Shown: positions 1 through 64,000 of the stretch, piece by piece
Position numbering within the stretch: the stretch's first letter is position 1
How the letters are laid out: each line of letters begins with the position of its first letter
Assembly (NCBI RefSeq): GCF_021405525.1
Contig: NZ_JAGQAG010000001.1
Coordinates: forward strand, 1,364,001-1,428,000
Reading direction: 5' to 3'
Length of the DNA: 64,000 nucleotides
Source: Ruegeria pomeroyi
GTDB taxonomy: Bacteria; Pseudomonadota; Alphaproteobacteria; Rhodobacterales; Rhodobacteraceae
The notes under the pieces: model-generated
Database searches by the model: none
The model's input: the letters and a program-made list of their open reading frames with translations, nothing else
Told to the model about the DNA's origin: nothing
Program-made: the position numbers and the translations under genes

Positions 1-260
1 TCGCGAGTGGCATCGGCGGCGCGGATTTCATCCGACAGGTCCTGCCAGCGCTCTTGCCGGGCCAGGAACTGGCCATGAGCGCGCAGCCTGGCGCGGATGT
101 CTTCGTCCTGTCCGTGCTCGGCGATCGGGATCGACAGGAAATCTTCGAGCCGGATCGGAGGGCGCGGTTCTGTCTGAGTCGAGAAGTCGACCGCGCGACC
201 GAACAGTCGCGCGGTCAGATCAGGCAAAGAAGTCAGAACGGTGCGGGATCTTTTCAGCAT
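1..260 (-). CDS. Hypothetical protein, N-terminal 86 codons (cut by window edge)
   Basis: An uninterrupted reading frame begins with ATG at 260-258 and runs off the left edge without a stop. The peptide begins MLKRSRTVLTSLPDLTAR and is rich in charged residues, with Arg-Leu-Arg and Gln-Glu-Arg stretches suggesting helices. No signal peptide, membrane segment or known motif is visible. It lies 142 bp downstream of the small membrane protein gene on the same strand, so co-transcription is possible but not shown. The codon pattern is typical of the neighbouring genes. I do not recognise the family. Confidence 0.5.
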   Translation of the reverse strand, partial: MLKRSRTVLTSLPDLTARLFGRAVDFSTQTEPRPPIRLEDFLSIPIAEHGQDEDIRARLRAHGQFLARQERWQDLSDEIRAADATR

Positions 261-402
261 ACTGATTAATGCTTGGCCTGTGTGGTGTCGTATTGGCTTC
301 AGGCTGACGCTGATTTGCGGCACAAAAAAGGCTGGAGCGGGGTGTTTCGGGACAGGTTTTGCGGCGGGCTCTGGGGATTGCGCCCGGACTGGCATCAATC
401 CG

Positions 403-846
403 CTAACGACCGGCGAAATGATGCCGAACCACGGCCAGTCCACGCGCGGTCAGGATCTCTTCGAACTCACGATGCGGGGGCAGAGACTCTTGTGGCAGCC
501 GTATCTCTTTGCCTGAATGCAGGCACAGCGTGGCGCGAATGCTGAAATCCCAGCGCGTATCCAGCCGTACCTGCGCGATCTCGTCCAGCGCGACAGACCC
601 GTCCAGGCACCCCGAGAACCAGCTGAGCCGAGCGGCGTCCAGATCGAGACCCGAGCGGCGGTCGGTGATGATCTCGGACAACAGCGGCAGGGTCGGCAGG
701 GCGCACAGCGCGATCAGCCACCAGGCCGCTTGAAACAGAACCATCACCGTCGCAAGCCCCGTCCAGACCGCCAGCAGCAGCACGACATTGCGGGGGCTGC
801 GGGCGTGGCGGACATAACGCAGGGGTTCGGTCATCGCGAGGATCAC
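403..846 (-). CDS. Small membrane protein, two predicted TM helices
   Basis: A 147-residue protein with two closely spaced hydrophobic stretches (about residues 20-55, rich in Val, Leu, Ala and Trp), followed by a soluble C-terminal half. That half reads like a small beta-rich domain (LSWFSGCLDGSVALDEIAQV). The layout recalls PH-like or DUF-type membrane-anchored proteins, but I cannot name the family. The start at 846 is GTG and overlaps the stop of the upstream SDR gene by four bases (GTGA), which suggests translational coupling. An ATG four codons later (834) is an alternative. It is the last gene of the pepN - SDR run. Confidence 0.7.
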   Translation of the reverse strand: MILAMTEPLRYVRHARSPRNVVLLLAVWTGLATVMVLFQAAWWLIALCALPTLPLLSEIITDRRSGLDLDAARLSWFSGCLDGSVALDEIAQVRLDTRWDFSIRATLCLHSGKEIRLPQESLPPHREFEEILTARGLAVVRHHFAGR

Positions 847-1583
847 CGCCCGCCGCTGACGTCGAGCGTGGTGCCGGTGATGTAAGACGCCGCGTCCGAC
901 AGCAGGAACAGCACCGCCTCGGCCACTTCGGTCGCGGAGCCGGTGCGCTGCATCGGCACGCCCGGCGCCAACCGTTGCGCCCGGTCCGGTTCGCCGCCCT
1001 TGGCGTGGATCCCGGTCTCGATCAGACCGGGGCGGAGCGCGTTGACGCGGATCCCCTCTGCGGCGACCTCGTCGGCGAGGCCCTTGGTAAAGGTGTCGAT
1101 CGCGGCCTTGCTGGCGGCGTAATCGACATATTGGTTGGCCGAGCCCAGACGCGCAGCGGCAGAGGAAAGATTGACGATGGCGCCGCCCCGGCCATGGGCC
1201 TGCATCCGCAGCACCGCCTCTTTGGCGACCAGAATGGCGCCGATCACGTTGACATCGAACATGCGCCTCAGCCGCGCATGGGTCAGGTCGGTGACACGGG
1301 CGGCGCGGTCGACGATGCCAGCATTGTTGACCAGCCCGTCGAGGCGGTCAAAGCCCTCATCCACCCGCGCATAGATGCGCCGGATGTCTTCGGGGTCGGC
1401 CACGTCGCCGGGGCACAGGATCACCTGGGCACCGGCGTCGCGGGCGGCCTCGGCCACCGACTCGGCCCCGGCCCGGTCCTGCCGGTAGTTGAGCGCGAGG
1501 TCATAGCCGCACATGGCGGCAAGGCGGGCGATGGCGGCGCCGATCCCGGCGCTGGCCCCGGTGATGAGCAGGGTCCGGCGCAT
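843..1583 (-). CDS. SDR-family NAD(P)-dependent oxidoreductase
   Basis: A classical short-chain dehydrogenase/reductase of 246 residues. The glycine-rich cofactor motif TGASAGIG is at residues 8-15, NNAG at 86-89, a Ser around 140-141, and the catalytic Tyr155-x3-Lys159 within YAASK. It ends with the common ITGTTLDVSGGR. An Asn-Tyr-Arg follows beta strand 2 (residues 32-34), a pattern often seen in NADP-preferring members. The substrate cannot be told from sequence; FabG-like 3-oxoacyl reductases and sugar dehydrogenases share this layout. It starts 3 bp after the pepN stop and overlaps the next gene by 4 bp, so the three are probably one transcript. Confidence 0.85.
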   Translation of the reverse strand: MRRTLLITGASAGIGAAIARLAAMCGYDLALNYRQDRAGAESVAEAARDAGAQVILCPGDVADPEDIRRIYARVDEGFDRLDGLVNNAGIVDRAARVTDLTHARLRRMFDVNVIGAILVAKEAVLRMQAHGRGGAIVNLSSAAARLGSANQYVDYAASKAAIDTFTKGLADEVAAEGIRVNALRPGLIETGIHAKGGEPDRAQRLAPGVPMQRTGSATEVAEAVLFLLSDAASYITGTTLDVSGGR

Positions 1584-1586
1584 GGC

Positions 1587-4139
1587 TCAGCTGCCCCGGA
1601 TGCGGGTCAGCATCTCGGTGGTGTCCCGGCTGAGGTTCGGCTGGGCCAGAATGCGATCCAGCTGGGCGCCGATCAGCACCTGCCGGTCGTCGTCATACCG
1701 TCGCCAGGTCTGATAGGCCGAGCACATCCGCGCGGTGGTCTGCGGGTTTACCGGATCGAGCCGGATCAGCCAGTCCGCCAACAGCTGGTATGCCGCGCCC
1801 GAGGCATGATGGAAGCCGGCATGGTGCATGGCCAGCGCGCCGAAGACGGCACGGAACCGGTTCGGATTGCGCCAGTTGAACTCGGCATGCGCGCTCAGGC
1901 GCCGGGCGGTTTCCGCCGCCTGTTCGGGCGCCGCCAGTGCCACCTGAAGCCCGAACCATTTGTCGATCACCAGCCGGTCGCTGCGCCACTGGTCATAAAA
2001 GGCGGCCAGTTCGACTTCGCCCTTGCCCGCCTTGAGCAGACAGGACAGCGCCGAAAGTTGCAGCGTCATGTTGTCGGCGCAGGCATAATCCGCCGCCGCC
2101 TGCGTACCGCTATCGAGCCGCGACAGCAGTGCCAGCGCGGCGCTGCCCAATGCGCGCTTGCCGGCCTGGTCTGCATCGGGCCGGAACGGTGCCTCGATCT
2201 GTGCCTCGGCCCTGAGCCGTGGCAGCAGGTCCTGCATGTGTTGGGCGGTGGTCTGGCGCAGGGTCTCGGTCGCCTCCCAGATCGCCTGCGGATCGGGGAT
2301 CAGGCCGCGCTGATGCAGGGTGGCGGCCAGTTCCGACTGGCTGGGCAGGCCCAGCATCAGCGCGCGATAGGCCGGGTCCAGCCCATCGTCGCGCAGCACC
2401 GCCGTCAACCCGTCCAGATAGGCGGTATCGGGCGCGGCGTCCTCGGTGATCATGTCGAGCAGGCATTGCCCGGCCAGCGCACGGCCCGCTTCCCAACGGT
2501 TGAAGGGATCGGTGTCATGGGCCAGCAGAAAGGCGCGCTGCTCGGGCGAGAGGTCATGGTCCAAAACCACCGGCGCCGAGAAATCGCGCAGCACCGAGGC
2601 CACTGGACGTGCCGCCAGCCCGTCAAACGAGAAGCTCTGACGCGCCTGCGTCAGTTCCAGCATCTCGGTGGCGCGCACCTCGTCGCCATTGGGGTTGAGC
2701 AGTCCGACGGCAACCGGGATCACCTGTGGCAGCTTGTCGGGCTGGCCGGGCGTAGCGGGGGTCTCTTGCGACAGGGTCAGGGTAAAGGTGCCGTCCTGCC
2801 ACGCCTCCTCGACCGTCAGGCGCGGGGTGCCGGCCTGGCTGTACCAGCGCTTGAACTGAGACAGGTCGCGCCCCGTGACATCCTCGAACACCTTGAGCCA
2901 GTCCTCGATGGTGCAGGCCTGCCCGTCATGGCGGGCGAAATAGAGGTCCAGCGCCTCGGCATAGGCGGCATCGCCCACCAGCCGTTTCAGCATGCCGATC
3001 ACCTCGGCGCCCTTTTCATAGACGGTGGCGGTGTAGAAGTTGTTGATCTCCTGAAAGCTTTCGGGCCGCACCGGGTGGCTGAGCGGGCCCTGATCCTCGG
3101 GGAACTGGCGGGCGCGCAGGTCGATCACGTCGCGGATGCGTTTGACGGGGGCGCTGCGCAGGTCCGAGGTGAACTGGGCGTCGCGGAACACGGTCAGCCC
3201 TTCCTTGAGGCAGAGCTGGAACCAGTCGCGGCAGGTGATGCGGTTGCCGGTCCAGTTGTGGAAATACTCATGCGCGATGATCGCCTCGATCCGTTCGAAA
3301 TTGTCGTCGGTCGAGGTTTCGGGGCTGGCCAGCACGGCGGCCGAATTGAAGATATTCAGCCCCTTGTTCTCCATCGCGCCCATGTTGAAATCGTCCACCG
3401 CGACGATGTTGAACACGTCCAGATCGTATTCGCGGCCATAGACCTCTTCGTCCCAGCGCATGGATTTCTTCAGCGCCTCCATGCCAAAGGCGCATTTGCC
3501 CTCGTCTCCGGGACGGACCCAGAGGTTCAGATCCACTTCGCGGCCCGAAACGGTGGTGAACGTGTCGGAATGAGCCAGCAGGTCCCCCGCCACCAGTGCA
3601 AAGAGATAGGCCGGTTTTGGCCATGGGTCATGCCATTCTGCAAAGCCTTCGCCGCTATCGACCGGGTTGCCATTGGACAAGAGCACCGGATGCGTGCCGT
3701 TTATACGCACGGTAAAGGTGCTCATGACATCGGGGCGGTCGGGGTAATAGGTGATCTTGCGAAAGCCTTCGGCCTCGCATTGGGTACAGTACATCCCGTT
3801 CGAGAGATAAAGTCCTTCGAGCGCGGTATTGGCGGCAGGGGCGATCTCGACCTCGGCTTCCCAGACAAAGGGCGCATCGGGAACGGCGCAGGTCAGACCC
3901 TCGTCGGTGATCTCGGGGGCGATCTCGGCACCGTCGATGGCGGCGCGCAGCAGGCGCAGTTCCTCGCCATGCAGAAAGAACCGGCGGTCGGTCGTCTCGG
4001 GATTGGGGCGAAAGGCGATGCGCGAGGTGACGCGGGTTGCGTCGGGCGCCAGGTCAAAGGTCAGGCGCACCTCGTCCACCAGATAGCCGAACGGGGTGTA
4101 ATCCTTGAGGTGGATGGTTTTCGGGGCGGCGTCGCGCAT
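1587..4139 (-). CDS. pepN: Aminopeptidase N (M1 family zinc metallopeptidase)
   Basis: An 850-residue cytoplasmic M1 aminopeptidase that removes N-terminal residues from peptides. The exopeptidase motif GAMEN is at residues 254-258. The zinc site is H290-E291-x2-H294 with the third ligand E313, exactly the HExxH-x18-E spacing of the family. The long helical C-terminal half and the total length agree with the E. coli-type PepN (about 870). The ATG at 4139 is preceded by a GAGG ribosome site. It heads a minus-strand run with the SDR and the small membrane protein. The M1 assignment is secure. Confidence 0.96.
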   Translation of the reverse strand: MRDAAPKTIHLKDYTPFGYLVDEVRLTFDLAPDATRVTSRIAFRPNPETTDRRFFLHGEELRLLRAAIDGAEIAPEITDEGLTCAVPDAPFVWEAEVEIAPAANTALEGLYLSNGMYCTQCEAEGFRKITYYPDRPDVMSTFTVRINGTHPVLLSNGNPVDSGEGFAEWHDPWPKPAYLFALVAGDLLAHSDTFTTVSGREVDLNLWVRPGDEGKCAFGMEALKKSMRWDEEVYGREYDLDVFNIVAVDDFNMGAMENKGLNIFNSAAVLASPETSTDDNFERIEAIIAHEYFHNWTGNRITCRDWFQLCLKEGLTVFRDAQFTSDLRSAPVKRIRDVIDLRARQFPEDQGPLSHPVRPESFQEINNFYTATVYEKGAEVIGMLKRLVGDAAYAEALDLYFARHDGQACTIEDWLKVFEDVTGRDLSQFKRWYSQAGTPRLTVEEAWQDGTFTLTLSQETPATPGQPDKLPQVIPVAVGLLNPNGDEVRATEMLELTQARQSFSFDGLAARPVASVLRDFSAPVVLDHDLSPEQRAFLLAHDTDPFNRWEAGRALAGQCLLDMITEDAAPDTAYLDGLTAVLRDDGLDPAYRALMLGLPSQSELAATLHQRGLIPDPQAIWEATETLRQTTAQHMQDLLPRLRAEAQIEAPFRPDADQAGKRALGSAALALLSRLDSGTQAAADYACADNMTLQLSALSCLLKAGKGEVELAAFYDQWRSDRLVIDKWFGLQVALAAPEQAAETARRLSAHAEFNWRNPNRFRAVFGALAMHHAGFHHASGAAYQLLADWLIRLDPVNPQTTARMCSAYQTWRRYDDDRQVLIGAQLDRILAQPNLSRDTTEMLTRIRGS

Positions 4140-4356
4140 GGGAACCTCGGCTGCTGTCGGTTTGGCGAGACGTTAGGTAGAACACGCCGGGGGTGCAAGC
4201 GGCGCTCCTTTGCCGTTCATGGTCTGCGCTGTTCGGGAATGGTGGAAACTGCCTTCGGCTTCATTGGTAAATCCAGCGTGCCATTTTGTTGTTTGACCGC
4301 TGCATTCGCGATAACTGGAGTATGCGATTGTACACAGGCGGCAAGGCGGAGGCGCG

Positions 4357-6507
4357 ATGATGAGCGGCAGAGTGGAACGGAACGGGCTGAAAGTCGCCGG
4401 GGAACTGGCGGATTTCATCGAGACGCGCGCCTTGCCCGGTACCGGGGTGGAACCCGCCGATTTCTGGGCCGGGATGGCGCGGATGGTGGCCGAACTGGCA
4501 CCGGTGAACCGCGCATTGCTGGCGCGGCGCGCGGCGCTTCAGGAGCAGATCGACGCCTGGCATGTCGCCCATCGCGACCGGCCGCATGATCACGAAGCGT
4601 ACAAGGCGTTTCTGGCCCAGATCGGTTATCTGCTGCCCGAAGGCGCGGCCTTCGAGATCGAAACGGCCGATACCGACCCTGAAATCGCATCGGTGCCGGG
4701 GCCGCAGCTGGTTGTGCCGATCACCAATGCCCGCTACGCGCTCAACGCCGCCAATGCCCGCTGGGGCAGCCTGTATGATGCGCTTTATGGCACCGACGCC
4801 ATGGCCGGGCCGATACCGGCGGGTGGCTACGACCGGGGTCGTGGTGCCCGTGTGGTGGCGCGCGCGCGTGTCTTTCTGGACGAGGCATTTCCGGTGCAGG
4901 GCGTCAGCCATGCCGATGCCCGCCGCTATCACATCCGTGAAGGCGCGTTGCTGGTCGATGGTCAGCCGCTGATCGACCCGGCAAAATTCGCAGGCTATCG
5001 CGGTCACCCCAAGGCGCCCGACGCGGTGCTCTTGCGCAACAACGGGTTGCATGTGGAGCTGGTCTTTGACCGCACCCATCCGGTGGGCTGCCACGATCAG
5101 GCGGGTCTGGCCGATGTGCGGCTGGAAAGCGCGGTCTCGGCGATCATGGATTGCGAGGATTCGGTGGCCTGTGTCGACGCCGAGGACAAGGTGTTGGCCT
5201 ATGGCAACTGGCTGGGCCTGATGCGTGGAGACCTGAGTGAGGAGGTGACCAAGGGCGGTGGCACCTTCACCCGCGCGCTGGCCGGTGATCTGGACTATCT
5301 TGCCCCCGATGGCAGCGCGATGAGCGTCAAGGGCCGGGCGCTGATGCTGGTGCGCAATGTCGGTCACCTGATGACCAACCCGGCGGTGCTGGATGCGGAT
5401 GGGGCGGAAATCTTCGAAGGCTTGATGGACGCGCTGGTCACCGTCGCCATCGCGATGCATGACCTGAACCGGGCGGGCGGCAATTCGCTTGCCGGCTCGG
5501 TCTATGTGGTCAAGCCCAAGATGCACGGGCCGGAAGAGGTGGCTTTTGCCGTCCGGACCTTTGACATGGTCGAGGATATTCTTGGCCTGCCGCGCAACAC
5601 GGTCAAGATCGGCATCATGGACGAAGAGCGGCGCACCAGCGTCAACCTCAAGGAATGTATCCGCGCCGCCAAATCGCGGGTCTGTTTCATCAACACCGGG
5701 TTCCTCGACCGGACCGGCGACGAAATCCATACCTCGATGGAGGCGGGGCCGTTCAGCCGCAAGGATTTCATCAAGCGCAAATCCTGGATCACCGCCTATG
5801 AGAACCTGAATGTCGATATCGGTCTGGAATGCGGCCTCTCGGGCAAGGCGCAGATCGGCAAGGGCATGTGGGCGATGCCGGACCGGATGGCGGCCATGAT
5901 CGAGACCAAGATCGAGCATCCCAAGGCAGGCGCCAATTGCGCCTGGGTGCCCAGCCCGACGGCGGCCACCCTGCATGCGCTGCATTATCACAAGGTCGAC
6001 GTGTTCGCGGTACAGGCCGCGCTGCGCGCCGGCGGACGGCGGGCGCATGTGGACGGGATCCTGGAAATCCCTCTGGCCAGCTTCCGCAAATGGTCGTCCG
6101 ATCAGATCCGCCGCGAGGTCGAGAACAACGCGCAGGGCATTCTCGGCTATGTCGTGCGCTGGGTCGATCAGGGCGTTGGTTGCTCCAAGGTGCCGGATAT
6201 CAACAACGTGGGCCTGATGGAGGACCGCGCCACCTGCCGCATCTCGGCGCAGCACATCGCCAACTGGCTGCATCATGGCGTGGTGGACGCGCAGGAGGTG
6301 ATGGCGGCCATGCGCAAGATGGCGGCGGTGGTCGATGATCAGAACGCGGACGACCCGGCCTATCGCCCGATGGCGCCGGGGTTCGACGGCATCGCCTTCC
6401 AGGCGGCCTGCGATCTGGTGTTCAAGGGGCGGGTGCAGCCCTCGGGCTATACCGAGCCGGTTCTGCATGCCCGGCGGTTGGAACTGAAGGCCAGCCTTGG
6501 CGCCTGA
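4357..6507 (+). CDS. glcB: Malate synthase G
   Basis: Malate synthase condenses glyoxylate with acetyl-CoA to malate, completing the glyoxylate shunt or glycolate use. The 716-residue length fits the monomeric G isoform rather than the shorter A form. Hallmarks are the [16 protein letters not shown] and [16 protein letters not shown] segments, [17 protein letters not shown], and the C-terminal region with Cys-Ser-Lys-Val-Pro-Asp. The start is the first of two adjacent ATGs, after AAGGCGGAGG. It is diverged from pepN by a 217-bp spacer holding no other gene I can see. No glycolate oxidase or isocitrate lyase gene is nearby, so it stands alone. Confidence 0.96.
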
Positions 6508-6581
6508 TCCCGCCAAGCCGGTCACGCCCCTGTGTGCGCAAGTGAACACGCGCCTGCGCGCTTGCTGCGATGCGGCCGCTG

Positions 6582-6610
6582 TTGCAGCGCTTGTGAGGCG
6601 CGGCTAGGCT
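6582..6610 (+). promoter_or_regulatory. Candidate sigma-70-type promoter
   Basis: TTGCAG at 6582-6587 and TAGGCT at 6605-6610 are separated by 17 bases and end 31 bp before the ATG of the gamma-glutamyl hydrolase gene. Identified by eye only. Confidence 0.3.
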
Positions 6611-6641
6611 GCGTCGAAAGGGGCAAGCGCAAGGGGACGGG

Positions 6642-7421
6642 ATGACGCGGCCAGTCGTAGGGATCATCGGCAACTCGTATCTGCTGAACGATCAGTATCC
6701 GACCCATGCGGGCGGGACGATGAATTCGGACGCGGTGGCCAATGTCTCGGGTTGCCTGCCGCTGCTGATCCCGGCCGACCCGCGTTATGTCTCGGTGGCC
6801 GAGCTGCTTGATGTCTGCGACGGGTTCCTGCTGACCGGCGGTCGCCCCAATGTTCATCCCGAGGAATATGGCGAGAGCGAAACCGCCGCGCATGGCGATT
6901 TCGACCGTGCCCGCGATGCCATCACCCTGCCGCTGGTGCGCGCCTGTGTCGAGCGGGGCCAGCCCTTTCTGGGCATCTGCCGCGGCTTTCAAGAGGTGAA
7001 CGTGGCGATGGGCGGCACGCTCTACCCCGAGATCCGCGAGCTGCCGGGCCGGATGAACCACCGGATGCCGCCGGATGGCACGCTGGAAGAGAAGTTCGCC
7101 CTGCGCCATATCGTCAGCGTGACCGAAGGCGGCGTGTTCCACCGTGTTTTCGGCGCCCGCGAGGTAATGACCAACACGCTGCACGGGCAGGGGATCAAGA
7201 CCGCGGGTGCCCGCATCGAGATCGACGGTCACGCCCCGGACGGTACTCCCGAGGCGATCTATGTGCGCGACGCGCCGGGCTTTACCCTGTCGGTGCAATG
7301 GCATCCCGAATGGGACGCGGCCAGCGATCCGGTCTCGCGGCCGCTGTTCACCGCCTTCGGCGACGCCGTGCGCGCCTGGGCCGCGCGCGGAACCGGGCCC
7401 GTTTTGCAGAAAACGGGCTAG
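6642..7421 (+). CDS. Gamma-glutamyl-gamma-aminobutyrate hydrolase family protein (peptidase C26, PuuD-like)
   Basis: A 259-residue class-I glutamine-amidotransferase-like hydrolase expected to cleave gamma-glutamyl amide bonds. The nucleophile Cys113 sits in GICRGFQEVNV. The His221 and Glu223 of the triad are in SVQWHPEW, and the GRPNVHPEEYGE segment near residue 68 is typical of the PuuD/C26 family. An AAGGGGACGG ribosome site precedes the ATG. It converges on the RidA/FAD-oxidase island, whose oxidase resembles gamma-glutamylputrescine oxidase. A polyamine link is tempting, but no PuuA- or PuuC-like gene is in the window. Confidence 0.88.
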   Translation: MTRPVVGIIGNSYLLNDQYPTHAGGTMNSDAVANVSGCLPLLIPADPRYVSVAELLDVCDGFLLTGGRPNVHPEEYGESETAAHGDFDRARDAITLPLVRACVERGQPFLGICRGFQEVNVAMGGTLYPEIRELPGRMNHRMPPDGTLEEKFALRHIVSVTEGGVFHRVFGAREVMTNTLHGQGIKTAGARIEIDGHAPDGTPEAIYVRDAPGFTLSVQWHPEWDAASDPVSRPLFTAFGDAVRAWAARGTGPVLQKTG

Positions 7422-7584
7422 AGTTCTTCACCTGGTGGCAACCCGCGCAACTGGAAGCCACCTGGCGGGCACATGAGCGTTTTGGTCGATACAAGGTTGT
7501 CCAACAACGGCTGCAAGCCCGCACCTGCTCCTGCAAATTGTCGTTCGGGGCGCGGAGCAGCCGTTTGCTGTTGGTGCGAACTGG
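7422..7584. other. Intergenic stretch without a recognisable gene
   Basis: This spacer separates two convergent genes. Short open frames exist in several registers (for example plus strand to 7657), rich in Cys, Arg and Ser and unlike the neighbouring proteins. They give no motif I recognise. It may be debris of a former gene or mobile element. Confidence 0.35.
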
Positions 7585-7995
7585 TCACCGCGTACCGGAG
7601 GATGCGGACATTGTTGGACCATCAGTGCCAGCGGTTTCTGCGCCCGTCTGGATGTGAGCGATCGCTATAATCTCTACGCGTACACCCGGGCTGGCCAGCG
7701 CGACTCCTGCTGTTGCTCTGGCTGGCGGGTTTTCCGAGTCTACCCAAGACTCCCAGACGATGTTCATCCCTGCAAAATCCGTCATGTCGCTCAGCCAGAT
7801 CTGAACTGAGACGAGGTCGGACTTGGTGCCGCCCATCTCGGTCAACAGCGCGTCAATCTTGCCCAGAGTTTCGGCAGTTTGGCCCATGATGTCGGCCGTC
7901 CGATCATCGGGAATCTGCCCGGCGAAGTATACCATGTCGCCCGCGCGCACGGCCTGACTCATGCGCGGACCAATCTTGTGACGGACTGCCTTCAT
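7585..7995 (-). CDS. RidA/YjgF/YER057c/UK114 family protein
   Basis: A 136-residue RidA-family protein; family members hydrolyse reactive enamine/imine intermediates to keto compounds. The family signature PARATAGVALASPGVRVEI is present, with the active-site Arg93 and Glu108 kept. The usual protein ends just after the VEIIAIA strand. Here about 22 extra residues (TGAETAGTDGPTMSASSGTR) follow, low in complexity, where the gene abuts a featureless spacer, so the natural stop may have been lost. It is the last gene of the minus-strand TRAP/oxidase island, 27 bp after the FAD oxidase. Deamination of the oxidase's imine product is a reasonable inferred role. Confidence 0.88.
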   Translation of the reverse strand: MKAVRHKIGPRMSQAVRAGDMVYFAGQIPDDRTADIMGQTAETLGKIDALLTEMGGTKSDLVSVQIWLSDMTDFAGMNIVWESWVDSENPPARATAGVALASPGVRVEIIAIAHIQTGAETAGTDGPTMSASSGTR

Positions 7996-8022
7996 TTCGT
8001 TTTCTTTCAGATTTGCCGAATC

Positions 8023-9366
8023 TCAGATTTCAGAGCGGCTTTCCCACTCGACCAGTTTCATGCGTCCGCTGACACCGAGCGAACGGAATGGATCCGGTGG
8101 AATCGTGGAAGGCCGGCCACTGACGGCGATGATGTCTTCGAGCGCCTGCGAGGATCTCCCGAGCGCGAGATCGACCAGAAGACGACCCGAGCTGGTGCCG
8201 CGCGTCATGCCGACACCATTGTAACAGTTCGCCGAATAGACCCCTGGAGCCATTTCGCCGAAGAATGTCGCATGGTTCCGCGACAGGCTGACGACCCCGC
8301 CCCAGGTCGAGGTGATCGGGACGTTGGTCAAGGCCGGGAACCGGTTGTCGAGCCCCTGCCGGTGCGCTTCGGCCACCTTGCCGAGGTCGCGCGAAGACGC
8401 CTTGTAGTTCGGCGCAAAGCCATAGTGGTTACGGATCAGGAGCCGCCCGTCCGATGTCATCCTGAGCGTGGTTCCACCCGCATCGGCCGGGGTCAGTCCC
8501 CAGTTCATCTTGCCGGTGTAGCGCTTGCGCTCGGCGGGAGTGAGCGCCCGCGTGATGCTTGCATAGGTGATCGTTGGCAGAATCCGGTCTTTCATATAGC
8601 CGAATTCCGGCGTGTAGGGGTCGGTCCCGAGAATGACCTTATTGGCCGAAACGGAGACTGTGCTCCCATCGGCCAGACGCAGCTCGGCCGCAAATCCCCC
8701 GGCCCTTTCCGAAAACTCGACGACTGCCGCATCGTCGCGCAGGGTCACGTTTTCGGGCAGCTGCCGCGCCAATCCTCTGACCAGCAGGAAAGGATCCACC
8801 AGCACAGCGCCGGGGGTAAAGACGGCGCCAGCGTAGTATTCCGTTCCCATGATGGCAGCGCAACCTTGCCGGTCGAGAACCTCGTAAGGTTCGCCAATCT
8901 TGTCCAGCGCCGCGCAGAACTTGCGCATCATGCCCGTTCCGCGCTCACGTACCGCACCTTGCAGCTTGCCGACGGGCGACCAGTCGCAATCGATTCCCAA
9001 GCGTTCGGTCTGCTCCCCAAGCACCGAAATCGCGCTGCGGTTCAGAGCCATGATCTTGCGAAGCCTCGTGGCATCGGGGTGATCCAGGTCGAACTTGTGC
9101 GGCAGATCGAGAAGAAAACCAGAGTTTCGCCCCGATGCCCCCCAGCCGACCGGGCGCGCATCGACGAGCAGAACGCGGTCCTGCGGCACCAGTTCACCCA
9201 GACGATGCGCCGCGGACAGCCCGGTGATGCCAGCGCCAACGATGAGCCAGTCATAGTTGTCGCCGATCTCGGAAACTTCGTTGATGGGGACGATTTCATC
9301 TGCCGGGCGCCAGCCGGACGGTCGGTCAAGTGGCGGAACTACCGGAGTGTGGCTTGCATAGGCCAT
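8023..9366 (-). CDS. FAD-dependent amine/amino-acid oxidoreductase (DAO family)
   Basis: A 447-residue flavoprotein with the Rossmann FAD motif GAGITG at residues 44-49 after a roughly 35-residue N-terminal extension. The DAO-family C-terminal signature (NCYNGVGMTRGTSSGRLL) and the GASGRNSGFLLDLPHKFD segment are also present. The architecture matches gamma-glutamylputrescine oxidase and related amine oxidases that make an imine or aldehyde plus ammonia. It is flanked at 27-bp spacings by RidA and a carbon-nitrogen hydrolase in the same operon. That supports an imported amine or amino-acid derivative as substrate, whose identity I cannot give. Confidence 0.88.
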   Translation of the reverse strand: MAYASHTPVVPPLDRPSGWRPADEIVPINEVSEIGDNYDWLIVGAGITGLSAAHRLGELVPQDRVLLVDARPVGWGASGRNSGFLLDLPHKFDLDHPDATRLRKIMALNRSAISVLGEQTERLGIDCDWSPVGKLQGAVRERGTGMMRKFCAALDKIGEPYEVLDRQGCAAIMGTEYYAGAVFTPGAVLVDPFLLVRGLARQLPENVTLRDDAAVVEFSERAGGFAAELRLADGSTVSVSANKVILGTDPYTPEFGYMKDRILPTITYASITRALTPAERKRYTGKMNWGLTPADAGGTTLRMTSDGRLLIRNHYGFAPNYKASSRDLGKVAEAHRQGLDNRFPALTNVPITSTWGGVVSLSRNHATFFGEMAPGVYSANCYNGVGMTRGTSSGRLLVDLALGRSSQALEDIIAVSGRPSTIPPDPFRSLGVSGRMKLVEWESRSEI

Positions 9367-9393
9367 CGCGATGCTTTCTATCTAGCCGGGTGT

Positions 9394-10203
9394 TCAAGCG
9401 ATCTTCGGGAACGGCGGTGTTGCGAGGTCAAACCGCTCTAGATCCTGCAAGAAGTCGAAGTCGGACTTGCGCAGATGAACGGCGGAGGTGTCGATTGTCG
9501 CCAACACCATGTCCTCCCGGCCGGACGCACGGCAAAGGTGCTGTCCATCCGGGGCGCAGATCGAGCTGGTTCCACTGAATTGTGAATTGGCTTCGTCGGC
9601 TGCGAAATCGCAATAGCCGATGAACATGGCGTTTTCATACGCCCGCGACGGCACGATGGCATCCGAGACAAAGCGCCACTTGGCCCGAAGCGCTGTCGGC
9701 ACGAGCAAGAGTTCAGTTCCCAACAGCGCAGCCCGCCGCGCCAGTTCAGGGAATTCGATGTCATAGCAGATCAGGACCGAACAGCGGATGCCTTCAAAGT
9801 CGAACGCTTCCGGTCCGGCCCCCGGCGTGAAACAGTCCCTTTCAAAGTCGTTCGGCAACGCGACCTTGCGATAGTTGCTGATCAGGTGCCCGGCCCGGTC
9901 AAAGACGGCGGCGCTGTTATAGAGCGCGCAGCCGCTTTGTTCCGGGTATCCGAGAACCAGCCCGACGCGATGCCGTGCCGCAAGCTGTCCGGCAGCGCGT
10001 AGAAATTGCGATCCCTGAACCTGGGCCGTTGCTCGCACGGCGCCAGCAGAGCCATAGCCTGAAAGGTATAACTCTGGTGTGATCAGCATGCCGGCGCCTG
10101 CTGCTGCGGCACGCGACATTGCCAGATCTAGATCGGTGAGAGCATCGTCAGCGGAACGAAACGCTGGGCGAGCTTGAAAAAGGGCAAGAGTGAGCAGTGG
10201 CAT
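9394..10203 (-). CDS. Carbon-nitrogen hydrolase (nitrilase superfamily)
   Basis: A 269-residue amidase-type member of the nitrilase superfamily. All three catalytic residues are visible: Glu44 (ITPELYLSGYG), Lys113 (NYRKVALPND) and Cys146 (VLICYDIEFPE). The short length and the LYLSGYG and CYDIEFPE forms fit small-amide hydrolases such as omega-amidase or aliphatic amidase branches rather than true nitrilases. It lies between the TRAP permease gene (15 bp upstream) and the FAD oxidase. It probably releases ammonia from an amide, either the substrate or the oxidation product. The substrate is inferred, not known. Confidence 0.9.
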   Translation of the reverse strand: MPLLTLALFQARPAFRSADDALTDLDLAMSRAAAAGAGMLITPELYLSGYGSAGAVRATAQVQGSQFLRAAGQLAARHRVGLVLGYPEQSGCALYNSAAVFDRAGHLISNYRKVALPNDFERDCFTPGAGPEAFDFEGIRCSVLICYDIEFPELARRAALLGTELLLVPTALRAKWRFVSDAIVPSRAYENAMFIGYCDFAADEANSQFSGTSSICAPDGQHLCRASGREDMVLATIDTSAVHLRKSDFDFLQDLERFDLATPPFPKIA

Positions 10204-10218
10204 TTTGGTTCTCTGTTC

Positions 10219-11523
10219 TCAGTGCAAGCCCAACAGTCGCGGGACAAAAAGCGACAGCTCCGGGAAAAACGTAACCAGAAGCATCACGGGAAGTGCCACG
10301 TAGAAGATGATTTGTAAGGCTGGCTTGACCGCTTCATGAATAGAAACCTTGCCGATGCGGCAGGCCATGTAAAGGATCGGGGCGACCGGCGGGCTGTTGG
10401 CACCGATCACGACCGAACAGGCCACGATAGAGGCATAGTGGACCGGGTCGACGCCATGATGAACCATCAGGGGCATCATCAGCGGCGCGATCACCACGGT
10501 CACCGACAGGTCGTCCATGATCATTCCGACGAAGATCAGGAAGGCGTTGACCAAGAGCAGGATCAGGATCTTGTTCTCTGTCAGGTGCGTGACGGCTTCG
10601 GTCAGTTCCTGCGGCACGCTTTCGGCCACCATGATGCGTCCGATCATGAAGGAAAACAGCAGGATAAGAATGATCGTGCCCGTCGTTTCGCCGGCCTCGA
10701 CCAGGCTTTGACGGAACCGGGACAGGGTCAGGTCGCGGTAGATGAAAAAGCCGATGAGTATCGCCATGAACAGGGCGACGGCGGCGGCCTCGGTCGGGGT
10801 GAACACGCCGCCATAGATGCCGCCCAGAATGACCACCGGCATCATCAGGGCCGGAAGGGCCTGAAGCGTGGCACGCAGCGGGCCATGGGGTGATTTCTGT
10901 GCCGAAATCGCCGCCATGCGTTCGGGCGTGTCGACCAGCATGCGTGCGGTCACGATCTTGTTGAAGAGCATCAGGCCAAACATCAGCAGCAGACCTGGCA
11001 CGATCGTCGCCGCGAAGAGGGCGGTGATGGACTGGCGCGTGACAACGCCGAAAAGGATCAGCGTGATCGACGGAGGGATCAGGATGCCCAGAAGCGAGGA
11101 CACGCCAAGCAGGGCGCTGGTGTAACCGCGGGGATAGCCGCGAGCGGCCAGCGGATCGCCCATGATGGTGCCGATCGAGGCAACGGCGGCGGTCGCCGTT
11201 CCTGAAATCGCACCGAATACTCCGGAGGATCCGATCAGGGCTGCACCCAAGCCACCCTTTCGGCCCCGCATCGCCATGGACATGAAGCTGATCAGACGTG
11301 CGGCAACCCCGCCGCTTTGCATCAGATAGCCGGCCAGAACGAACAGCGGCAGCGCCAGCAGGATAACCGAGTCGAGCGACCGGAACCCCTGCAAAAGCAA
11401 TGTCGACGTGCTGACATCATAGGCCCAAACCAGAAACATCAGGACGCCCGCGAAAGACCATGCAACCGGTACCCCGAAGATCATCAGGGCCATCAGAAGC
11501 AAGATACCAAAAAGAGCTTCCAT
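10219..11523 (-). CDS. dctM: TRAP transporter large permease, DctM type
   Basis: A 434-residue polytopic inner-membrane protein with about 12 hydrophobic segments. Family hallmarks include GVFGAISGTATAAVASIG, ARGYPRGYTSALLG, LGILIPPSITLILFGV and GGIYGGVFTPTEAAAVA. DctM is the ion-coupled translocation subunit that works with DctQ and the periplasmic binding protein. The ATG follows AGGAGAGG and lies 3 bp after the dctQ stop. Organic acids and their amino or amide derivatives are usual TRAP cargo; downstream enzymes suggest a nitrogen-containing one. Confidence 0.95.
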   Translation of the reverse strand: MEALFGILLLMALMIFGVPVAWSFAGVLMFLVWAYDVSTSTLLLQGFRSLDSVILLALPLFVLAGYLMQSGGVAARLISFMSMAMRGRKGGLGAALIGSSGVFGAISGTATAAVASIGTIMGDPLAARGYPRGYTSALLGVSSLLGILIPPSITLILFGVVTRQSITALFAATIVPGLLLMFGLMLFNKIVTARMLVDTPERMAAISAQKSPHGPLRATLQALPALMMPVVILGGIYGGVFTPTEAAAVALFMAILIGFFIYRDLTLSRFRQSLVEAGETTGTIILILLFSFMIGRIMVAESVPQELTEAVTHLTENKILILLLVNAFLIFVGMIMDDLSVTVVIAPLMMPLMVHHGVDPVHYASIVACSVVIGANSPPVAPILYMACRIGKVSIHEAVKPALQIIFYVALPVMLLVTFFPELSLFVPRLLGLH

Positions 11524-11526
11524 GGT

Positions 11527-12045
11527 TCAGACCTCTCCTGTTTCTTGATCGGTTTTGCCAAAAACGGCAGCAGCGGCGACGATGGCGTCCCGGACGGCAT
11601 AGACAGCACAGAGTACGGCAGCGAGGACGACCGCAGACTGTGGAACGATGAGGGGAATGCTGAGAGCGGCGGTTGTTTGCGGCCGCTTGATCGACCAGGC
11701 GACCATGTCATTGGCCAGGCTCAGAAAGAACAGGCTGACCACGACCATGATAAGGGATACGGCGAATGTGTGCAGGGCCTTGTGCTTTGGAGTTTTCAAA
11801 GACAGGGCAAGGAAATCGACCACCAGATGTTCGTGGTTGCGGGCCGCGACGACGGCGCCGCACATGTAAAGCCACATTGCCGAAAGGGTGGCGAGCTCCA
11901 GCACGCCCACGACCGACCAGCCAAGCACGAAACGGGCGAGAACCAGAAACAGGATCAGCCCGGTGATCGCGAGACTTGTCACAATCACGATGAGGTTGAG
12001 AATGCCGATCAGCCCGGCATCGAGCTTTCTGAGAAGGTCGACCAT
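11527..12045 (-). CDS. dctQ: TRAP transporter small permease, DctQ type
   Basis: A 172-residue protein with four hydrophobic helices, the normal build of the DctQ subunit. The family-typical RFVLGWSVVGVLELATLSAMWLY segment and the Arg-Asn-His-Glu-His (about residues 90-95) following helix 2 are present. It sits between the binding-protein gene (75-bp gap) and dctM (3-bp gap), the canonical order. Confidence 0.92.
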   Translation of the reverse strand: MVDLLRKLDAGLIGILNLIVIVTSLAITGLILFLVLARFVLGWSVVGVLELATLSAMWLYMCGAVVAARNHEHLVVDFLALSLKTPKHKALHTFAVSLIMVVVSLFFLSLANDMVAWSIKRPQTTAALSIPLIVPQSAVVLAAVLCAVYAVRDAIVAAAAVFGKTDQETGEV

Positions 12046-12120
12046 GTCGCGTTTCTCCCGGTTCGCAGCATGTTTGATATGCGGGCGGCCGGAACCGTCA
12101 GATCCCGGCCACGGTGCAGG

Positions 12121-13107
12121 TCAGTTCACCTGGGCGCGGATCAGGTCCATGATGTCCTTGCCGACATCGGGTTCCATTTGCGGCCAGACTTCGGCACGAA
12201 CCTTCTCGGCGAGCGGCGCAATCTGCTCGTCCGTGAGTTCGAAATATTCCATGCCCGACTGGACGGCCAGGTCGACATAATGCTGGTCTTCGTCACGGGC
12301 GGCCTTGAAACGCGCCTCCATGACGGCGACAGCGGCGTCTTCGATCAGTTTCTTGTATTCGTCCGAGAGGCCCTCGTAGGTCTCGAGGTTGACCAGCAGG
12401 TTTCCGGTGACAAAGGTGTGTTTCGTGCGGACATAGTAGTCCAGCACGTCGCGGAAATATTCGTAGTCCCAGTAGATCACGTTGCCTGCGTCACCGTCGA
12501 CCACACCGGTCTGGATCGAGGTGTATACTTCGCCCCAGTCGATCGCGGCGGTCTGGTAGCCCATCGATTCCAGAATCTGCGGGAAGGGGAACAGCGGCGG
12601 CGTCCGCACCTTGATGTTCGCTGCACCGGCGACATCGGTGGCATAGGCGCCGCGGGTTGCGACACCGCTGAAACCTTCGGGCCAGGCGCCGAAATACTTC
12701 AGCCCGATGTCGTTGAACACCGTGTTCAGCACGCCATTGGCCCAGCCGCCGGGTTTGTAGGCGTCCAGCGCCTCTTCCCAAGAGGTGACCATGTATGGGG
12801 TGTTCAGAATACCGATCCGCTTGTCATATGAGGTCGAAGGCCATGAAATCATGGCATTGACTTCGCCGGCGACGAACAGATCGAACACCTCAAGCTGGCC
12901 GCCGAGTTCATTCTGGTAGAAGATCTTGACGTCGATCTCACCGTTGGACCCTTCCTTCACGGCATTCGCCCAGGCGGCAAGAGCGACGCCCGACGGAGAT
13001 TCGCGGTCCCCGGAATCGGTGGCAAACTTCAGTTCGATTTCCGCCGAGGCGGCCGTTGCGGCCAGCGCGGTTCCGAACACGACAGCCGAAAAAAAGCTTC
13101 GAAACAT
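12121..13107 (-). CDS. dctP: TRAP transporter periplasmic solute-binding protein, DctP type
   Basis: A 328-residue binding protein with a cleavable signal peptide (MFRSFFSAVVFGTALAATAASAE). The DctP fold segments follow, including KIFYQNELGGQLEVFDLFVAGEVNAM near residues 62-88 and the ligand-region Arg in KVRTPPLFPF. The cargo of TRAP systems is often an organic anion held by that Arg. A strong AAGGAGGA ribosome site precedes the ATG. It is the first gene of the operon, and its upstream region carries the nested palindrome at 13146-13184. Confidence 0.94.
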   Translation of the reverse strand: MFRSFFSAVVFGTALAATAASAEIELKFATDSGDRESPSGVALAAWANAVKEGSNGEIDVKIFYQNELGGQLEVFDLFVAGEVNAMISWPSTSYDKRIGILNTPYMVTSWEEALDAYKPGGWANGVLNTVFNDIGLKYFGAWPEGFSGVATRGAYATDVAGAANIKVRTPPLFPFPQILESMGYQTAAIDWGEVYTSIQTGVVDGDAGNVIYWDYEYFRDVLDYYVRTKHTFVTGNLLVNLETYEGLSDEYKKLIEDAAVAVMEARFKAARDEDQHYVDLAVQSGMEYFELTDEQIAPLAEKVRAEVWPQMEPDVGKDIMDLIRAQVN

Positions 13108-13145
13108 CTCAATCCTCCTTGTTGGGTTGTTCTACGGCGCTTCTA

Positions 13146-13184
13146 CATAACAAGTGTTACGTATATTGCGTAACATGCGTTATG
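13146..13184. promoter_or_regulatory. Nested palindromic operator between dctP and a TetR gene
   Basis: Two related inverted repeats sit symmetrically. Outer arms CATAAC (13146-13151) and GTTATG (13179-13184) enclose inner arms GTTACG (13156-13161) and CGTAAC (13169-13174), with 4-base gaps on each side and a 7-base centre. Read otherwise, there are two 16-bp imperfect palindromes, CATAACAAGTGTTACG and CGTAACATGCGTTATG. The position in the divergent intergenic region and the spacing fit a TetR-family repressor binding as two dimers. Confidence 0.65.
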
Positions 13185-13244
13185 TCCTGTAGGTGAGTCA
13201 ATAAATTTTTCCGGGCGCCCCCAGGTCCGGCAACAGGAGCTGGC

Positions 13245-13886
13245 ATGGCGGAGCGAAAACCGAGGAAAGACAGGAACCTAGACAAGGCAAGCTGGATCGC
13301 GGCTGCGCGCAAGATGCTGATAGAAAAGGGCATCGCCGGTATCAGCCTGCGCCAACTTGCAGAAGAGTTGGGCGCAACAACCGGGGCCTTCTACTGGCAA
13401 TTCGCCAATCTCGAAGAGCTTCTGGAAGACGTGCGGCAGGACTGGGCACAACGCAATACCGCACCGTTCACGAGAGCGATCGAGGCCGCAGGCGATGACG
13501 GTTGGGAGCAGTACCTCGCCTATGTGGGCGTGCTGCTGAAAGAGGAAGAGTACATACCCCAATATGACAACGCGATCCGGGACTGGGCACATAGCTCAAA
13601 GCGAACGGCCGAAGTACTGAAAGAAATCGAGACGCTCAGGATACAGCAACTGCATCAGGTATTTCTGGCAATGGGATTCACTGGTCGGGCCGCACAGGTT
13701 CGAGCCTATGTCACCTATTTCCATCAGACCGGCTACAATGCGATGCAGGTGTCTGAGCCAAGGGAAGAACGGCTATTGAACATTCCCTACTATGCCGAGG
13801 TCCTTGCCGACAGGGCCGACCTTCTTGACTTGCAGACAGCTGAGGCCGTTTCAGAACATTTTGCAGCCAGGGACAGCGAAACCTGA
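13245..13886 (+). CDS. TetR/AcrR family transcriptional regulator of the TRAP/oxidase island
   Basis: A 213-residue regulator with an N-terminal TetR helix-turn-helix (about residues 12-58: AARKMLIEKG, ISLRQLAEELGATTGAFYWQF). A helical ligand-binding domain follows that I cannot assign to a subfamily. It is divergent from dctP, with CAGGAG before the ATG. The conspicuous palindrome in between makes it the likely local repressor of both units. The ligand would then be the transported compound or a metabolite. Confidence 0.9.
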   Translation: MAERKPRKDRNLDKASWIAAARKMLIEKGIAGISLRQLAEELGATTGAFYWQFANLEELLEDVRQDWAQRNTAPFTRAIEAAGDDGWEQYLAYVGVLLKEEEYIPQYDNAIRDWAHSSKRTAEVLKEIETLRIQQLHQVFLAMGFTGRAAQVRAYVTYFHQTGYNAMQVSEPREERLLNIPYYAEVLADRADLLDLQTAEAVSEHFAARDSET

Positions 13887-14428
13887 ACGCCAGGCATTCA
13901 GGGGCGCAGCCCCATAGGAACGTCATTGGCTCGCCGCGCTTGTATGGCGCGCGACAGCACCCGAGCAATCCGCCCGCCAGAGGCACCAAGAAGTCCAGAG
14001 GTGCCAATACCTGTAGCTTGGCTGGTATCGTCAGGTTGTCGGCACTGTCGTTCGGTCATGACGCCGAGCCTTGCTGAATCTGTCTGATCTCTCCAGCTTC
14101 GTGGAATTCGGTTCCCCACGCTCGATTATCCGCCATGCAGTCCGGGCGAACCATCGGTTTGCGCTGAGCCCGCGTGAGGTTGAAGATTTGCTGGCCACAG
14201 AGCCTTTGACGCCAAGTCGGTTTTTATGCCCTTCACGCGTTGCCAACCTGCAAGTGCTGTTGCACCTTGCCGCCGGAGCGGATGGTTTCTCTCACGAGCG
14301 GCACCCGCAGCAACGGCAACCACGGTCGGACGGCAGCTTCGGCCCGTTTGCGAAGCTGGCAGTGTGCTTGCTCTGCGCTTGGCTGCTGCTCTGATCGTTG
14401 TTTACCGGATTAGGCAGCGCATCACCGC
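13887..14428. other. 542-bp gene-poor region with mobile-element debris
   Basis: No intact gene is visible between the TetR gene and the Hint/RTX gene. A short GGGGC-GCA-GCCCC hairpin follows the TetR stop. The middle carries a decayed IS6-family transposase fragment (separate entry). The rest shows only short, mutually overlapping frames with frequent stops. Confidence 0.5.
14107..14196 (+). pseudogene. IS6-family transposase fragment (N-terminal region)
   Basis: The plus frame reads FGSPRSIIRHAVRANHRF followed by ALSPREVEDLLATE. This resembles the start of IS6/IS26-type DDE transposases (F-x-FP-x-x-I-I-x-x-AV-x-x-Y-x-RF-x-LS-x-R-x-VE-x-LLAERG). After the LLA position the similarity stops (Pro-Leu-Thr-Pro-Ser-Arg...), and no catalytic DDE part or terminal repeats follow. 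It is therefore a relic, not an active element. The match is by memory of the family. Confidence 0.5.
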
Positions 14429-16507
14429 TTACGCCGCCAGAATGCGCGCCTCATGCGCCTTGAGGCAGAGCCGCGCGGTATCGCCAAAGGCACCGGCGTG
14501 GCTGCGGAGTTCGGGGAACAGGTCGAAGACTTCCTGCCGGGACCGGTCGCTGAGTGCGTCCAGACCCTCGTCGCCGGGAAAGAAGCTCTCGGTCGCGGCA
14601 TCGTTGGCATAGATCACCTCGTGCCGGTCCAGCATCAGATGCATATAGGTGATGTTGCCACCTTCGATCCGGCGTGCTGCCGGGCTGCTCAGCAGGTGGG
14701 TTGCGGCCACCAGAACCTCGCTCTCGCCGAAATACATCTGGGCCCGCGATCCCGTCCACAGCATCCGGTGCTGGGGCGACACCAGCAGGGGGGCGCTGGC
14801 GCCCTGCAACAGGGTCGGGTCCAGTTGGATCGGGGCGTGTTTGCCCTGGGCGGCCACGGCGCGGCTGCCGACCCAGCGCAGCGGTTGCAGGCCGTTGTCG
14901 CGAGTGACGATCAGGTCACCAGGACGCAGCGTTTCGATCGCGCGCGGGCCATGGGCGGTGGCGATCAGCGTTCCGGGAGTAAAGCAGATGATATTCTCGA
15001 TGTTCGAGAAGGTGACCAGCGTGCCGTCGGTCAGTTCAACCGTGCCGGCCAGTTCGCCGGGCAGGTTGGTGGTCAGGTTCAGGGTGTTACGGTCGGCGAC
15101 GCCTCCAAGGTCGAGCGTGTCGCCATTGATCTCGTCCTCCTCGTTCCCGATGATCGAGATGGTGCCGCTGCCCGCTTCGCCAAGCTCGGTGAGAATGAAA
15201 AGGTCATCGCCCGCACCGCCTTCGGCTGCGTCTCCCTGTGCGGCTTCGATGGTATCGTTGCCATCGCCGCCGAACACCTGATCGGAACCGGTATTGCCAA
15301 GCAGAAGATCGTCACCACCCTGGCCCGAAAGCGTGTCATCGCCGCTGCCGCCGTCGATCGTGTCGTTGCCGTCCTGTGGGACGCGCGTGTCGAAGTAGAC
15401 GTCACTGACCCAAACGGCCTGAGTTCCGTTGAGTGTGTTTGAGTAGACGATCTCGATCGCTTGAACCGGTCCGACAATCTCGACGAGGACGGACCCGGAT
15501 TCGTCCAGGGCGCTGTCGGACTGGCTCCCGGCAGTAATCGTGTTGCCCGAGACAGTGTCGGGGCTGGTGCCCGCGCCGGTAGGGGTAAGGGTGACGGCAA
15601 CCGGATTGCCGTTGGCGTCATATGCATTGACCTCGAGAATGTCGCGGTGATTGCGGTTGGCCCAGTCAATATCGTTGATGCGAAACATCACGTTCTCGAC
15701 TTCGTTTTCGACATCGAAATCGGTACGGGCTGCAAACTCTATCCGGGTCGTCGAGGTTGCTCCGCGGCCTTGTCCGGCAAGATAGAGAGAAGAGAACTCG
15801 GACTGCGTCTCGCCGCTGCGGACATAGCTTTCCTCACCGGTATCGACCTCGAAAGCCGGGCTGTTATTACCATCATCGGTAAAACTGACCGACACGTTCA
15901 TACGTCCGGTTGCCTGCGTGAAACCGGCCGAAAGGTCGGTGCCGTCGGTGCCTTCGGCGAACCAGTTCAGGGATTCGGTGCTGCCACCCTGACCGTCACC
16001 ATACAGCAGGTCATCGCCGTCGCCGCCCTGGATGTCATCATCGCCGCTGCCACCATAGACGATATCGTTCCCGAGGCCCGCATCGACGGTGTCGTTCCCC
16101 TTGGAGGCAAAGACCTGATCGCCATTGCCGTCAGGGCCGGTACCCTCACCGCTGTCGACCGAGTTGCCGTTGTTATCGACATAAGTATCGTCGATCAGGT
16201 CGTCGTTGGTCGTGCCCTGAACCTTGTTGAAGGGCGAGAAATAGGGTGCTGCCACCGGCTCGGCGCTGGACAACGTGCCGACCGGGCCCAGATCGGGCAC
16301 GAAGTACAGGTTTCCGTCCGTGGCCAGGTAATATTGGCCGGTTTCCAGTTCGTTGTTGTACGAGGTGCTGCCGACTGACCCCGTCCAGGCCCATTCGCCG
16401 GTGCCGATCAGTTGGGCGGTGGTGAAATTGACCAGCGCGCCGCCGATGCTGGCGGCAAGCGACAGGTCCTGATCGACTCCGAGCGTGACGAGATAGCCGC
16501 TGGGCAT
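14429..16507 (-). CDS. Hint-domain protein with RTX-type calcium-binding repeats
   Basis: About 692 residues, likely exported by a type I system. No N-terminal signal peptide is seen. Near residues 120-180 and 380-440 there are clusters of RTX nonapeptides (GNDTVDAGLGNDIVYGGSG; GGSGDDTLSGQGGDDLLLG) that bind calcium. They flank a beta-rich domain. The C-terminal third starts at CFTPGTLIATAHGPRAIETL, the Hint (Hedgehog/intein) fold with its candidate nucleophile Cys. Such Hint/RTX proteins are common in Rhodobacterales and mostly uncharacterised. I chose ATG 16507 because GAGGTG precedes it at good spacing; an in-frame ATG at 16552 has no clear ribosome site. Confidence 0.85.
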   Translation of the reverse strand: MPSGYLVTLGVDQDLSLAASIGGALVNFTTAQLIGTGEWAWTGSVGSTSYNNELETGQYYLATDGNLYFVPDLGPVGTLSSAEPVAAPYFSPFNKVQGTTNDDLIDDTYVDNNGNSVDSGEGTGPDGNGDQVFASKGNDTVDAGLGNDIVYGGSGDDDIQGGDGDDLLYGDGQGGSTESLNWFAEGTDGTDLSAGFTQATGRMNVSVSFTDDGNNSPAFEVDTGEESYVRSGETQSEFSSLYLAGQGRGATSTTRIEFAARTDFDVENEVENVMFRINDIDWANRNHRDILEVNAYDANGNPVAVTLTPTGAGTSPDTVSGNTITAGSQSDSALDESGSVLVEIVGPVQAIEIVYSNTLNGTQAVWVSDVYFDTRVPQDGNDTIDGGSGDDTLSGQGGDDLLLGNTGSDQVFGGDGNDTIEAAQGDAAEGGAGDDLFILTELGEAGSGTISIIGNEEDEINGDTLDLGGVADRNTLNLTTNLPGELAGTVELTDGTLVTFSNIENIICFTPGTLIATAHGPRAIETLRPGDLIVTRDNGLQPLRWVGSRAVAAQGKHAPIQLDPTLLQGASAPLLVSPQHRMLWTGSRAQMYFGESEVLVAATHLLSSPAARRIEGGNITYMHLMLDRHEVIYANDAATESFFPGDEGLDALSDRSRQEVFDLFPELRSHAGAFGDTARLCLKAHEARILAA

Positions 16508-16669
16508 GGGTTCACCTCTATCGCGGCCTGGGACCGCCTGTTCCTTGTTCATGCTGCGGCTGGGTCGAACCCTTTGCCGCCATGGTCAGGAATAGAGAGG
16601 GGGCATGGCAAATCCGGGGTCGGATTTTGTCCGATCTGGAAACAAATTTGGGTAAAATTGTGGTGAGTT

Positions 16670-16697
16670 TCGCCCGTATCCGACCGGATACGGGCGA
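16670..16697 (-). terminator. Hairpin after iorB-type gene
   Basis: A perfect 12-bp stem, TCGCCCGTATCC (16670-16681) with GGATACGGGCGA (16686-16697), and a 4-base loop lie 9 bp beyond the stop of the molybdenum hydroxylase gene. No T-run follows, so it may act as an RNA-stabilising or weak terminator structure. Confidence 0.5.
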
Positions 16698-16706
16698 GGT
16701 GCAGGG

Positions 16707-18947
16707 TCAGACCAGCAGGTTGAAATGCTCGGCAAAGGGCATGCTGCGCACACGTTTGCCGGTCAGATCGAACAAGGCATTGCCCAGGGCGGGCATCGCG
16801 GGGGGCGTGCCGGGTTCGCCCGCGCCCCCCATATGGCGGTTTGTTTCCAGAACGCGAACCTCGACCTGCGGCGTGTTGTGCATGCGCAGGGCGTCGTAAT
16901 CGGGGAAATTGCCCTGTTCCACCGCGCCACCGGCAAAGGTGATCTTGCCATGGGCCGCCGCCGACAGGCCATAGACCATGCCGCCGAACATCTGCGCCTT
17001 GACCGTTTCGGGGTCGAGCGCAAGCCCGATATCGCAGGCGATCCAGGCACGCGCGATGCGGATGGTGCCGTCTTCGTCGACCACTTCGATAACCTGCGCG
17101 ACCGAGGTGCCGAAACTATAGGTAAAGGCAACGCCGCGTCCGACACCCTCGGGTGTCTTGCCGGTCCAGCCCGACATCTCGCGCACCGCCTCAAGACACC
17201 CGGCCGAGGGCGCGTGTTCGGCGCGCATCAGTTCCAGCCGGAACTCCAGCGGGTCGCGTCCGGCCGCATGGGCCATCTCGTCGACAAAGGTCTCGTGGAA
17301 AAAACCGTTATGGCTGTTACCGACCGAACGCCAGAAGCCGACGGGAACCGCCAGTTCGGCGATATGGCCGCTGATCCGGTAATTGGGCACCGCATAGGGC
17401 TGGTTGAAGAACCCCTCGACCAGCACCTTGTCGGGGCCGGCGCCGGGCATCCCCGTGACCCGCTGCATCGCCTGGCGCGAGGGCGATTGCGTGGCCAGTC
17501 GCCCGTCGATCATCACTGCCTTGCCATCCTTGACCGCGCCGCGCATCCGGGCCAGCGCGCCGGGGCGGTAGAAATCGTGGCGCATGTCCTCTTCGCGGCT
17601 CCAGGTGGTCTGTACCGGCACGCCGGGCAGGGCCATCGCCACACGGGTGGCGATCACGCCGAAATCGAACTCGGCCCGGCGGCCAAAACCGCCGCCCAGA
17701 TAGGTGGTGTGCACCTCGACCGCCTCGGTCTCGAGGCCCGCGGTCTCGGCGATCTTGCTCTGGATGATCGTCGGCGCCTGGTTGCCGCCCCAAAATTCCA
17801 CCCGGTCGCCGGTGTAGAGCGCGGTGCCGTTCATCGGCTCCATCGTGGCATGGGCCAGATAGGGGGCGCTGTACTCGGCCTCGATCACCGTCGCGCCCTC
17901 GGGCAGGGTGGTGACATCGCCGTCGTCGCGCATGGTCGAGTTGGGGCTGTCGTCAAAGGCGCGGGCAATCTGAGCAAAGATGGCGTCGGTTTCGGGCGGA
18001 TAGGGCGCCGCTTCCCACTCGACCGCGATCGCCTCGACCGCCTGCATCGCCAGCCAGGTGTTGGACGCAATGACCGCCACACCGGTGCCCAGATCGACCA
18101 CCTGTTCCACCCCGGGCATGGCGCGGGCGGCGCTGTCGTCAAAACCTTTCATGCCGCCGCCCAGATTGGGGTTCATCCGCACGCTGGCAAATTTCATCCC
18201 CGGCAGTCGTACATCGACCCCGAATTCGGCGGTGCCGGTGGATTTGGCCACCATGTCGAGCCGGGGCAGGGTGCGGCCCAGATAACGCCATTCCGACGGG
18301 TCGCGCAGCGGCGTCTCGACCGGGTCCAGCTTGGCCGCGTCCGCTGCCAGCTCGGGATAGGGGATGCGACTGCCATCGGGGGCGATCACCGCGCCCGCCT
18401 CGGTCCGCAAGGTATCGCGCGCCACGCCCAGCCGGTTGGCAGCGGCCTGTTTCAGGGTCTCGCGGGCGCTGGCGCCGGCCTCGCGCATCCGCACGAACCC
18501 GTCCTTCATCGAGGTCGAACCGCCGGTGACCTGAAGGCTCAGCACCTTGCCGATCACCCCCAGCGCCTCGCCCAGGCTGTGCTGGAAGTTCGAGGTATCG
18601 TAACCCTTGCCGGGCAGGGCATCGCCCATCAGGGCGCTGTTGTAATAGGCCGCTGCCGCCGGGCCATGCAGCACGCGCACCTGATCGGGGATCACGTCCA
18701 GCTCTTCGGCGATCAGCGCGGCCCAGGTGGTCATCACCCCCTGTCCCATCTCGGCGCGCGGGGCAAACAGCGTGACGCCCTGCTGGTCGATCAACACAAA
18801 GGGGTTGAGCGCCGCCTCACCCGGGCCGGGCTTCAGCGGATTGGGGGCGGGGCGCGAGACGTAATAGGCGCCAAAGGCCACGCCGCCGACAATGGCGGCG
18901 GAGCCGATCAGAAAGGTGCGGCGGACGATCTTGCCGATGCGGGCCAT
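16707..18947 (-). CDS. Molybdopterin-binding subunit of an aldehyde/isoquinoline oxidoreductase (IorB-like, xanthine oxidase family)
   Basis: A 746-residue molybdenum-cofactor subunit. The N-terminus (IVRRTFLIGSAAIVGGVAFG) is a Tat-like twin-arginine signal or anchor, as in IorB-type periplasmic hydroxylases. Family segments include EYSAPYLAHATMEPMNGTA, TTYLGGGFGRRAEFDFG, VGFWRSVGNSHNGFFHETF and the C-terminal GEPGTPPAMPALGNALFDLTG with the expected late Gly-Glu. It catalyses hydroxylation of an aldehyde or N-heterocycle using water and passes electrons to the adjacent 2Fe-2S subunit (3-bp gap). The true substrate is unknown. No FAD subunit is nearby, consistent with the Ior-type two-subunit layout. 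Confidence 0.9.
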   Translation of the reverse strand: MARIGKIVRRTFLIGSAAIVGGVAFGAYYVSRPAPNPLKPGPGEAALNPFVLIDQQGVTLFAPRAEMGQGVMTTWAALIAEELDVIPDQVRVLHGPAAAAYYNSALMGDALPGKGYDTSNFQHSLGEALGVIGKVLSLQVTGGSTSMKDGFVRMREAGASARETLKQAAANRLGVARDTLRTEAGAVIAPDGSRIPYPELAADAAKLDPVETPLRDPSEWRYLGRTLPRLDMVAKSTGTAEFGVDVRLPGMKFASVRMNPNLGGGMKGFDDSAARAMPGVEQVVDLGTGVAVIASNTWLAMQAVEAIAVEWEAAPYPPETDAIFAQIARAFDDSPNSTMRDDGDVTTLPEGATVIEAEYSAPYLAHATMEPMNGTALYTGDRVEFWGGNQAPTIIQSKIAETAGLETEAVEVHTTYLGGGFGRRAEFDFGVIATRVAMALPGVPVQTTWSREEDMRHDFYRPGALARMRGAVKDGKAVMIDGRLATQSPSRQAMQRVTGMPGAGPDKVLVEGFFNQPYAVPNYRISGHIAELAVPVGFWRSVGNSHNGFFHETFVDEMAHAAGRDPLEFRLELMRAEHAPSAGCLEAVREMSGWTGKTPEGVGRGVAFTYSFGTSVAQVIEVVDEDGTIRIARAWIACDIGLALDPETVKAQMFGGMVYGLSAAAHGKITFAGGAVEQGNFPDYDALRMHNTPQVEVRVLETNRHMGGAGEPGTPPAMPALGNALFDLTGKRVRSMPFAEHFNLLV

Positions 18948-18950
18948 GGA

Positions 18951-19415
18951 TCAGACCTCCTGCAGCTTGGCGGCGGCGCCGTGGATGGCGGCGCGAATGC
19001 GGGGATAGGTACCGCAGCGGCACAGGTTGCCCTGCATCGCGTCGTCGATCTCGGCGTCGCTGGGGGCGGGGGTCTCTGCCAGCAGCGCGGCGGCCTGCAT
19101 GATCTGGCCCGACTGGCAATAGCCGCATTGCGCCACCTGATGCTCGACCCAGGCCTGTTGCAGGATCGACAGCGCCTCGGGCGTGCCGGTGCCTTCGATC
19201 GTGGTGACCTGGCCCCAGACATCGCCCAGCGACACCTGGCAACTGCGCACCGCCTCGCCGTCGATATGCACGGTGCAGGCGCCGCAGGCGGCGACACCAC
19301 AGCCGAATTTGGTACCGGTCAGTCCGATCTCGTCGCGCAGCACCCACAAGAGCGGGACATCGTCGGGCAGGTCGACCCGATGCGTTTCTCCGTTGACGGT
19401 CAGGGAAGTGGCCAT
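18951..19415 (-). CDS. 2Fe-2S subunit of the oxidoreductase (IorA-like)
   Basis: A 154-residue ferredoxin-type subunit with eight cysteines in two groups. Cys39, 44, 47 and 59 belong to the plant-type cluster; Cys97, 100, 132 and 134 (CGYCQSGQ and LCRCGTY) to the second cluster. This is the standard small subunit of xanthine-oxidase-family enzymes. ATG 19415 is preceded by GAGGACC; the open frame extends farther upstream into the operator region and that part is not likely translated. It heads the iorA-iorB operon, divergent from a TetR gene. Confidence 0.93.
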
Positions 19416-19459
19416 GGCGGTCCTCGCTTTGCTGTGCTGATGGCTGTCAGATGAGCTTC

Positions 19460-19500
19460 TGACAAAATTAGCGCTATTTGTCAGAGTGTCAATTGACAAA
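19460..19500. promoter_or_regulatory. Three alternating operator half-sites (TGACAAA) upstream of iorA/TetR
   Basis: TGACAAA at 19460-19466, TTTGTCA at 19477-19483 and TGACAAA at 19494-19500 alternate in orientation with exactly 10 bases between neighbours. The first pair extends to perfect 9-base arms (TCTGACAAA, TTTGTCAGA), and GTCAATTGAC at the third site is itself palindromic. The array lies between the divergent starts and is a strong candidate site for the adjacent TetR regulator. Confidence 0.65.
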
Positions 19501-19527
19501 ATCGCGAAAAACTGTAAGAGGTCGGAC

Positions 19528-20106
19528 ATGAAAGACGACGTTATCGACCCCAAGCAACAAGCGATCCTCGACTCTGCCTGGCAGGTCTTTGCCGCCTATG
19601 GGTTCCGCAAGACCTCGATGGACGACATAGCCCGCGGCGCCCGCATGTCGCGGCCAGCGGTCTATCTGTATTACAAGAACAAAGAGGCGATTTTTCGCGC
19701 CGTGGTCCAGTATTGCTATGACCTGACCGCCAAGGCGGTGGCCGCCGCGCTGGGCGCAGGCGGCGCTGTGCCCGAGGTGCTGGAACGCGCCTTTGCCGCC
19801 CATGGGCAAACGGTGATGGCCTTGCTCGACTCCCCGCATGGGGTGGAGTTGCTGGATGCCGGCAGCTCGACCGCGCCCGATATCGTCGAGGCGGGCGAGG
19901 CCGGGCTTTGCGCGCTTTATGCCGACTGGCTGACGCGCGAGGCGACCGCCGGGCGGGTCATGCTGTCGGGGCCGGCGCCAGAGGTGGCGGCGACCATCGC
20001 CGCCGCGCTGAAAGGGGTCAAGATGACGACCCCCGATTTTGCGACCTATCAGACCCGCATCGCGCAACTGGCGCAGATCCTCGGCGCCGGGCTGATGCGC
20101 GGGTAA
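19528..20106 (+). CDS. TetR/AcrR family transcriptional regulator next to the IorAB operon
   Basis: A regulator of about 192 residues with a TetR DNA-binding domain ([45 protein letters not shown]). ATG 19528 is chosen because AAGAGG precedes it and because the upstream in-frame ATG (19486) lies inside the operator half-site array. It is divergent from iorA. Autoregulation and repression of the oxidoreductase operon are inferred from this layout. Confidence 0.88.
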
Positions 20107-20113
20107 TCCGCGC

Positions 20114-21307
20114 TCAGGTCACACGGGCGCGGGTCTTGTATTCCGGTTTGTCCCACAGCCGGTTCTGCATCACATCGGCGATGATGGCCACGGCGGCCTT
20201 TACATCATCCGCGTCGATGAACAGCGGGGTAAAGCCGAACCGCATGATATCGGGCGCCCGGAAATCGCCGATCACGCCGCGCGCGATCAGCGCCTGCATG
20301 GCGGCATAGCCATCGGCAAAGCGGAACGAGACCTGACTGCCGCGCTGGGCGGGGTCACGCGGGCTGGCCAGTTCCAGATCGGGGCAGGTGGTCTCGACCC
20401 CGGCGATGAACATCTCGGTCAGTTCGATGGATTTGGCGCGCACGTCGGCCATATCGGCCATGTCCCAGACATCGAGCGCCGCAGACAGCGCCGCCATCTG
20501 GATCACCGGCGGGGTGCCGACCCGCATCCGCTCGATTCCGGCGCCGGGGCGATAGTCGAGGTCAAAGGCAAACGGCGCCTGATGACCCAGCCAGCCCGAC
20601 AGCGCCGGACGCACCTGTTCCGCATGGCGGGGGGCGACATAGATGAAGGCGGGCGCGCCGGGGCCGCCGTTGAGGTATTTATAAGTGCAACCCACCGCGA
20701 AATCGGCGCCGCATCCGGCCAGATCAACCGGCAGCGCCCCGGCGGAATGGGCCAGATCCCAGACCGTCAACGCGCCCGCCGCATGGGCGCGTGCTGTCAG
20801 CGCCGCCATGTCATGCTTGCGCCCGGTGCGGTAATCGACCTCGGTCAGCATCAGCACCGCGATTTCGTCGGTGATCGCCGCCTCGACCGCTTCGGGGGCG
20901 ACCACGCGCAGCTCGTATCCCGGACCCATCGAGCGCAGCAGCCCCTCGACCATGTAAAGGTCGGTGGGAAAGTTGCCGTTGTCCGACAGCACCACCTTGC
21001 GGTCCGGGTTCAGCTCCAGCGCCGAGGCAACCGCCTGATAGACCTTGATCGACAGGGTGTCGCCGGTGACCACGTGACCCGGTTCGGCGCCGATCAGCCG
21101 GCCGATGCGGTCGCCCAGCTCGCTGGGCTGCGCCATCCATCCGGCCTTGTTCCAACCGGTGATCAGCATCTGGCCCCATTCGTCGGTCACCGCCTGCTGT
21201 ACCCGCGCTGCCGCGGCCCGCGGCAGCGGTCCCAGCGAATTGCCGTCGAGATAGAGCACCCCCTGGGGCAGGTCGAACATGGCCTTGGTGGCGGCAAAGT
21301 CGGTCAT
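20114..21307 (-). CDS. kynU: Kynureninase
   Basis: A 397-residue PLP enzyme that splits kynurenine (or 3-hydroxykynurenine) to anthranilate (or its 3-hydroxy form) and alanine in tryptophan breakdown. Signatures are YLDGNSLGPLP at residues 19-29, Asp184 in VWDLAHSAGALPVDL, and the PLP lysine Lys210 in GCTYKYLNGGPGAP, all characteristic of kynureninase. Its stop lies 7 bp from that of the convergent TetR gene. Tryptophan dioxygenase and formamidase are not seen nearby. The upstream region (21318-21335) is AT-rich with an imperfect TTTAAGCCTAAA repeat that could bind an Lrp-type regulator; this is only suggestive. Confidence 0.95.
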   Translation of the reverse strand: MTDFAATKAMFDLPQGVLYLDGNSLGPLPRAAAARVQQAVTDEWGQMLITGWNKAGWMAQPSELGDRIGRLIGAEPGHVVTGDTLSIKVYQAVASALELNPDRKVVLSDNGNFPTDLYMVEGLLRSMGPGYELRVVAPEAVEAAITDEIAVLMLTEVDYRTGRKHDMAALTARAHAAGALTVWDLAHSAGALPVDLAGCGADFAVGCTYKYLNGGPGAPAFIYVAPRHAEQVRPALSGWLGHQAPFAFDLDYRPGAGIERMRVGTPPVIQMAALSAALDVWDMADMADVRAKSIELTEMFIAGVETTCPDLELASPRDPAQRGSQVSFRFADGYAAMQALIARGVIGDFRAPDIMRFGFTPLFIDADDVKAAVAIIADVMQNRLWDKPEYKTRARVT

Positions 21308-21534
21308 GAGTCCTCACATGGATATTTTAAGCCTAAAGCATCTGGGGCAGGGATACGCATCGCCGCCCGGTCTGTCCAGCTTTTGTTGGGGAAATTGCCC
21401 ATGCGCAAGGGGGCAGGGGCGCGGGGCATCTCTGCCCTGCGTCGAAGGGATGTTTTTGAAAACAGACGGTTACAGTGATCTGTGCGGGCGCTATTCTGTT
21501 TTGGAAACCGCCCGCGCCAAATTGCGATACCAGC

Positions 21535-22287
21535 TCAGGTCTGACCGCCGGCAATCTCGATGCACTGGCCGTTGATGCTCTGCGAACCGGGGCGCACCAG
21601 CCATAGGGCGGCGGCGGCCACCTCTTCGGGGGCGATCAGCCGCTTGTGCCGGTTCTGGTTCACCATCAGTTGCAGGGCGTCATCGGCTGCCATGCCGGTG
21701 CGTTGCGAGATCGAGGCGGTATTGCGCTCGACGATCGGCGTGTCGACATATCCGGGGCAAAGCGCGTTGAACGTATAGGGCGTTCCCATGAACTCTTCCG
21801 AGTAGGTCCGGGTCAGCCCGATCATGCCGTGTTTGGAGGCCGCGTAGGCGCCCGCGCCGGGGGCGCCGCGCAGCCCGGCAATCGAGGCGACCGTGATCAC
21901 CCGGCCCCAGTCGGTTTCCAGCATCGAGCGCAGGCTTTCGCGTATGGTCAGGAAAGCGCCGTCGAGATTGGTCGCCATGATATCGCGCCAGAACGCCATA
22001 TCGGTCTTTTGCAGGGTCTTGCCCACGGCGATCCCGGCATTGGCGACACAGATCTGCACCGGGCCGCGCGCCGCGACCGCGCGGGCAATGCCGGTGACGA
22101 CCTCCTCTTCGTGGCGCACGTCCATTGCCAGCGGATGCAGCCCCTCGGTCGCCACCTGCTCCAGCACCTCGGCCCGCCGTCCGGTGATGGTGACCTGGGC
22201 GCCCTCGGCGGCCAGCGCCTGCGCAATCGCCAGACCGATGCCGGTGCCGCCACCGGTCACCAGCGCATGTTTGCCGTTCAGATGCAT
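21535..22287 (-). CDS. SDR-family oxidoreductase (3-hydroxybutyrate dehydrogenase/FabG-like)
   Basis: A 250-residue classical SDR: TGGGTGIG at residues 11-18, NAG at 83-85, Ser135, Tyr148 and Lys152. The segments LCPGYVDTPIVERN and QNRHKRLIAPEEVAAAALWL resemble 3-hydroxybutyrate dehydrogenase and 3-hydroxyacyl-CoA dehydrogenase-like SDRs. Residues GRR near 36-38, after the second strand, hint at NADP use. It lies 227 bp from kynU on the same strand. The spacer holds no gene. Its substrate is not determinable from sequence. Confidence 0.82.
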   Translation of the reverse strand: MHLNGKHALVTGGGTGIGLAIAQALAAEGAQVTITGRRAEVLEQVATEGLHPLAMDVRHEEEVVTGIARAVAARGPVQICVANAGIAVGKTLQKTDMAFWRDIMATNLDGAFLTIRESLRSMLETDWGRVITVASIAGLRGAPGAGAYAASKHGMIGLTRTYSEEFMGTPYTFNALCPGYVDTPIVERNTASISQRTGMAADDALQLMVNQNRHKRLIAPEEVAAAALWLVRPGSQSINGQCIEIAGGQT

Positions 22288-22407
22288 TGCGGGTCCTCCC
22301 TGTTCGCCGGATCAGCCTATCGGCGCGCCACCCTGTGACAAGGGGTTCCGTATCGTTCCGTTCCGTCCTATGCAAACATATGAATGATTCATTGGGAGGA
22401 GAGTGAC

Positions 22408-23355
22408 ATGACACGATTTCTGGGCACGACGCTGATCTTTGCCGCCACCGCGGCGGCGGCCAGCGAGGATATCGCCGACCAGTATCCGCAGTCCGAGCTT
22501 TACTCCAAACCGGTCGAGGTCATTCCGCATGTCTTCTCGGCCATCGGCGCCACCGCGCCGCCGACGTATGAAAATGCCGGACATAACAACAACCTCTCCT
22601 TCATCGTCACGGATGAGGGGGTGGTGGTGATCAATGCCGGGGCCTCGGCCCGGCTGGCCGCTGCGCTTCATGACGAGATCAAGCAAGTCACCGACCAGCC
22701 CGTGGTTCTGGTCGTCAACGAGAACGGGCAGGGCCATGCCATGCTGGGCAACAGCTATTGGCGCGACCTTGGGGTCGATGTCCTGGCCCATGTGGACGCA
22801 GTCGAGGAAACCACCCAGAACGGCGATTTCATCCTGATGGGGATGGAGAACTACAACCGCGACCGGGCCGAGGGTACACGGGTGGAACATGCCAACCTGA
22901 CCTTCGAGGACCGGTATGACCTGACGCTGGGGGGTGTGGCGATCGAGGTGATGCATATGGGCCCGGCGCATGATCCGGGCGATATCCAGGTCTGGATCCC
23001 CGAATGGAAGATCCTGATCGCGGGCGACATCGCCTTTCACGAGCGGATGCTGCCGATCTTTGAACATACCTGCACCAGTTGCTGGCTGGAAACCTGGGAA
23101 ACCAGGATGGAGCCGCTGGCCCCCACCTATGTGATCCCCGGCCATGGGCATCCGACCAATCTGGATCAGGTGCGGCGCTATACCTACGACTATCTGACCG
23201 ACCTGCGCGAAAAGATCGGCGCCCATATCGAAGAGGGCGGTGACCTGGCCAGCGCCTATTACGTGGATCAGGAGCGCTGGCGCAATCTGGACACGTTCGA
23301 GGAACTGGCCACCAAGAACGCGGGCCGTGTCTTTGCCGAGATGGAATGGGAGTAA
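22408..23355 (+). CDS. Metallo-beta-lactamase-fold periplasmic protein with degenerate metal motif
   Basis: About 315 residues with a signal peptide (MTRFLGTTLIFAATAAAASED). The MBL-fold order is visible: a first strand pair around FIVTDEGVVVINAG, the second-half His188 (HMGPAHDPGD), Asp207 (LIAGDIAF) and a late PGHGHP. But the canonical HxHxDH is replaced at residues 104-110 by NENGQGH, so of the usual ligands only the last His is kept there. Catalytic zinc chemistry is doubtful, or the site differs. ATG 22408 follows GGAGGAGAG. It resembles quinoprotein-relay or SoxH-type exported MBL proteins in general layout, but I cannot assign a role. Confidence 0.85.
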   Translation: MTRFLGTTLIFAATAAAASEDIADQYPQSELYSKPVEVIPHVFSAIGATAPPTYENAGHNNNLSFIVTDEGVVVINAGASARLAAALHDEIKQVTDQPVVLVVNENGQGHAMLGNSYWRDLGVDVLAHVDAVEETTQNGDFILMGMENYNRDRAEGTRVEHANLTFEDRYDLTLGGVAIEVMHMGPAHDPGDIQVWIPEWKILIAGDIAFHERMLPIFEHTCTSCWLETWETRMEPLAPTYVIPGHGHPTNLDQVRRYTYDYLTDLREKIGAHIEEGGDLASAYYVDQERWRNLDTFEELATKNAGRVFAEMEWE

Positions 23356-23424
23356 GCGGCGGAACAATCGTTCCGATCCGACCTAAATTCGGGAATATCT
23401 GCCCTAGTTGTGGCACGGCTGCCG

Positions 23425-23464
23425 CCGCTGCCTCCCTAATTGTCGCAGGCGGGTCGGTTTTTTT
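23425..23464 (+). terminator. Possible rho-independent terminator after the MBL gene
   Basis: CCGCTGC (23425-23431) can pair with GCA-GCGG (23445-23452, one bulged G), followed after five bases by seven Ts (23458-23464). The stem is imperfect. Confidence 0.35.
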
Positions 23465-23543
23465 GCAAATCTCGTCGCAACCGGGTAGAGGTGCGCCATG
23501 AACGCTTGGGGATATTCGGGCGAGTGCCCGGAAAGGAACGGCC

Positions 23544-23993
23544 ATGCACCGCATTGACCTGCCGCCGATATGGCTGGCGGCCTTCATTGCCGTGGCCTGG
23601 TTCCAACAGCGCTATTTCTCTCTTGGTCTCTCGCTGGACAGCGGACTTGCCGACCTGATTGCCGGTCTGTTGATCGGGGGCGGGGTGCTGTTGATGCTGA
23701 TGGCGGCGGTCGAGTTCCGTCGCCACCGGACCACCATCATCCCCCATCGCGCCCCTTCAGCCATGGTACAGAGCGGCATCTACAAACGCAGCCGCAACCC
23801 GATCTATCTAGGTGACGTGCTGGTTCTGGCCGGCGTGATTCTGCATCTTGATGCAGTTCTGTCGCTGGTGCTGGTGCCGGTCTTTGCCTGGCTGCTGGAA
23901 AAACGCTTCATTGTTCCCGAGGAGAACCGCCTCCGACGGCAATTCCGGGCGGATTTTGCCCGATACGCACAGAAAACGCGGCGTTGGATATAG
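23544..23993 (+). CDS. Isoprenylcysteine carboxyl methyltransferase/PEMT-like membrane methyltransferase
   Basis: A 149-residue integral membrane protein with about four hydrophobic segments. The C-terminal ICMT/PEMT signature is present: SGIYKRSRNPIYLGDVL, then EKRFIVPEENRLRRQF with Arg-Tyr-x-x-Lys-x-Arg-Arg-Trp at the end. These form the SAM-binding end of the family. Bacterial homologues of this size are uncharacterised or act on lipids or small thiols. The acceptor is unknown. It lies between the MBL gene and pntA. Confidence 0.82.
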   Translation: MHRIDLPPIWLAAFIAVAWFQQRYFSLGLSLDSGLADLIAGLLIGGGVLLMLMAAVEFRRHRTTIIPHRAPSAMVQSGIYKRSRNPIYLGDVLVLAGVILHLDAVLSLVLVPVFAWLLEKRFIVPEENRLRRQFRADFARYAQKTRRWI

Positions 23994-24123
23994 GACATGA
24001 CAGGTTCGGACCCAACGTCGCGCATGCTGCGCTTGCGAAATAAAATTGCGCAAGATACATCTTTGCTTTGCAAACCTAACTGTGGCGCGTCCGATCTCCG
24101 GGCCGAATAGGGGGACCTGACTG

Positions 24124-25695
24124 GTGAAAATAGGCACACCAAAGGAAATTTTCGAGGGCGAGAACCGCGTCGCGATGACACCGGATTCCGCTGTGCAGTT
24201 GCAGAAACTGGGCTATGACTGCGCGATCGAGAGCGGGGCCGGTGCGGCCGCGGGCTTCTCGGACGCGCTGTACGAGGCGGCTGGCGTTCAGATCGTCAAG
24301 ACCGCGGCGGCGCTGTGGAAAGAGGTCGATATCGTCGCCAAGGTGCGCCAGCCCGATGCGACCGAGCTGAAGCGGCTGAGCAAGGGCAAGACGCTGATCT
24401 CCTTCTTCAACCCGGCGGGGAACGAAGAGGGGATGGAAGCGGCCAAGTCCAAGGGCGCCAATGTGATCGCCATGGAAATGGTGCCGCGTATCAGCCGCGC
24501 CCAAAAGATGGACGCGCTGTCGTCGATGGCCAATATCGCGGGTTACCGCGCGGTGATCGAGGCGGGCAACAACTTTGGCCGGTTCTTCACCGGTCAGGTG
24601 ACGGCCGCGGGCAAGGTGCCCCCTGCCAAGGTGCTGATCGTGGGCGCCGGTGTGGCCGGTCTGGCCGCCATCGGCACCTCGACCAGCCTGGGTGCGATCA
24701 CCTATGCGTTCGACGTGCGGCCCGAAGTGGCCGAACAGGTCGAGTCGATGGGCGCCGAATTCGTCTATCTCGACTTCGAGGAAGAGCAGCAGGATGGCGC
24801 GGCCACCGGCGGGTATGCCTCGGTCTCGTCCCCGGAATTCGCCGCCGCGCAGCTGGCCAAGTTCCGCGAACTGGCGCCCGAGATGGACATCGTCATCACC
24901 ACCGCGCTGATCCCCAACCGCGAGGCGCCGGAGCTGTGGACCGAGGACATGGTCGCGGCGATGAAGCCCGGCTCGGTCATCGTGGACCTTGCGGCGGAAA
25001 AGGGCGGCAACTGCAAGCTGACCGTCAAGGACGAGAAGATCGTTACCGAAAACGGAGTTACCATCATCGGTTACACCGATTTCCCCAGCCGCATGGCGGC
25101 GCAGGCCTCGACGCTTTATGCCACGAACATCCGTCATATGATGACCGATCTGACGCCCGAAAAGGACGGCCAGATCAACCACAACATGGAAGACGACGTG
25201 ATCCGGGGCGCTACGGTGACGTTTGAGGGGGACATCACCTTCCCGCCGCCACCGCCCAAGGTTCAGGCGATTGCGGCCAAGTCCAAGGAAAAGCCGAAAG
25301 AGCTGACCCCCGAGGAGAAGCGCGCGCAAGAGGTTGCGGCCTTCAAGGCGCAGACCAAGAACCAGGTGACGCTGCTGACCGTGGGTGGTCTGTTGCTGCT
25401 GCTGGTGGGTCTGGTGGCCCCGGCCAGCTTCATGCAGCATTTCATCGTCTTTGTGCTGGCGGTGTTCGTGGGCTTCCAGGTGATCTGGAACGTCTCGCAC
25501 TCGCTTCACACGCCGCTGATGGCCGTGACCAACGCCATTTCGTCGATCATCATCCTGGGCGCGCTGATGCAGATCGGGTCGGGGTCGTTCCTGGTGATCC
25601 TGCTGGCCGGTCTGTCGGTCTTCATGGCCGGGATCAACATCTTCGGCGGCTTCCTCGTGACGCGGCGCATGCTCGCCATGTTCCAGAAATCCTAA
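24124..25695 (+). CDS. pntA: NAD(P) transhydrogenase subunit alpha
   Basis: A 523-residue alpha subunit that, with PntB, uses the proton gradient to reduce NADP with NADH. The N-terminal domain I starts [20 protein letters not shown]; the NAD-binding [18 protein letters not shown] is near residues 176-193. A Pro/Lys-rich linker ([13 protein letters not shown]) follows, then about four transmembrane helices. Domain I and the alpha membrane part are thus on one chain, unlike the split AA1/AA2 form of some alphaproteobacteria. The start is GTG after AGGGGGA. pntB follows 14 bp downstream. Confidence 0.95.
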
Positions 25696-25709
25696 AGGAG
25701 TAGAGGGCT

Positions 25710-27143
25710 ATGGACTTTGGATTCACCACTGCCGCCTATGTCGTGGCGGCTGTTCTCTTCATCCTTTCGCTGGGTGGCCTGTCGGGCCAGGAAAGCGCCA
25801 AGCGCGCCGTCTGGTACGGCATTGTCGGTATGGGACTGGCGGTGTTCGCAACCCTCATCGGGCCCGGCGCGGGCCTGTGGTGGCTGTCGATCATCCTGGT
25901 CGCGCTTGGTGGCATGATCGGCTTTCAGCTGGCGTCAAAGGTCGAGATGACCCAGATGCCGGAACTTGTGGCCGGTATGCACGCCCTGGTCGGTCTGGCG
26001 GCCGTGTTCGTGGGCTTCAATGCGCATTTCGAGCTGGGCCGCGTTCTGCTCATGGATGACAGTGCAAAGAAGGCACTGGAAGGTTTTGCGGCGCTTCTTG
26101 CCAAGAAGGACGCCGTCGAAATCAACATCCTGCGGGTCGAGGCGGCGCTGGGCATCTGGATCGGGGCGGTGACCTTTACCGGTTCCGTGATCGCCTATGG
26201 CAAGCTCTCGGGCAAGGTGACCTCGGCGGCGACCAAACTGCCGGGCGGTCATGCGCTGAACGCTGGCGCGGCCATCCTGTCGCTGATCTGCCTGATCTGG
26301 TATCTGAACTCGGGTGGGTTCTTCCCGCTTCTGATCCTGACAATCGCCGCGCTTTTTATCGGCTATCACCTGATCATGGGCATCGGCGGCGCCGACATGC
26401 CGGTGGTGGTGTCGATGCTGAACAGCTATTCGGGCTGGGCGGCGGCGGCCATCGGTTTCAGCCTCGGCAATGACCTGTTGATCGTGGTCGGCGCGCTGGT
26501 CGGCTCGTCCGGTGCGATCCTGTCCTACATCATGTGCAAGGCGATGAACCGGTCGTTCATCTCGGTGATCCTGGGCGGCTTTGGCGGCACCTCGGGCCCG
26601 GCGATGGAGGTCGAGGGCGAACAGATCGCCATCGACGCCGAGGGCGTGGCCGCGGCGCTGAACGATGCCGACTCGGTCATCATCATCCCCGGCTACGGCA
26701 TGGCGGTGGCGCAGGCACAGCAATCGGTCAGCGAACTGACCCGCAAGCTGCGCGCCAAGGGCAAGAACGTGCGTTTCGCCATCCACCCGGTGGCGGGCCG
26801 TCTGCCCGGGCACATGAACGTGCTCTTGGCCGAGGCCAAGGTGCCCTATGACATCGTGCTGGAGATGGACGAGATCAACGAGGACTTCCCCGATACCGAT
26901 GTGGCCATCGTGATCGGCTCGAACGACATCGTGAACCCGGCCGCGCAGGAAGACCCCAACAGCCCCATCGCCGGCATGCCGGTGCTGGAATGCTGGAAGG
27001 CGAAACAGGTGTTTGTCTCCAAGCGCGGGCAGGGCACCGGCTATTCGGGCATCGAGAACCCGCTGTTCTACAAGGAAAACACGCGCATGTTCTATGGCGA
27101 CGCCAAACAGTCGCTGGACAAGCTGCTGCCGATGATCGACTGA
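25710..27143 (+). CDS. pntB: NAD(P) transhydrogenase subunit beta
   Basis: A 477-residue beta subunit with about nine membrane helices in the first 270 residues. The NADP-binding domain III follows, with [36 protein letters not shown] and [12 protein letters not shown]. All are diagnostic. AAAGGAG precedes the ATG. It ends before a clear terminator, so pntAB form a two-gene unit. Confidence 0.96.
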
Positions 27144-27163
27144 TCCGGCTGAAACAGTTGGGG

Positions 27164-27196
27164 AAAGGGGCGTCCATGCGGCGCCCCTTTTCGTTT
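27164..27196 (+). terminator. Rho-independent terminator after pntB
   Basis: AAAGGGGCG (27164-27172) and CGCCCCTTT (27182-27190) form a perfect 9-bp stem around a 9-base loop, followed by TCGTTT. It lies 20 bp past the pntB stop. Confidence 0.75.
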
Positions 27197-27281
27197 CCGG
27201 GCCGGCCGTGCGGTGGGTTTCTTGCTCAAGAGGCGGCATGTATGCCAATGTATCCTGTAACTGCCTGAAATAAATAAATAT

Positions 27282-27309
27282 TTGCTGTCTCGCCTTGCTC
27301 GCGTATAGT
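27282..27309 (+). promoter_or_regulatory. Candidate sigma-70-type promoter of the DUF3422 gene
   Basis: TTGCTG (27282-27287) and TATAGT (27304-27309) are 16 bases apart, within an AT-rich patch, 23 bp upstream of the ATG. Confidence 0.45.
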
Positions 27310-27332
27310 GCGCGCATACCGGAGAGCCCCCA

Positions 27333-28613
27333 ATGACGCCCATTCAGGACCATCCCTTGCGCTTTGCGCTGGCCAACGAGCTGCACGCGCGCCCCTTTCC
27401 CATTTCGCGCGCGCCCTGCACGGTGGCCTATCTGGCAGTGAAACAGCCGGATGCGGCGGTGGGGCGCGACCGCGAGGCGGACCGGGCGCATCTGATCGAC
27501 CTGCTCGACCGGCATGGCGCGGCGCATCCACAGCCGGGGGCCACGCACTATGCGGGCCAGATCGGGCGGCACTGGCTGAAATGGGAGAGCCATACCGAGT
27601 TCGTGACCTATACGGCCTTTGCCATGGGTGTCAGCGCGCGTCCCTTCGATCCGGTCGACTTTGAAGTTTTCCCGCCTGACTGGCTGGCCGCCGCGCCGGG
27701 CCAACGGGTGACCTCGGCCCTTCTCAGGGTCGAGGAACAGCCGCCCGAGGCGGATATCATCGCCGCGTTGGCCGACTGGTTCGTGCCTGAAAGCCTGGCC
27801 GCCGCGCATGTGCTGGACCGGGCCGCGGTGGCAGCGGGCGATTTCCGCATCGACCCGGCGGGCCACATGCGCTTTGCCGTCTTTGTGGCGCCGGACACCG
27901 GCGAGCGCCGGATTGGCCGCATCATCCAGCGCCTGTGCGAGATCGAGACCTACAAGGCGATGTCGATGCTGGGCTTTGCCCGGGTCAAGGCGCTGGGGCC
28001 GAAGCTGGGTGAACTGGATGCCGCGTTGACCGCGCTTATGGTCAAGATGACAGATGGCGACCACCCGGCCGAGGAATTGCTGCCGCAATTGCTGTCCACA
28101 TCTGCCGAACTGGAGACCATGGCCGCGCGGGCTGAATTCCGTCTGGGCGCCACCGGGGCTTATGAGGCCATCGTGGGGCAGCGCATCAGCTCCTTGCGAG
28201 AGGAGCGGTTCGGCGGGCGCCAGACCTTTGCCGATTTCATGCTGCGCCGTTATGAACCGGCGATGCGGACGGTGAAATCGACCGAACAGCGATTGAAGCG
28301 TCTGTCGGACCGGGCGATCCGCGCCGGCGACCTGCTGCGCACCCGTGTGGATGTGGAACGCAGCGCCCAGAACCAGGCGCTGCTGGAGAGCATGGACCGC
28401 CGCGCCGACCTTGCCCTACGCCTGCAACACACGGTCGAGGGCCTGTCAGTGGTCGCGGTCAGCTACTATGCGGTCTCATTGGTCTCGGCCTTTCTGCTGC
28501 CGTTGTCAGAGTGGTACGGGATCGACAAGAAGACCTTGATCGCGCTGGTCACTCTGCCGGTTGTTGGGCTGGTGTGGCTGGGTATTCAGAGGATCCGGAA
28601 GAAGCTGCATTAA
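27333..28613 (+). CDS. DUF3422 family membrane-anchored protein
   Basis: A 426-residue protein matching the conserved DUF3422 family: the N-terminus HPLRFALANELHARPFP is the family hallmark. The middle is long and helical with charged heptads (about 290-360). Two transmembrane segments at the C-terminus (LSVVAVSYYAVSLVSAFLLP and ALVTLPVVGLVWLGI) precede a basic tail, reminiscent of CorA-like ends in form only. Function is unknown. Its last 65 bp overlap the 3' end of the convergent YeeE/YedE gene. Confidence 0.88.
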   Translation: MTPIQDHPLRFALANELHARPFPISRAPCTVAYLAVKQPDAAVGRDREADRAHLIDLLDRHGAAHPQPGATHYAGQIGRHWLKWESHTEFVTYTAFAMGVSARPFDPVDFEVFPPDWLAAAPGQRVTSALLRVEEQPPEADIIAALADWFVPESLAAAHVLDRAAVAAGDFRIDPAGHMRFAVFVAPDTGERRIGRIIQRLCEIETYKAMSMLGFARVKALGPKLGELDAALTALMVKMTDGDHPAEELLPQLLSTSAELETMAARAEFRLGATGAYEAIVGQRISSLREERFGGRQTFADFMLRRYEPAMRTVKSTEQRLKRLSDRAIRAGDLLRTRVDVERSAQNQALLESMDRRADLALRLQHTVEGLSVVAVSYYAVSLVSAFLLPLSEWYGIDKKTLIALVTLPVVGLVWLGIQRIRKKLH

Positions 28614-29622
28614 GCACCGCATCGGTCAGTTTTGCACCCAGCGCGATGGCAGCGAGCGCCAGCAGCGCGGCAAGGCTGAGCGTGGGAATACCGGCCAGAC
28701 CGGCGCCCAAGGTGCAGCCACCCGCCAGCACGCCGCCCATGCCCATCAGCGCCGCCCCGGCCAGATAGCGGCCGGTCTGGCGTGGGCTGTCAAAGCTCTG
28801 CCAGCGGAAGCTGCCGAACAGCAGCGCCGCCGCCAGCGCGCCCAGCAGCACGCCACCCACCAGCCCGGTGCCGAAACCGGGCGCGATCGAGGTCGAGGCG
28901 ATGGTGTAGAACAGCGTATCGGCGGCAGGGGCGGTAAACGAAAGGCTCTCCATCGCGATGGGGTCGAATTCGTCAAACAGGACATAGCCGGTACCGACCC
29001 AGCCCAGCGGCACCAGCAGACCGATCAGGGCGGCGCCCAGCAAGGGGAGCGCCCGATTGCCCGAGCGTGCCGCGACCAGCAGCGCGGCCAGCGCCAGCGC
29101 GGCGGTCCAGAGCGCAGCGCCGCCGGGCAGGGCGGTCAGCGAGACGGTCTCGCCCAGGTCGATGGTGAAGGTGCCCAACGTAGTGCGCAACGGTGCCAGC
29201 ACGCCTTTCAGCATCGCATGGGCCACCACGGCAAAGACCAGAAGAACTGTCAGTGCCCGCAGGTTGCCGGTGCCGCCCAGCACGGTGAGCCGCGAGATAC
29301 AGCCGCGTGTCAGCACCATGCCGGCGCCGAACATCAGCCCGCCCAGCACCACTGCCAGAACCGGCAGGTCCGATGCGAGGAGGCGGTGATCGGCAAAGCC
29401 GATCAGCCCGGACGCCACGGCGGCCTGAGTGCCCAGGATCGCCACGGCGAGCGCCATGAACCAGATACCGGCGGCCTGGCGCGCGTCCGCGCCCACCACG
29501 GCGCGGCGGAAACAGAACCGCGTCCGCTCGGCCAGAAGGCCAAACAGAACGCCCAGGATCAGGCCCAGAAGAACGCTGATCTCTTTTGCGGTGGTCTCTT
29601 CGAAACCAAGGGACTCGAACAT
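28549..29622 (-). CDS. YeeE/YedE family inner-membrane transporter (sulfur-compound uptake)
   Basis: About 357 residues with some ten hydrophobic helices. The family's two conserved Cys-containing repeats are present: GAGMVLTRGCISRLTVLGG and GVLAGGCTLGAGLAGIPT. In the characterised thiosulfate transporter TsuA these cysteines carry the substrate. YeeE/YedE proteins move thiosulfate or other sulfur species into the cytoplasm. I chose ATG 29622 (GAGG before it) over the upstream in-frame ATG at 29679. No sulfur-oxidation gene is beside it. Confidence 0.87.
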   Translation of the reverse strand: MFESLGFEETTAKEISVLLGLILGVLFGLLAERTRFCFRRAVVGADARQAAGIWFMALAVAILGTQAAVASGLIGFADHRLLASDLPVLAVVLGGLMFGAGMVLTRGCISRLTVLGGTGNLRALTVLLVFAVVAHAMLKGVLAPLRTTLGTFTIDLGETVSLTALPGGAALWTAALALAALLVAARSGNRALPLLGAALIGLLVPLGWVGTGYVLFDEFDPIAMESLSFTAPAADTLFYTIASTSIAPGFGTGLVGGVLLGALAAALLFGSFRWQSFDSPRQTGRYLAGAALMGMGGVLAGGCTLGAGLAGIPTLSLAALLALAAIALGAKLTDAVLNAASSGSSEYPATPAQQPAE

Positions 29623-29784
29623 GGCAGCCTCACGGAGAATTGAGAATATTTTCCCAGATGCGGGCAAAATGCACGACAATCAAGCACATCAGAATGTGTG
29701 CTGACGTTCTCTTGTGGGAGATTCTCCCGTCCGCGAGGGGGGCTTCGAAAATGCTGTTCCGGCCTTGCCGGTTGCAGGAAACCA

Positions 29785-29813
29785 AAAGGCCGCCCCGGAT
29801 CGGAGCGGCCTTT
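29785..29813 (-). terminator. Terminator after the oligopeptide permease genes
   Basis: AAAGGCCGC (29785-29793) and GCGGCCTTT (29805-29813) form a perfect 9-bp stem with an 11-base loop, 19 bp past the oppC-like stop. On the minus strand it is followed by TGG and then TTTCC. T-rich flanks on the plus strand could also end transcripts from that side. Confidence 0.65.
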
Positions 29814-29831
29814 CTTTCGTTCTTTTTTGCC

Positions 29832-30743
29832 TCAGCGGCCCCGGATGCGCGGGTCGAGCGCGTCGCGCAGGCCGTCGCCCAGATAGTTGACGCTCAGCAC
29901 CGTCAGCGAGATCGCCATACCGGGCCAGATCACCCGTTCGGGGAATTGTTGCAGATAGTCGACGCCATCGAACAGCAACCGCCCCCAGGTCGGGAAGTCG
30001 GGCGGGAAGCCGAGGCCCAGGAAGCTGAGCGCGCTTTCGGTGATGATCGCGGTGGCGATGCCCAGCGTTGCCGAGACCATGATCGGAGACAGCACGTTGG
30101 GCAGGATATGCCGGGTGATCAGCCGCGTGTTCGTGGTCCCGATCGAGCGGGCCGCCAGCACGAATTCCCGCTCTTTCAGCGCCAGCACATCGCCGCGCAC
30201 GATCCGCGCGGTGGGCATCCACGAGGTGATGCCGATGGCCGACACGATGAGGATGAATATCCCCCGCTCCAGCCCGAAGGCGGCGTTCAGCGGCTCGCGG
30301 AACAGCAGCATCATGACCAGCAGCAGCGGCAGCAGGGGCAGGGCGAGGAACAGGTCGGTCAGGCGCATCAGCGGCCCGTCGAGCTTGCGAAAGAACCCGG
30401 CCAGCACGCCGACGAAAGAGCCGAGGAACAGCGCCAGCAGCATCGCAGTGATCCCCACCGAGACAGAAGTGGCGCCGCCCGCCATCATCCGGGCCAACAG
30501 GTCGCGACCCAGCTGATCGGTGCCAAAGGGATGGGCCAGGCTGGGCCCTTGATTGCGTTCCCGGATCGCCGTCTTGGTCGGGTCGAGATCCCAAAGATAC
30601 GGACCCAGATAGACAGCGGCCACGATCAGGAAGAACAGGGTCGCCCCCATCATCGCGCCCTTGTGCTGACGGAACTGGTCCCACACGTCATACCATTGGC
30701 TGCGCGGCGGTTTGGTGGGCTGGGGTTGGCTCAACTCAGTCAT
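29832..30743 (-). CDS. Peptide-type ABC transporter permease (DppC/OppC family)
   Basis: A membrane permease of about 303 residues with an N-terminal helix, five to six helices in all. It carries the EAA-loop region (EREFVLAARSIGTTNTRLITRHILPN) that contacts the ATPase, and ends NYLGDGLRDALDPRIRGR. These features are typical of DppC-type subunits. ATG 30743 overlaps the upstream permease gene by 8 bp; a TTG six codons earlier (30761) is also possible. It forms the channel with the preceding permease. Confidence 0.92.
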   Translation of the reverse strand: MTELSQPQPTKPPRSQWYDVWDQFRQHKGAMMGATLFFLIVAAVYLGPYLWDLDPTKTAIRERNQGPSLAHPFGTDQLGRDLLARMMAGGATSVSVGITAMLLALFLGSFVGVLAGFFRKLDGPLMRLTDLFLALPLLPLLLVMMLLFREPLNAAFGLERGIFILIVSAIGITSWMPTARIVRGDVLALKEREFVLAARSIGTTNTRLITRHILPNVLSPIMVSATLGIATAIITESALSFLGLGFPPDFPTWGRLLFDGVDYLQQFPERVIWPGMAISLTVLSVNYLGDGLRDALDPRIRGR

Positions 30744-31743
30744 AGCGGATCCGCGGGTCAAGGATGCCGTAAAGAACGTCGGCGATCAGGTTGAAGAGGA
30801 CGATCAGCACGGCAAAGATAAAGGTCAGGGTCTGCACCATCGGCAGGTCGTTGGCCTGAAGCGCACCGATCAGCAGCTGGCCGATGCCGTTCACCTTGAA
30901 CACCTGCTCGGTGATGATGGCGCCGCCAAAGATCGAGGGAATGCCCAGCGCGATCACGGTCACAACCGGGATCATCGAGTTCCGCAGCACGTGGACCATC
31001 ACAACGACATATTCGCTGAGCCCCTTGGCGCGGGCGGTGCGGACGTAATCCTGGTTCAGGTTGTCCAGCATCGAGGCGCGCATGAAACGGGAAAGCTGCG
31101 CGGTGATCTGGAGCGCCAGCACCATTACCGGCATGATCATCTGTTTGAGCTGATAGACGAAACTGTCCCAACTGTTGACCACATGCGTGGTGTCATAGAT
31201 CGACGGGAACCAGCCAAGCTGCACCGAGAAGATCACGATCACCAGCACGCCCGAGAAGAAGGGGGGCACCGAGAAGCCGACCATCGAGACAAAGGTCCCG
31301 AGCTGGTCGAACCAGCTATATTGCCGATAGGCGGAATAGATGCCGATGGGCAGGGCGATGATGATGGCCACCACATAGGCGGTGCCGACCACCCACAGGG
31401 TCTGGGGGATGCGCTGCACCACGATGTCCATCACTGGCGAACGGGTCTGCCACGAGATCACGCGCAGCTTGCCCTCGGAAAGGGTTGTACCAAAGTAATG
31501 GTCGATCAGAACCTGCGGTTCGATCCAGAAGAACTGCACGATCCATTTCCAGAACCGGATATGCAGCGGCTGACCCAGGCCCAGCGCCTCGCGCATCTTT
31601 TCCTTGACCTCGGGCGGCACCGTCAGCGGCACCTGCGCCATCGGATCGCCAGGGGCGAGTTCCAGCAGCAGGAAGATGACAAGACTGATGAACAAAAGCG
31701 TCGGGACGGCCAGGACCAGACGACGGATGGTGAAGGTCAGCAT
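30736..31743 (-). CDS. Peptide-type ABC transporter permease (DppB/OppB family)
   Basis: A 335-residue permease with six helices. The N-terminus MLTFTIRRLVLAVPTLLFIS, the EAA loop (DYVRTARAKGLSEYVVVMVHVLRNSM) and the end VLYGILDPRIRYD are classic DppB signs. It follows the substrate-binding gene after a hairpin-containing 96-bp spacer and overlaps the second permease gene. Confidence 0.93.
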   Translation of the reverse strand: MLTFTIRRLVLAVPTLLFISLVIFLLLELAPGDPMAQVPLTVPPEVKEKMREALGLGQPLHIRFWKWIVQFFWIEPQVLIDHYFGTTLSEGKLRVISWQTRSPVMDIVVQRIPQTLWVVGTAYVVAIIIALPIGIYSAYRQYSWFDQLGTFVSMVGFSVPPFFSGVLVIVIFSVQLGWFPSIYDTTHVVNSWDSFVYQLKQMIMPVMVLALQITAQLSRFMRASMLDNLNQDYVRTARAKGLSEYVVVMVHVLRNSMIPVVTVIALGIPSIFGGAIITEQVFKVNGIGQLLIGALQANDLPMVQTLTFIFAVLIVLFNLIADVLYGILDPRIRYD

Positions 31744-31793
31744 TCGGGTGCGCCTTTGTTTACGAGTCTTTTTGTTGGGACGGATGCCAGAAT

Positions 31794-31824
31794 GCCGCGC
31801 CCCGATGTTGGATCGGGACGCGGC
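31794..31824 (-). terminator. Attenuator-like hairpin between substrate-binding protein and permease genes
   Basis: GCCGCG-C-CCCGAT (31794-31806) pairs with ATCGGG-A-CGCGGC (31812-31824) around a 5-base loop with one mismatch. No T-run follows. Such a structure after a binding-protein gene commonly lowers downstream permease expression. Confidence 0.5.
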
Positions 31825-31839
31825 TGAATGGTGTTGGCG

Positions 31840-33540
31840 TTACTTGATGCGGTGCCAGTCGGCTGCGTTCCACAGCTCGCTGTCCCACACGTTCAGGACG
31901 ACGCCGCCCAGCGTGTTGGAATGGGCCGACAGACGACCACGGTGCACCAGCGGGATCATGCCGCCGTTTTCAACCATGATGTCGTTCAGACGCTTGGCGA
32001 TTTCCGCGCGCGCATCCGCACCAGCCGTTTTGGTGAGTTCCGCATGCAGCGCGTCGAACTCTTCGTTGCAGAAGCGGCTGATGTTCTCACCCTGCCACTG
32101 GCTTTCCGGCTTGGGGGCCTTGTCGCACAGGCCGTTGCCCAGGTAGGACTGCGGGTCGGTGCCGTTGAAGGTGTTGGCGTACATTTCAACGTCGGCATAG
32201 AACTTCTGGAAGGTGTCGGGCGAGCCCGGGTCACCACCGAAGAACACGGATGCGTTGATGTTGCGCAGTTCGGTCTCGATACCGATCTCGGCCCACCACT
32301 CCTTGATCAGCGCCTGGAAGTCCTGACGCACGGCGTTGGTCGAGGTCTGGTAGACCACTTTCAGCGGCACGCCGTCCTTTTCGCGCACGCCGTCGCCATC
32401 GCTGTCGACGATGCCGGCATCATCCAGCAGCTTCTTGGCGCCTTCGATGTCCTGGGTGTCGCAGGAGAAGGTGTCGGAGTTCACCGCGGCAGGTGCCGGA
32501 ACCCAGTTGCAGGTGACCTTGCCGGCCTGACCATAGCCGATCTCAACCAGCAGCGGCCGGTCGATGGCCATCGACATCGCCTTGTAGACAGCCGGATCCT
32601 GCAGGAAGGGATGCGGATGCTTGGCGGTCGAACGCTCGCCTTCGGGCAGGTCGGGCGAGGGGTTCGTCTGGTTCAGCATGATACGCTCGACCAGCGGGCC
32701 GAAGCCCGCGACCGGGGTACCCTTGCCGCCGGCCTGCATCTGCTGGATCACCTCGGGCGCCAGCTGCAGGTTCCAGGCATAGTCGAACTCGCCGGTTTCC
32801 ATCACGGCACGACCGGCCGCAGTGGCATCGCCGCCGCCCTTGAAGGTCAGCGTGGCAAAGGCCGGCTTGTTCGGGTCACGATAGTTGTCGTTGGCCTTCA
32901 TCGTGATCACGTCGTTCGGCTTGAACTCGGTGACGACAAAGGGGCCGGTGCCGATCGGGCCAAAGTTCTCGGTGGTGCATTCGGGGGCCTTGGCGCCCAT
33001 GCAGTTCTCGAACTGGGCCTTCTGGATGATCGGGCTTTCGCCACCCACGAAGGGGCCATAGGGGAACGGGGTCGGCTTGTCGAAGGTGACCTTGACGGTC
33101 ATGTCATCGAGCGCCTCGACCGAGGTCACGCCTTCGAACTTGGTCAGCTGCGCGCAGCCGCCTTCGGGATGCATGCAGTAATCGGCGGTGAATTTCACGT
33201 CATGGGCGGTAAAGGCGCTGCCATCCGACCACTTGATACCGGGTGCGATCTTCCAGGTGATCGAGGTCAGATCCTCGCTCACGCCGCCATTCTCGACGGT
33301 CGGGATCTCGGCCGCCAGGAAGGGCACCATGCCACCGTTTTCGTCGTAGCGGGCCAGCGGTTCGATGATCAGCGAGGCGGATTCAACGTCCTTGGTGCCG
33401 CCCGACAGGAACGGGTTCAGGATCGAGGGTGCCTGCCAGTAGATGATGCTGACATTGCCGTCCGCACCACGCTCGGCAAAGGCTGCCGGGGCGAGGGCCG
33501 TGCTGGCGATTGCACCCATCAAAAGGGCCTTGAGTTTCAT
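31840..33540 (-). CDS. Peptide-type ABC transporter substrate-binding protein (SBP family 5)
   Basis: About 566 residues with a signal peptide (MKLKALLMGAIASTALAPAAFAERG), followed by the SBP_bac_5 pattern: IIEPLARYDENGGMVPFLAAEIPT, SITWKIAPGIKWSDGSAFTAHDV. Such proteins bind peptides, opines or other bulky organics in the periplasm. ATG 33540 follows AAGGAG. The neighbouring ArgE-like and amidohydrolase genes suggest the cargo is N-acylated amino acids or short peptides, an inference. Confidence 0.93.
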   Translation of the reverse strand: MKLKALLMGAIASTALAPAAFAERGADGNVSIIYWQAPSILNPFLSGGTKDVESASLIIEPLARYDENGGMVPFLAAEIPTVENGGVSEDLTSITWKIAPGIKWSDGSAFTAHDVKFTADYCMHPEGGCAQLTKFEGVTSVEALDDMTVKVTFDKPTPFPYGPFVGGESPIIQKAQFENCMGAKAPECTTENFGPIGTGPFVVTEFKPNDVITMKANDNYRDPNKPAFATLTFKGGGDATAAGRAVMETGEFDYAWNLQLAPEVIQQMQAGGKGTPVAGFGPLVERIMLNQTNPSPDLPEGERSTAKHPHPFLQDPAVYKAMSMAIDRPLLVEIGYGQAGKVTCNWVPAPAAVNSDTFSCDTQDIEGAKKLLDDAGIVDSDGDGVREKDGVPLKVVYQTSTNAVRQDFQALIKEWWAEIGIETELRNINASVFFGGDPGSPDTFQKFYADVEMYANTFNGTDPQSYLGNGLCDKAPKPESQWQGENISRFCNEEFDALHAELTKTAGADARAEIAKRLNDIMVENGGMIPLVHRGRLSAHSNTLGGVVLNVWDSELWNAADWHRIK

Positions 33541-33580
33541 ACTACACTCCTTGTTGGACACGGATGTGTCGTGATTTTTT

Positions 33581-33596
33581 CCACGGTTAACCGTGG
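33581..33596. promoter_or_regulatory. Perfect 16-bp palindrome upstream of the SBP gene
   Basis: CCACGGTTAACCGTGG is a complete palindrome, 41 bp before the substrate-binding gene start and in the divergent control region. Its symmetry fits a dimeric repressor or activator site. No regulator gene is adjacent. Confidence 0.5.
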
Positions 33597-33648
33597 CTTG
33601 GGTGTTGCCGCCCGTTGGGTAAATCTTTGAAAGAAAAATCCTAATCCA

Positions 33649-33663
33649 TTCGCGCTACGCGAA
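33649..33663. promoter_or_regulatory. Second inverted repeat in the divergent opp control region
   Basis: TTCGCG (33649-33654) and CGCGAA (33658-33663) flank CTA. It lies about midway between the divergent starts and may be a separate operator or a chance repeat. Confidence 0.3.
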
Positions 33664-33826
33664 AGAACCAGGCTCCCCCAGGAACGGTTACGGGTCGTAT
33701 CGAAACAGAGTTTTGGAAAATTGCAAGCCTTGCCGTCGGGAAAACGGTCAATGGGTTTGACTCCCCCCCCGCGAGGGCCTTAGCGTTTGCCAACAACCAA
33801 AAAGGGCGACCAAGGGGAGCGCGCGC

Positions 33827-35710
33827 GTGCTGGATCAGCCTATTGCACAGATCAAGAAGCTCAGAGTCGAGTTCCAGACAAAGGACGGACCTGTTGTCGG
33901 GGTCGAGGATGTCTCGTTCGAGATCAATCCGGGCGAGACGGTCTGTGTTGTCGGCGAATCAGGCTCTGGCAAGTCTGTTTCTTCCTTGTCGCTGATGCGA
34001 TTGGTGGAGTTCGGCGGCGGTGACATCGCCGGTGGCCAACTCTTGTTCGACCGCCGCGATGGTGGCGAGCTGGACCTAGCGACGGCCGACCAGGACTATA
34101 TGCGCCACATTCGCGGCAACGAGATCGGCATGATCTTTCAGGAGCCGATGACGGCGCTGAACCCGGTCTTTACCGTCGGGCGCCAGCTGACCGAAGGCTT
34201 GCGCGTGCACAAGGGCATGAGCCAGTCTCAGGCCGAGGCGCGCGCGCTGGAGCTGTTGCGGCAGGTCCGCATTCCCGAACCCGAGCGGCGGCTGAAGCAG
34301 TATCCGCACGAACTCAGCGGCGGCATGCGCCAGCGGGTGGTGATCGCCATGGCGATGGCCTGCGAGCCGCGCCTGTTGATCGCCGATGAACCCACGACCG
34401 CGCTGGACGTGACCATTCAGGCCGAGATCCTGGCGCTGATGGACCGGTTGAAGCGCGAGACCGGCACCGCGGTGATGTTCATCACCCATGACATGGCGGT
34501 GGTGGCCCAGATGGCCGACCGCGTGGTGGTCATGTTCCGTGGCAACAAGGTCGAAGAGGGTACGGTCGAGGAAATCTTCGAGAACCCGCAGCACGATTAC
34601 ACCAAGGCGCTGCTGGCTGCCGTGCCCAAGCTGGGCGAAATGCGCGGCAAGGTGGCGCCCGAACCGATGAAGCTGATGGGGGTCGCCGATCAGAAGATCG
34701 AGCCGATCATGGGCACCGAAGCCCCGCTGTTGACCGTCAAGGGGCTGACCACGCGGTTTCCGGTCAAGGGTGGTTTCTTCCGCCGCACGGTGGCCAATGT
34801 GCATGCGGTCGAGGATGTGTCGTTCACCCTCAACAAGGGGCAGACCCTCAGCCTGGTGGGCGAATCCGGTTGTGGCAAATCCTCGGCGGGTCGGTCGATC
34901 CTGCGCCTGGTCGAACCGATGGCGGGGCAGATCAATCTGGACGGCGTCGATATCATGCAGCTGGATCAGGCCGGACTGCGCAAGGCCCGGCTCGACATGC
35001 AGATGATCTTTCAGGATCCGTTCGCCTCGCTGAACCCGCAGATGCAGTTGCTGGAGCAGGTGGCCGAACCCATGCGCAACTATGATGTTGCCAGCGGCTC
35101 GGAGCTGGTGGACCGGGTCGCCTCGCTGTTTGACCGGGTGCAATTGCCGCGCAGCTTCATGCGCCGCTATCCGCATGAAATGTCGGGCGGACAGCGGCAG
35201 CGAATCGCGATTGCGCGCGCGCTGGCGCTGAACCCCAAGCTGATCGTCGCCGACGAGGCGGTCTCGGCGCTGGACGTGTCGGTGCAGGCGCAGGTGCTGA
35301 ACCTGATGATGGAATTGCAGGCCGATCTGGGGCTCAGCTATCTGTTCATCAGCCATGACATGGCCGTCGTCGAACGGGTCAGCCACCATGTGGGCGTCAT
35401 GTATCTGGGTCGCATTGTCGAACTCGGGCCGCGTGTGCGCGTATTCGAAAACCCGCAGCACCCTTATACCCAGGCCCTGATGAAGGCGGTGCCGATCGCC
35501 GACCCGCGCCGTCGCAAGTCCGAGAAGGACCTGAACTTCAAACCGATTCCCTCGCCGATCCATCCCATCGGCTACGACCCCGATCCCTCGCGCTATATCG
35601 AGGTCGAGCCGGGCCATTACGTGCTGGATGGCGAATGGGCGGGCTATACGGTCGACCGCGATTCGATCAATGCGGCCACTCTGCCGCACGCGGGGCAGGG
35701 CGGACACTGA
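33827..35710 (+). CDS. Dual-domain ABC transporter ATP-binding protein (DppD-DppF fusion)
   Basis: A 627-residue protein with two complete ATPase domains. The first has [20 protein letters not shown] and [12 protein letters not shown]; the second [26 protein letters not shown] and [12 protein letters not shown]. It powers the peptide-type permease encoded divergently. The start is GTG after AAGGGGAGC. It is followed 3 bp later by the ArgE-like gene, tying uptake to deacylation. Fused DppD/F forms are frequent in alphaproteobacteria. Confidence 0.95.
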
Positions 35711-35713
35711 CCC

Positions 35714-36880
35714 ATGACTGAACGCCTGTCGCCGGTCGAGATCATGGGCGCGCTTGTCGCCTTTCCGACCGTCAGCCGCGATACCAACCTGCCGCTGGTG
35801 GACTGGGTCGAAACCTATCTGGCCGGGCACGGCATCACCGCGCATCGCTGGGTCGATCCCGACCAGCCGCACAAGGCGGCGCTCTTTGCCCATGTCGGCC
35901 CTTGGGAAGAGGGGGCCGTGGTGCTCTCGGGCCATACCGATGTGGTGCCGGTCGACGGCCAGCCCTGGGACAGCGATCCGTTCACCGTGGTCGAGCGCGA
36001 CGGCAAGTATTTCGGGCGCGGCACCTGCGACATGAAGGGATTCGACGCGCTGGCGATCTGGGCGCTGGTCGAGGGGCGCTATCGCGATCTGAAACGCCCT
36101 CTGCAACTGGCGCTCAGCTTTGACGAGGAGGTCGGCTGTACCGGCGCGCCGCCGATGATCGTAGAGATGCAGAACCACCTGCCCAAGGGCAGCGCCGTGA
36201 TCGTCGGCGAGCCGTCGATGATGCAGGCGGTGACCGGGCACAAGGGCGGTTTTGGCTATGACACCCATGTTGTCGGCTTCGAGGTGCACAGCTCGATCAT
36301 GCATACCGGGGTCAACGCGATCATGGCCGCCGCGCCACTGATCGACTGGGCCAATCGCCGCAATGCCGAAAACCGCGCGGCGACGCCCTCGGCGCTGGCG
36401 GCGATGTTCGATCCGCCCTGGACCACCTGCCATGTGGGCATGATCTCGGGTGGCACCGCGCATAACATCACCGCCAAGGACTGCCGCTTTGCGATGGATT
36501 TTCGCATCGTGCCCGGCGAGGCAAAGGAGCGGTGGCGCGACGCCTATTTCGAAGCGGTGCGCGAGGTCGAGGCGCAGATGCAGGCGGTGCATCCCGAGGC
36601 ACGGATTGATCTCTCCGAACAGTTCCACGTGCCGCCGCTGGTTCCCGAGCAGGAGGGCGAGGCCGAGATGCTGGTGCGCGCCCTGACCGGCGACAATGCG
36701 GGTCATGTCGTCAGCTATGGCACCGAGGCCGGACAGTTCCAGGAGGCGGGTTACTCCGCCGTGATCTGCGGCCCCGGCGACATCGCCCAGGCGCATCAGC
36801 CCAACGAGTTCATCACCGTCGCCCAGTTCGAGGCGGGTCATGGTTTCATGGCGCGATTACTCGACCGATTGTCGGAGTAA
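35714..36880 (+). CDS. argE: Acetylornithine deacetylase-like M20 metallopeptidase
   Basis: A 388-residue M20-family enzyme with the ArgE subtype motifs: VLSGHTDVVPVDGQPWDSDPF (first His/Asp ligand), GRGTCDMKGFDAL (bridging Asp) and DEEVGCTGAPPM (Glu pair). It removes the acetyl group from N2-acetylornithine or related N-acyl amino acids. The position 3 bp after the transporter ATPase, rather than with arginine genes, suggests a catabolic role on imported N-acyl amino acids. The symbol is by similarity only. Confidence 0.85.
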   Translation: MTERLSPVEIMGALVAFPTVSRDTNLPLVDWVETYLAGHGITAHRWVDPDQPHKAALFAHVGPWEEGAVVLSGHTDVVPVDGQPWDSDPFTVVERDGKYFGRGTCDMKGFDALAIWALVEGRYRDLKRPLQLALSFDEEVGCTGAPPMIVEMQNHLPKGSAVIVGEPSMMQAVTGHKGGFGYDTHVVGFEVHSSIMHTGVNAIMAAAPLIDWANRRNAENRAATPSALAAMFDPPWTTCHVGMISGGTAHNITAKDCRFAMDFRIVPGEAKERWRDAYFEAVREVEAQMQAVHPEARIDLSEQFHVPPLVPEQEGEAEMLVRALTGDNAGHVVSYGTEAGQFQEAGYSAVICGPGDIAQAHQPNEFITVAQFEAGHGFMARLLDRLSE

Positions 36881-36964
36881 CGGCAATGCAGGTGCGACCG
36901 GGCGCAACAGGATGGACCCCAACAGGTCGGCGCACCGGCGCAGCCGCCAAGCCCCGTTTTCACG

Positions 36965-36999
36965 CGCCGTGCCCCAGGAACTCCGGGGCGCGGCGTTTT
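36965..36999 (+). terminator. Rho-independent terminator after the ArgE-like gene
   Basis: CGCCGTGCCCC (36965-36975) pairs with GGGGCGCGGCG (36985-36995), 11 bp with one G-T wobble, then TTTT. It separates the transporter/ArgE unit from the amidohydrolase array. Confidence 0.7.
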
Positions 37000-37044
37000 C
37001 GTTTGTGTCAGGTGCCCGGATGTATCCGGCAAGGAGAGCAATAA

Positions 37045-38211
37045 ATGCCGATCAAGAACCGTCTTGCAGACATGAAAGAAGAAATCACCGGATGGCGCCG
37101 GCATCTGCATGCCCATCCCGAGCTGTTGTTCGATGTGCATCAGACCGCCGCATTCGTGGTCGAGCGTCTGCGTGAATTCGGTGTGGATGACATCACCACC
37201 GGCATCGGCCGCACCGGGGTTGTCGCCACCATCAGGGGCAAGACCGACACGGCGGGCAAGGTGATCGGGCTGCGCGCCGATATGGACGCGCTGCCGATCA
37301 CCGAGGCGACCGGGCTCGACTATGCTTCGACCGTGCCGGGCAAGATGCATGCCTGCGGTCATGACGGGCATACGGCCATGTTGCTGGGTGCTGCCAAATA
37401 CCTGGCCGAGACCCGCAATTTCGACGGCACGGCGGTTTTGATCTTTCAGCCCGCCGAAGAGGGCGGCGGTGGTGGCCGCGAAATGTGCGCCGATGGCATG
37501 ATGGATCGCTGGAACATCCAGGAGGTTTACGGCATGCACAACACGCCGGGCCTGCCGGTCGGGCAATTCGCGATCCGGCCCGGCGCGCTTCTGGCCTCGT
37601 CCGACGAGTTCGAGATCGTGGTGACCGGCAAGGGCGGCCATGCCGCCGCCCCGCATGATGCCGTCGACACCACGCTGGTGGCCTCGCAGATCGTGGTCTC
37701 GCTGCATTCCATCGTCTCGCGCAACGTGGACCCGATCAAACGGGTGGTGCTGACCGTCGGCACGTTCGAGACGGACAGCGTCGCCTCGAACATCATCGCC
37801 CATACCGCGCGGCTGTGCGGAACGGTGCGCACGCTTGATCCCGAATACCGCGCCCTGGCCGAGGCGCGGGTGCGCCGCGTGGCCGAAGATATCGCCTCGG
37901 CCTATGGTGCCACGGCGCAGGTGATCTGGACCCCCGGCTATCCCGCCACCATCAACAGCGAGACCGAAACGCAGCATGCCGCCGAGGCCGCGCTTGCCGT
38001 TTCAGGCGCGGTGGATGATGCCGTCGACCCCATCATGCCCAGCGAAGATTTCGCCTATATGCTGGAAGAACGGCCTGGCGCCTATATCTTCCTTGGGAAC
38101 GGGGACACGGCGCAATGCCATCACCCGGCCTATAACTTCGATGACGAGGCGATCCCGGCGGGTAGCAGCTGGTATGCCGAGATGGTCGAACGCCGCATGC
38201 CCGCGCGCTGA
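37045..38211 (+). CDS. M20D amidohydrolase (hippurate/IAA-amino acid hydrolase type), copy 1 of 4
   Basis: A 388-residue amidohydrolase that would split an N-acyl amino acid into acid and amino acid. Metal and catalytic residues are visible: Cys104 and His106 (HACGHDGH), Glu139 (PAEEG), His165 (GMHN) and His360 (CHHPAYNFDDEAIP). The dimerisation domain contains GKGGHAAAPHDAVDTT. It differs from its three neighbours in having PSEDF instead of GGEDF near residue 334. AAGGAGAGC precedes the ATG. It is the first of four tandem paralogues, placed after a terminator, so it may have its own promoter. Confidence 0.92.
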   Translation: MPIKNRLADMKEEITGWRRHLHAHPELLFDVHQTAAFVVERLREFGVDDITTGIGRTGVVATIRGKTDTAGKVIGLRADMDALPITEATGLDYASTVPGKMHACGHDGHTAMLLGAAKYLAETRNFDGTAVLIFQPAEEGGGGGREMCADGMMDRWNIQEVYGMHNTPGLPVGQFAIRPGALLASSDEFEIVVTGKGGHAAAPHDAVDTTLVASQIVVSLHSIVSRNVDPIKRVVLTVGTFETDSVASNIIAHTARLCGTVRTLDPEYRALAEARVRRVAEDIASAYGATAQVIWTPGYPATINSETETQHAAEAALAVSGAVDDAVDPIMPSEDFAYMLEERPGAYIFLGNGDTAQCHHPAYNFDDEAIPAGSSWYAEMVERRMPAR

Positions 38212-38240
38212 GCGGCTAAAAAGACGGGGAAGAGAACAAG

Positions 38241-39404
38241 ATGCCGATCAAGAACCGCCTGGCGGAGATGCATGAGGAAATCGCGGGCTGGCGGCAGGAC
38301 ATCCACCAGCACCCCGAGATCCTGTACGAAACCCATCGGACCAGCGCGCTGGTGGCCGGCAAGCTGCGCGAATTCGGCTGTGACGAGGTGGTCACCGGCA
38401 TCGGCCGCACCGGCGTTGTCGGTGTGATCCGGGGCAAGAGCGACACGGCGGGGCGGGTCGTGGGGCTGCGCGCGGACATGGACGCGCTGCCGATGCAGGA
38501 GCAGACCGGGCTGCCACATGCCTCGACCATCCCCGGCGCGATGCATGCCTGCGGCCATGACGGCCATACCGCGATGCTGCTGGGCGCGGCCAAATACCTG
38601 GCCGAGACCCGCAACTTCGACGGCACCGTGGTGGTGATCTTTCAGCCCGCAGAAGAGGGTGGAAACGGCGCCGAGGCGATGGTCAAGGATGGCATGATGG
38701 ACCGGTTCGGGGTGCAGGAAGTCTATGCCATGCACAACAATCCGGGCCTGGCCGCCGGTCAGTTCAAGATCCGCCCCGGGCCGCTGCTGGCTGCGGCGGA
38801 TACGTTCGAAATCCATCTCGAAGGGCGCGGCGGCCATGCGGCCAAACCGCATGAGACGGTTGATACCACGGTGATGCTGTCGCAGATGATCGTGGCGCTG
38901 CAAACCGTGGTGTCGCGCAATACCGACCCGATCCTGCAGGCGGTTCTGTCGGTCACCTCGGTCGAGACCTCGTCCAAGGCGTTCAACGTGATCCCGCAGG
39001 CCGCCACCATCCGGGGCACCGTGCGCACCCATTCCGGCGAGATGCGCGAATTGATCGAGCAGCGCCTGGGTGAGGTGGTTCAGGGCGTGGCCGCCACCTT
39101 TGGCGGCAGGGCCGAGGTGAACTACGAACGTGGCGTGCCGGTGACGGTGAATGCCGAGGAACCCACCCGCTTTGCCGCCGCGGTGGCCACGGCGGTCTCG
39201 GGCGGTTGTGGCGAGGCGCGCATGGTGATGGGGGGCGAGGATTTCTCTTTCATGTTAGAGGCGCGCCCCGGCGCCTTCATCATGATCGGCAATGGCGACA
39301 GCGCCGGGCTGCATCACCCCGAATACGATTTCAACGACGAGATCATCCCGGCCGGATGCAGCTGGTTCGCCGAAATGGTCGAACGCCGCATGCCCGCTGC
39401 CTGA
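38241..39404 (+). CDS. M20D amidohydrolase, copy 2 of 4
   Basis: A 387-residue paralogue of the preceding gene, 29 bp downstream. It keeps Cys104 and His106 (HACGHDGH), the PAEEG Glu, AMHN and the C-terminal LHHPEYDFNDEIIPAG. Its centre reads GGNGAEAMVKDGMMDRFGVQEV, unlike copies 1 and 4, while the ETSSKAFNVIPQ segment is shared with copy 4. The differing pocket residues suggest another acyl or amino-acid preference. The exact substrate is unknown; hippurate- or IAA-amino acid-type activity is the family default. Confidence 0.92.
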   Translation: MPIKNRLAEMHEEIAGWRQDIHQHPEILYETHRTSALVAGKLREFGCDEVVTGIGRTGVVGVIRGKSDTAGRVVGLRADMDALPMQEQTGLPHASTIPGAMHACGHDGHTAMLLGAAKYLAETRNFDGTVVVIFQPAEEGGNGAEAMVKDGMMDRFGVQEVYAMHNNPGLAAGQFKIRPGPLLAAADTFEIHLEGRGGHAAKPHETVDTTVMLSQMIVALQTVVSRNTDPILQAVLSVTSVETSSKAFNVIPQAATIRGTVRTHSGEMRELIEQRLGEVVQGVAATFGGRAEVNYERGVPVTVNAEEPTRFAAAVATAVSGGCGEARMVMGGEDFSFMLEARPGAFIMIGNGDSAGLHHPEYDFNDEIIPAGCSWFAEMVERRMPAA

Positions 39405-39418
39405 GAAGGACCCCGCCG

Positions 39419-40588
39419 ATGCCGGTCAGAAACCGATTTGCCGAGTTGCAGGATCAGATCGCCGAATGGCGCCGCGATATCCATGCCCATCCCGAGACCC
39501 GCTTTGAAGAGCACCGTACCAGTGCGCTGGTGGCCGAGCGGCTGCGCGCCTTTGGCTGCGACATGGTGGAAACCGGGGTCGGGCAGACCGGGGTTGTCGG
39601 CGTTATTCACGGACGCCAAACCGGCTCGGGCCGGGTGATGGCGTTCCGCGCCGATATGGACGCGCTGCCGATCACCGAGGCGACCGGGTTGCCGCATGCC
39701 TCGACTCATCCGGGCAAGATGCATGCATGCGGCCATGACGGCCATACCGCGATGCTGCTGGGCGCGGCGCAATACCTGGCCGAGACCCGCAATTTCGACG
39801 GCACCGTTGTGCTGCTGTTCCAGCCCGCCGAAGAGGGCGGCGGTGGCGCCAAGGCGATGCTGGCCGATGGGGTGATGGACCGCCACGGCGTGAGCGAGGT
39901 TTATGGCCTGCACAACTGGCCGGGCCTGCCGGCAGGCCAGTTCGCCCTGCGTGAAGGGCCGATGATGGGGGCTGTGGATTTCTTTGAAATCAAGGTGCAG
40001 GGCCGGGGCGGGCATGGGGCCATGCCGCATCTGACCGCCGATGCCACGCTGGCTGCCGCGCAGCTGACCGTGGCCCTGCAACAGGTGGTGGCGCGCAACG
40101 TCGACCCGATGAAACCGGCTGTCCTGTCGGTGTGTTCGCTGCGCACCGACAGCAACGCCCACAACGTGATCGCCGACAGCGCCATGATCAAGGGAACGGT
40201 GCGCTACCTGCACCCCGAGGTGCAGGCGCTGATCCGTGCACGCATCGCCGAGGTGGCCCGTGCCACAGCCGAGGCGCATGGCGCAACGGCCGAGCTGAAC
40301 TACATGCAGCTGGTGCCGGTCACCAGCAATCCGGCCCCCGGTGCGGCCCATGCCGCCGAGGCGGCCCGGGCGGTGACCGGCCAGGCGCCGCTGGAGATCG
40401 ACCCGGTGATGGGGGGCGAGGATTTTGCCGACATGCTGGCCGAACGCCCCGGCGCCTTCATCTTTCTGGGCAATGGCGACAGCGCCGATCTGCACCACCC
40501 CGCCTATGAATTCAACGATGCGGCCATCCCCGCCGGATGCAGCTGGTTCGCCACGCTGGCCGAGCAGCGGATGCCGCTTAACCCCTGA
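39419..40588 (+). CDS. M20D amidohydrolase, copy 3 of 4
   Basis: A 389-residue paralogue with the full Cys/His/Glu ligand set (HACGHDGH, PAEEG, GLHN, LHHPAYEFNDAAIP). It is the most divergent copy: the dimerisation-domain motif reads GGHGAMPHLTADAT instead of GGHAAxPHxxVDTT, and the tail is QRMPLNP. ATG 39419 sits 14 bp after the previous stop with AGAAGGA before it; the open frame extends upstream into copy 2 but that part is out of register with any gene. Co-transcription with its neighbours is likely. Confidence 0.92.
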   Translation: MPVRNRFAELQDQIAEWRRDIHAHPETRFEEHRTSALVAERLRAFGCDMVETGVGQTGVVGVIHGRQTGSGRVMAFRADMDALPITEATGLPHASTHPGKMHACGHDGHTAMLLGAAQYLAETRNFDGTVVLLFQPAEEGGGGAKAMLADGVMDRHGVSEVYGLHNWPGLPAGQFALREGPMMGAVDFFEIKVQGRGGHGAMPHLTADATLAAAQLTVALQQVVARNVDPMKPAVLSVCSLRTDSNAHNVIADSAMIKGTVRYLHPEVQALIRARIAEVARATAEAHGATAELNYMQLVPVTSNPAPGAAHAAEAARAVTGQAPLEIDPVMGGEDFADMLAERPGAFIFLGNGDSADLHHPAYEFNDAAIPAGCSWFATLAEQRMPLNP

Positions 40589-40611
40589 TGTGACGCAAGA
40601 GGAAACACACT

Positions 40612-41775
40612 ATGCCCGTCAAGAACCGCTTTGCAGAATTGCAATCCGAGATCACCGAATGGCGCCGGGATATCCATGAGAACCCGGAAATCCTGTTCGA
40701 AACCCATCGGACCAGCGCGCTGGTTGCCGAAAAATTGCAAGAGTTCGGTTGTGATGAGGTGGTCACTGGCATCGGCCGCACCGGCGTTGTCGGTGTCATC
40801 AAGGGCAAGAGCGACAGCAAGGGCAAGGTGATCGGGCTGCGCGCCGACATGGACGCGCTGCCGATCCACGAACAGACCGGGCTCGACTATGCCTCGAAGA
40901 CGCCCAACGCCATGCATGCCTGCGGCCATGACGGCCATACCGCGATGCTGTTGGGCGCAGCCAAATACCTGGCCGAGACCCGCAATTTCGACGGTACCGT
41001 GGTGGTGATCTTCCAGCCCGCCGAAGAGGGCGGCGGTGGCGGCCGCGAGATGTGCGAGGATGGCATGATGGACCGCTGGAACATCCAGGAGGTTTACGGC
41101 ATGCACAACTGGCCCGGCGCGCCCGTGGGCAGTTTCGCGATCCGGCCCGGTGCCTTCTTTGCCGCCACCGACCAGTTCGACATCACCTTCGAGGGACGCG
41201 GCGGCCATGCGGCCAAGCCGCATGACACGATCGACACCACGGTGATGACCGCACAGGCGGTGCTGGCGCTGCAAACCATCGCCAGCCGCAACGCCGACCC
41301 GATCGATCAGGTGGTGGTCTCGGTCACCTCGTTCGAGACCTCGTCCAAGGCGTTCAACGTCATCCCGCAGCGGGTGCAGATCAAGGGCACCGTGCGCACC
41401 ATGTCCAGGGAGATGCGCGATCTGGCCGAAAAGCGCATCAACGGGATCTGTTCGGGCATTGCGGCCACCTTCGGCGGTACCGCCGATATCCGCTATATCC
41501 GGGGCTATCCGGTGATGGTGAACTCGGACGAGCAGACCGAGTTCGCCGCAAAGGTGGCACGCGATGTGTCGGGCGGCTGTGATGAGGCGGCGCTGGTCAT
41601 GGGCGGCGAGGATTTCGCCTATATGCTGGAGGAACGCCCCGGCGCCTATATTCTGGTCGGCAATGGCGACACCGCGATGGTGCATCACCCCGAATACAAC
41701 TTCAACGACGAGGCCATTCCGGCGGGATGCAGCTGGTGGGCTGAGATCGTCGAACAGCGGATGCCTGCTGCCTGA
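40612..41775 (+). CDS. M20D amidohydrolase, copy 4 of 4
   Basis: A 387-residue paralogue, 23 bp after copy 3, with all metal ligands. Residues 136-166 (PAEEGGGGGREMCEDGMMDR and on to GMHN) are nearly identical to copy 1 even at DNA level, whereas the ETSSKAFNVIPQ region (about 244-255) matches copy 2. This mosaic suggests gene conversion among the copies. It ends the plus-strand array in front of a strong hairpin. Confidence 0.92.
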   Translation: MPVKNRFAELQSEITEWRRDIHENPEILFETHRTSALVAEKLQEFGCDEVVTGIGRTGVVGVIKGKSDSKGKVIGLRADMDALPIHEQTGLDYASKTPNAMHACGHDGHTAMLLGAAKYLAETRNFDGTVVVIFQPAEEGGGGGREMCEDGMMDRWNIQEVYGMHNWPGAPVGSFAIRPGAFFAATDQFDITFEGRGGHAAKPHDTIDTTVMTAQAVLALQTIASRNADPIDQVVVSVTSFETSSKAFNVIPQRVQIKGTVRTMSREMRDLAEKRINGICSGIAATFGGTADIRYIRGYPVMVNSDEQTEFAAKVARDVSGGCDEAALVMGGEDFAYMLEERPGAYILVGNGDTAMVHHPEYNFNDEAIPAGCSWWAEIVEQRMPAA

Positions 41776-41785
41776 GCAAGAAACA

Positions 41786-41806
41786 GGGAGAGGCGCCGCC
41801 TCTCCC
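41786..41806. terminator. Hairpin between the convergent amidohydrolase and deaminase genes
   Basis: GGGAGAGGC (41786-41794) and GCCTCTCCC (41798-41806) form a 9-bp stem with a 3-base loop. No T-run is present. It is shared by both convergent units. Confidence 0.5.
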
Positions 41807-41838
41807 CTAGCCACGCAAGGCGCGTGTCACCCAGATCG

Positions 41839-43131
41839 TTACCCGGTCTGCGGTGGTGCGAATGCGGTCTCGTCCAGTCCCGACCAGCCATCCGTGCCAG
41901 CCAGCTCGTGGGTCACCGGGGCTGACCGGCAGATCACCGCGCCCTTGCGGATGGTGGCCAGGCGATGGGCGCGCAGGCGGATCGCCTCGATCCGGTCGCG
42001 CGCCTGCAACAGCACGAAATTCGCGGCGCAGCCCTTGGCCAGACCATAACCGTCGAGCCCCATGATCCGGGCCGAATTCTCGGTGACCGCGTCAAAGCAC
42101 CAGTCCATGTCGGCGCGGCTGGACAGTTGACCCACATGCAGCCCCATGAAGGCCACGTCGAGCATGCAGGCGCGGCCCAGCGAATACCACGGATCCATCA
42201 CGCAATCCGAGCCGAAGCCCACGGTGATGCCCGCATCGCGCAGCTCGCGCACGCGCGTCTGGCCGCGCCGTTTGGGATAGCTGTCGTGCCGGCCCTGCAA
42301 CATGATGTTGATCAGCGGATTGGGAATGGCATGAACCCCGGCCTCGACCATCAGCGGGATCAGTTTCGAGACATAGTAGTTGTCCATCGAGTGCATCGAG
42401 GTCAGGTGCGAACCCGCCACCCGGCCCTGAAGGCCCAGGCGCCGGGTCTCATAGGCCAGCGTCTCGATATGGCGGCTCAGGGGATCGTCGCTTTCGTCGC
42501 AATGCATGTCGACCATCAACCCGCGCTTGGCCGCCATCTCGCACAAGAGGCGCACGCTTTCGGCGCCATCGGCCATGGTGCGTTCGAAATGCGGGATGCC
42601 GCCCACCACATCGACGCCCATGTCCAGCGCCCGCACGGTGTTGGCCATCGCGGTCGGGTCGCGCAGCACCCCGTCCTGGGGAAAGGCCACCAGTTGCAGG
42701 TCGAGCCGGTCCTTGACCCGCTCGCGCACCTCCAGAAGGGCCTGCACGCCTTTCAATTCGTCGTCGCAGGTGTCCACATGGCTGCGGATCGCGCCGATCC
42801 CCTTGGCCACCGCCAGATCGCAATAGCGCAGCGCGCGGGCAATGATGTCATCGATCGACTGGATCGGCTTCAGTTCACCCCACAGCGCGATCCCCTCCAG
42901 CAGCGTGCCCGAGACGTTCATGCGCGGCGTGCCCAGCGACAGGGTTGCGTCCATGTGGAAATGCGGATCGACAAAGGGCGGCGAGACCAGGTTGCCGCCC
43001 GCCTCGATCACCGTGCCCGCCTCGGCGGTGATGCCGGGTTCGACGGCGGCGATCAGGCCATCCTTGCAGGCGATATCGACGCCGCTCTGCCCGTCGGGCA
43101 GATTGGCGTTCTTGACGATCAGGTCGAACAT
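41839..43131 (-). CDS. codA: CodA-like deaminase, predicted 5-methylcytosine deaminase
   Basis: A 430-residue amidohydrolase-superfamily enzyme aligned throughout with E. coli cytosine deaminase at a constant offset of four. Metal and catalytic residues are His57 and His59 (PHFHMDATL), Gln152, His210 and Glu213 (HCDESDDP), His242 (SHLTSMHSMDN) and Asp309 (FGSDCVMDPWYSLG). E. coli Asp314, which blocks substituents at C5 of the base, is Cys310 here, and the preceding His is Ser. Homologues lacking that Asp are reported to deaminate 5-methylcytosine to thymine. It follows the BMP-type ABC transporter genes (9-bp gap), fitting salvage of an imported base. Cytosine or isoguanine remain possible substrates. 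Confidence 0.9.
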   Translation of the reverse strand: MFDLIVKNANLPDGQSGVDIACKDGLIAAVEPGITAEAGTVIEAGGNLVSPPFVDPHFHMDATLSLGTPRMNVSGTLLEGIALWGELKPIQSIDDIIARALRYCDLAVAKGIGAIRSHVDTCDDELKGVQALLEVRERVKDRLDLQLVAFPQDGVLRDPTAMANTVRALDMGVDVVGGIPHFERTMADGAESVRLLCEMAAKRGLMVDMHCDESDDPLSRHIETLAYETRRLGLQGRVAGSHLTSMHSMDNYYVSKLIPLMVEAGVHAIPNPLINIMLQGRHDSYPKRRGQTRVRELRDAGITVGFGSDCVMDPWYSLGRACMLDVAFMGLHVGQLSSRADMDWCFDAVTENSARIMGLDGYGLAKGCAANFVLLQARDRIEAIRLRAHRLATIRKGAVICRSAPVTHELAGTDGWSGLDETAFAPPQTG

Positions 43132-43140
43132 GGCAGGCTC

Positions 43141-44085
43141 CTATCGTTGGCCCTTGAACCAGGGTTGCAGCAATGCGCGCGGATAGTCGGCAGAGCGCGC
43201 GGCGATGACAAGGGCCATGATGGACAGGATATAGGGCGCCATCAGGAACACCTGTCCCGGCACCAGCGCACCCATCTCGGTCTGCAAACGGACCTGAAGT
43301 GCATCGAAGGCGCCAAACAACAGCGCCCCGAACAGCGCCTTGCCCGGTCGCCAGCTGGCAAAGATCACCAGCGCGATACAGACCCAGCCGCGCCCGTTGA
43401 CCATGCCGAAAAAGAAGGCGTCGAACGCGCTCATCGTCAGGAAGGCGCCGCCAAGCGCCATCAGCGCCGACCCCGCCACGATGGCACCGATCCGCAGCCC
43501 ATAGACCGACAGGCCCTGCGCATCGACACTGTCGGGATTGTCGCCCACCGCCTGAATGGCCACCCCCAGCGCGGTGCGGTTCAGCACGTACCAGACCAGT
43601 CCCACCATCATCAGTGCCAGCCAGGTCAGCGCCGTCTGCTGAAACAGCACCGGCCCGAGGAAGGGCAGATCGGACAGCACCGGCAGGTCCAGCGGCTGAA
43701 ACGGCTCGATCCGGGGCGGGGACGAGACATTGGGCAGCGCGGTGCGATAGGTGAAATAGCTGACCGAGGTGGCAAACAGGGTGATACCCAGGCCCGAGAC
43801 ATGTTGCGACAGGCCCAGCGGCACGGTCAGGATCGCGTGCAGCAGGCCAAAGAAGGCCCCGGCCAGCGCTGCCATCAACACGCCCCCCCACAGGCCCGCG
43901 CCCAGCCAGACCGCCATCCAGCCGCACATGGCGCCGACCACGAATATCCCCTCGATACCAAGGTTCAGCACGCCCGCGCGTTCACAGATCAGCGCGCCCA
44001 GCACGCCGAATATCAGCGGGGTCGCGATCCGCAGGCTTGCGGCCCAGAAGCTTTCGCTGAGCAGGATGTTCAGGATGTCCATCAT
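43141..44085 (-). CDS. ABC transporter permease, nucleobase/nucleoside type (YufQ/BmpD-like)
   Basis: A 314-residue membrane protein with about eight to nine helices. The segment RAGVLNLGIEGIFVVGAM near residues 36-55 marks permeases of the BMP/simple-sugar branch. Its start overlaps the upstream permease stop by four bases (ATGA). Together they form the channel of the four-part transporter. The downstream deaminase suggests nucleobase import. Confidence 0.9.
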   Translation of the reverse strand: MMDILNILLSESFWAASLRIATPLIFGVLGALICERAGVLNLGIEGIFVVGAMCGWMAVWLGAGLWGGVLMAALAGAFFGLLHAILTVPLGLSQHVSGLGITLFATSVSYFTYRTALPNVSSPPRIEPFQPLDLPVLSDLPFLGPVLFQQTALTWLALMMVGLVWYVLNRTALGVAIQAVGDNPDSVDAQGLSVYGLRIGAIVAGSALMALGGAFLTMSAFDAFFFGMVNGRGWVCIALVIFASWRPGKALFGALLFGAFDALQVRLQTEMGALVPGQVFLMAPYILSIMALVIAARSADYPRALLQPWFKGQR

Positions 44086-45155
44086 GACGCGGCCCTTCCC
44101 GTGCCCGAGCGGATGATCCGGTAGCGGGCGATGAAGCCGCCCACCAGAACGCAGAGCAGCGACATCGACACCACCAGATCGGCCAGAAAGGACGATACTC
44201 CCATCGCCCGGCTCATGCTGTCTGCTCCGACAAAGACCGAGGCGATGAACAGGGCGGCGATGACCACCCCCACCGGCGACAGGCCCGCCAGCATGGCCAC
44301 CACGATGCCGGTATAACCAAAACCGGGCGACAGGTCGGCGGTCAGATAGCCCTTGAGGCCCGCGACCTCGCTGACGCCCGCCAGCCCGGCCAGCCCGCCC
44401 GAGATGATCGCCACGCCAAACAGCGAACGTTTCACGTTGATCCCGGCATGGCGGGCGGCGGCGGCGTTCTCGCCCACCGCGCGCAGCCGGAACCCCCAGA
44501 CCGAGCGCGCCAGCATGAACTGCGCCACCGCGGCCAGAACCAGTGCCAGGATCAGCCCGGAATGCACCCGCATCCGGTCCATCAGTGGCGGCAGCATGCC
44601 CTGGTCGAGGATCGGCGCCGATTGCGGCCAGCCGAGCCCCATCGGATCCTTGAGCGGTCCTTCGAGCATCATTTGCAGGAAAATCAGGATGATGAAGTTC
44701 AACAGAAGCGTGGTCACCACCTCGTCGGCGCCAAAGCGCGATTTCAGGTAGGTCGGCACCGCCATGCCCGCCGCCCCGGCCGCAGCACCAAGGATCACGA
44801 TCAGCGGCACCAGCACCAGCCCCGGCAGGTCGAGCCAGCCGGCGCCGACCGCCACCGCCGCCATGGCGCCAAGGTAAAGCTGCCCCTCGGCCCCGATGTT
44901 CCAGAGCTTGGCGCGAAAGGCCAGCGCGGCGGCCAGCCCGGTAAAGATCAGCGGTGTCGCGCGGGTCAGCATCTCGGACAGGGCAAAGACCGAGCCAAAG
45001 ACGCCCTTGACCATCTCGCCATAGGCGGTGATCGGGTTGGCGCCCGCCGCCATCAGCGGAATGGCGGCAAAGGCCAGCGCGATCACGGCAGAAAGCACCG
45101 GAATGCCCAAGTCCATGGTGCGCGACCTGTGTTGGCGCGGTTCAATCCGGATCAT
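44082..45155 (-). CDS. ABC transporter permease, nucleobase/nucleoside type (YufP-like)
   Basis: A 357-residue permease with about ten hydrophobic segments. It carries FRAKLWNIGAEGQLYLGAM (about 80-98) and FGYTGIVVAMLAGLSPVGV, both typical of the first permease in BMP-linked systems. It overlaps the ATPase gene by 4 bp upstream and the second permease gene by 4 bp downstream, indicating tight translational coupling. Confidence 0.9.
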   Translation of the reverse strand: MIRIEPRQHRSRTMDLGIPVLSAVIALAFAAIPLMAAGANPITAYGEMVKGVFGSVFALSEMLTRATPLIFTGLAAALAFRAKLWNIGAEGQLYLGAMAAVAVGAGWLDLPGLVLVPLIVILGAAAGAAGMAVPTYLKSRFGADEVVTTLLLNFIILIFLQMMLEGPLKDPMGLGWPQSAPILDQGMLPPLMDRMRVHSGLILALVLAAVAQFMLARSVWGFRLRAVGENAAAARHAGINVKRSLFGVAIISGGLAGLAGVSEVAGLKGYLTADLSPGFGYTGIVVAMLAGLSPVGVVIAALFIASVFVGADSMSRAMGVSSFLADLVVSMSLLCVLVGGFIARYRIIRSGTGRAAS

Positions 45156-46669
45156 GCCGCCTCTCCTGCCATCATCAATCCAATCCGCTCGCGGTCATGG
45201 CTGCCGGTCTCGACAATCTGGCCGTCGCGGATCACCACGACCCGGTCGGCCAGGCCCAGGATCTCGTCCAGATCCTCCGAGATGAGCACGATCCCGGCGC
45301 CGCGTTCGCGCGCCTCGAGCAGGCGCCGCCCGACCTCGGCCGCCGCCCCCATGTCCAAACCGCGTGTCGGCTGGTTGGCCAGGATCAGGCGGGGCGCGCG
45401 TTCGAACACCCGTGCCAGGATCAGTTTCTGGATATTGCCACCCGAAAGCAGCCGCGCAGGTGCCGTCACGCCCGGACCACGCACGTCATAGGCACGGGCC
45501 AGTTCCTCGGCATGGGTCGCGATCGCCTCGCGCCGGAGCAGCCCGCGCGATTGCACCTGCGGGTCGTCCAGCCTCTCGATCACCATGTTCTCGGCCACGC
45601 TCATGGCGCCGACGATGCCCTCGTGATGGCGGTCCTCGGGGATGCGCCCGACACCGGCGCGCACCATCCTGGCGGGAGAGGGGCGGGGGATCTCGCTCCC
45701 ATCCACCCGGATATGCCCGGCGGTGGGGACGGAAAGGCCCGAGATCACGTTGGCCAGCGCGCTTTGCCCGTTGCCCGAGATACCCGCAACCCCCAGAATC
45801 TCATGGGCATGTACCGTCAGATCGGCCTGTTTCAGGCTGTCGCGCTGGGACCGGCCCGCGACCGAAACCCCCTGCAAATGCAGAACCGGGGCACCCGGTG
45901 CCATGGCGCTGCGGGCGATGCGGGGGGTGTCGGCGCCCACCATCATCCGGGCAATCGCCGCCTCGTCGGCCTCGGATGTGGCCATCTCGCCCACCTTGCG
46001 CCCATGGCGCAGCACCGCGATCCGGTCGGAAAAGGCCAGCACCTCGTGCAGCTTGTGCGAGATGAAGATCACCGACAGGCCCTCGGTCGTCATCGCCTTG
46101 ATGCTGGCAAACAGCGTATCGGCCTCTTGCGGGGTCAGCACCGCGGTGGGTTCGTCCAGCACCAGAATGCGGGCATCGCGATAAAGCGCCTTGAGGATCT
46201 CGACCCTCTGCCGCTCGCCCACGGAAAGGCGGCCCACCGGCACGTTCAGCGGGGCCTTGAGCCCGCTATGGGCCATGATCGCCTCGATCCGGGCCCGCGC
46301 ACCGCGCCGGTCGCGGCGGATCGCGCGCAGCGGTTCCGCGCCCAGCGTGATATTGTCGAGCGCATTGAGGTTCTCGGCCAAGGTGAAATGCTGGTGCACC
46401 ATGCCCACGCCTGCGGCCAGCGCCGCCTGCGGATGGCCCAGCGGCAGGGGCGCAAGATGCCCGGCCTCGTCCGCCACCTCGACCGTTCCCGCGTCGGGCA
46501 GGTAATGCCCGAACAGCATGTTCATCAGCGTGGTCTTGCCCGCGCCGTTTTCGCCCAGCAGCGCCAGCACCTCGCCGCGCGCCAGCGACAGGCTGACATC
46601 GTCATTGGCCACCACCGGGCCAAAGCGCTTGCTGAGCCCGTTCAGCCTGAGAACCGTTGTATCTGTCAT
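45152..46669 (-). CDS. Dual-domain ABC transporter ATP-binding protein (YufO-like)
   Basis: A 505-residue ATPase with two ABC modules. The first has Walker A GENGAGKTTLMN and LSVGERQRVEILKAL with ILVLDEPTAVLTP. The second is degenerate at Walker A (GISGNGQSALAN), as usual in this family, and carries LLSGGNIQKLILARV. It energises the BMP-type nucleobase importer. A GC-rich hairpin lies between it and the preceding binding-protein gene. Confidence 0.93.
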   Translation of the reverse strand: MTDTTVLRLNGLSKRFGPVVANDDVSLSLARGEVLALLGENGAGKTTLMNMLFGHYLPDAGTVEVADEAGHLAPLPLGHPQAALAAGVGMVHQHFTLAENLNALDNITLGAEPLRAIRRDRRGARARIEAIMAHSGLKAPLNVPVGRLSVGERQRVEILKALYRDARILVLDEPTAVLTPQEADTLFASIKAMTTEGLSVIFISHKLHEVLAFSDRIAVLRHGRKVGEMATSEADEAAIARMMVGADTPRIARSAMAPGAPVLHLQGVSVAGRSQRDSLKQADLTVHAHEILGVAGISGNGQSALANVISGLSVPTAGHIRVDGSEIPRPSPARMVRAGVGRIPEDRHHEGIVGAMSVAENMVIERLDDPQVQSRGLLRREAIATHAEELARAYDVRGPGVTAPARLLSGGNIQKLILARVFERAPRLILANQPTRGLDMGAAAEVGRRLLEARERGAGIVLISEDLDEILGLADRVVVIRDGQIVETGSHDRERIGLMMAGEAA

Positions 46670-46677
46670 GGGGAAAC

Positions 46678-46702
46678 GGGCCGGCGGTCACCCCGCCGGC
46701 CC
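46678..46702 (-). terminator. Attenuator hairpin between BMP protein and ATPase genes
   Basis: GGGCCGGCGG (46678-46687) and CCGCCGGCCC (46693-46702) form a perfect 10-bp stem with a 5-base loop, then GTTTCC on the minus strand. It probably limits read-through so that the binding protein is made in excess. Confidence 0.6.
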
Positions 46703-46710
46703 CGCTTTCA

Positions 46711-47700
46711 TCAGTTGTCCGAGACCGGGCGGTCGTCGTTCACGTTGACACGGAACAGACCGTCCAGAATCTCGGCTTCCTTGGCCTTGACCGCCGTGAC
46801 CGTTTCCGGTGCAACCAGGCTTTCGTCCAGCACCAGCGAACCGCCGCCATAGGCCATGAAACTGTACTGGCCATAATCGGCGGCCTCGAAACTGCCACCC
46901 GCGACATTCTCGATCGCCTTGTCGATGGTGGCCTCCATGTGCCACAGCGCCGAGGCGACGATGGTGCCTGGATAATCGCCCGAGGTGTCGATCACGTTGC
47001 CGACCGCCTTGACGCCGCGCTCGACCGCGGCATCGGACACGCCAAAGCGTTCGGCATACATCACGTCCGCGCCCGCATCCATCATCGCAAAGGCGCTTTC
47101 CTTGGCCTTGGGCGGGTCATACCAGCTGTCGATGAAATTGACGATGAACTTGACATCGGGGTTGACCGAGCGCGCGCCGTCCATGAACGCATGCATCAGC
47201 CGGTTCACCTCGGGGATGGCATAGCCACCGACCATGCCGATCACGTTCGATTCGGTGGCGGCACCGGCCACCATGCCGGTCAGATAGCTGGGTTCGTGGA
47301 TCCAGTTGTCGAAGACCGAGAAATTCGGTGCCACCGGCCCGAAGGACGATCCCATCAGAAAGGCGGTGTCGGGATAGTCCTTGGCCACCTTGCGTGCGGC
47401 GCGTTCCAGACCGAACACCTCGCCCACGATCAGTTGTGCACCCTGTTCGGCATATTCGCGCATTACCCTTTCATAATCGGTATTTGCGACATTCTCCGAG
47501 AAGGTATAGTCGATATCGCCGCGGTCGGCGGCGGTGTTCAGCGCCTTGTGAATGCGGCTGATCCATTGCTGTTCGACCGGCAACGTGTAGATGGCCGCGA
47601 CCTTGACCTTTTCGGCGGCGGCAGCCCCCGCCGTCATCAGGGCCGAAGCTGCGACTGCCGCAGCAAGCATGACCCTGCGCGTGATTGATGTGTTCTTCAT
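46711..47700 (-). CDS. BMP family ABC transporter substrate-binding protein
   Basis: A 329-residue periplasmic protein with a signal peptide (ITRRVMLAAAVAASALMTAGAAAA), followed by the BMP/PnrA fold: KVAAIYTLPVEQQWISRIHKAL, YERVMREYAEQGAQLIVGE, IGMVGGYAIPEVNRLMHAF and GADVMYAERFGV. BMP proteins bind nucleosides, purines or related bases. With the deaminase four genes later, a pyrimidine base or nucleoside is plausible. GCAGGAGAGG precedes the ATG. Confidence 0.92.
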   Translation of the reverse strand: MKNTSITRRVMLAAAVAASALMTAGAAAAEKVKVAAIYTLPVEQQWISRIHKALNTAADRGDIDYTFSENVANTDYERVMREYAEQGAQLIVGEVFGLERAARKVAKDYPDTAFLMGSSFGPVAPNFSVFDNWIHEPSYLTGMVAGAATESNVIGMVGGYAIPEVNRLMHAFMDGARSVNPDVKFIVNFIDSWYDPPKAKESAFAMMDAGADVMYAERFGVSDAAVERGVKAVGNVIDTSGDYPGTIVASALWHMEATIDKAIENVAGGSFEAADYGQYSFMAYGGGSLVLDESLVAPETVTAVKAKEAEILDGLFRVNVNDDRPVSDN

Positions 47701-47737
47701 GATCCTCTCCTGCTTTTTTCAGGAAGCGGAGCATTAT

Positions 47738-47753
47738 TTTACCGATTAGTCAA
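47738..47753. promoter_or_regulatory. Imperfect palindrome upstream of the BMP operon
   Basis: TTTACCGATTAGTCAA keeps 10 of 16 symmetric positions (TT-AC--AT--GT-AA pattern). It lies 38 bp before the BMP start in an AT-rich patch, suiting a GntR- or TetR-type operator. No regulator gene is adjacent. Confidence 0.35.
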
Positions 47754-47828
47754 TTTTTTCACGCATGGGTGTGCGTAAACCGGGCTTGAATTCGGCCGTC
47801 CTGCCTCCGGTTTGCGCATCTGGCCGGG

Positions 47829-48884
47829 TCAGGCCTTGGGGGCAGCCTGCGACCAGAGCTGTTGATAGACTTCCTCGATCCCCGCGGCCTCGCGCGCGGC
47901 GCTGAAGCTCTCGACCGCGATCTCACGGGCGGCAAGGGCGGCGGCACCGTGGATATCCTCGTCAACCAGCAGCGCACGGGCAACCTCGGCCCCTTGGCTC
48001 GGATTTTCCAGCGGCACCACCCGCCCGGTACGGCCCTGGGCCGAGAACTCGCGAAAGAAGCCGGTGTCCGAGCCGACAAAGGGCACGCCCGAGGCCATCG
48101 CCTCGAGCGGGACCATGCCATAGCCCTCGTAGCGGGGCAGTTGCACCACCAGCGACAGGGCGCGCATCAGGTCCGGCAGGCGGTCGGGCGCAACCTCGTC
48201 AATGAAACGGATGCGGTCGATCATGCCGGCACGCTGCACCTTGTCCTTGAGAGTGAGGGCGAATTTCTGGTGCTCCTTGGTGGCGCGGCCCACCACCAGC
48301 GCCACCGCGCCCGGCATTTCGGGCAAGAGGCGCAGCATCGCCTCGACAAAGAGATCGGTGCCCTTCTCCGGGCGCACCCGCCCGATGGTGGCAATGCCGA
48401 AGTCGCCGCCATAGCCCTGCGCCGCCCAGGCGGCGGGGCGGTCGGGGGCGGGGGAGAAGCGGTCGGTATCGACGCCATGGGGCACCACCGCGCGCACATG
48501 CGGGACAAAGCTTGCCGCCGCGTCCGAGGTGGCCACCACCGCATCCATCCGGCTGATCAGCCAGCGCGGAAAGGCTGAATGCCGCCGGATCGCGGCCGAG
48601 GTAAAGACGATGCGGATCGGCAGGCGCAGCACATCGCGCGCCCAGATCGCGGTCTGCATTTCCGGGTTGCGGCGCACATGCCAGATGGCAAAGGGCTTGC
48701 CCGGCGGTGGCGTGCGTGACAGCGCGCGGGCGGCGCGAGCGCTGATCGGTGTGGGGCAGCCGGGCAGGGCGTGGCCCACCAGCGCCAGATCGTGGGTCGC
48801 GACCTGTTGGCGGATCACATTTGCCGCCGTGGCCGAGACGCCGGTGAAGTTGCGGTTGAAATTGGTGACGAAGAGATCGGGCAT
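47829..48884 (-). CDS. Glycosyltransferase (GT-B fold, group 1)
   Basis: A 351-residue GT4-type glycosyltransferase. The C-terminal nucleotide-sugar half carries IATIGRVRPEKGTDLFVEAM (about residues 178-197), LVVQLPRYEGYGMVPLEAMASGVPFVG and an E-x7-E pattern (YEGYGMVPLE). Its ATG overlaps the kdtA stop (TGATG). With KDO transferase directly upstream it probably adds a core sugar to lipopolysaccharide on the cytoplasmic face, an inference from context. Confidence 0.88.
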   Translation of the reverse strand: MPDLFVTNFNRNFTGVSATAANVIRQQVATHDLALVGHALPGCPTPISARAARALSRTPPPGKPFAIWHVRRNPEMQTAIWARDVLRLPIRIVFTSAAIRRHSAFPRWLISRMDAVVATSDAAASFVPHVRAVVPHGVDTDRFSPAPDRPAAWAAQGYGGDFGIATIGRVRPEKGTDLFVEAMLRLLPEMPGAVALVVGRATKEHQKFALTLKDKVQRAGMIDRIRFIDEVAPDRLPDLMRALSLVVQLPRYEGYGMVPLEAMASGVPFVGSDTGFFREFSAQGRTGRVVPLENPSQGAEVARALLVDEDIHGAAALAAREIAVESFSAAREAAGIEEVYQQLWSQAAPKA

Positions 48885-50182
48885 CAGTCCAGTCCCAGCC
48901 GGGTTGTCAGGGTGTCGATGACCCCCTCAAGCGCGGTTTCCTGCGCGGCGACCAGTGCGCGCGCCTGGGTGCGGACGGTGTCAAACGCCTCTGTATCGTC
49001 CAGCCAGCGGCGGACGGCGCGGGCCAGCGGAGCGGCGCCTGTTACCTCTATGGCGCCACCGCTCGCAATCAATGGCTGAAAGGTTTCGGCAAAGTTGAAA
49101 TAGCCCGGTCCGGTGATCACCGCCGCGCCCGCCTGGGCCGGTTCGAACGGGTTGTGGCCGCCGATCTCGCGCAGCGAGCCGCCGAGAAAGACCAGCGGGC
49201 AAAGCGCGTACCAGGTGCCGGTCTCGCCCAGCGTGTCGGCCAGATAGACCTGCGTGCCGGGGGTGATGCTCTCGCCGATGCTGCGGCGGGCGGATGTGAG
49301 TCCGGCACCTGTTATCAGCGTCGACACTTCAGTGCCGCGCTCGGGGTGGCGCGGGATCAGCAAGAGCAACAGGTCAGGGTGGTCGGCCAGCAATTGGCGA
49401 TGCGCTTCCAGCACCACCTCTTCCTCGCCCGGATGGGTGGAACTGGCGACCCAGATCGGGCGGGGACCGATGGCGGCACGCATCTCTGTCAGCAGGGCGG
49501 TATCGACCGGCAGCGGCCCGGCCATAGCCTTGAGGTTGGTGCCGGGCGTGACCCGCGCCGGGTCGGCGCCCATGGCGATCAGGTTGTCGGCGGTCTGCCG
49601 GTTCTGGGTCAGGAAAAGGCGAAAGCGATCGAGGAGAAAGCGCGCAGTCGAGGGGAACCTTTGCCAGCCGCGCACCGATTTCTCGGACAGGCGGGCATTC
49701 AAGAGGGCCAGCGGCACTCCGGCGCGGGCGCCCTCGACGATCATGCGCGGCCAAAGCTCGCTTTCGACAAACACCGCCGCGTCGGGGCGCCAGTGGCGAT
49801 AGAAGCGCGCCACCGGGCCGGGCCCGTCGAGTGGGGCGAACTGGTGACGGCAGCGCGGCGGCATGCGCCGCGCGATCAGATCGGCCGAGGTGGGCGTACC
49901 CGAGGTGATCAGGAACTCGAGGTTCGGCATCCGCTCGCCCATGCGGGTGATCAGGCGCAACACCGACAGGCTCTCGCCGACGCTGGCGGCATGAAACCAT
50001 ACGAGCCGACCAGGGGGGCGTGGCAGGCTGGCATGGCCCAGCCGTTCGTGTTGGCGCTCCAGCGGCACATCGGCGCGGCTCAGCTTTTTGCGGACCGCGC
50101 GCCACGCAAACGGAACCAGCACCGACGAGGCCGCGCGATAAAGATGATAGAGCGGGGTCGGCGACAGGCCGGGGCCGGACAC
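48884..50182 (-). CDS. waaA: 3-deoxy-D-manno-octulosonic acid transferase
   Basis: A 432-residue GT-B enzyme that moves KDO from CMP-KDO to lipid A. Signatures are the catalytic Glu in VWFHAASVGES, the acceptor-side FVESELWPRMI, the NARLSEKSVRGW stretch, and the C-terminal LVFLGGSLREIGGHNPFEPA. The N-terminal hydrophobic YHLYRAASSVLVPFAW anchors it to the inner membrane. The start is GTG, 2 bp after the moaA stop. It forms a moaA - waaA - glycosyltransferase run. Confidence 0.93.
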   Translation of the reverse strand: MSGPGLSPTPLYHLYRAASSVLVPFAWRAVRKKLSRADVPLERQHERLGHASLPRPPGRLVWFHAASVGESLSVLRLITRMGERMPNLEFLITSGTPTSADLIARRMPPRCRHQFAPLDGPGPVARFYRHWRPDAAVFVESELWPRMIVEGARAGVPLALLNARLSEKSVRGWQRFPSTARFLLDRFRLFLTQNRQTADNLIAMGADPARVTPGTNLKAMAGPLPVDTALLTEMRAAIGPRPIWVASSTHPGEEEVVLEAHRQLLADHPDLLLLLIPRHPERGTEVSTLITGAGLTSARRSIGESITPGTQVYLADTLGETGTWYALCPLVFLGGSLREIGGHNPFEPAQAGAAVITGPGYFNFAETFQPLIASGGAIEVTGAAPLARAVRRWLDDTEAFDTVRTQARALVAAQETALEGVIDTLTTRLGLD

Positions 50183-50184
50183 GG

Positions 50185-51192
50185 TCAGCCGCCCGTGTGG
50201 CTCATGTGCCGGGACATCCTGCCGTCGACCTGCTGGCGGGAATAGTCGAAATCATGGCCCTTGGGTTTCAGCCCGATAGCGGCACGGATCGCCTGTTCCA
50301 GCGGTTCCTCGCTGCCCGGATGGTCGCGAAGGGGCTTGCGCAAGTCGGCCATGTCCTCTTGGCCGAGGCACATATACAGCTCGCCGGTGCAGGTCAGGCG
50401 CACCCGGTTGCAGCTTTCGCAGAAATTATGGCTGAGCGGGGTGATGAAGCCGATCTTTTGCCCGGTCTCCTCCAGCCGCACATAGCGCGCCGGGCCACCG
50501 GTGCGTTCGGACAGGTCGGTGACACGGTAGTGGTTTTCATACTCCGCGCGCACGTCCTTGAGCGACCAGAATTGGCCCAGACGGTTCTCGTTGCCGATAT
50601 CGCCCATCGGCATGACCTCGATCCAGGTCAGGTCCATGCCGCGTTCGGCGCACCATTCGGTGATGCGCGGCAGTTCTTCCTCGTTGAAGCCCTTGAGCGC
50701 CACCGCGTTGATCTTGATCCTGAGGCCCGCGCGCTGGGCCGCGTCGATGCCGCGCAGCACCTGCGGCAGGCGGCCCCAGCGGGTGATGTCGGCGAATTTC
50801 TGATCGTCCAGCGTATCAAGCGAGACATTCACCCGGCGCACGCCTGCGGCATAAAGCTGATCGGCAAAGCGTTCCAGCTGCGAGCCATTGGTGGTCAGCG
50901 TCAGTTCTTTCAGCGCGCCGCTGTCCAGATGCCGTGTCATGCCGTTGAAAAAGGTCATGATGTCGCGACGCACCAGCGGCTCGCCACCGGTGATGCGCAG
51001 CTTCTCCACTCCCATGCGGACAAAGGTCGAGCACATGCGGTCCAGCTCTTCCAGCGTCAGCAGCTCTTTCTTCGGCAGAAAGGTCATGCTTTCCGACATG
51101 CAATAGACGCAGCGGAAATCGCAGCGGTCTGTGACGGAGACGCGCAGATAGGTGATGGCGCGCTGGAACGGGTCGATAAGCGGAGCTGTCAT
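50185..51192 (-). CDS. moaA: GTP 3',8-cyclase MoaA (molybdenum cofactor biosynthesis)
   Basis: A 335-residue radical-SAM enzyme that makes the cyclic pterin precursor of molybdenum cofactor. The N-terminal Cys24-x3-Cys28-x2-Cys31 ([10 protein letters not shown]) binds the SAM cluster. The C-terminal [20 protein letters not shown] supplies the second cluster. [10 protein letters not shown] is the usual SAM motif. The ATG at 51192 fits the family N-terminus; a TTG 12 codons upstream is less likely. Cofactor from this pathway would serve the IorAB enzyme elsewhere in the window. Confidence 0.95.
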
Positions 51193-51283
51193 GGCGACAT
51201 AGGTAAAGCGGGTCGCTGCCAGCGGCAAGGGCGATGTGGGTTTGGGCTGGCGCAGGCCCGCTCTCTGGCGCTAGGGTCGGGCC

Positions 51284-51736
51284 ATGAGATACCTGGTTCT
51301 GATTTCCCTCGTGGCGCTGGCGGGCTGTGACCGCGTGCGCACCACCACCGACAAGCTGTTCGGGGGCGACAAGGCCCCGGAAACCACCGCCGCGCCGCAG
51401 GCCGAAACCGCGTCCGAAGAGGCCGCCGAGGCCGCAACGCCCGAGGCCGAAACGGCCCCGCCACCTGCCGACATCCTTCCCGGATGGGAGGGCGCGCGCC
51501 AGACCGTGGCCGGTCTGGGCGATCCCACGATTCCGGGGCGCTGGATGGAGACCGCGCTAGTCGAGCAGGAGCGCAATGGCCGCGTAGTGGTGCGCAAGAC
51601 GGGCGCCATCGCCCATGTCACCCTGATTCCTGGTGGCGGCGATCCGGGCAGCGGCAGCCGCCTGTCACTTGAGGCGATGCGGGCGCTGCTGGCGCCGATC
51701 GACGAGCTGGTGGAACTCGACGTCTATTCCAACTGA
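51284..51736 (+). CDS. Small lipoprotein with Ala/Glu/Pro-rich linker
   Basis: A 150-residue protein with a lipobox at its N-terminus (MRYLVLISLVALAGC, lipidated Cys15). A low-complexity Ala/Glu/Pro/Thr linker (about 30-65) is followed by a compact C-terminal domain (WMETALVEQERNGRVVVRKTG onward). It is expected in the periplasm, membrane-attached. I do not recognise the domain. Its last 13 bp overlap the 3' end of the convergent AlkD-like gene. Confidence 0.8.
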   Translation: MRYLVLISLVALAGCDRVRTTTDKLFGGDKAPETTAAPQAETASEEAAEAATPEAETAPPPADILPGWEGARQTVAGLGDPTIPGRWMETALVEQERNGRVVVRKTGAIAHVTLIPGGGDPGSGSRLSLEAMRALLAPIDELVELDVYSN

Positions 51737-52410
51737 GCTTTCAGGTATTTGCCCGCCTCCTTGCGGGCAAATGCCTTCATGGCGGGGCCGTGTTCGGCCA
51801 GAAAGGCGCGCACCGCTTCGGGATCGTGCTTGGAATGGTCGCGCAGCCACCAGGCCACCGATTTCTGGATGAACCAGTCGCGGTCGGGCACATAATCCGC
51901 CGCCCAGCCCAGGATGCGGTCGCGCGCGGCGGTATCGGCGGGTTTGGGGTTGCTCATCTTGGCCCAGGGCAGGGTGGTTACCAGCGCGGCGCGCCGGGTC
52001 CACATGTGGTCCGAGCGGGTCCAGTCTTCGACCTGGTCCAGCCGCGCCGGATCGGCCACCAGCCGTTTCTGCATCGCCATCGCCGCATGATCGGCAATTG
52101 CCCAGGCATCGAAATCGGGCAGCCACGACAGCAGCAGGTCCCAGACCGCGTCGTCAGGGCGGATGCGGGCCTGGGTCAAAAGCTTGGCGGCGGCCACCCG
52201 CGCCTCGTGGATATCGGTCTGCCAAAGCGCCTTGGCCAGCGCCACCCGGTCGGGAACAGCCAACTGTTGCCGCCAGGCCCGGCTCAGATCGTTCAGCACC
52301 GGGTTGGCGACCCCCAGATAGACGCGCGGAGCCTTGTGATAGGCGGCCATCTCGGCGGCGCGTTCGGTGTCGGCATGGGCGCGGATCTGGTCGAGATAGG
52401 GGCTGAGCAT
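51724..52410 (-). CDS. DNA alkylation repair protein (AlkD-like, HEAT-repeat)
   Basis: 228 residues of paired helices with features of the AlkD/AlkC HEAT-like glycosylase family. Examples are YLGVANPVLNDLSRAWRQ and WLPDFDAWAIADHAAMAM, and the late SVAWWLRDHSKHDPEAVRAFL. AlkD excises bulky or positively charged alkylated purines. I chose ATG 52410, with GGAGG before it; the open frame reaches further upstream without a better start. Catalytic-residue assignment needs an alignment. Confidence 0.85.
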   Translation of the reverse strand: MLSPYLDQIRAHADTERAAEMAAYHKAPRVYLGVANPVLNDLSRAWRQQLAVPDRVALAKALWQTDIHEARVAAAKLLTQARIRPDDAVWDLLLSWLPDFDAWAIADHAAMAMQKRLVADPARLDQVEDWTRSDHMWTRRAALVTTLPWAKMSNPKPADTAARDRILGWAADYVPDRDWFIQKSVAWWLRDHSKHDPEAVRAFLAEHGPAMKAFARKEAGKYLKAQLE

Positions 52411-52486
52411 GGCATCCTCCACGGGCGGGGTAGTGACAACCGGCGCGGGCGCCGGTTGTCGTGAACCTGTCGCAGGCAGAGGCGCG

Positions 52487-53839
52487 TCAGGTGTCTTTCT
52501 GCTTGCGGGCCTTCTTGGCGCGCAGCATGTCAAACAGCTTGCGCGCGCGGTCGGGCTTGTTCTCCTGCTTGGTGCGGGCAACGGCCAGCGCGTCGGGTTC
52601 GACATCGCGGGTCACCACGGTGCCGGTCGCGGTCATCGCACCGTCGCCCAGGGTGACCGGCGCCACCAGCATCGTGTTCGAGCCGATAAAGACATTGGCG
52701 CCGATGGTGGTGCGGTGCTTCATCACGCCGTCATAATTGCAGGTGATCGTGCCGGCGCCGATATTGCTGTTCGCGCCGATGCTGGCATCGCCGATATAGG
52801 TCAGGTGGTTGACCTTGGCGCCTTCGCCGATCTCGGCATTCTTGATCTCGACGAAATTGCCGATGCGGGCATTTTCGGCCAGTTCGGCACCGGGGCGCAG
52901 GCGGGCATAGGGGCCGACCACCGCGCCCTGGCTGACATGGCAGCCCTCGAGATGCGAGAATGCGCGGATGGTGGCACCGCTTTCCACCGTGACGCCGGGG
53001 CCGAACACCACGTTGGGCTCGATCACCGTGTCGCGTCCGATCACCGTATCGGCGGCCAGATAAACGGTGTCCGGCGCCATCAGGGTGACGCCCAGATCCA
53101 GCAACTCGGCCCGGGCGCGCTCCTGAAAGATCGCGTCTGCCGCTGCCAGATCGGCGCGCGAGTTGACGCCCAACGTCTGCGCCTCGTCACAGGCCACCGC
53201 GGTCACGGCCAGCCCCTGTTTGCGCGCGATCTCGACCACGTCGGTCAGGTAATACTCGCCCGAGGCATTGTCATTGCCCACCGCCGCGATGAGGCCGAAC
53301 AGGGTTTCCGCGTTGCAGGCCAAAAGGCCCGAGTTGCAGAAGCGGATCGCGCGCTCGGTTTCGGTGGCATCCTTGAACTCGACGATCCGTTCCAGGCTGT
53401 CGCCCTGCATCACGAGGCGACCATACCGGGCGGGGTCGGCGGCCTCGAACCCGAGGATGACCAGGTCGTGGGTCTTGCGGGCGGCCAGCATCCGCTCCAG
53501 CGTGTCGGGTTGCAGAAAGGGCGTGTCGCCATAAAGCACGACCACATCGCCCGCGAACCCTTCGAGCGCGGCGCGCGCCTGATCGACGGCATGGGCGGTG
53601 CCCAGCTGTTCCTCTTGCAGGACGACCGTTGCGCCCTCATCCTCGTCCAGAGCGGCTGCGCGCACGGCTTCGGCACCATGGCCTGCCACGATTACGGTGC
53701 GCTCAGGCTCCAGCACGGCGCCGGCGCGCATCGCATGCACCAGCATCGGCACCTGGGCGATCGGGTGCAGAACCTTGGGCAGCTCGGAGTTCATCCGGGT
53801 TCCCTTGCCAGCGGCGAGAATGACCAGTGCGGTGCTCAT
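52487..53839 (-). CDS. glmU: Bifunctional N-acetylglucosamine-1-phosphate uridyltransferase/glucosamine-1-phosphate acetyltransferase
   Basis: A 450-residue enzyme making UDP-GlcNAc for peptidoglycan and lipopolysaccharide. The N-terminal pyrophosphorylase has LAAGKGTRMNSELPKVLHPI. The C-terminal left-handed beta-helix has repeating hexads (VNHLTYIGDASIGANSNIGAGT) and the acetyltransferase site region FIGSNTMLVAPVTLGD. Length matches the family. The ATG at 53839 faces the gph gene divergently across 119 bp. Confidence 0.96.
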   Translation of the reverse strand: MSTALVILAAGKGTRMNSELPKVLHPIAQVPMLVHAMRAGAVLEPERTVIVAGHGAEAVRAAALDEDEGATVVLQEEQLGTAHAVDQARAALEGFAGDVVVLYGDTPFLQPDTLERMLAARKTHDLVILGFEAADPARYGRLVMQGDSLERIVEFKDATETERAIRFCNSGLLACNAETLFGLIAAVGNDNASGEYYLTDVVEIARKQGLAVTAVACDEAQTLGVNSRADLAAADAIFQERARAELLDLGVTLMAPDTVYLAADTVIGRDTVIEPNVVFGPGVTVESGATIRAFSHLEGCHVSQGAVVGPYARLRPGAELAENARIGNFVEIKNAEIGEGAKVNHLTYIGDASIGANSNIGAGTITCNYDGVMKHRTTIGANVFIGSNTMLVAPVTLGDGAMTATGTVVTRDVEPDALAVARTKQENKPDRARKLFDMLRAKKARKQKDT

Positions 53840-53958
53840 GATGCGTTTTCTCTTTCGTTTTGCTTGCGCCCGTTTTATCCGCTGGGGGCACGGGCGCAAG
53901 CGATTGTGCGGACGGGCAGAGACAGGCAGGGGCGCAACATCGCCCGGAAAGGGGCGCG

Positions 53959-54621
53959 ATGCGCACGGTGATCTTCGATCTGGACGGCACGCTGGCCGAT
54001 ACCTCGGGCGACCTGCTGGCCGCGGCCAATCACTGTTTCCGTGACATGGGGCTGGGCGATGTGCTGGTGCCGGGGCAGGATGCAGGCATCGCACTGCGGG
54101 GCGGGCGGATGATGCTGACGCGCGGGCTGGAGCGCGCGGGCGCTTATGATGCGGCGACGGTTGACCGCTATTACCCGGTGCTGCTGGAGGCCTATCGCGC
54201 GGCGATCGACCATCACAGTTTCCTCTATCCCGGCGCGATGGAGGCGGTCGAGGACCTGCGCGGTCTGGGCTACGGCGTCGGCATCTGCACCAACAAGCCC
54301 GAGGCGCTGGCCGACCTGCTTTTGCAACGGCTGGGGGTACGCGACGTCTTTGCCGCGCTGATCGGCGCCGATACGCTGCCGGTGCGCAAGCCCGACCCCG
54401 AACCGCTGCGCGCCGCCGCGCGGGCGGCGGGGGGCGATCCGGCGGCCTGCGTCCTGGTGGGTGACAGCGATACCGACCGCAACACCGCGCGCGCCGCAGG
54501 TGTGCCCTCGATCCTTGTCACCTTCGGCCCTTCGGGGGGTGATATGGCGGCGCTGGAACCCGAGGCGCTGCTGGACCGGTTCGAGGACCTGCCGCAGGTG
54601 GTGACCCGGCTGATCGGGTAA
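53959..54621 (+). CDS. gph: Phosphoglycolate phosphatase-like HAD hydrolase
   Basis: A 220-residue HAD phosphatase with nucleophile Asp7 and acid Asp9 in VIFDLDGTLADTSGDL. GICTNKPEALADLL forms motif II, Lys in VRKPDPEPL motif III, and VLVGDSDTDRNTARAAG motif IV. The helical cap after the first motif fits Gph, which detoxifies 2-phosphoglycolate, but other small sugar phosphates are possible. GGAAAGGGG precedes the ATG. Confidence 0.87.
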   Translation: MRTVIFDLDGTLADTSGDLLAAANHCFRDMGLGDVLVPGQDAGIALRGGRMMLTRGLERAGAYDAATVDRYYPVLLEAYRAAIDHHSFLYPGAMEAVEDLRGLGYGVGICTNKPEALADLLLQRLGVRDVFAALIGADTLPVRKPDPEPLRAAARAAGGDPAACVLVGDSDTDRNTARAAGVPSILVTFGPSGGDMAALEPEALLDRFEDLPQVVTRLIG

Positions 54622-54694
54622 AACCCGATTTGGCCTTTGCAAAACTGCATCTCGGCTCTTGACCACCTGTCGGGCGCCGCCTCAGATACCAGCC

Positions 54695-55888
54695 ATGACA
54701 GAGACATTCTCGGGTAGTTTCACCCAGCAGGAACCCATTCCGGACGAGGCGATCGAGGCGGCACTGGCGGTGCTGCGCCATGGCCGGTTGCACCGGTACA
54801 ATCTGGCCAGGGGAGAGCAGGGCGAAACCGCCCTGCTGGAGCAGGAATTCGCCGCCCAGACCGGCGCGCGCTATTGTCTGGCGGTGGCCTCGGGCGGCTA
54901 TGCGCTGGCCACCGCGTTGCGCGCTGTGGGGGTGGGGCCCGGCGATGCGGTGCTGACCAACGCGTTCACTCTGGCACCGGTGCCCGGGGCCATCGCCTCG
55001 GTGGGGGCGCGGCCGGTGTTCGTGGGGGTGACCGAAAGCCTGACCATCGACCTTGACGATCTGGAGGCCAAAGCGGGCATGGCGCGGGTGCTGATGCTGA
55101 GCCATATGCGCGGGCATCTGTGCGACATGGACCGGCTGATGCAGATCTGCGACGATGCCGGGATCACCGTGATAGAGGATTGCGCCCATACGATGGGCGC
55201 GGCGTGGAACGGCGTGTCCTCGGGGCGGCAGGGCGCGGTCGGCTGTTACTCTTGCCAGACCTACAAGCATGTGAACTCGGGCGAGGGCGGGCTGCTGGTC
55301 ACCGATGACGAAGAGATCGCGGCGCGGGCGGTGATGATGTCGGGGTCCTATATGCTCTATGAACGTCACCTGGCGGCGCCGGGGCCGGAGGTGTTCGAGC
55401 GGATCAAGTATCACACCCCCAATATCTCGGGCCGGATGGACAATCTGCGCGCCGCCATCCTGCGGCCGCAGCTGCGCGCGCTGGATGCGCAGGTGGCGCG
55501 CTGGAACGAACGCTATCAGCGGATCGAGGCGGGCTTGCGTGGCACGCCGGGCCTCACGGTGATCGAGCGGCCCGAGGCCGAGACCTATGTCGGCTCGTCC
55601 ATCCAGTTCCTGCTGCTCGACTGGGCGGCGGACAAGGTGCAGGAGGTGCTGCGCCGCTGTATTGCCCGTGGGGTCGAGCTGAAATGGTTCGGCACGCCTG
55701 AACCTGTGGGCTTTACCTCGCGCTATGACAGCTGGCGCTATGCCGAGAGCGCGCCGATGCCCGCCAGCGATCGGGTGCTGGCCGGGATCGTCGACATGCG
55801 GGTGCCGCTGACCTTTAGCCTGGAGGATTGCGATCTGATCGCGCGCATCATCCGGGCCGAGGTGGGGGCAGTCTGGCAAAACGGATAA
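54695..55888 (+). CDS. DegT/DnrJ/EryC1/StrS family PLP aminotransferase
   Basis: A 397-residue fold-type-I aminotransferase of the sugar-aminotransferase family. Asp162 lies in VIEDCAHTMGAAW, and the PLP Lys191 in YSCQTYKHVNSGEGGLLVT is at the usual spacing. The family works mostly on nucleotide-linked keto-sugars. No sugar-biosynthesis genes surround it, and the core HMRGHLCDMDRL looks unlike the RmlC/PseC type, so the substrate is unclear. It follows gph by 73 bp. Confidence 0.88.
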   Translation: MTETFSGSFTQQEPIPDEAIEAALAVLRHGRLHRYNLARGEQGETALLEQEFAAQTGARYCLAVASGGYALATALRAVGVGPGDAVLTNAFTLAPVPGAIASVGARPVFVGVTESLTIDLDDLEAKAGMARVLMLSHMRGHLCDMDRLMQICDDAGITVIEDCAHTMGAAWNGVSSGRQGAVGCYSCQTYKHVNSGEGGLLVTDDEEIAARAVMMSGSYMLYERHLAAPGPEVFERIKYHTPNISGRMDNLRAAILRPQLRALDAQVARWNERYQRIEAGLRGTPGLTVIERPEAETYVGSSIQFLLLDWAADKVQEVLRRCIARGVELKWFGTPEPVGFTSRYDSWRYAESAPMPASDRVLAGIVDMRVPLTFSLEDCDLIARIIRAEVGAVWQNG

Positions 55889-56051
55889 TCCGAGTTCATC
55901 GTCCTTTCTCCTCAATCCTGCGGGAAGCGCATGCCAGGCGGATCGTCGGCGGCGGAAAAAATATTGGGAACCAAACTCCGGGTCGGTTGGTTGTGACGAG
56001 ACAAGAGCGCGAGTAGGCGCTTGTATCTCGCACGAGACTGAGGAGAAGACG

Positions 56052-56714
56052 ATGAAAACCAATGTTCTGACCCTGACGGCATCCGTTCTGGCAATTGCGG
56101 CAACCCCGCTGCTGGCTGGTCCGACTGCAATGGCGGTGACCGACCTGAATATGCGTTCGGGCCCTGGCCCGCACCATTCGGTCATTGGCGTGATCGACAA
56201 GGACGCACAGACCGAAGTCGTCGGCTGCATCAAGGACAGCCAGTGGTGCAAGGTCTCTTACGAGGGCACCGATGGCTGGGCCTATGGCGAATACCTCGTC
56301 GATCCTGGCAAAACCGTCTGGGTTCCCGTGATCTCGCCCGACAACTCGTTGGAATATCAGAGCGTGACCTATGAGGACGAGACAAATAGCGGTGCGGTAG
56401 TCGGCGGCAGCGTCATGGGCGCTATTGCTGGCGGCTTGATCGGCGGCCCGGGTGGTGCCGTGGCCGGTGCGGCTGCCGGCGGTGCGCTTGGCACCGCGGC
56501 GGAGCCTGAGCCGCGCGAGGAAGAAGTGACCTTTGTGCGCGCCAACATGCCGGAGCCGATCTATCTCGAGGGTGAAGTTGTGCCCGGTGCGCTGCTGCCC
56601 GATGTGGTCGAGTTGCAGCCGATCCCCGACTCGAAACACGAATTCGCCCATGTGAACGGTCTGCCGGTTATGGTGAATCCCGAAAGCCGGATTGTTATTC
56701 ACATCCTGCGCTGA
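56052..56714 (+). CDS. Secreted SH3-domain protein with glycine-zipper segment
   Basis: A 220-residue envelope protein with a signal peptide (MKTNVLTLTASVLAIAATPLLA). A bacterial SH3 domain follows (about 28-88: TDLNMRSGPGPHHSVIGVI ... WCKVSYEGTDGWAYGEYL). A glycine-zipper (about 117-150: GGSVMGAIAGGLIGGPGGAV) and a C-terminal part like DUF1236 (ELQPIPDSKHEFAHVNGLPV ... RIVIHIL) complete it. The zipper suggests membrane association. Its function is unknown; SH3b domains often bind cell-wall peptides. Confidence 0.87.
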   Translation: MKTNVLTLTASVLAIAATPLLAGPTAMAVTDLNMRSGPGPHHSVIGVIDKDAQTEVVGCIKDSQWCKVSYEGTDGWAYGEYLVDPGKTVWVPVISPDNSLEYQSVTYEDETNSGAVVGGSVMGAIAGGLIGGPGGAVAGAAAGGALGTAAEPEPREEEVTFVRANMPEPIYLEGEVVPGALLPDVVELQPIPDSKHEFAHVNGLPVMVNPESRIVIHILR

Positions 56715-56744
56715 ACGACGCGCGCAGGGGTATCCTGATCACGG

Positions 56745-56769
56745 CGGGCGGCCTTCGGGCCGCCCGTTT
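56745..56769 (+). terminator. Rho-independent terminator after the SH3 gene
   Basis: CGGGCGGCC (56745-56753) and GGCCGCCCG (56758-56766) form a perfect 9-bp stem capped by a TTCG tetraloop, followed by TTT. Confidence 0.75.
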
Positions 56770-56812
56770 CCGTATCGGCCACACCAGTTTTGACCGGGGT
56801 CGCGCAGAATGA

Positions 56813-56841
56813 TTGACGAGAATCACCAACACTGCTATCGC
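56813..56841 (+). promoter_or_regulatory. Promoter of the isovaleryl-CoA dehydrogenase gene
   Basis: TTGACG (56813-56818) and TATCGC (56836-56841) are 17 bases apart. The presumed transcription start then falls inside the palindrome at 56847-56860. Confidence 0.5.
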
Positions 56842-56846
56842 GTTAT

Positions 56847-56860
56847 TGAACAGTTGTTCA
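56847..56860. promoter_or_regulatory. Operator-like palindrome at the leucine-degradation promoter
   Basis: TGAACA-GT-TGTTCA is a perfect inverted repeat just downstream of the -10 box and 22 bp before the ATG. Its place over the start site fits a repressor of TetR type, such as those governing branched-chain amino-acid or fatty-acid catabolism in proteobacteria. The regulator is not in the window. Confidence 0.55.
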
Positions 56861-56882
56861 TTAATGCGGAGAGGAGAGCGCG

Positions 56883-58046
56883 ATGTTCGCAGCTACCATG
56901 CAATTCGATCTGGGCGAGGATGTGAACGCGCTGCGCGATATGGTGCATCGCTGGGCGCAGGAGCGGGTCCGACCGATGGCCGCCGAGATCGACCAGACCA
57001 ACGAGTTTCCCAACGAGCTGTGGCGCGAGATGGGCGATCTGGGCCTCTTGGGCATCACCGTTCCTGAGGAGTTCGGCGGCGCCGGCATGTCCTATCTGGC
57101 GCATGTGGTGGCGGTCGAAGAGATCGCGCGCGCCAGCGCCTCGGTCAGCCTCAGCTATGGCGCGCATTCCAACCTCTGCGTCAACCAGATCAAGCTGAAC
57201 GGCAATGACGAGCAAAAGCGCAAATACCTGCCGGGCCTGGTCTCGGGCGAGCATGTGGGCGCGCTGGCCATGTCCGAGGCGGGCGCCGGATCTGACGTGG
57301 TGTCGATGAAGCTGCGCGCCGAAAAGCGCAACGACCACTATCGCCTGAACGGCAACAAGTACTGGATCACCAACGGCCCCGACGCCGATACGCTGGTGGT
57401 CTATGCCAAGACCGACCCCGAGGCGGGCAGCAAGGGCATCACCGCCTTCCTGATCGAAAAGTCGATGAAGGGTTTCTCGACCTCCAAGCATTTCGACAAG
57501 CTGGGCATGCGCGGCTCGAACACGGCCGAGTTGGTGTTCGAGGATGTCGAAGTGCCGTTTGAAAACGTGCTGGGCCAGGAGGGGCGCGGCGTTGCCGTGC
57601 TGATGTCGGGCCTCGATTATGAACGCGTGGTGCTTGCGGGCATCGGCACCGGCATCATGGCCGCCTGTCTGGACGAGATCATGCCCTATATGGCCGAGCG
57701 CAAGCAGTTCGGCAAACCGATCGGGTCCTTCCAGCTGATGCAGGGCAAGATCGCCGACATGTACACGGCGATGAATTCGGCCCGCGCCTATATCTATGAG
57801 GTGGCCAAGGCCTGTGACCGGGGCGACGTGACCCGGCAGGATGCGGCGGCCTGCTGTCTCTATGCCAGTGAACAGGCCATGGTGCAGGCGCATCAGGCGG
57901 TGCAGGCGATGGGCGGCGCCGGGTTCCTGTCCGACAGCGCGGTCAGCCGCATCTTCCGCGATGCCAAGCTGATGGAGATCGGCGCCGGCACCTCGGAGAT
58001 CCGCCGCATGCTGATCGGCCGCGAGCTGATGAACACGGTGCTCTGA
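56883..58046 (+). CDS. ivd: Isovaleryl-CoA dehydrogenase
   Basis: A 387-residue acyl-CoA dehydrogenase that oxidises isovaleryl-CoA to 3-methylcrotonyl-CoA in leucine breakdown. It shows [20 protein letters not shown] and the FAD-binding [18 protein letters not shown]. The helix segment [13 protein letters not shown] holds Glu247; isovaleryl-CoA dehydrogenases place their catalytic base there, unlike other ACADs. [12 protein letters not shown] ends it. The methylcrotonyl-CoA carboxylase genes downstream agree. GGAGAGGAGAG precedes the ATG. Confidence 0.95.
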
Positions 58047-58055
58047 AAACGCAAA

Positions 58056-58086
58056 CGGCCCGCAAGCCGAGGGAACTTGCGGGCCG
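58056..58086. terminator. Bidirectional terminator between ivd and ompW
   Basis: CGGCCCGCAAG (58056-58066) and CTTGCGGGCCG (58076-58086) form a perfect 11-bp stem around a 9-base loop. On the minus strand it is followed by TTTGCGTTTT, so it is clearest as the ompW terminator. Confidence 0.72.
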
Positions 58087-58106
58087 CCTGTCTTGCCGAG
58101 GAGGGA

Positions 58107-58712
58107 TCAGAACCGATGCACGTACTGGACGCCGATCACCAGCGGGTCGATCTCGGCCGTGCCGATGGCGGCACCGTTCAGGGTGGCGTCGGTTTCGATG
58201 TTGATCCAGCGCGCGTTCAGACGCAGAGCGCCGCGGTCGCTGATCTGATAGTCGAGGCCCGCGTTGACGGCGACACCGAAACTGTCATCCAGCTTCAGCG
58301 TGCCCAGCGGCGAGCTTTCCTCGAAGAAGGTGGTATAGTTCACGCCGATACCCAGATAGGGCTTCCACGCGGAATTGGTCGGGAAGTGATAGTTCAGCGA
58401 CAGGGTGGGCGGAAGGTGTTTGACAGTCCCGGCGTAGCCGATCCCGCTGATCGAGACGTCATGCTTGAACGGTGTCGCGGCCAGCAGTTCGATGCCCAGA
58501 TTGTCACGGATGAAGTATTCGACGGTAAAGATCCCCTGGGTGTTGTCATCCACCGTGGCCGCGCCACCGGCCAGGGTGCCGTTGTTGGATTTTGGGTTCA
58601 CATAGCCCACACCGACACCAACGGTCCAATCGCCCTGAGATTGGGCCGCGAGTGGTCCGGCAAGGGTGACGAGAGCTGTGGAAAGCGCCAAGGCAGCAGC
58701 GATACGTGTCAT
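58107..58712 (-). CDS. ompW: OmpW-family outer membrane protein
   Basis: A 201-residue eight-stranded beta-barrel protein with a signal peptide (MTRIAAALALSTALVTLAGPLAAQ). It has the family's WTVGVGVGYVNPKSNNG start, NLGIELLAATPFKHD, PPTLSLNYHFPTNSAWKPYLGIGVNYTTF and a terminal aromatic (QYVHRF) for outer-membrane insertion. OmpW channels small hydrophobic compounds. It sits on the opposite strand inside the leucine cluster, and an FNR-type site lies 59 bp upstream. Confidence 0.93.
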   Translation of the reverse strand: MTRIAAALALSTALVTLAGPLAAQSQGDWTVGVGVGYVNPKSNNGTLAGGAATVDDNTQGIFTVEYFIRDNLGIELLAATPFKHDVSISGIGYAGTVKHLPPTLSLNYHFPTNSAWKPYLGIGVNYTTFFEESSPLGTLKLDDSFGVAVNAGLDYQISDRGALRLNARWINIETDATLNGAAIGTAEIDPLVIGVQYVHRF

Positions 58713-58770
58713 GTGGGTACCTTTGGTTTAGTTGACGACCCGTTTCTGCGCCCGGACAGATGCGAATTCC

Positions 58771-58784
58771 CTGATCTGGATCAA
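58771..58784 (-). promoter_or_regulatory. FNR/FnrL-type box upstream of ompW
   Basis: On the minus strand the site reads TTGAT-CCAG-ATCAG, matching 9 of 10 positions of the FNR consensus TTGAT-N4-ATCAA. It is 59 bp from the ompW ATG. FNR control of ompW is known in enterobacteria; here it is inferred. Confidence 0.6.
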
Positions 58785-58879
58785 AATTTGTTTATCTTCC
58801 GCCGCGTAACAAATTATATTTATTTACAAAACACCTTTATAGCCCCTTTTGTTCAAGGGGTTTCCGGGGGTCGCGTCCA

Positions 58880-60412
58880 ATGACATTCGCGGCGCGCATA
58901 CCGGGGTTGCGCCCTGATGGCGGCTGGGACCTGCCCGCGCGTCTGAACATGGCGCGCCAATGCCTGTCGCAACCTGCCGATGCGCTGGCGATCATCGACC
59001 TGACCGGACCCGCGCGGCGCGACATCACTCATGGCGACCTGAGCGAAATGGTGCAGGGGCTGGCGCGGGCGCTGATGCGGCGCGTGGCGCCGGGGGACCG
59101 GGTCGGCGTGCTGCTCAGCCAATCGCCCTGGTGTGCGGCGGCGCATCTGGCGCTCTGGCATATCGGTGCCATTTCGGTGCCGTTGTTCAAGTTGTTCCAA
59201 CAGGACGCATTGCGCAGCCGTCTGGAGGATTCCAGCGCCCGGCTGGTGCTGACCGATGCCGAGGGCGCGACCCTGCTGGGCGATCTGGCGACCCCGTTGA
59301 TGGCGGCCGAGATCGGGCTGCCCGGCGAACCGGTGCCGCAAGCCGATACAAGGCCTGAGGATCCGGCGGTGCTGATCTATACCTCGGGCACCACCGGCCG
59401 GGCCAAGGGGGCGCTGCATGGTCACCGGGTGCTGACCGGGCACCTGCCGGGCGTCTCGATCAGCCACAATCACCTGCGCCCGGGCGATTGCCTGTGGACG
59501 CCTGCCGACTGGGCCTGGATCGGTGGCCTGTTCGACGTGCTGATGCCGGGGCTGGCGCTGGGCATTCCGGTGGTGTCCGCGCGGCTGGACAAGTTCAGCG
59601 CAGAGGCCTGCGCCGATGTGATCGCGCGCGGCGGGGTCCGGAACGTGTTCTTTCCGCCCACCGCGCTCCGCATGCTCAAGGCGGCGGATCAGGCCATACC
59701 CGGCCTGCGCTCGGTCGCCTCGGGCGGCGAGCCGCTGGGGGCCGAGATGCTGGCCTGGGGCGAGGGCGCCTTTGGCCTCACGATCAACGAATTCTACGGC
59801 CAGACCGAATGCAACATGACCGTGTCGTCCTGCGCCGCCGATTTCCCGGTGCGTCCGGGCTGTATCGGCAAGCCGGTGCCGGGGCACGAGGTGGCGGTGA
59901 TCGACGATGCGGGTCAGCCCACGACAGGAGAGGGCGATGTCGCCGTGCGGCGCGGCTCTGCCTCGATGCTGCTGGAATACTGGCGCAACCCCGCTGCCAC
60001 CGCCGAGAAGTTCCGGGGCGACTGGCTGGTGACCGGTGACCGCGGCGTGTGGGAGGGCGAGTACCTCCGTTTCGTGGGGCGCGAGGATGACGTGATCACC
60101 TCGGCCGGCTACCGCATCGGCCCGGCAGAGATCGAGGATTGCCTGCTGACCCATCCGGGCGTCGCAACCGTGGGCGTGGTCGGCAAGCCCGACCCGCTCA
60201 GAACCGAGATCGTCAAGGCCTATGTGGTGCTGAAACCGGGCGCCCGGGCCAGCGCCGAAGAACTGCAGGCCTGGGTCAAGGACCGGCTCGCCCAATATTC
60301 CTATCCCCGCGAGGTGGCGTTTCTGGACGCGCTGCCGATGACGGTGACAGGCAAAGTGATCCGCAAGGAATTGAAGCGCCGCGCAGCGGCAGAACTGGAG
60401 GCCAATCCATGA
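58880..60412 (+). CDS. Acyl-CoA synthetase (AMP-forming) of the leucine cluster
   Basis: A 510-residue ANL-superfamily ligase. Core motifs include [16 protein letters not shown] (P-loop, about residues 170-185), [31 protein letters not shown] and the catalytic-lysine end [16 protein letters not shown]. It activates an organic acid to its CoA ester. The start follows a G-rich stretch after a 167-bp divergent spacer. Its stop overlaps the carboxylase beta-subunit ATG (ATGA), so it belongs to the leucine operon and could act on isovalerate, acetoacetate or a related short acid. Confidence 0.88.
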
Positions 60413-62013
60413 AACTCATATCCAAGGCCATGCCCGCCTCCGAGGGCTTCAAGGCGAACCGCGCCGCCCATCTGGAGGCGCTGGCGCAGATCGGGGCGGC
60501 GGCCGAGGCCGCGCGTCTGGGCGGCGGCGAGAAATCGCGGGCCCGCCATGAAAGCCGGGGCAAGATGCTGCCGCGCCGCCGGGTGGCCAACCTGCTCGAC
60601 GCGGGCTCTCCCTTCCTGGAAATCGGCGCCACCGCAGCCCATGACATGTATGATAACGCGGCCCCTGCCGCCGGTGTCGTTGCCGGGATCGGCCGGGTCG
60701 AGGGGCAGGAGGTCATGGTCGTCTGCAACGACGCCACGGTAAAGGGCGGCACCTATTACCCGATGACGGTCAAGAAGCACCTGCGCGCGCAGGAGATCGC
60801 CGAGGAAAACAACCTGCCCTGCATCTATCTGGTGGACAGCGGCGGCGCCAACCTGCCCAACCAGGACGAGGTGTTCCCGGATCGCGACCATTTCGGGCGC
60901 ATCTTCTATAATCAGGCCCGGATGAGCGCCAAGGGCATCCCGCAGATCGCCGTCGTGATGGGCTCGTGCACCGCAGGCGGCGCCTATGTTCCGGCCATGT
61001 CCGACGTCACCATCATCGTCAAGGAACAGGGCACCATCTTTCTCGCCGGTCCGCCGCTGGTCAAGGCGGCCACGGGCGAGGTTGTCAGCGCCGAGGATCT
61101 CGGCGGAGGTGACGTGCATACCCGCCTGTCGGGCGTGGCCGACTACCTGGCCGAGGATGACGCCCACGCGCTGGCGCTGGCGCGCCGCGCGGTGCGCTCG
61201 CTCAACCGCCGCAAGCCGCTGACGGTGGACTGGGCCAGCCCCGAGGAACCGGCCTATGACCCCGAGGAGATTCTGGGCGTGGTGCCCGCCGATCTGAAAA
61301 CCCCCTATGACATCCGCGAGGTGATCGCGCGGCTGGTCGACGGCTCGCGCTTTGACGAGTTCAAGCCGCGCTTTGGCGAGACCATCGTCTGCGGCTTTGC
61401 CCATCTCAAGGGCTGCCCGATCGGCATCATCGCCAACAATGGCGTGATCTTCAGCGAGGCGGCGCAGAAGGCGGCGCATTTCGTGGAACTGTGCAGCCAG
61501 CGCAAGATCCCGCTGGTGTTCCTGCAAAACATCACCGGTTTCATGGTCGGCCGCAAATATGAAAACGAAGGCATCGCGCGCCACGGCGCCAAGATGGTGA
61601 CGGCGGTTGCCACCACCAGTGTGCCCAAGATCACCATGCTGGTGGGTGGCTCGTTTGGCGCGGGCAACTATGGCATGGCGGGCCGCGCCTATCAGCCGCG
61701 CTTCCTGTGGACCTGGCCCAACAGCCGCATCTCGGTGATGGGCGGCGAACAGGCGGCCGGCGTTCTGGCCACCGTCAAGCGCGACGGGATCGAACGGCAG
61801 GGCGGCAGCTGGTCGGCCGAAGAAGAGGCCGAGTTCAAGCGCCCGACGCTCGAGATGTTCGAGCGCCAGTCGCACCCGCTTTATGCCAGCGCCCGGCTTT
61901 GGGATGACGGCATCATCGACCCCCGCAAGAGCCGCGATGTGCTGGCCCTGTCGCTCAGCGCCGCGCTCAACGCACCGATCGAGGACACGCGGTTCGGCGT
62001 GTTCCGCATGTGA
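60409..62013 (+). CDS. mccB: Methylcrotonyl-CoA carboxylase carboxyltransferase (beta) subunit
   Basis: A 534-residue carboxyltransferase that puts the carboxyl group on 3-methylcrotonyl-CoA. It carries [72 protein letters not shown] and [20 protein letters not shown], all usual for MCC beta chains. The ATG at 60409 overlaps the synthetase stop. It assembles with the biotin-bearing alpha chain downstream. Confidence 0.95.
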
Positions 62014-62053
62014 TCCTCGTTTCGCAGAAAATATTCCGGGGGCGCCAGTGCCG

Positions 62054-62078
62054 CGCCATTGGGTTGCCCCCAATGGCG
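62054..62078. other. Hairpin in the spacer between the carboxylase subunit genes
   Basis: CGCCATTGGG (62054-62063) and CCCAATGGCG (62069-62078) form a perfect 10-bp stem with a 5-base loop in a 112-bp gap between two genes of one operon. No T-run follows. It may tune the subunit ratio, stabilise RNA, or be a dispersed palindromic repeat. Confidence 0.5.
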
Positions 62079-62125
62079 ACGGGCAGCGCCCCCGAACCGA
62101 CCCTTGAGTCAAAAGGACCGACCCC

Positions 62126-64000
<1,875 letters not shown>

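Follow-up and report, generated by a model that had tools for sequence, protein, structure and literature searches.

Known cytosine and 5-methylcytosine deaminases

The closest described relatives of the protein reported here are cytosine deaminase (CodA) of Escherichia coli and the 5-methylcytosine (5mC) deaminase of Klebsiella pneumoniae (Kpn00632; PDB 4r7w, 4r85 and 4r88). When Asp at the so-called discriminator position of CodA, Asp314 in the numbering used here and counted as Asp315 in the source, was replaced by Ala, activity on 5mC was gained, and for the Klebsiella enzyme Ser is given at this position (PMC6186785). A known 5mC deaminase is listed in PMC13054789 among the enzymes that prefer an alkylated base. 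The hydrolysis mechanism of CodA is described in PMC12828455, where enzymes of the CodA cluster are assigned broad scopes including isocytosine and AtzC substrates. Two further systems are relevant here: RutR, a uracil- and thymine-sensing regulator with a palindromic site of about 16 bp (PMC10891134), whose regulons in proteobacteria have been compared across 68 genomes in 13 groups (PMC5343134), and URC, a route for uracil that includes a uracil phosphoribosyltransferase step (PMC7530994).

We analysed a stretch of 64,000 nucleotides from Ruegeria pomeroyi (hereafter the window), for which an earlier note had predicted a 5mC deaminase on the grounds of a Cys in place of CodA Asp314. A 2014 report of 5mC deaminases reportedly included Rsp0341 of Rhodobacter sphaeroides, which is presumably a member of the same subfamily as the window protein. 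Family, substitution class and prediction are already known. The present analysis adds the range of the Cys lineage, the split between it and the Klebsiella type, and its setting in a RutR-linked pyrimidine operon. Among the papers listed in a literature search that did not cover the 2014 report, none named Rsp0341 and none joined the Cys lineage, the Klebsiella split and the RutR-linked operon; we make no claim that this combination is unreported.

The deaminase and its active site

The deaminase gene (ATG start, TAA stop) is the last of a minus-strand operon, whose features are as follows.

41839..43131, minus strand: CodA-type amidohydrolase, 430 residues, predicted cytosine/5-methylcytosine deaminase (PF07969, NF005748, PDB, AlphaFold model)
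42202..42204, minus strand: codon TGC, Cys310, in the column of CodA Asp314
43141..44085, minus strand: ABC permease 2 (BPD_transp_2, PF02653), 9 bp before the deaminase start
44082..45155, minus strand: ABC permease 1 (BPD_transp_2, PF02653), with a 4-bp overlap with each neighbour
45152..46669, minus strand: ABC ATPase with two ATP-binding stretches (PF00005, twice)
46711..47700, minus strand: BMP-type (PnrA-like) substrate-binding protein (PF02608), first gene of the operon
47738..47753, minus strand: RutR-like site TTGACTAATCGGTAAA, 38-53 bp before the first ATG of the operon

The protein matched PF07969 (Amidohydro_3) with 185.6 bits and the NCBIfam model NF005748 'cytosine deaminase' with 762.2 bits, over its cut-off of 438. 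The score of 408.3 bits with NF006685 (PRK09230, E. coli CodA) lay below the cut-off of 483, ruling out membership of the E. coli CodA subfamily. A phmmer search against the PDB led to the Klebsiella protein (4r7w/4r85/4r88, E 1.9e-101) and to E. coli cytosine deaminase (1k6w, E 2.4e-101). Identities among the solved structures are 42-44% to CodA and the 5mC deaminase versus 27-29% to AtzC-type enzymes. An AlphaFold model, computed from an input of 17 sequences, had a mean pLDDT of 79.4 and gave 4r7w and 3o7u as best structural matches (TM 0.87 by query length, 43-44% identity); as loops 63-83, 277-290 and 312-319 are of low confidence (pLDDT below 50), no reading was drawn from pocket geometry. 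By its sequence, the window protein is a CodA-type deaminase of the NF005748 subfamily. Its closest named relatives are from Ruegeria (89% identical), and the gene is present as a single copy in its own genome, where the second-best match has 23 bits.

His57, His59, Gln152, His210, Glu213, His242 and Asp309 are all present and each invariant across 112 aligned rows, which bears out the claimed CodA homologue with a complete CodA-type metal and catalytic set (HxH, Gln after strand 3, His, Glu, His, Asp). In HMMER alignments Cys310 shares a column with Asp314 of E. coli CodA (GHDDVFDPW in the wild type), a column in which 1r9y has Ala and 1r9z Ser; these chains are named as D314A and D314S mutants in their PDB titles. 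The equivalence of Cys310 and Asp314 thus holds, and on the fuller alignment Cys, and no Asp, was found at the discriminator position.

Compared with the Klebsiella enzyme, the window protein shares the fold, the catalytic residues, a small residue in place of Asp314 and a DATL loop, but carries Cys where the former has Ser, and NPLINI instead of CPTESI. With E. coli CodA (1k6w, 3o7u) it has in common the fold, the metal ligands, the catalytic columns and an NPL-NI segment, and differs from it in the Cys for Asp314 and in a DATLS loop instead of DTTQT.

The discriminator column among homologues

The subfamily alignment comprised 112 rows, namely the window protein, the copy from its own genome and 110 relatives; four rows repeat another, leaving 108 different sequences. 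Cys occupies the discriminator column in 109 rows and Ser in three (105 and three, respectively, when different sequences are counted), with Asp in none. As Cys is nearly fixed in the subfamily, Cys310 is ruled out as a local oddity or sequencing slip. The window protein matches the NF005748 (PRK07572) model over its full length and is an ordinary-looking member of this subfamily, whose aligned members as a rule have Cys at the discriminator; no difference from the others was found. Three rhizobial members of the Cys lineage (L093, L101 and L112) have Ser at the discriminator and Cys at the next position.

A larger set of 146 rows, which also takes in 31 proteins retrieved by the E. coli CodA subfamily model and three plasmid copies, contained 117 Cys, 18 Ser and 11 Asp. 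Among the 24 of these 31 proteins that score over the cut-off of the model, 14 have Ser and 10 Asp, so that in the present draw Asp is not the rule even among proteins of the E. coli CodA model. Three main signatures, each with exceptions, were recognized in the 146 rows: DTTQT / NPLVNI / GHDDVFDPW with Asp (10 of the 11 Asp rows), DATLT or similar / CPTESI / DSI with Ser, which is that of the solved Klebsiella enzyme, and DATLS or DSTLS / NPLINI / DCVMDPW with Cys.

In a tree of 71 of the 146 rows (Cys rows thinned, L188 flagged as a long branch), a 100/100 branch of length 2.21 splits the Cys group, including its three Ser members, from the Asp rows and the other Ser rows, so that at least two distinct lineages have residues other than Asp. 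The Klebsiella chain itself is absent from this tree; its signature is represented by proteins that group with CodA of the E. coli type across the 100/100 branch. The window protein is placed by these sequences in the Cys lineage, apart from the lineage with the Klebsiella signature. L156 and L187, which have Ser at the discriminator, represent a further CodA-like type; their first loop (DAHLHLDYV...) is altered and extended, and their branch has a length of 2.25.

Within the family of the window, 102 of 295 genomes carry a member of the Cys subfamily that scores over the NF005748 cut-off. A member of the E. coli CodA subfamily passes its own cut-off in one genome (L156, with Ser at the discriminator), and no Asp-type CodA was seen over the cut-off among the 295. 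In this family the Cys enzyme thus seems to take the position that Asp-type CodA has in E. coli. The only other sampled genome of the genus (G031) gave weak matches only (best E 4.5e-8). A tblastn search against phages gave 9 records, none above 60% identity.

The importer operon

The operon runs from the BMP-type binding protein over the ABC ATPase and two permeases to the deaminase; the intergenic gaps measure 41 and 9 bp, and two gene pairs overlap by 4 bp. Among solved structures, the BMP protein is closest to 6pi5 (E 7.4e-31), titled 'atrazine periplasmic binding protein', and to 3s99 (E 2.5e-30), which we take to be AtzT and a Brucella protein, respectively, both binding purine-like bases. 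The operon probably encodes a nucleobase ABC importer. In E. coli, codA is not known to have a BMP importer next to it. A literature search found no published link of a cytosine deaminase to a BMP transporter, and one on nucleoside transporters of Ruegeria was likewise without result.

Linkage was followed in fetched stretches around the deaminase of 80 named relatives, some on short contigs. Picking genes by longest ORF proved noisy in these high-GC loci (no NCBIfam model matched three of the seven ORFs so chosen), and the linkage counts therefore rest on tblastn with chosen genes. A BMP gene was found in 52 of the 80 stretches and none in the other 28, so linkage to the importer is not universal. 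The closest relatives (L041-L050) show the same order of importer and deaminase genes as the window, and in seven others (L081, L085, L086, L092, L103, L110 and L114) the BMP gene follows the deaminase. Plasmid copies were examined in five of 719 plasmid records, one of which has no annotation in the stretch.

In some relatives an amidase gene lies between the BMP gene and the ABC ATPase (L088, 3009-4457; L086, 10433-11869; L121, 4010-5458; L194, 3110-4498). It is possible that this form of the operon adds a further step on an imported amide.

Pyrimidine pathways in the genome and in relatives

About 1 Mb from the deaminase operon, the same genome carries a cluster for reductive uracil and thymine breakdown, together with a RutR-like gene and a matching site. 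Its members are as follows.

PreA: 729 bits, cut-off 335
Dihydropyrimidinase: 598 bits, cut-off 393
HyuC-type hydrolase: 700 bits, against a subfamily that carries the name allantoate amidohydrolase
PreT: identified from its domains and its position next to PreA; its NCBIfam matches stay below cut-off
NMT1-type ABC transporter

Furthermore, upp lies in an operon with deoA-, deoB- and add-like genes (named from Pfam domains), and a search for URC4 in this genome, run without a positive control, gave no match.

In three of the 80 relatives the deaminase is linked to genes of the reductive pathway: in an Amylibacter assembly (L056) importer, deaminase, preT, preA, rutR, hyuC and hydA form one cluster, in L079 preT follows the deaminase at the contig end, and in L113 hydA and hyuC precede the importer. 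A rutR-like gene is present in eight of the 80 stretches. In six of the 80, and also in one Azospirillum plasmid, the deaminase has URC1, URC4 and upp upstream of it; two more of the 80 have upp alone there. As URC starts from uracil (PMC7530994), the product of these URC-linked deaminases should include uracil and their substrate cytosine, and the route would presumably not take thymine. The URC-linked members are of the same subfamily and signature and 67-71% identical to the window protein, and those in the tree (L100, L102, L108, L119 and L122) belong to one clade of seven rows apart from the window protein, for which reason their substrate need not be that of the window enzyme.

A RutR-like site upstream of the operon

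RutR sites have the consensus letters TTGACCANNTGGTCAA. The window site TTGACTAATCGGTAAA deviates from this consensus at three positions. A best site with at most three mismatches was present upstream of 26 of 44 importer-first operons, compared to 0.9% of order-1 shuffles, 0/44 for the reversed pattern and 2/44 for a scrambled palindrome. It was seen in 2/35 of the loci scored as codA-first, which include some whose importer genes are cut by a contig end; two of the 80 loci were dropped because of short upstream sequence.

A degenerate pattern, written after the window site had been seen, matched exactly at two places in the 4.5-Mb genome, namely the window operon and C1:2438200-2438215, with about 0.19 exact matches expected at the base composition of the window. 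The second site shows no mismatch to the consensus and lies in the reductive cluster 46 bp before hyuC, between the HyuC-type gene and a divergent TetR gene. When one mismatch was allowed, the genome gave fewer hits than the backward control (31 versus 52); only the exact hits therefore carry weight, and the one-mismatch hits are noise. The divergent RutR-like gene encodes a TetR_N domain and a C-terminal domain of the RutR type (TetR_C_3, PF08362, 169.9 bits) and scores below the curated cut-offs for RutR (TIGR03613, 227 of 368 bits; PRK15008, 208.6 of 230).

With its palindromic upstream site and a RutR-like gene within the pathway cluster, the locus may correspond to the RutR pyrimidine regulon, but has the reductive pathway and an ABC importer as partners instead of the rut operon, and a regulator below cut-off. 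The importer-deaminase operon is probably repressed by a RutR-like regulator of the TetR family and released by uracil or thymine. By text search, the word 'cytosine' is absent from the main text of the published comparison of RutR regulons (PMC5343134).

Substrate of the deaminase

With Cys in place of Asp314 the pocket next to C5 should be open, and the enzyme should then take cytosine as well as 5mC. The capacity to take 5mC is a reasonable prediction by analogy, for which the support in the literature concerns Ala and Ser at this position. Operon, site and gene linkage, on the other hand, point to general pyrimidine-base catabolism. As the residue would tolerate a C5 methyl group and the context is one of uracil-yielding catabolism, a deaminase for both bases is the simplest account, and we consider it likely that the window encodes such a pyrimidine-catabolic enzyme, fed by the importer, under control of the RutR-like regulator and drained by the reductive pathway.

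From the sequence and its conservation, the operon, the gene linkage and the sites, we infer substrates, transport and repression as follows. The probable nucleobase importer of the operon would supply the bases. By analogy with CodA (PMC12828455), Asp309 and His242 would activate water on the bound metal, Glu213 would move the proton and Gln152, after strand 3, would hold the exocyclic oxygen, while the pocket opened by Cys310 would admit both bases, leading from cytosine to uracil and from 5mC to thymine. These products may enter the reductive pathway (PreT, PreA, dihydropyrimidinase, HyuC-type hydrolase) or be salvaged via upp, and uracil or thymine would release the operon from repression by the TetR-type regulator.

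The same residue could also be read as the mark of an enzyme dedicated to 5mC from methylated DNA, with thymine as product and cytosine as a minor substrate. Such a role would agree with the Cys at the discriminator column, with the Ser-bearing Klebsiella relative, a 5mC deaminase by its PDB title, with the effect of Ala in CodA (PMC6186785) and with the genes for reductive thymine breakdown in the same genome, and the Cys lineage may share the preference for the alkylated base stated for such enzymes (PMC13054789). We nevertheless regard it as unlikely, given that some relatives are linked to URC1, URC4 and upp and hence to a route starting from uracil (PMC7530994), and that the Cys subfamily is present in 102 of the 295 family genomes with no Asp-type CodA seen over the cut-off. 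Of the prediction made in the earlier note, the loss of the discriminator Asp is real and a capacity for 5mC is a fair prediction, but 5mC as the substrate finds no support in view of the URC1/URC4/upp linkage, the operon, the site and the pathway linkage. One specificity residue does not name a substrate, and the neighbouring genes speak for uracil at least as loudly as the residue does for 5mC.

Conversely, Cys for Asp might have no effect at C5, leaving a plain cytosine deaminase that does not turn over 5mC; the segment near the active site (NPLINI) is indeed closer to NPLVNI of CodA than to CPTESI of the Klebsiella enzyme, and the gene context is compatible with cytosine. The published consequence of replacing the discriminator Asp (PMC6186785) and a discriminator that is never Asp in 108 different members make this improbable. 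Even less credible, and in our view very improbable, is an enzyme that acts on a different base, be it isocytosine, isoguanine, a triazine or some modified nucleobase, and has the scaffold alone in common with CodA. The broad scopes in the CodA cluster (PMC12828455) and the amidase gene inside the operon of some relatives would allow for it, but the active site is fully that of CodA, the identity is higher to CodA and the 5mC deaminase (42-44%) than to AtzC-type enzymes (27-29%), and the neighbours are pyrimidine-catabolic.

Returning to the deaminase for both bases, we tentatively raise the possibility that the Cys subfamily is a dual-purpose deaminase that replaces Asp-type CodA in many alphaproteobacteria; a single importer and enzyme under RutR control would then carry cytosine and 5mC from dissolved DNA into the same uracil and thymine degradation route. 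To our knowledge, the fate of 5mC from the DNA of dead cells has been little studied. If the subfamily takes both bases, the methylated base could be fed back into general metabolism by many alpha- and betaproteobacteria, and the dual-purpose enzyme, if real, would be a general bacterial sink for 5mC.

Genes downstream of the operon

Four tandem M20 amidohydrolase genes on the plus strand (37045-38211, 38241-39404, 39419-40588 and 40612-41775, together 37045-41775) are 59-72% identical to one another and are preceded by an acetylornithine-deacetylase-like gene (35714-36880). As the four M20 genes lie on the opposite strand and converge on the deaminase, they are ruled out as part of its operon. 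Between the converging deaminase and M20 genes, a perfect inverted repeat with 9-bp arms was found (41786-41806); it has a weak run of T on the side of the deaminase and may perhaps be a shared terminator.
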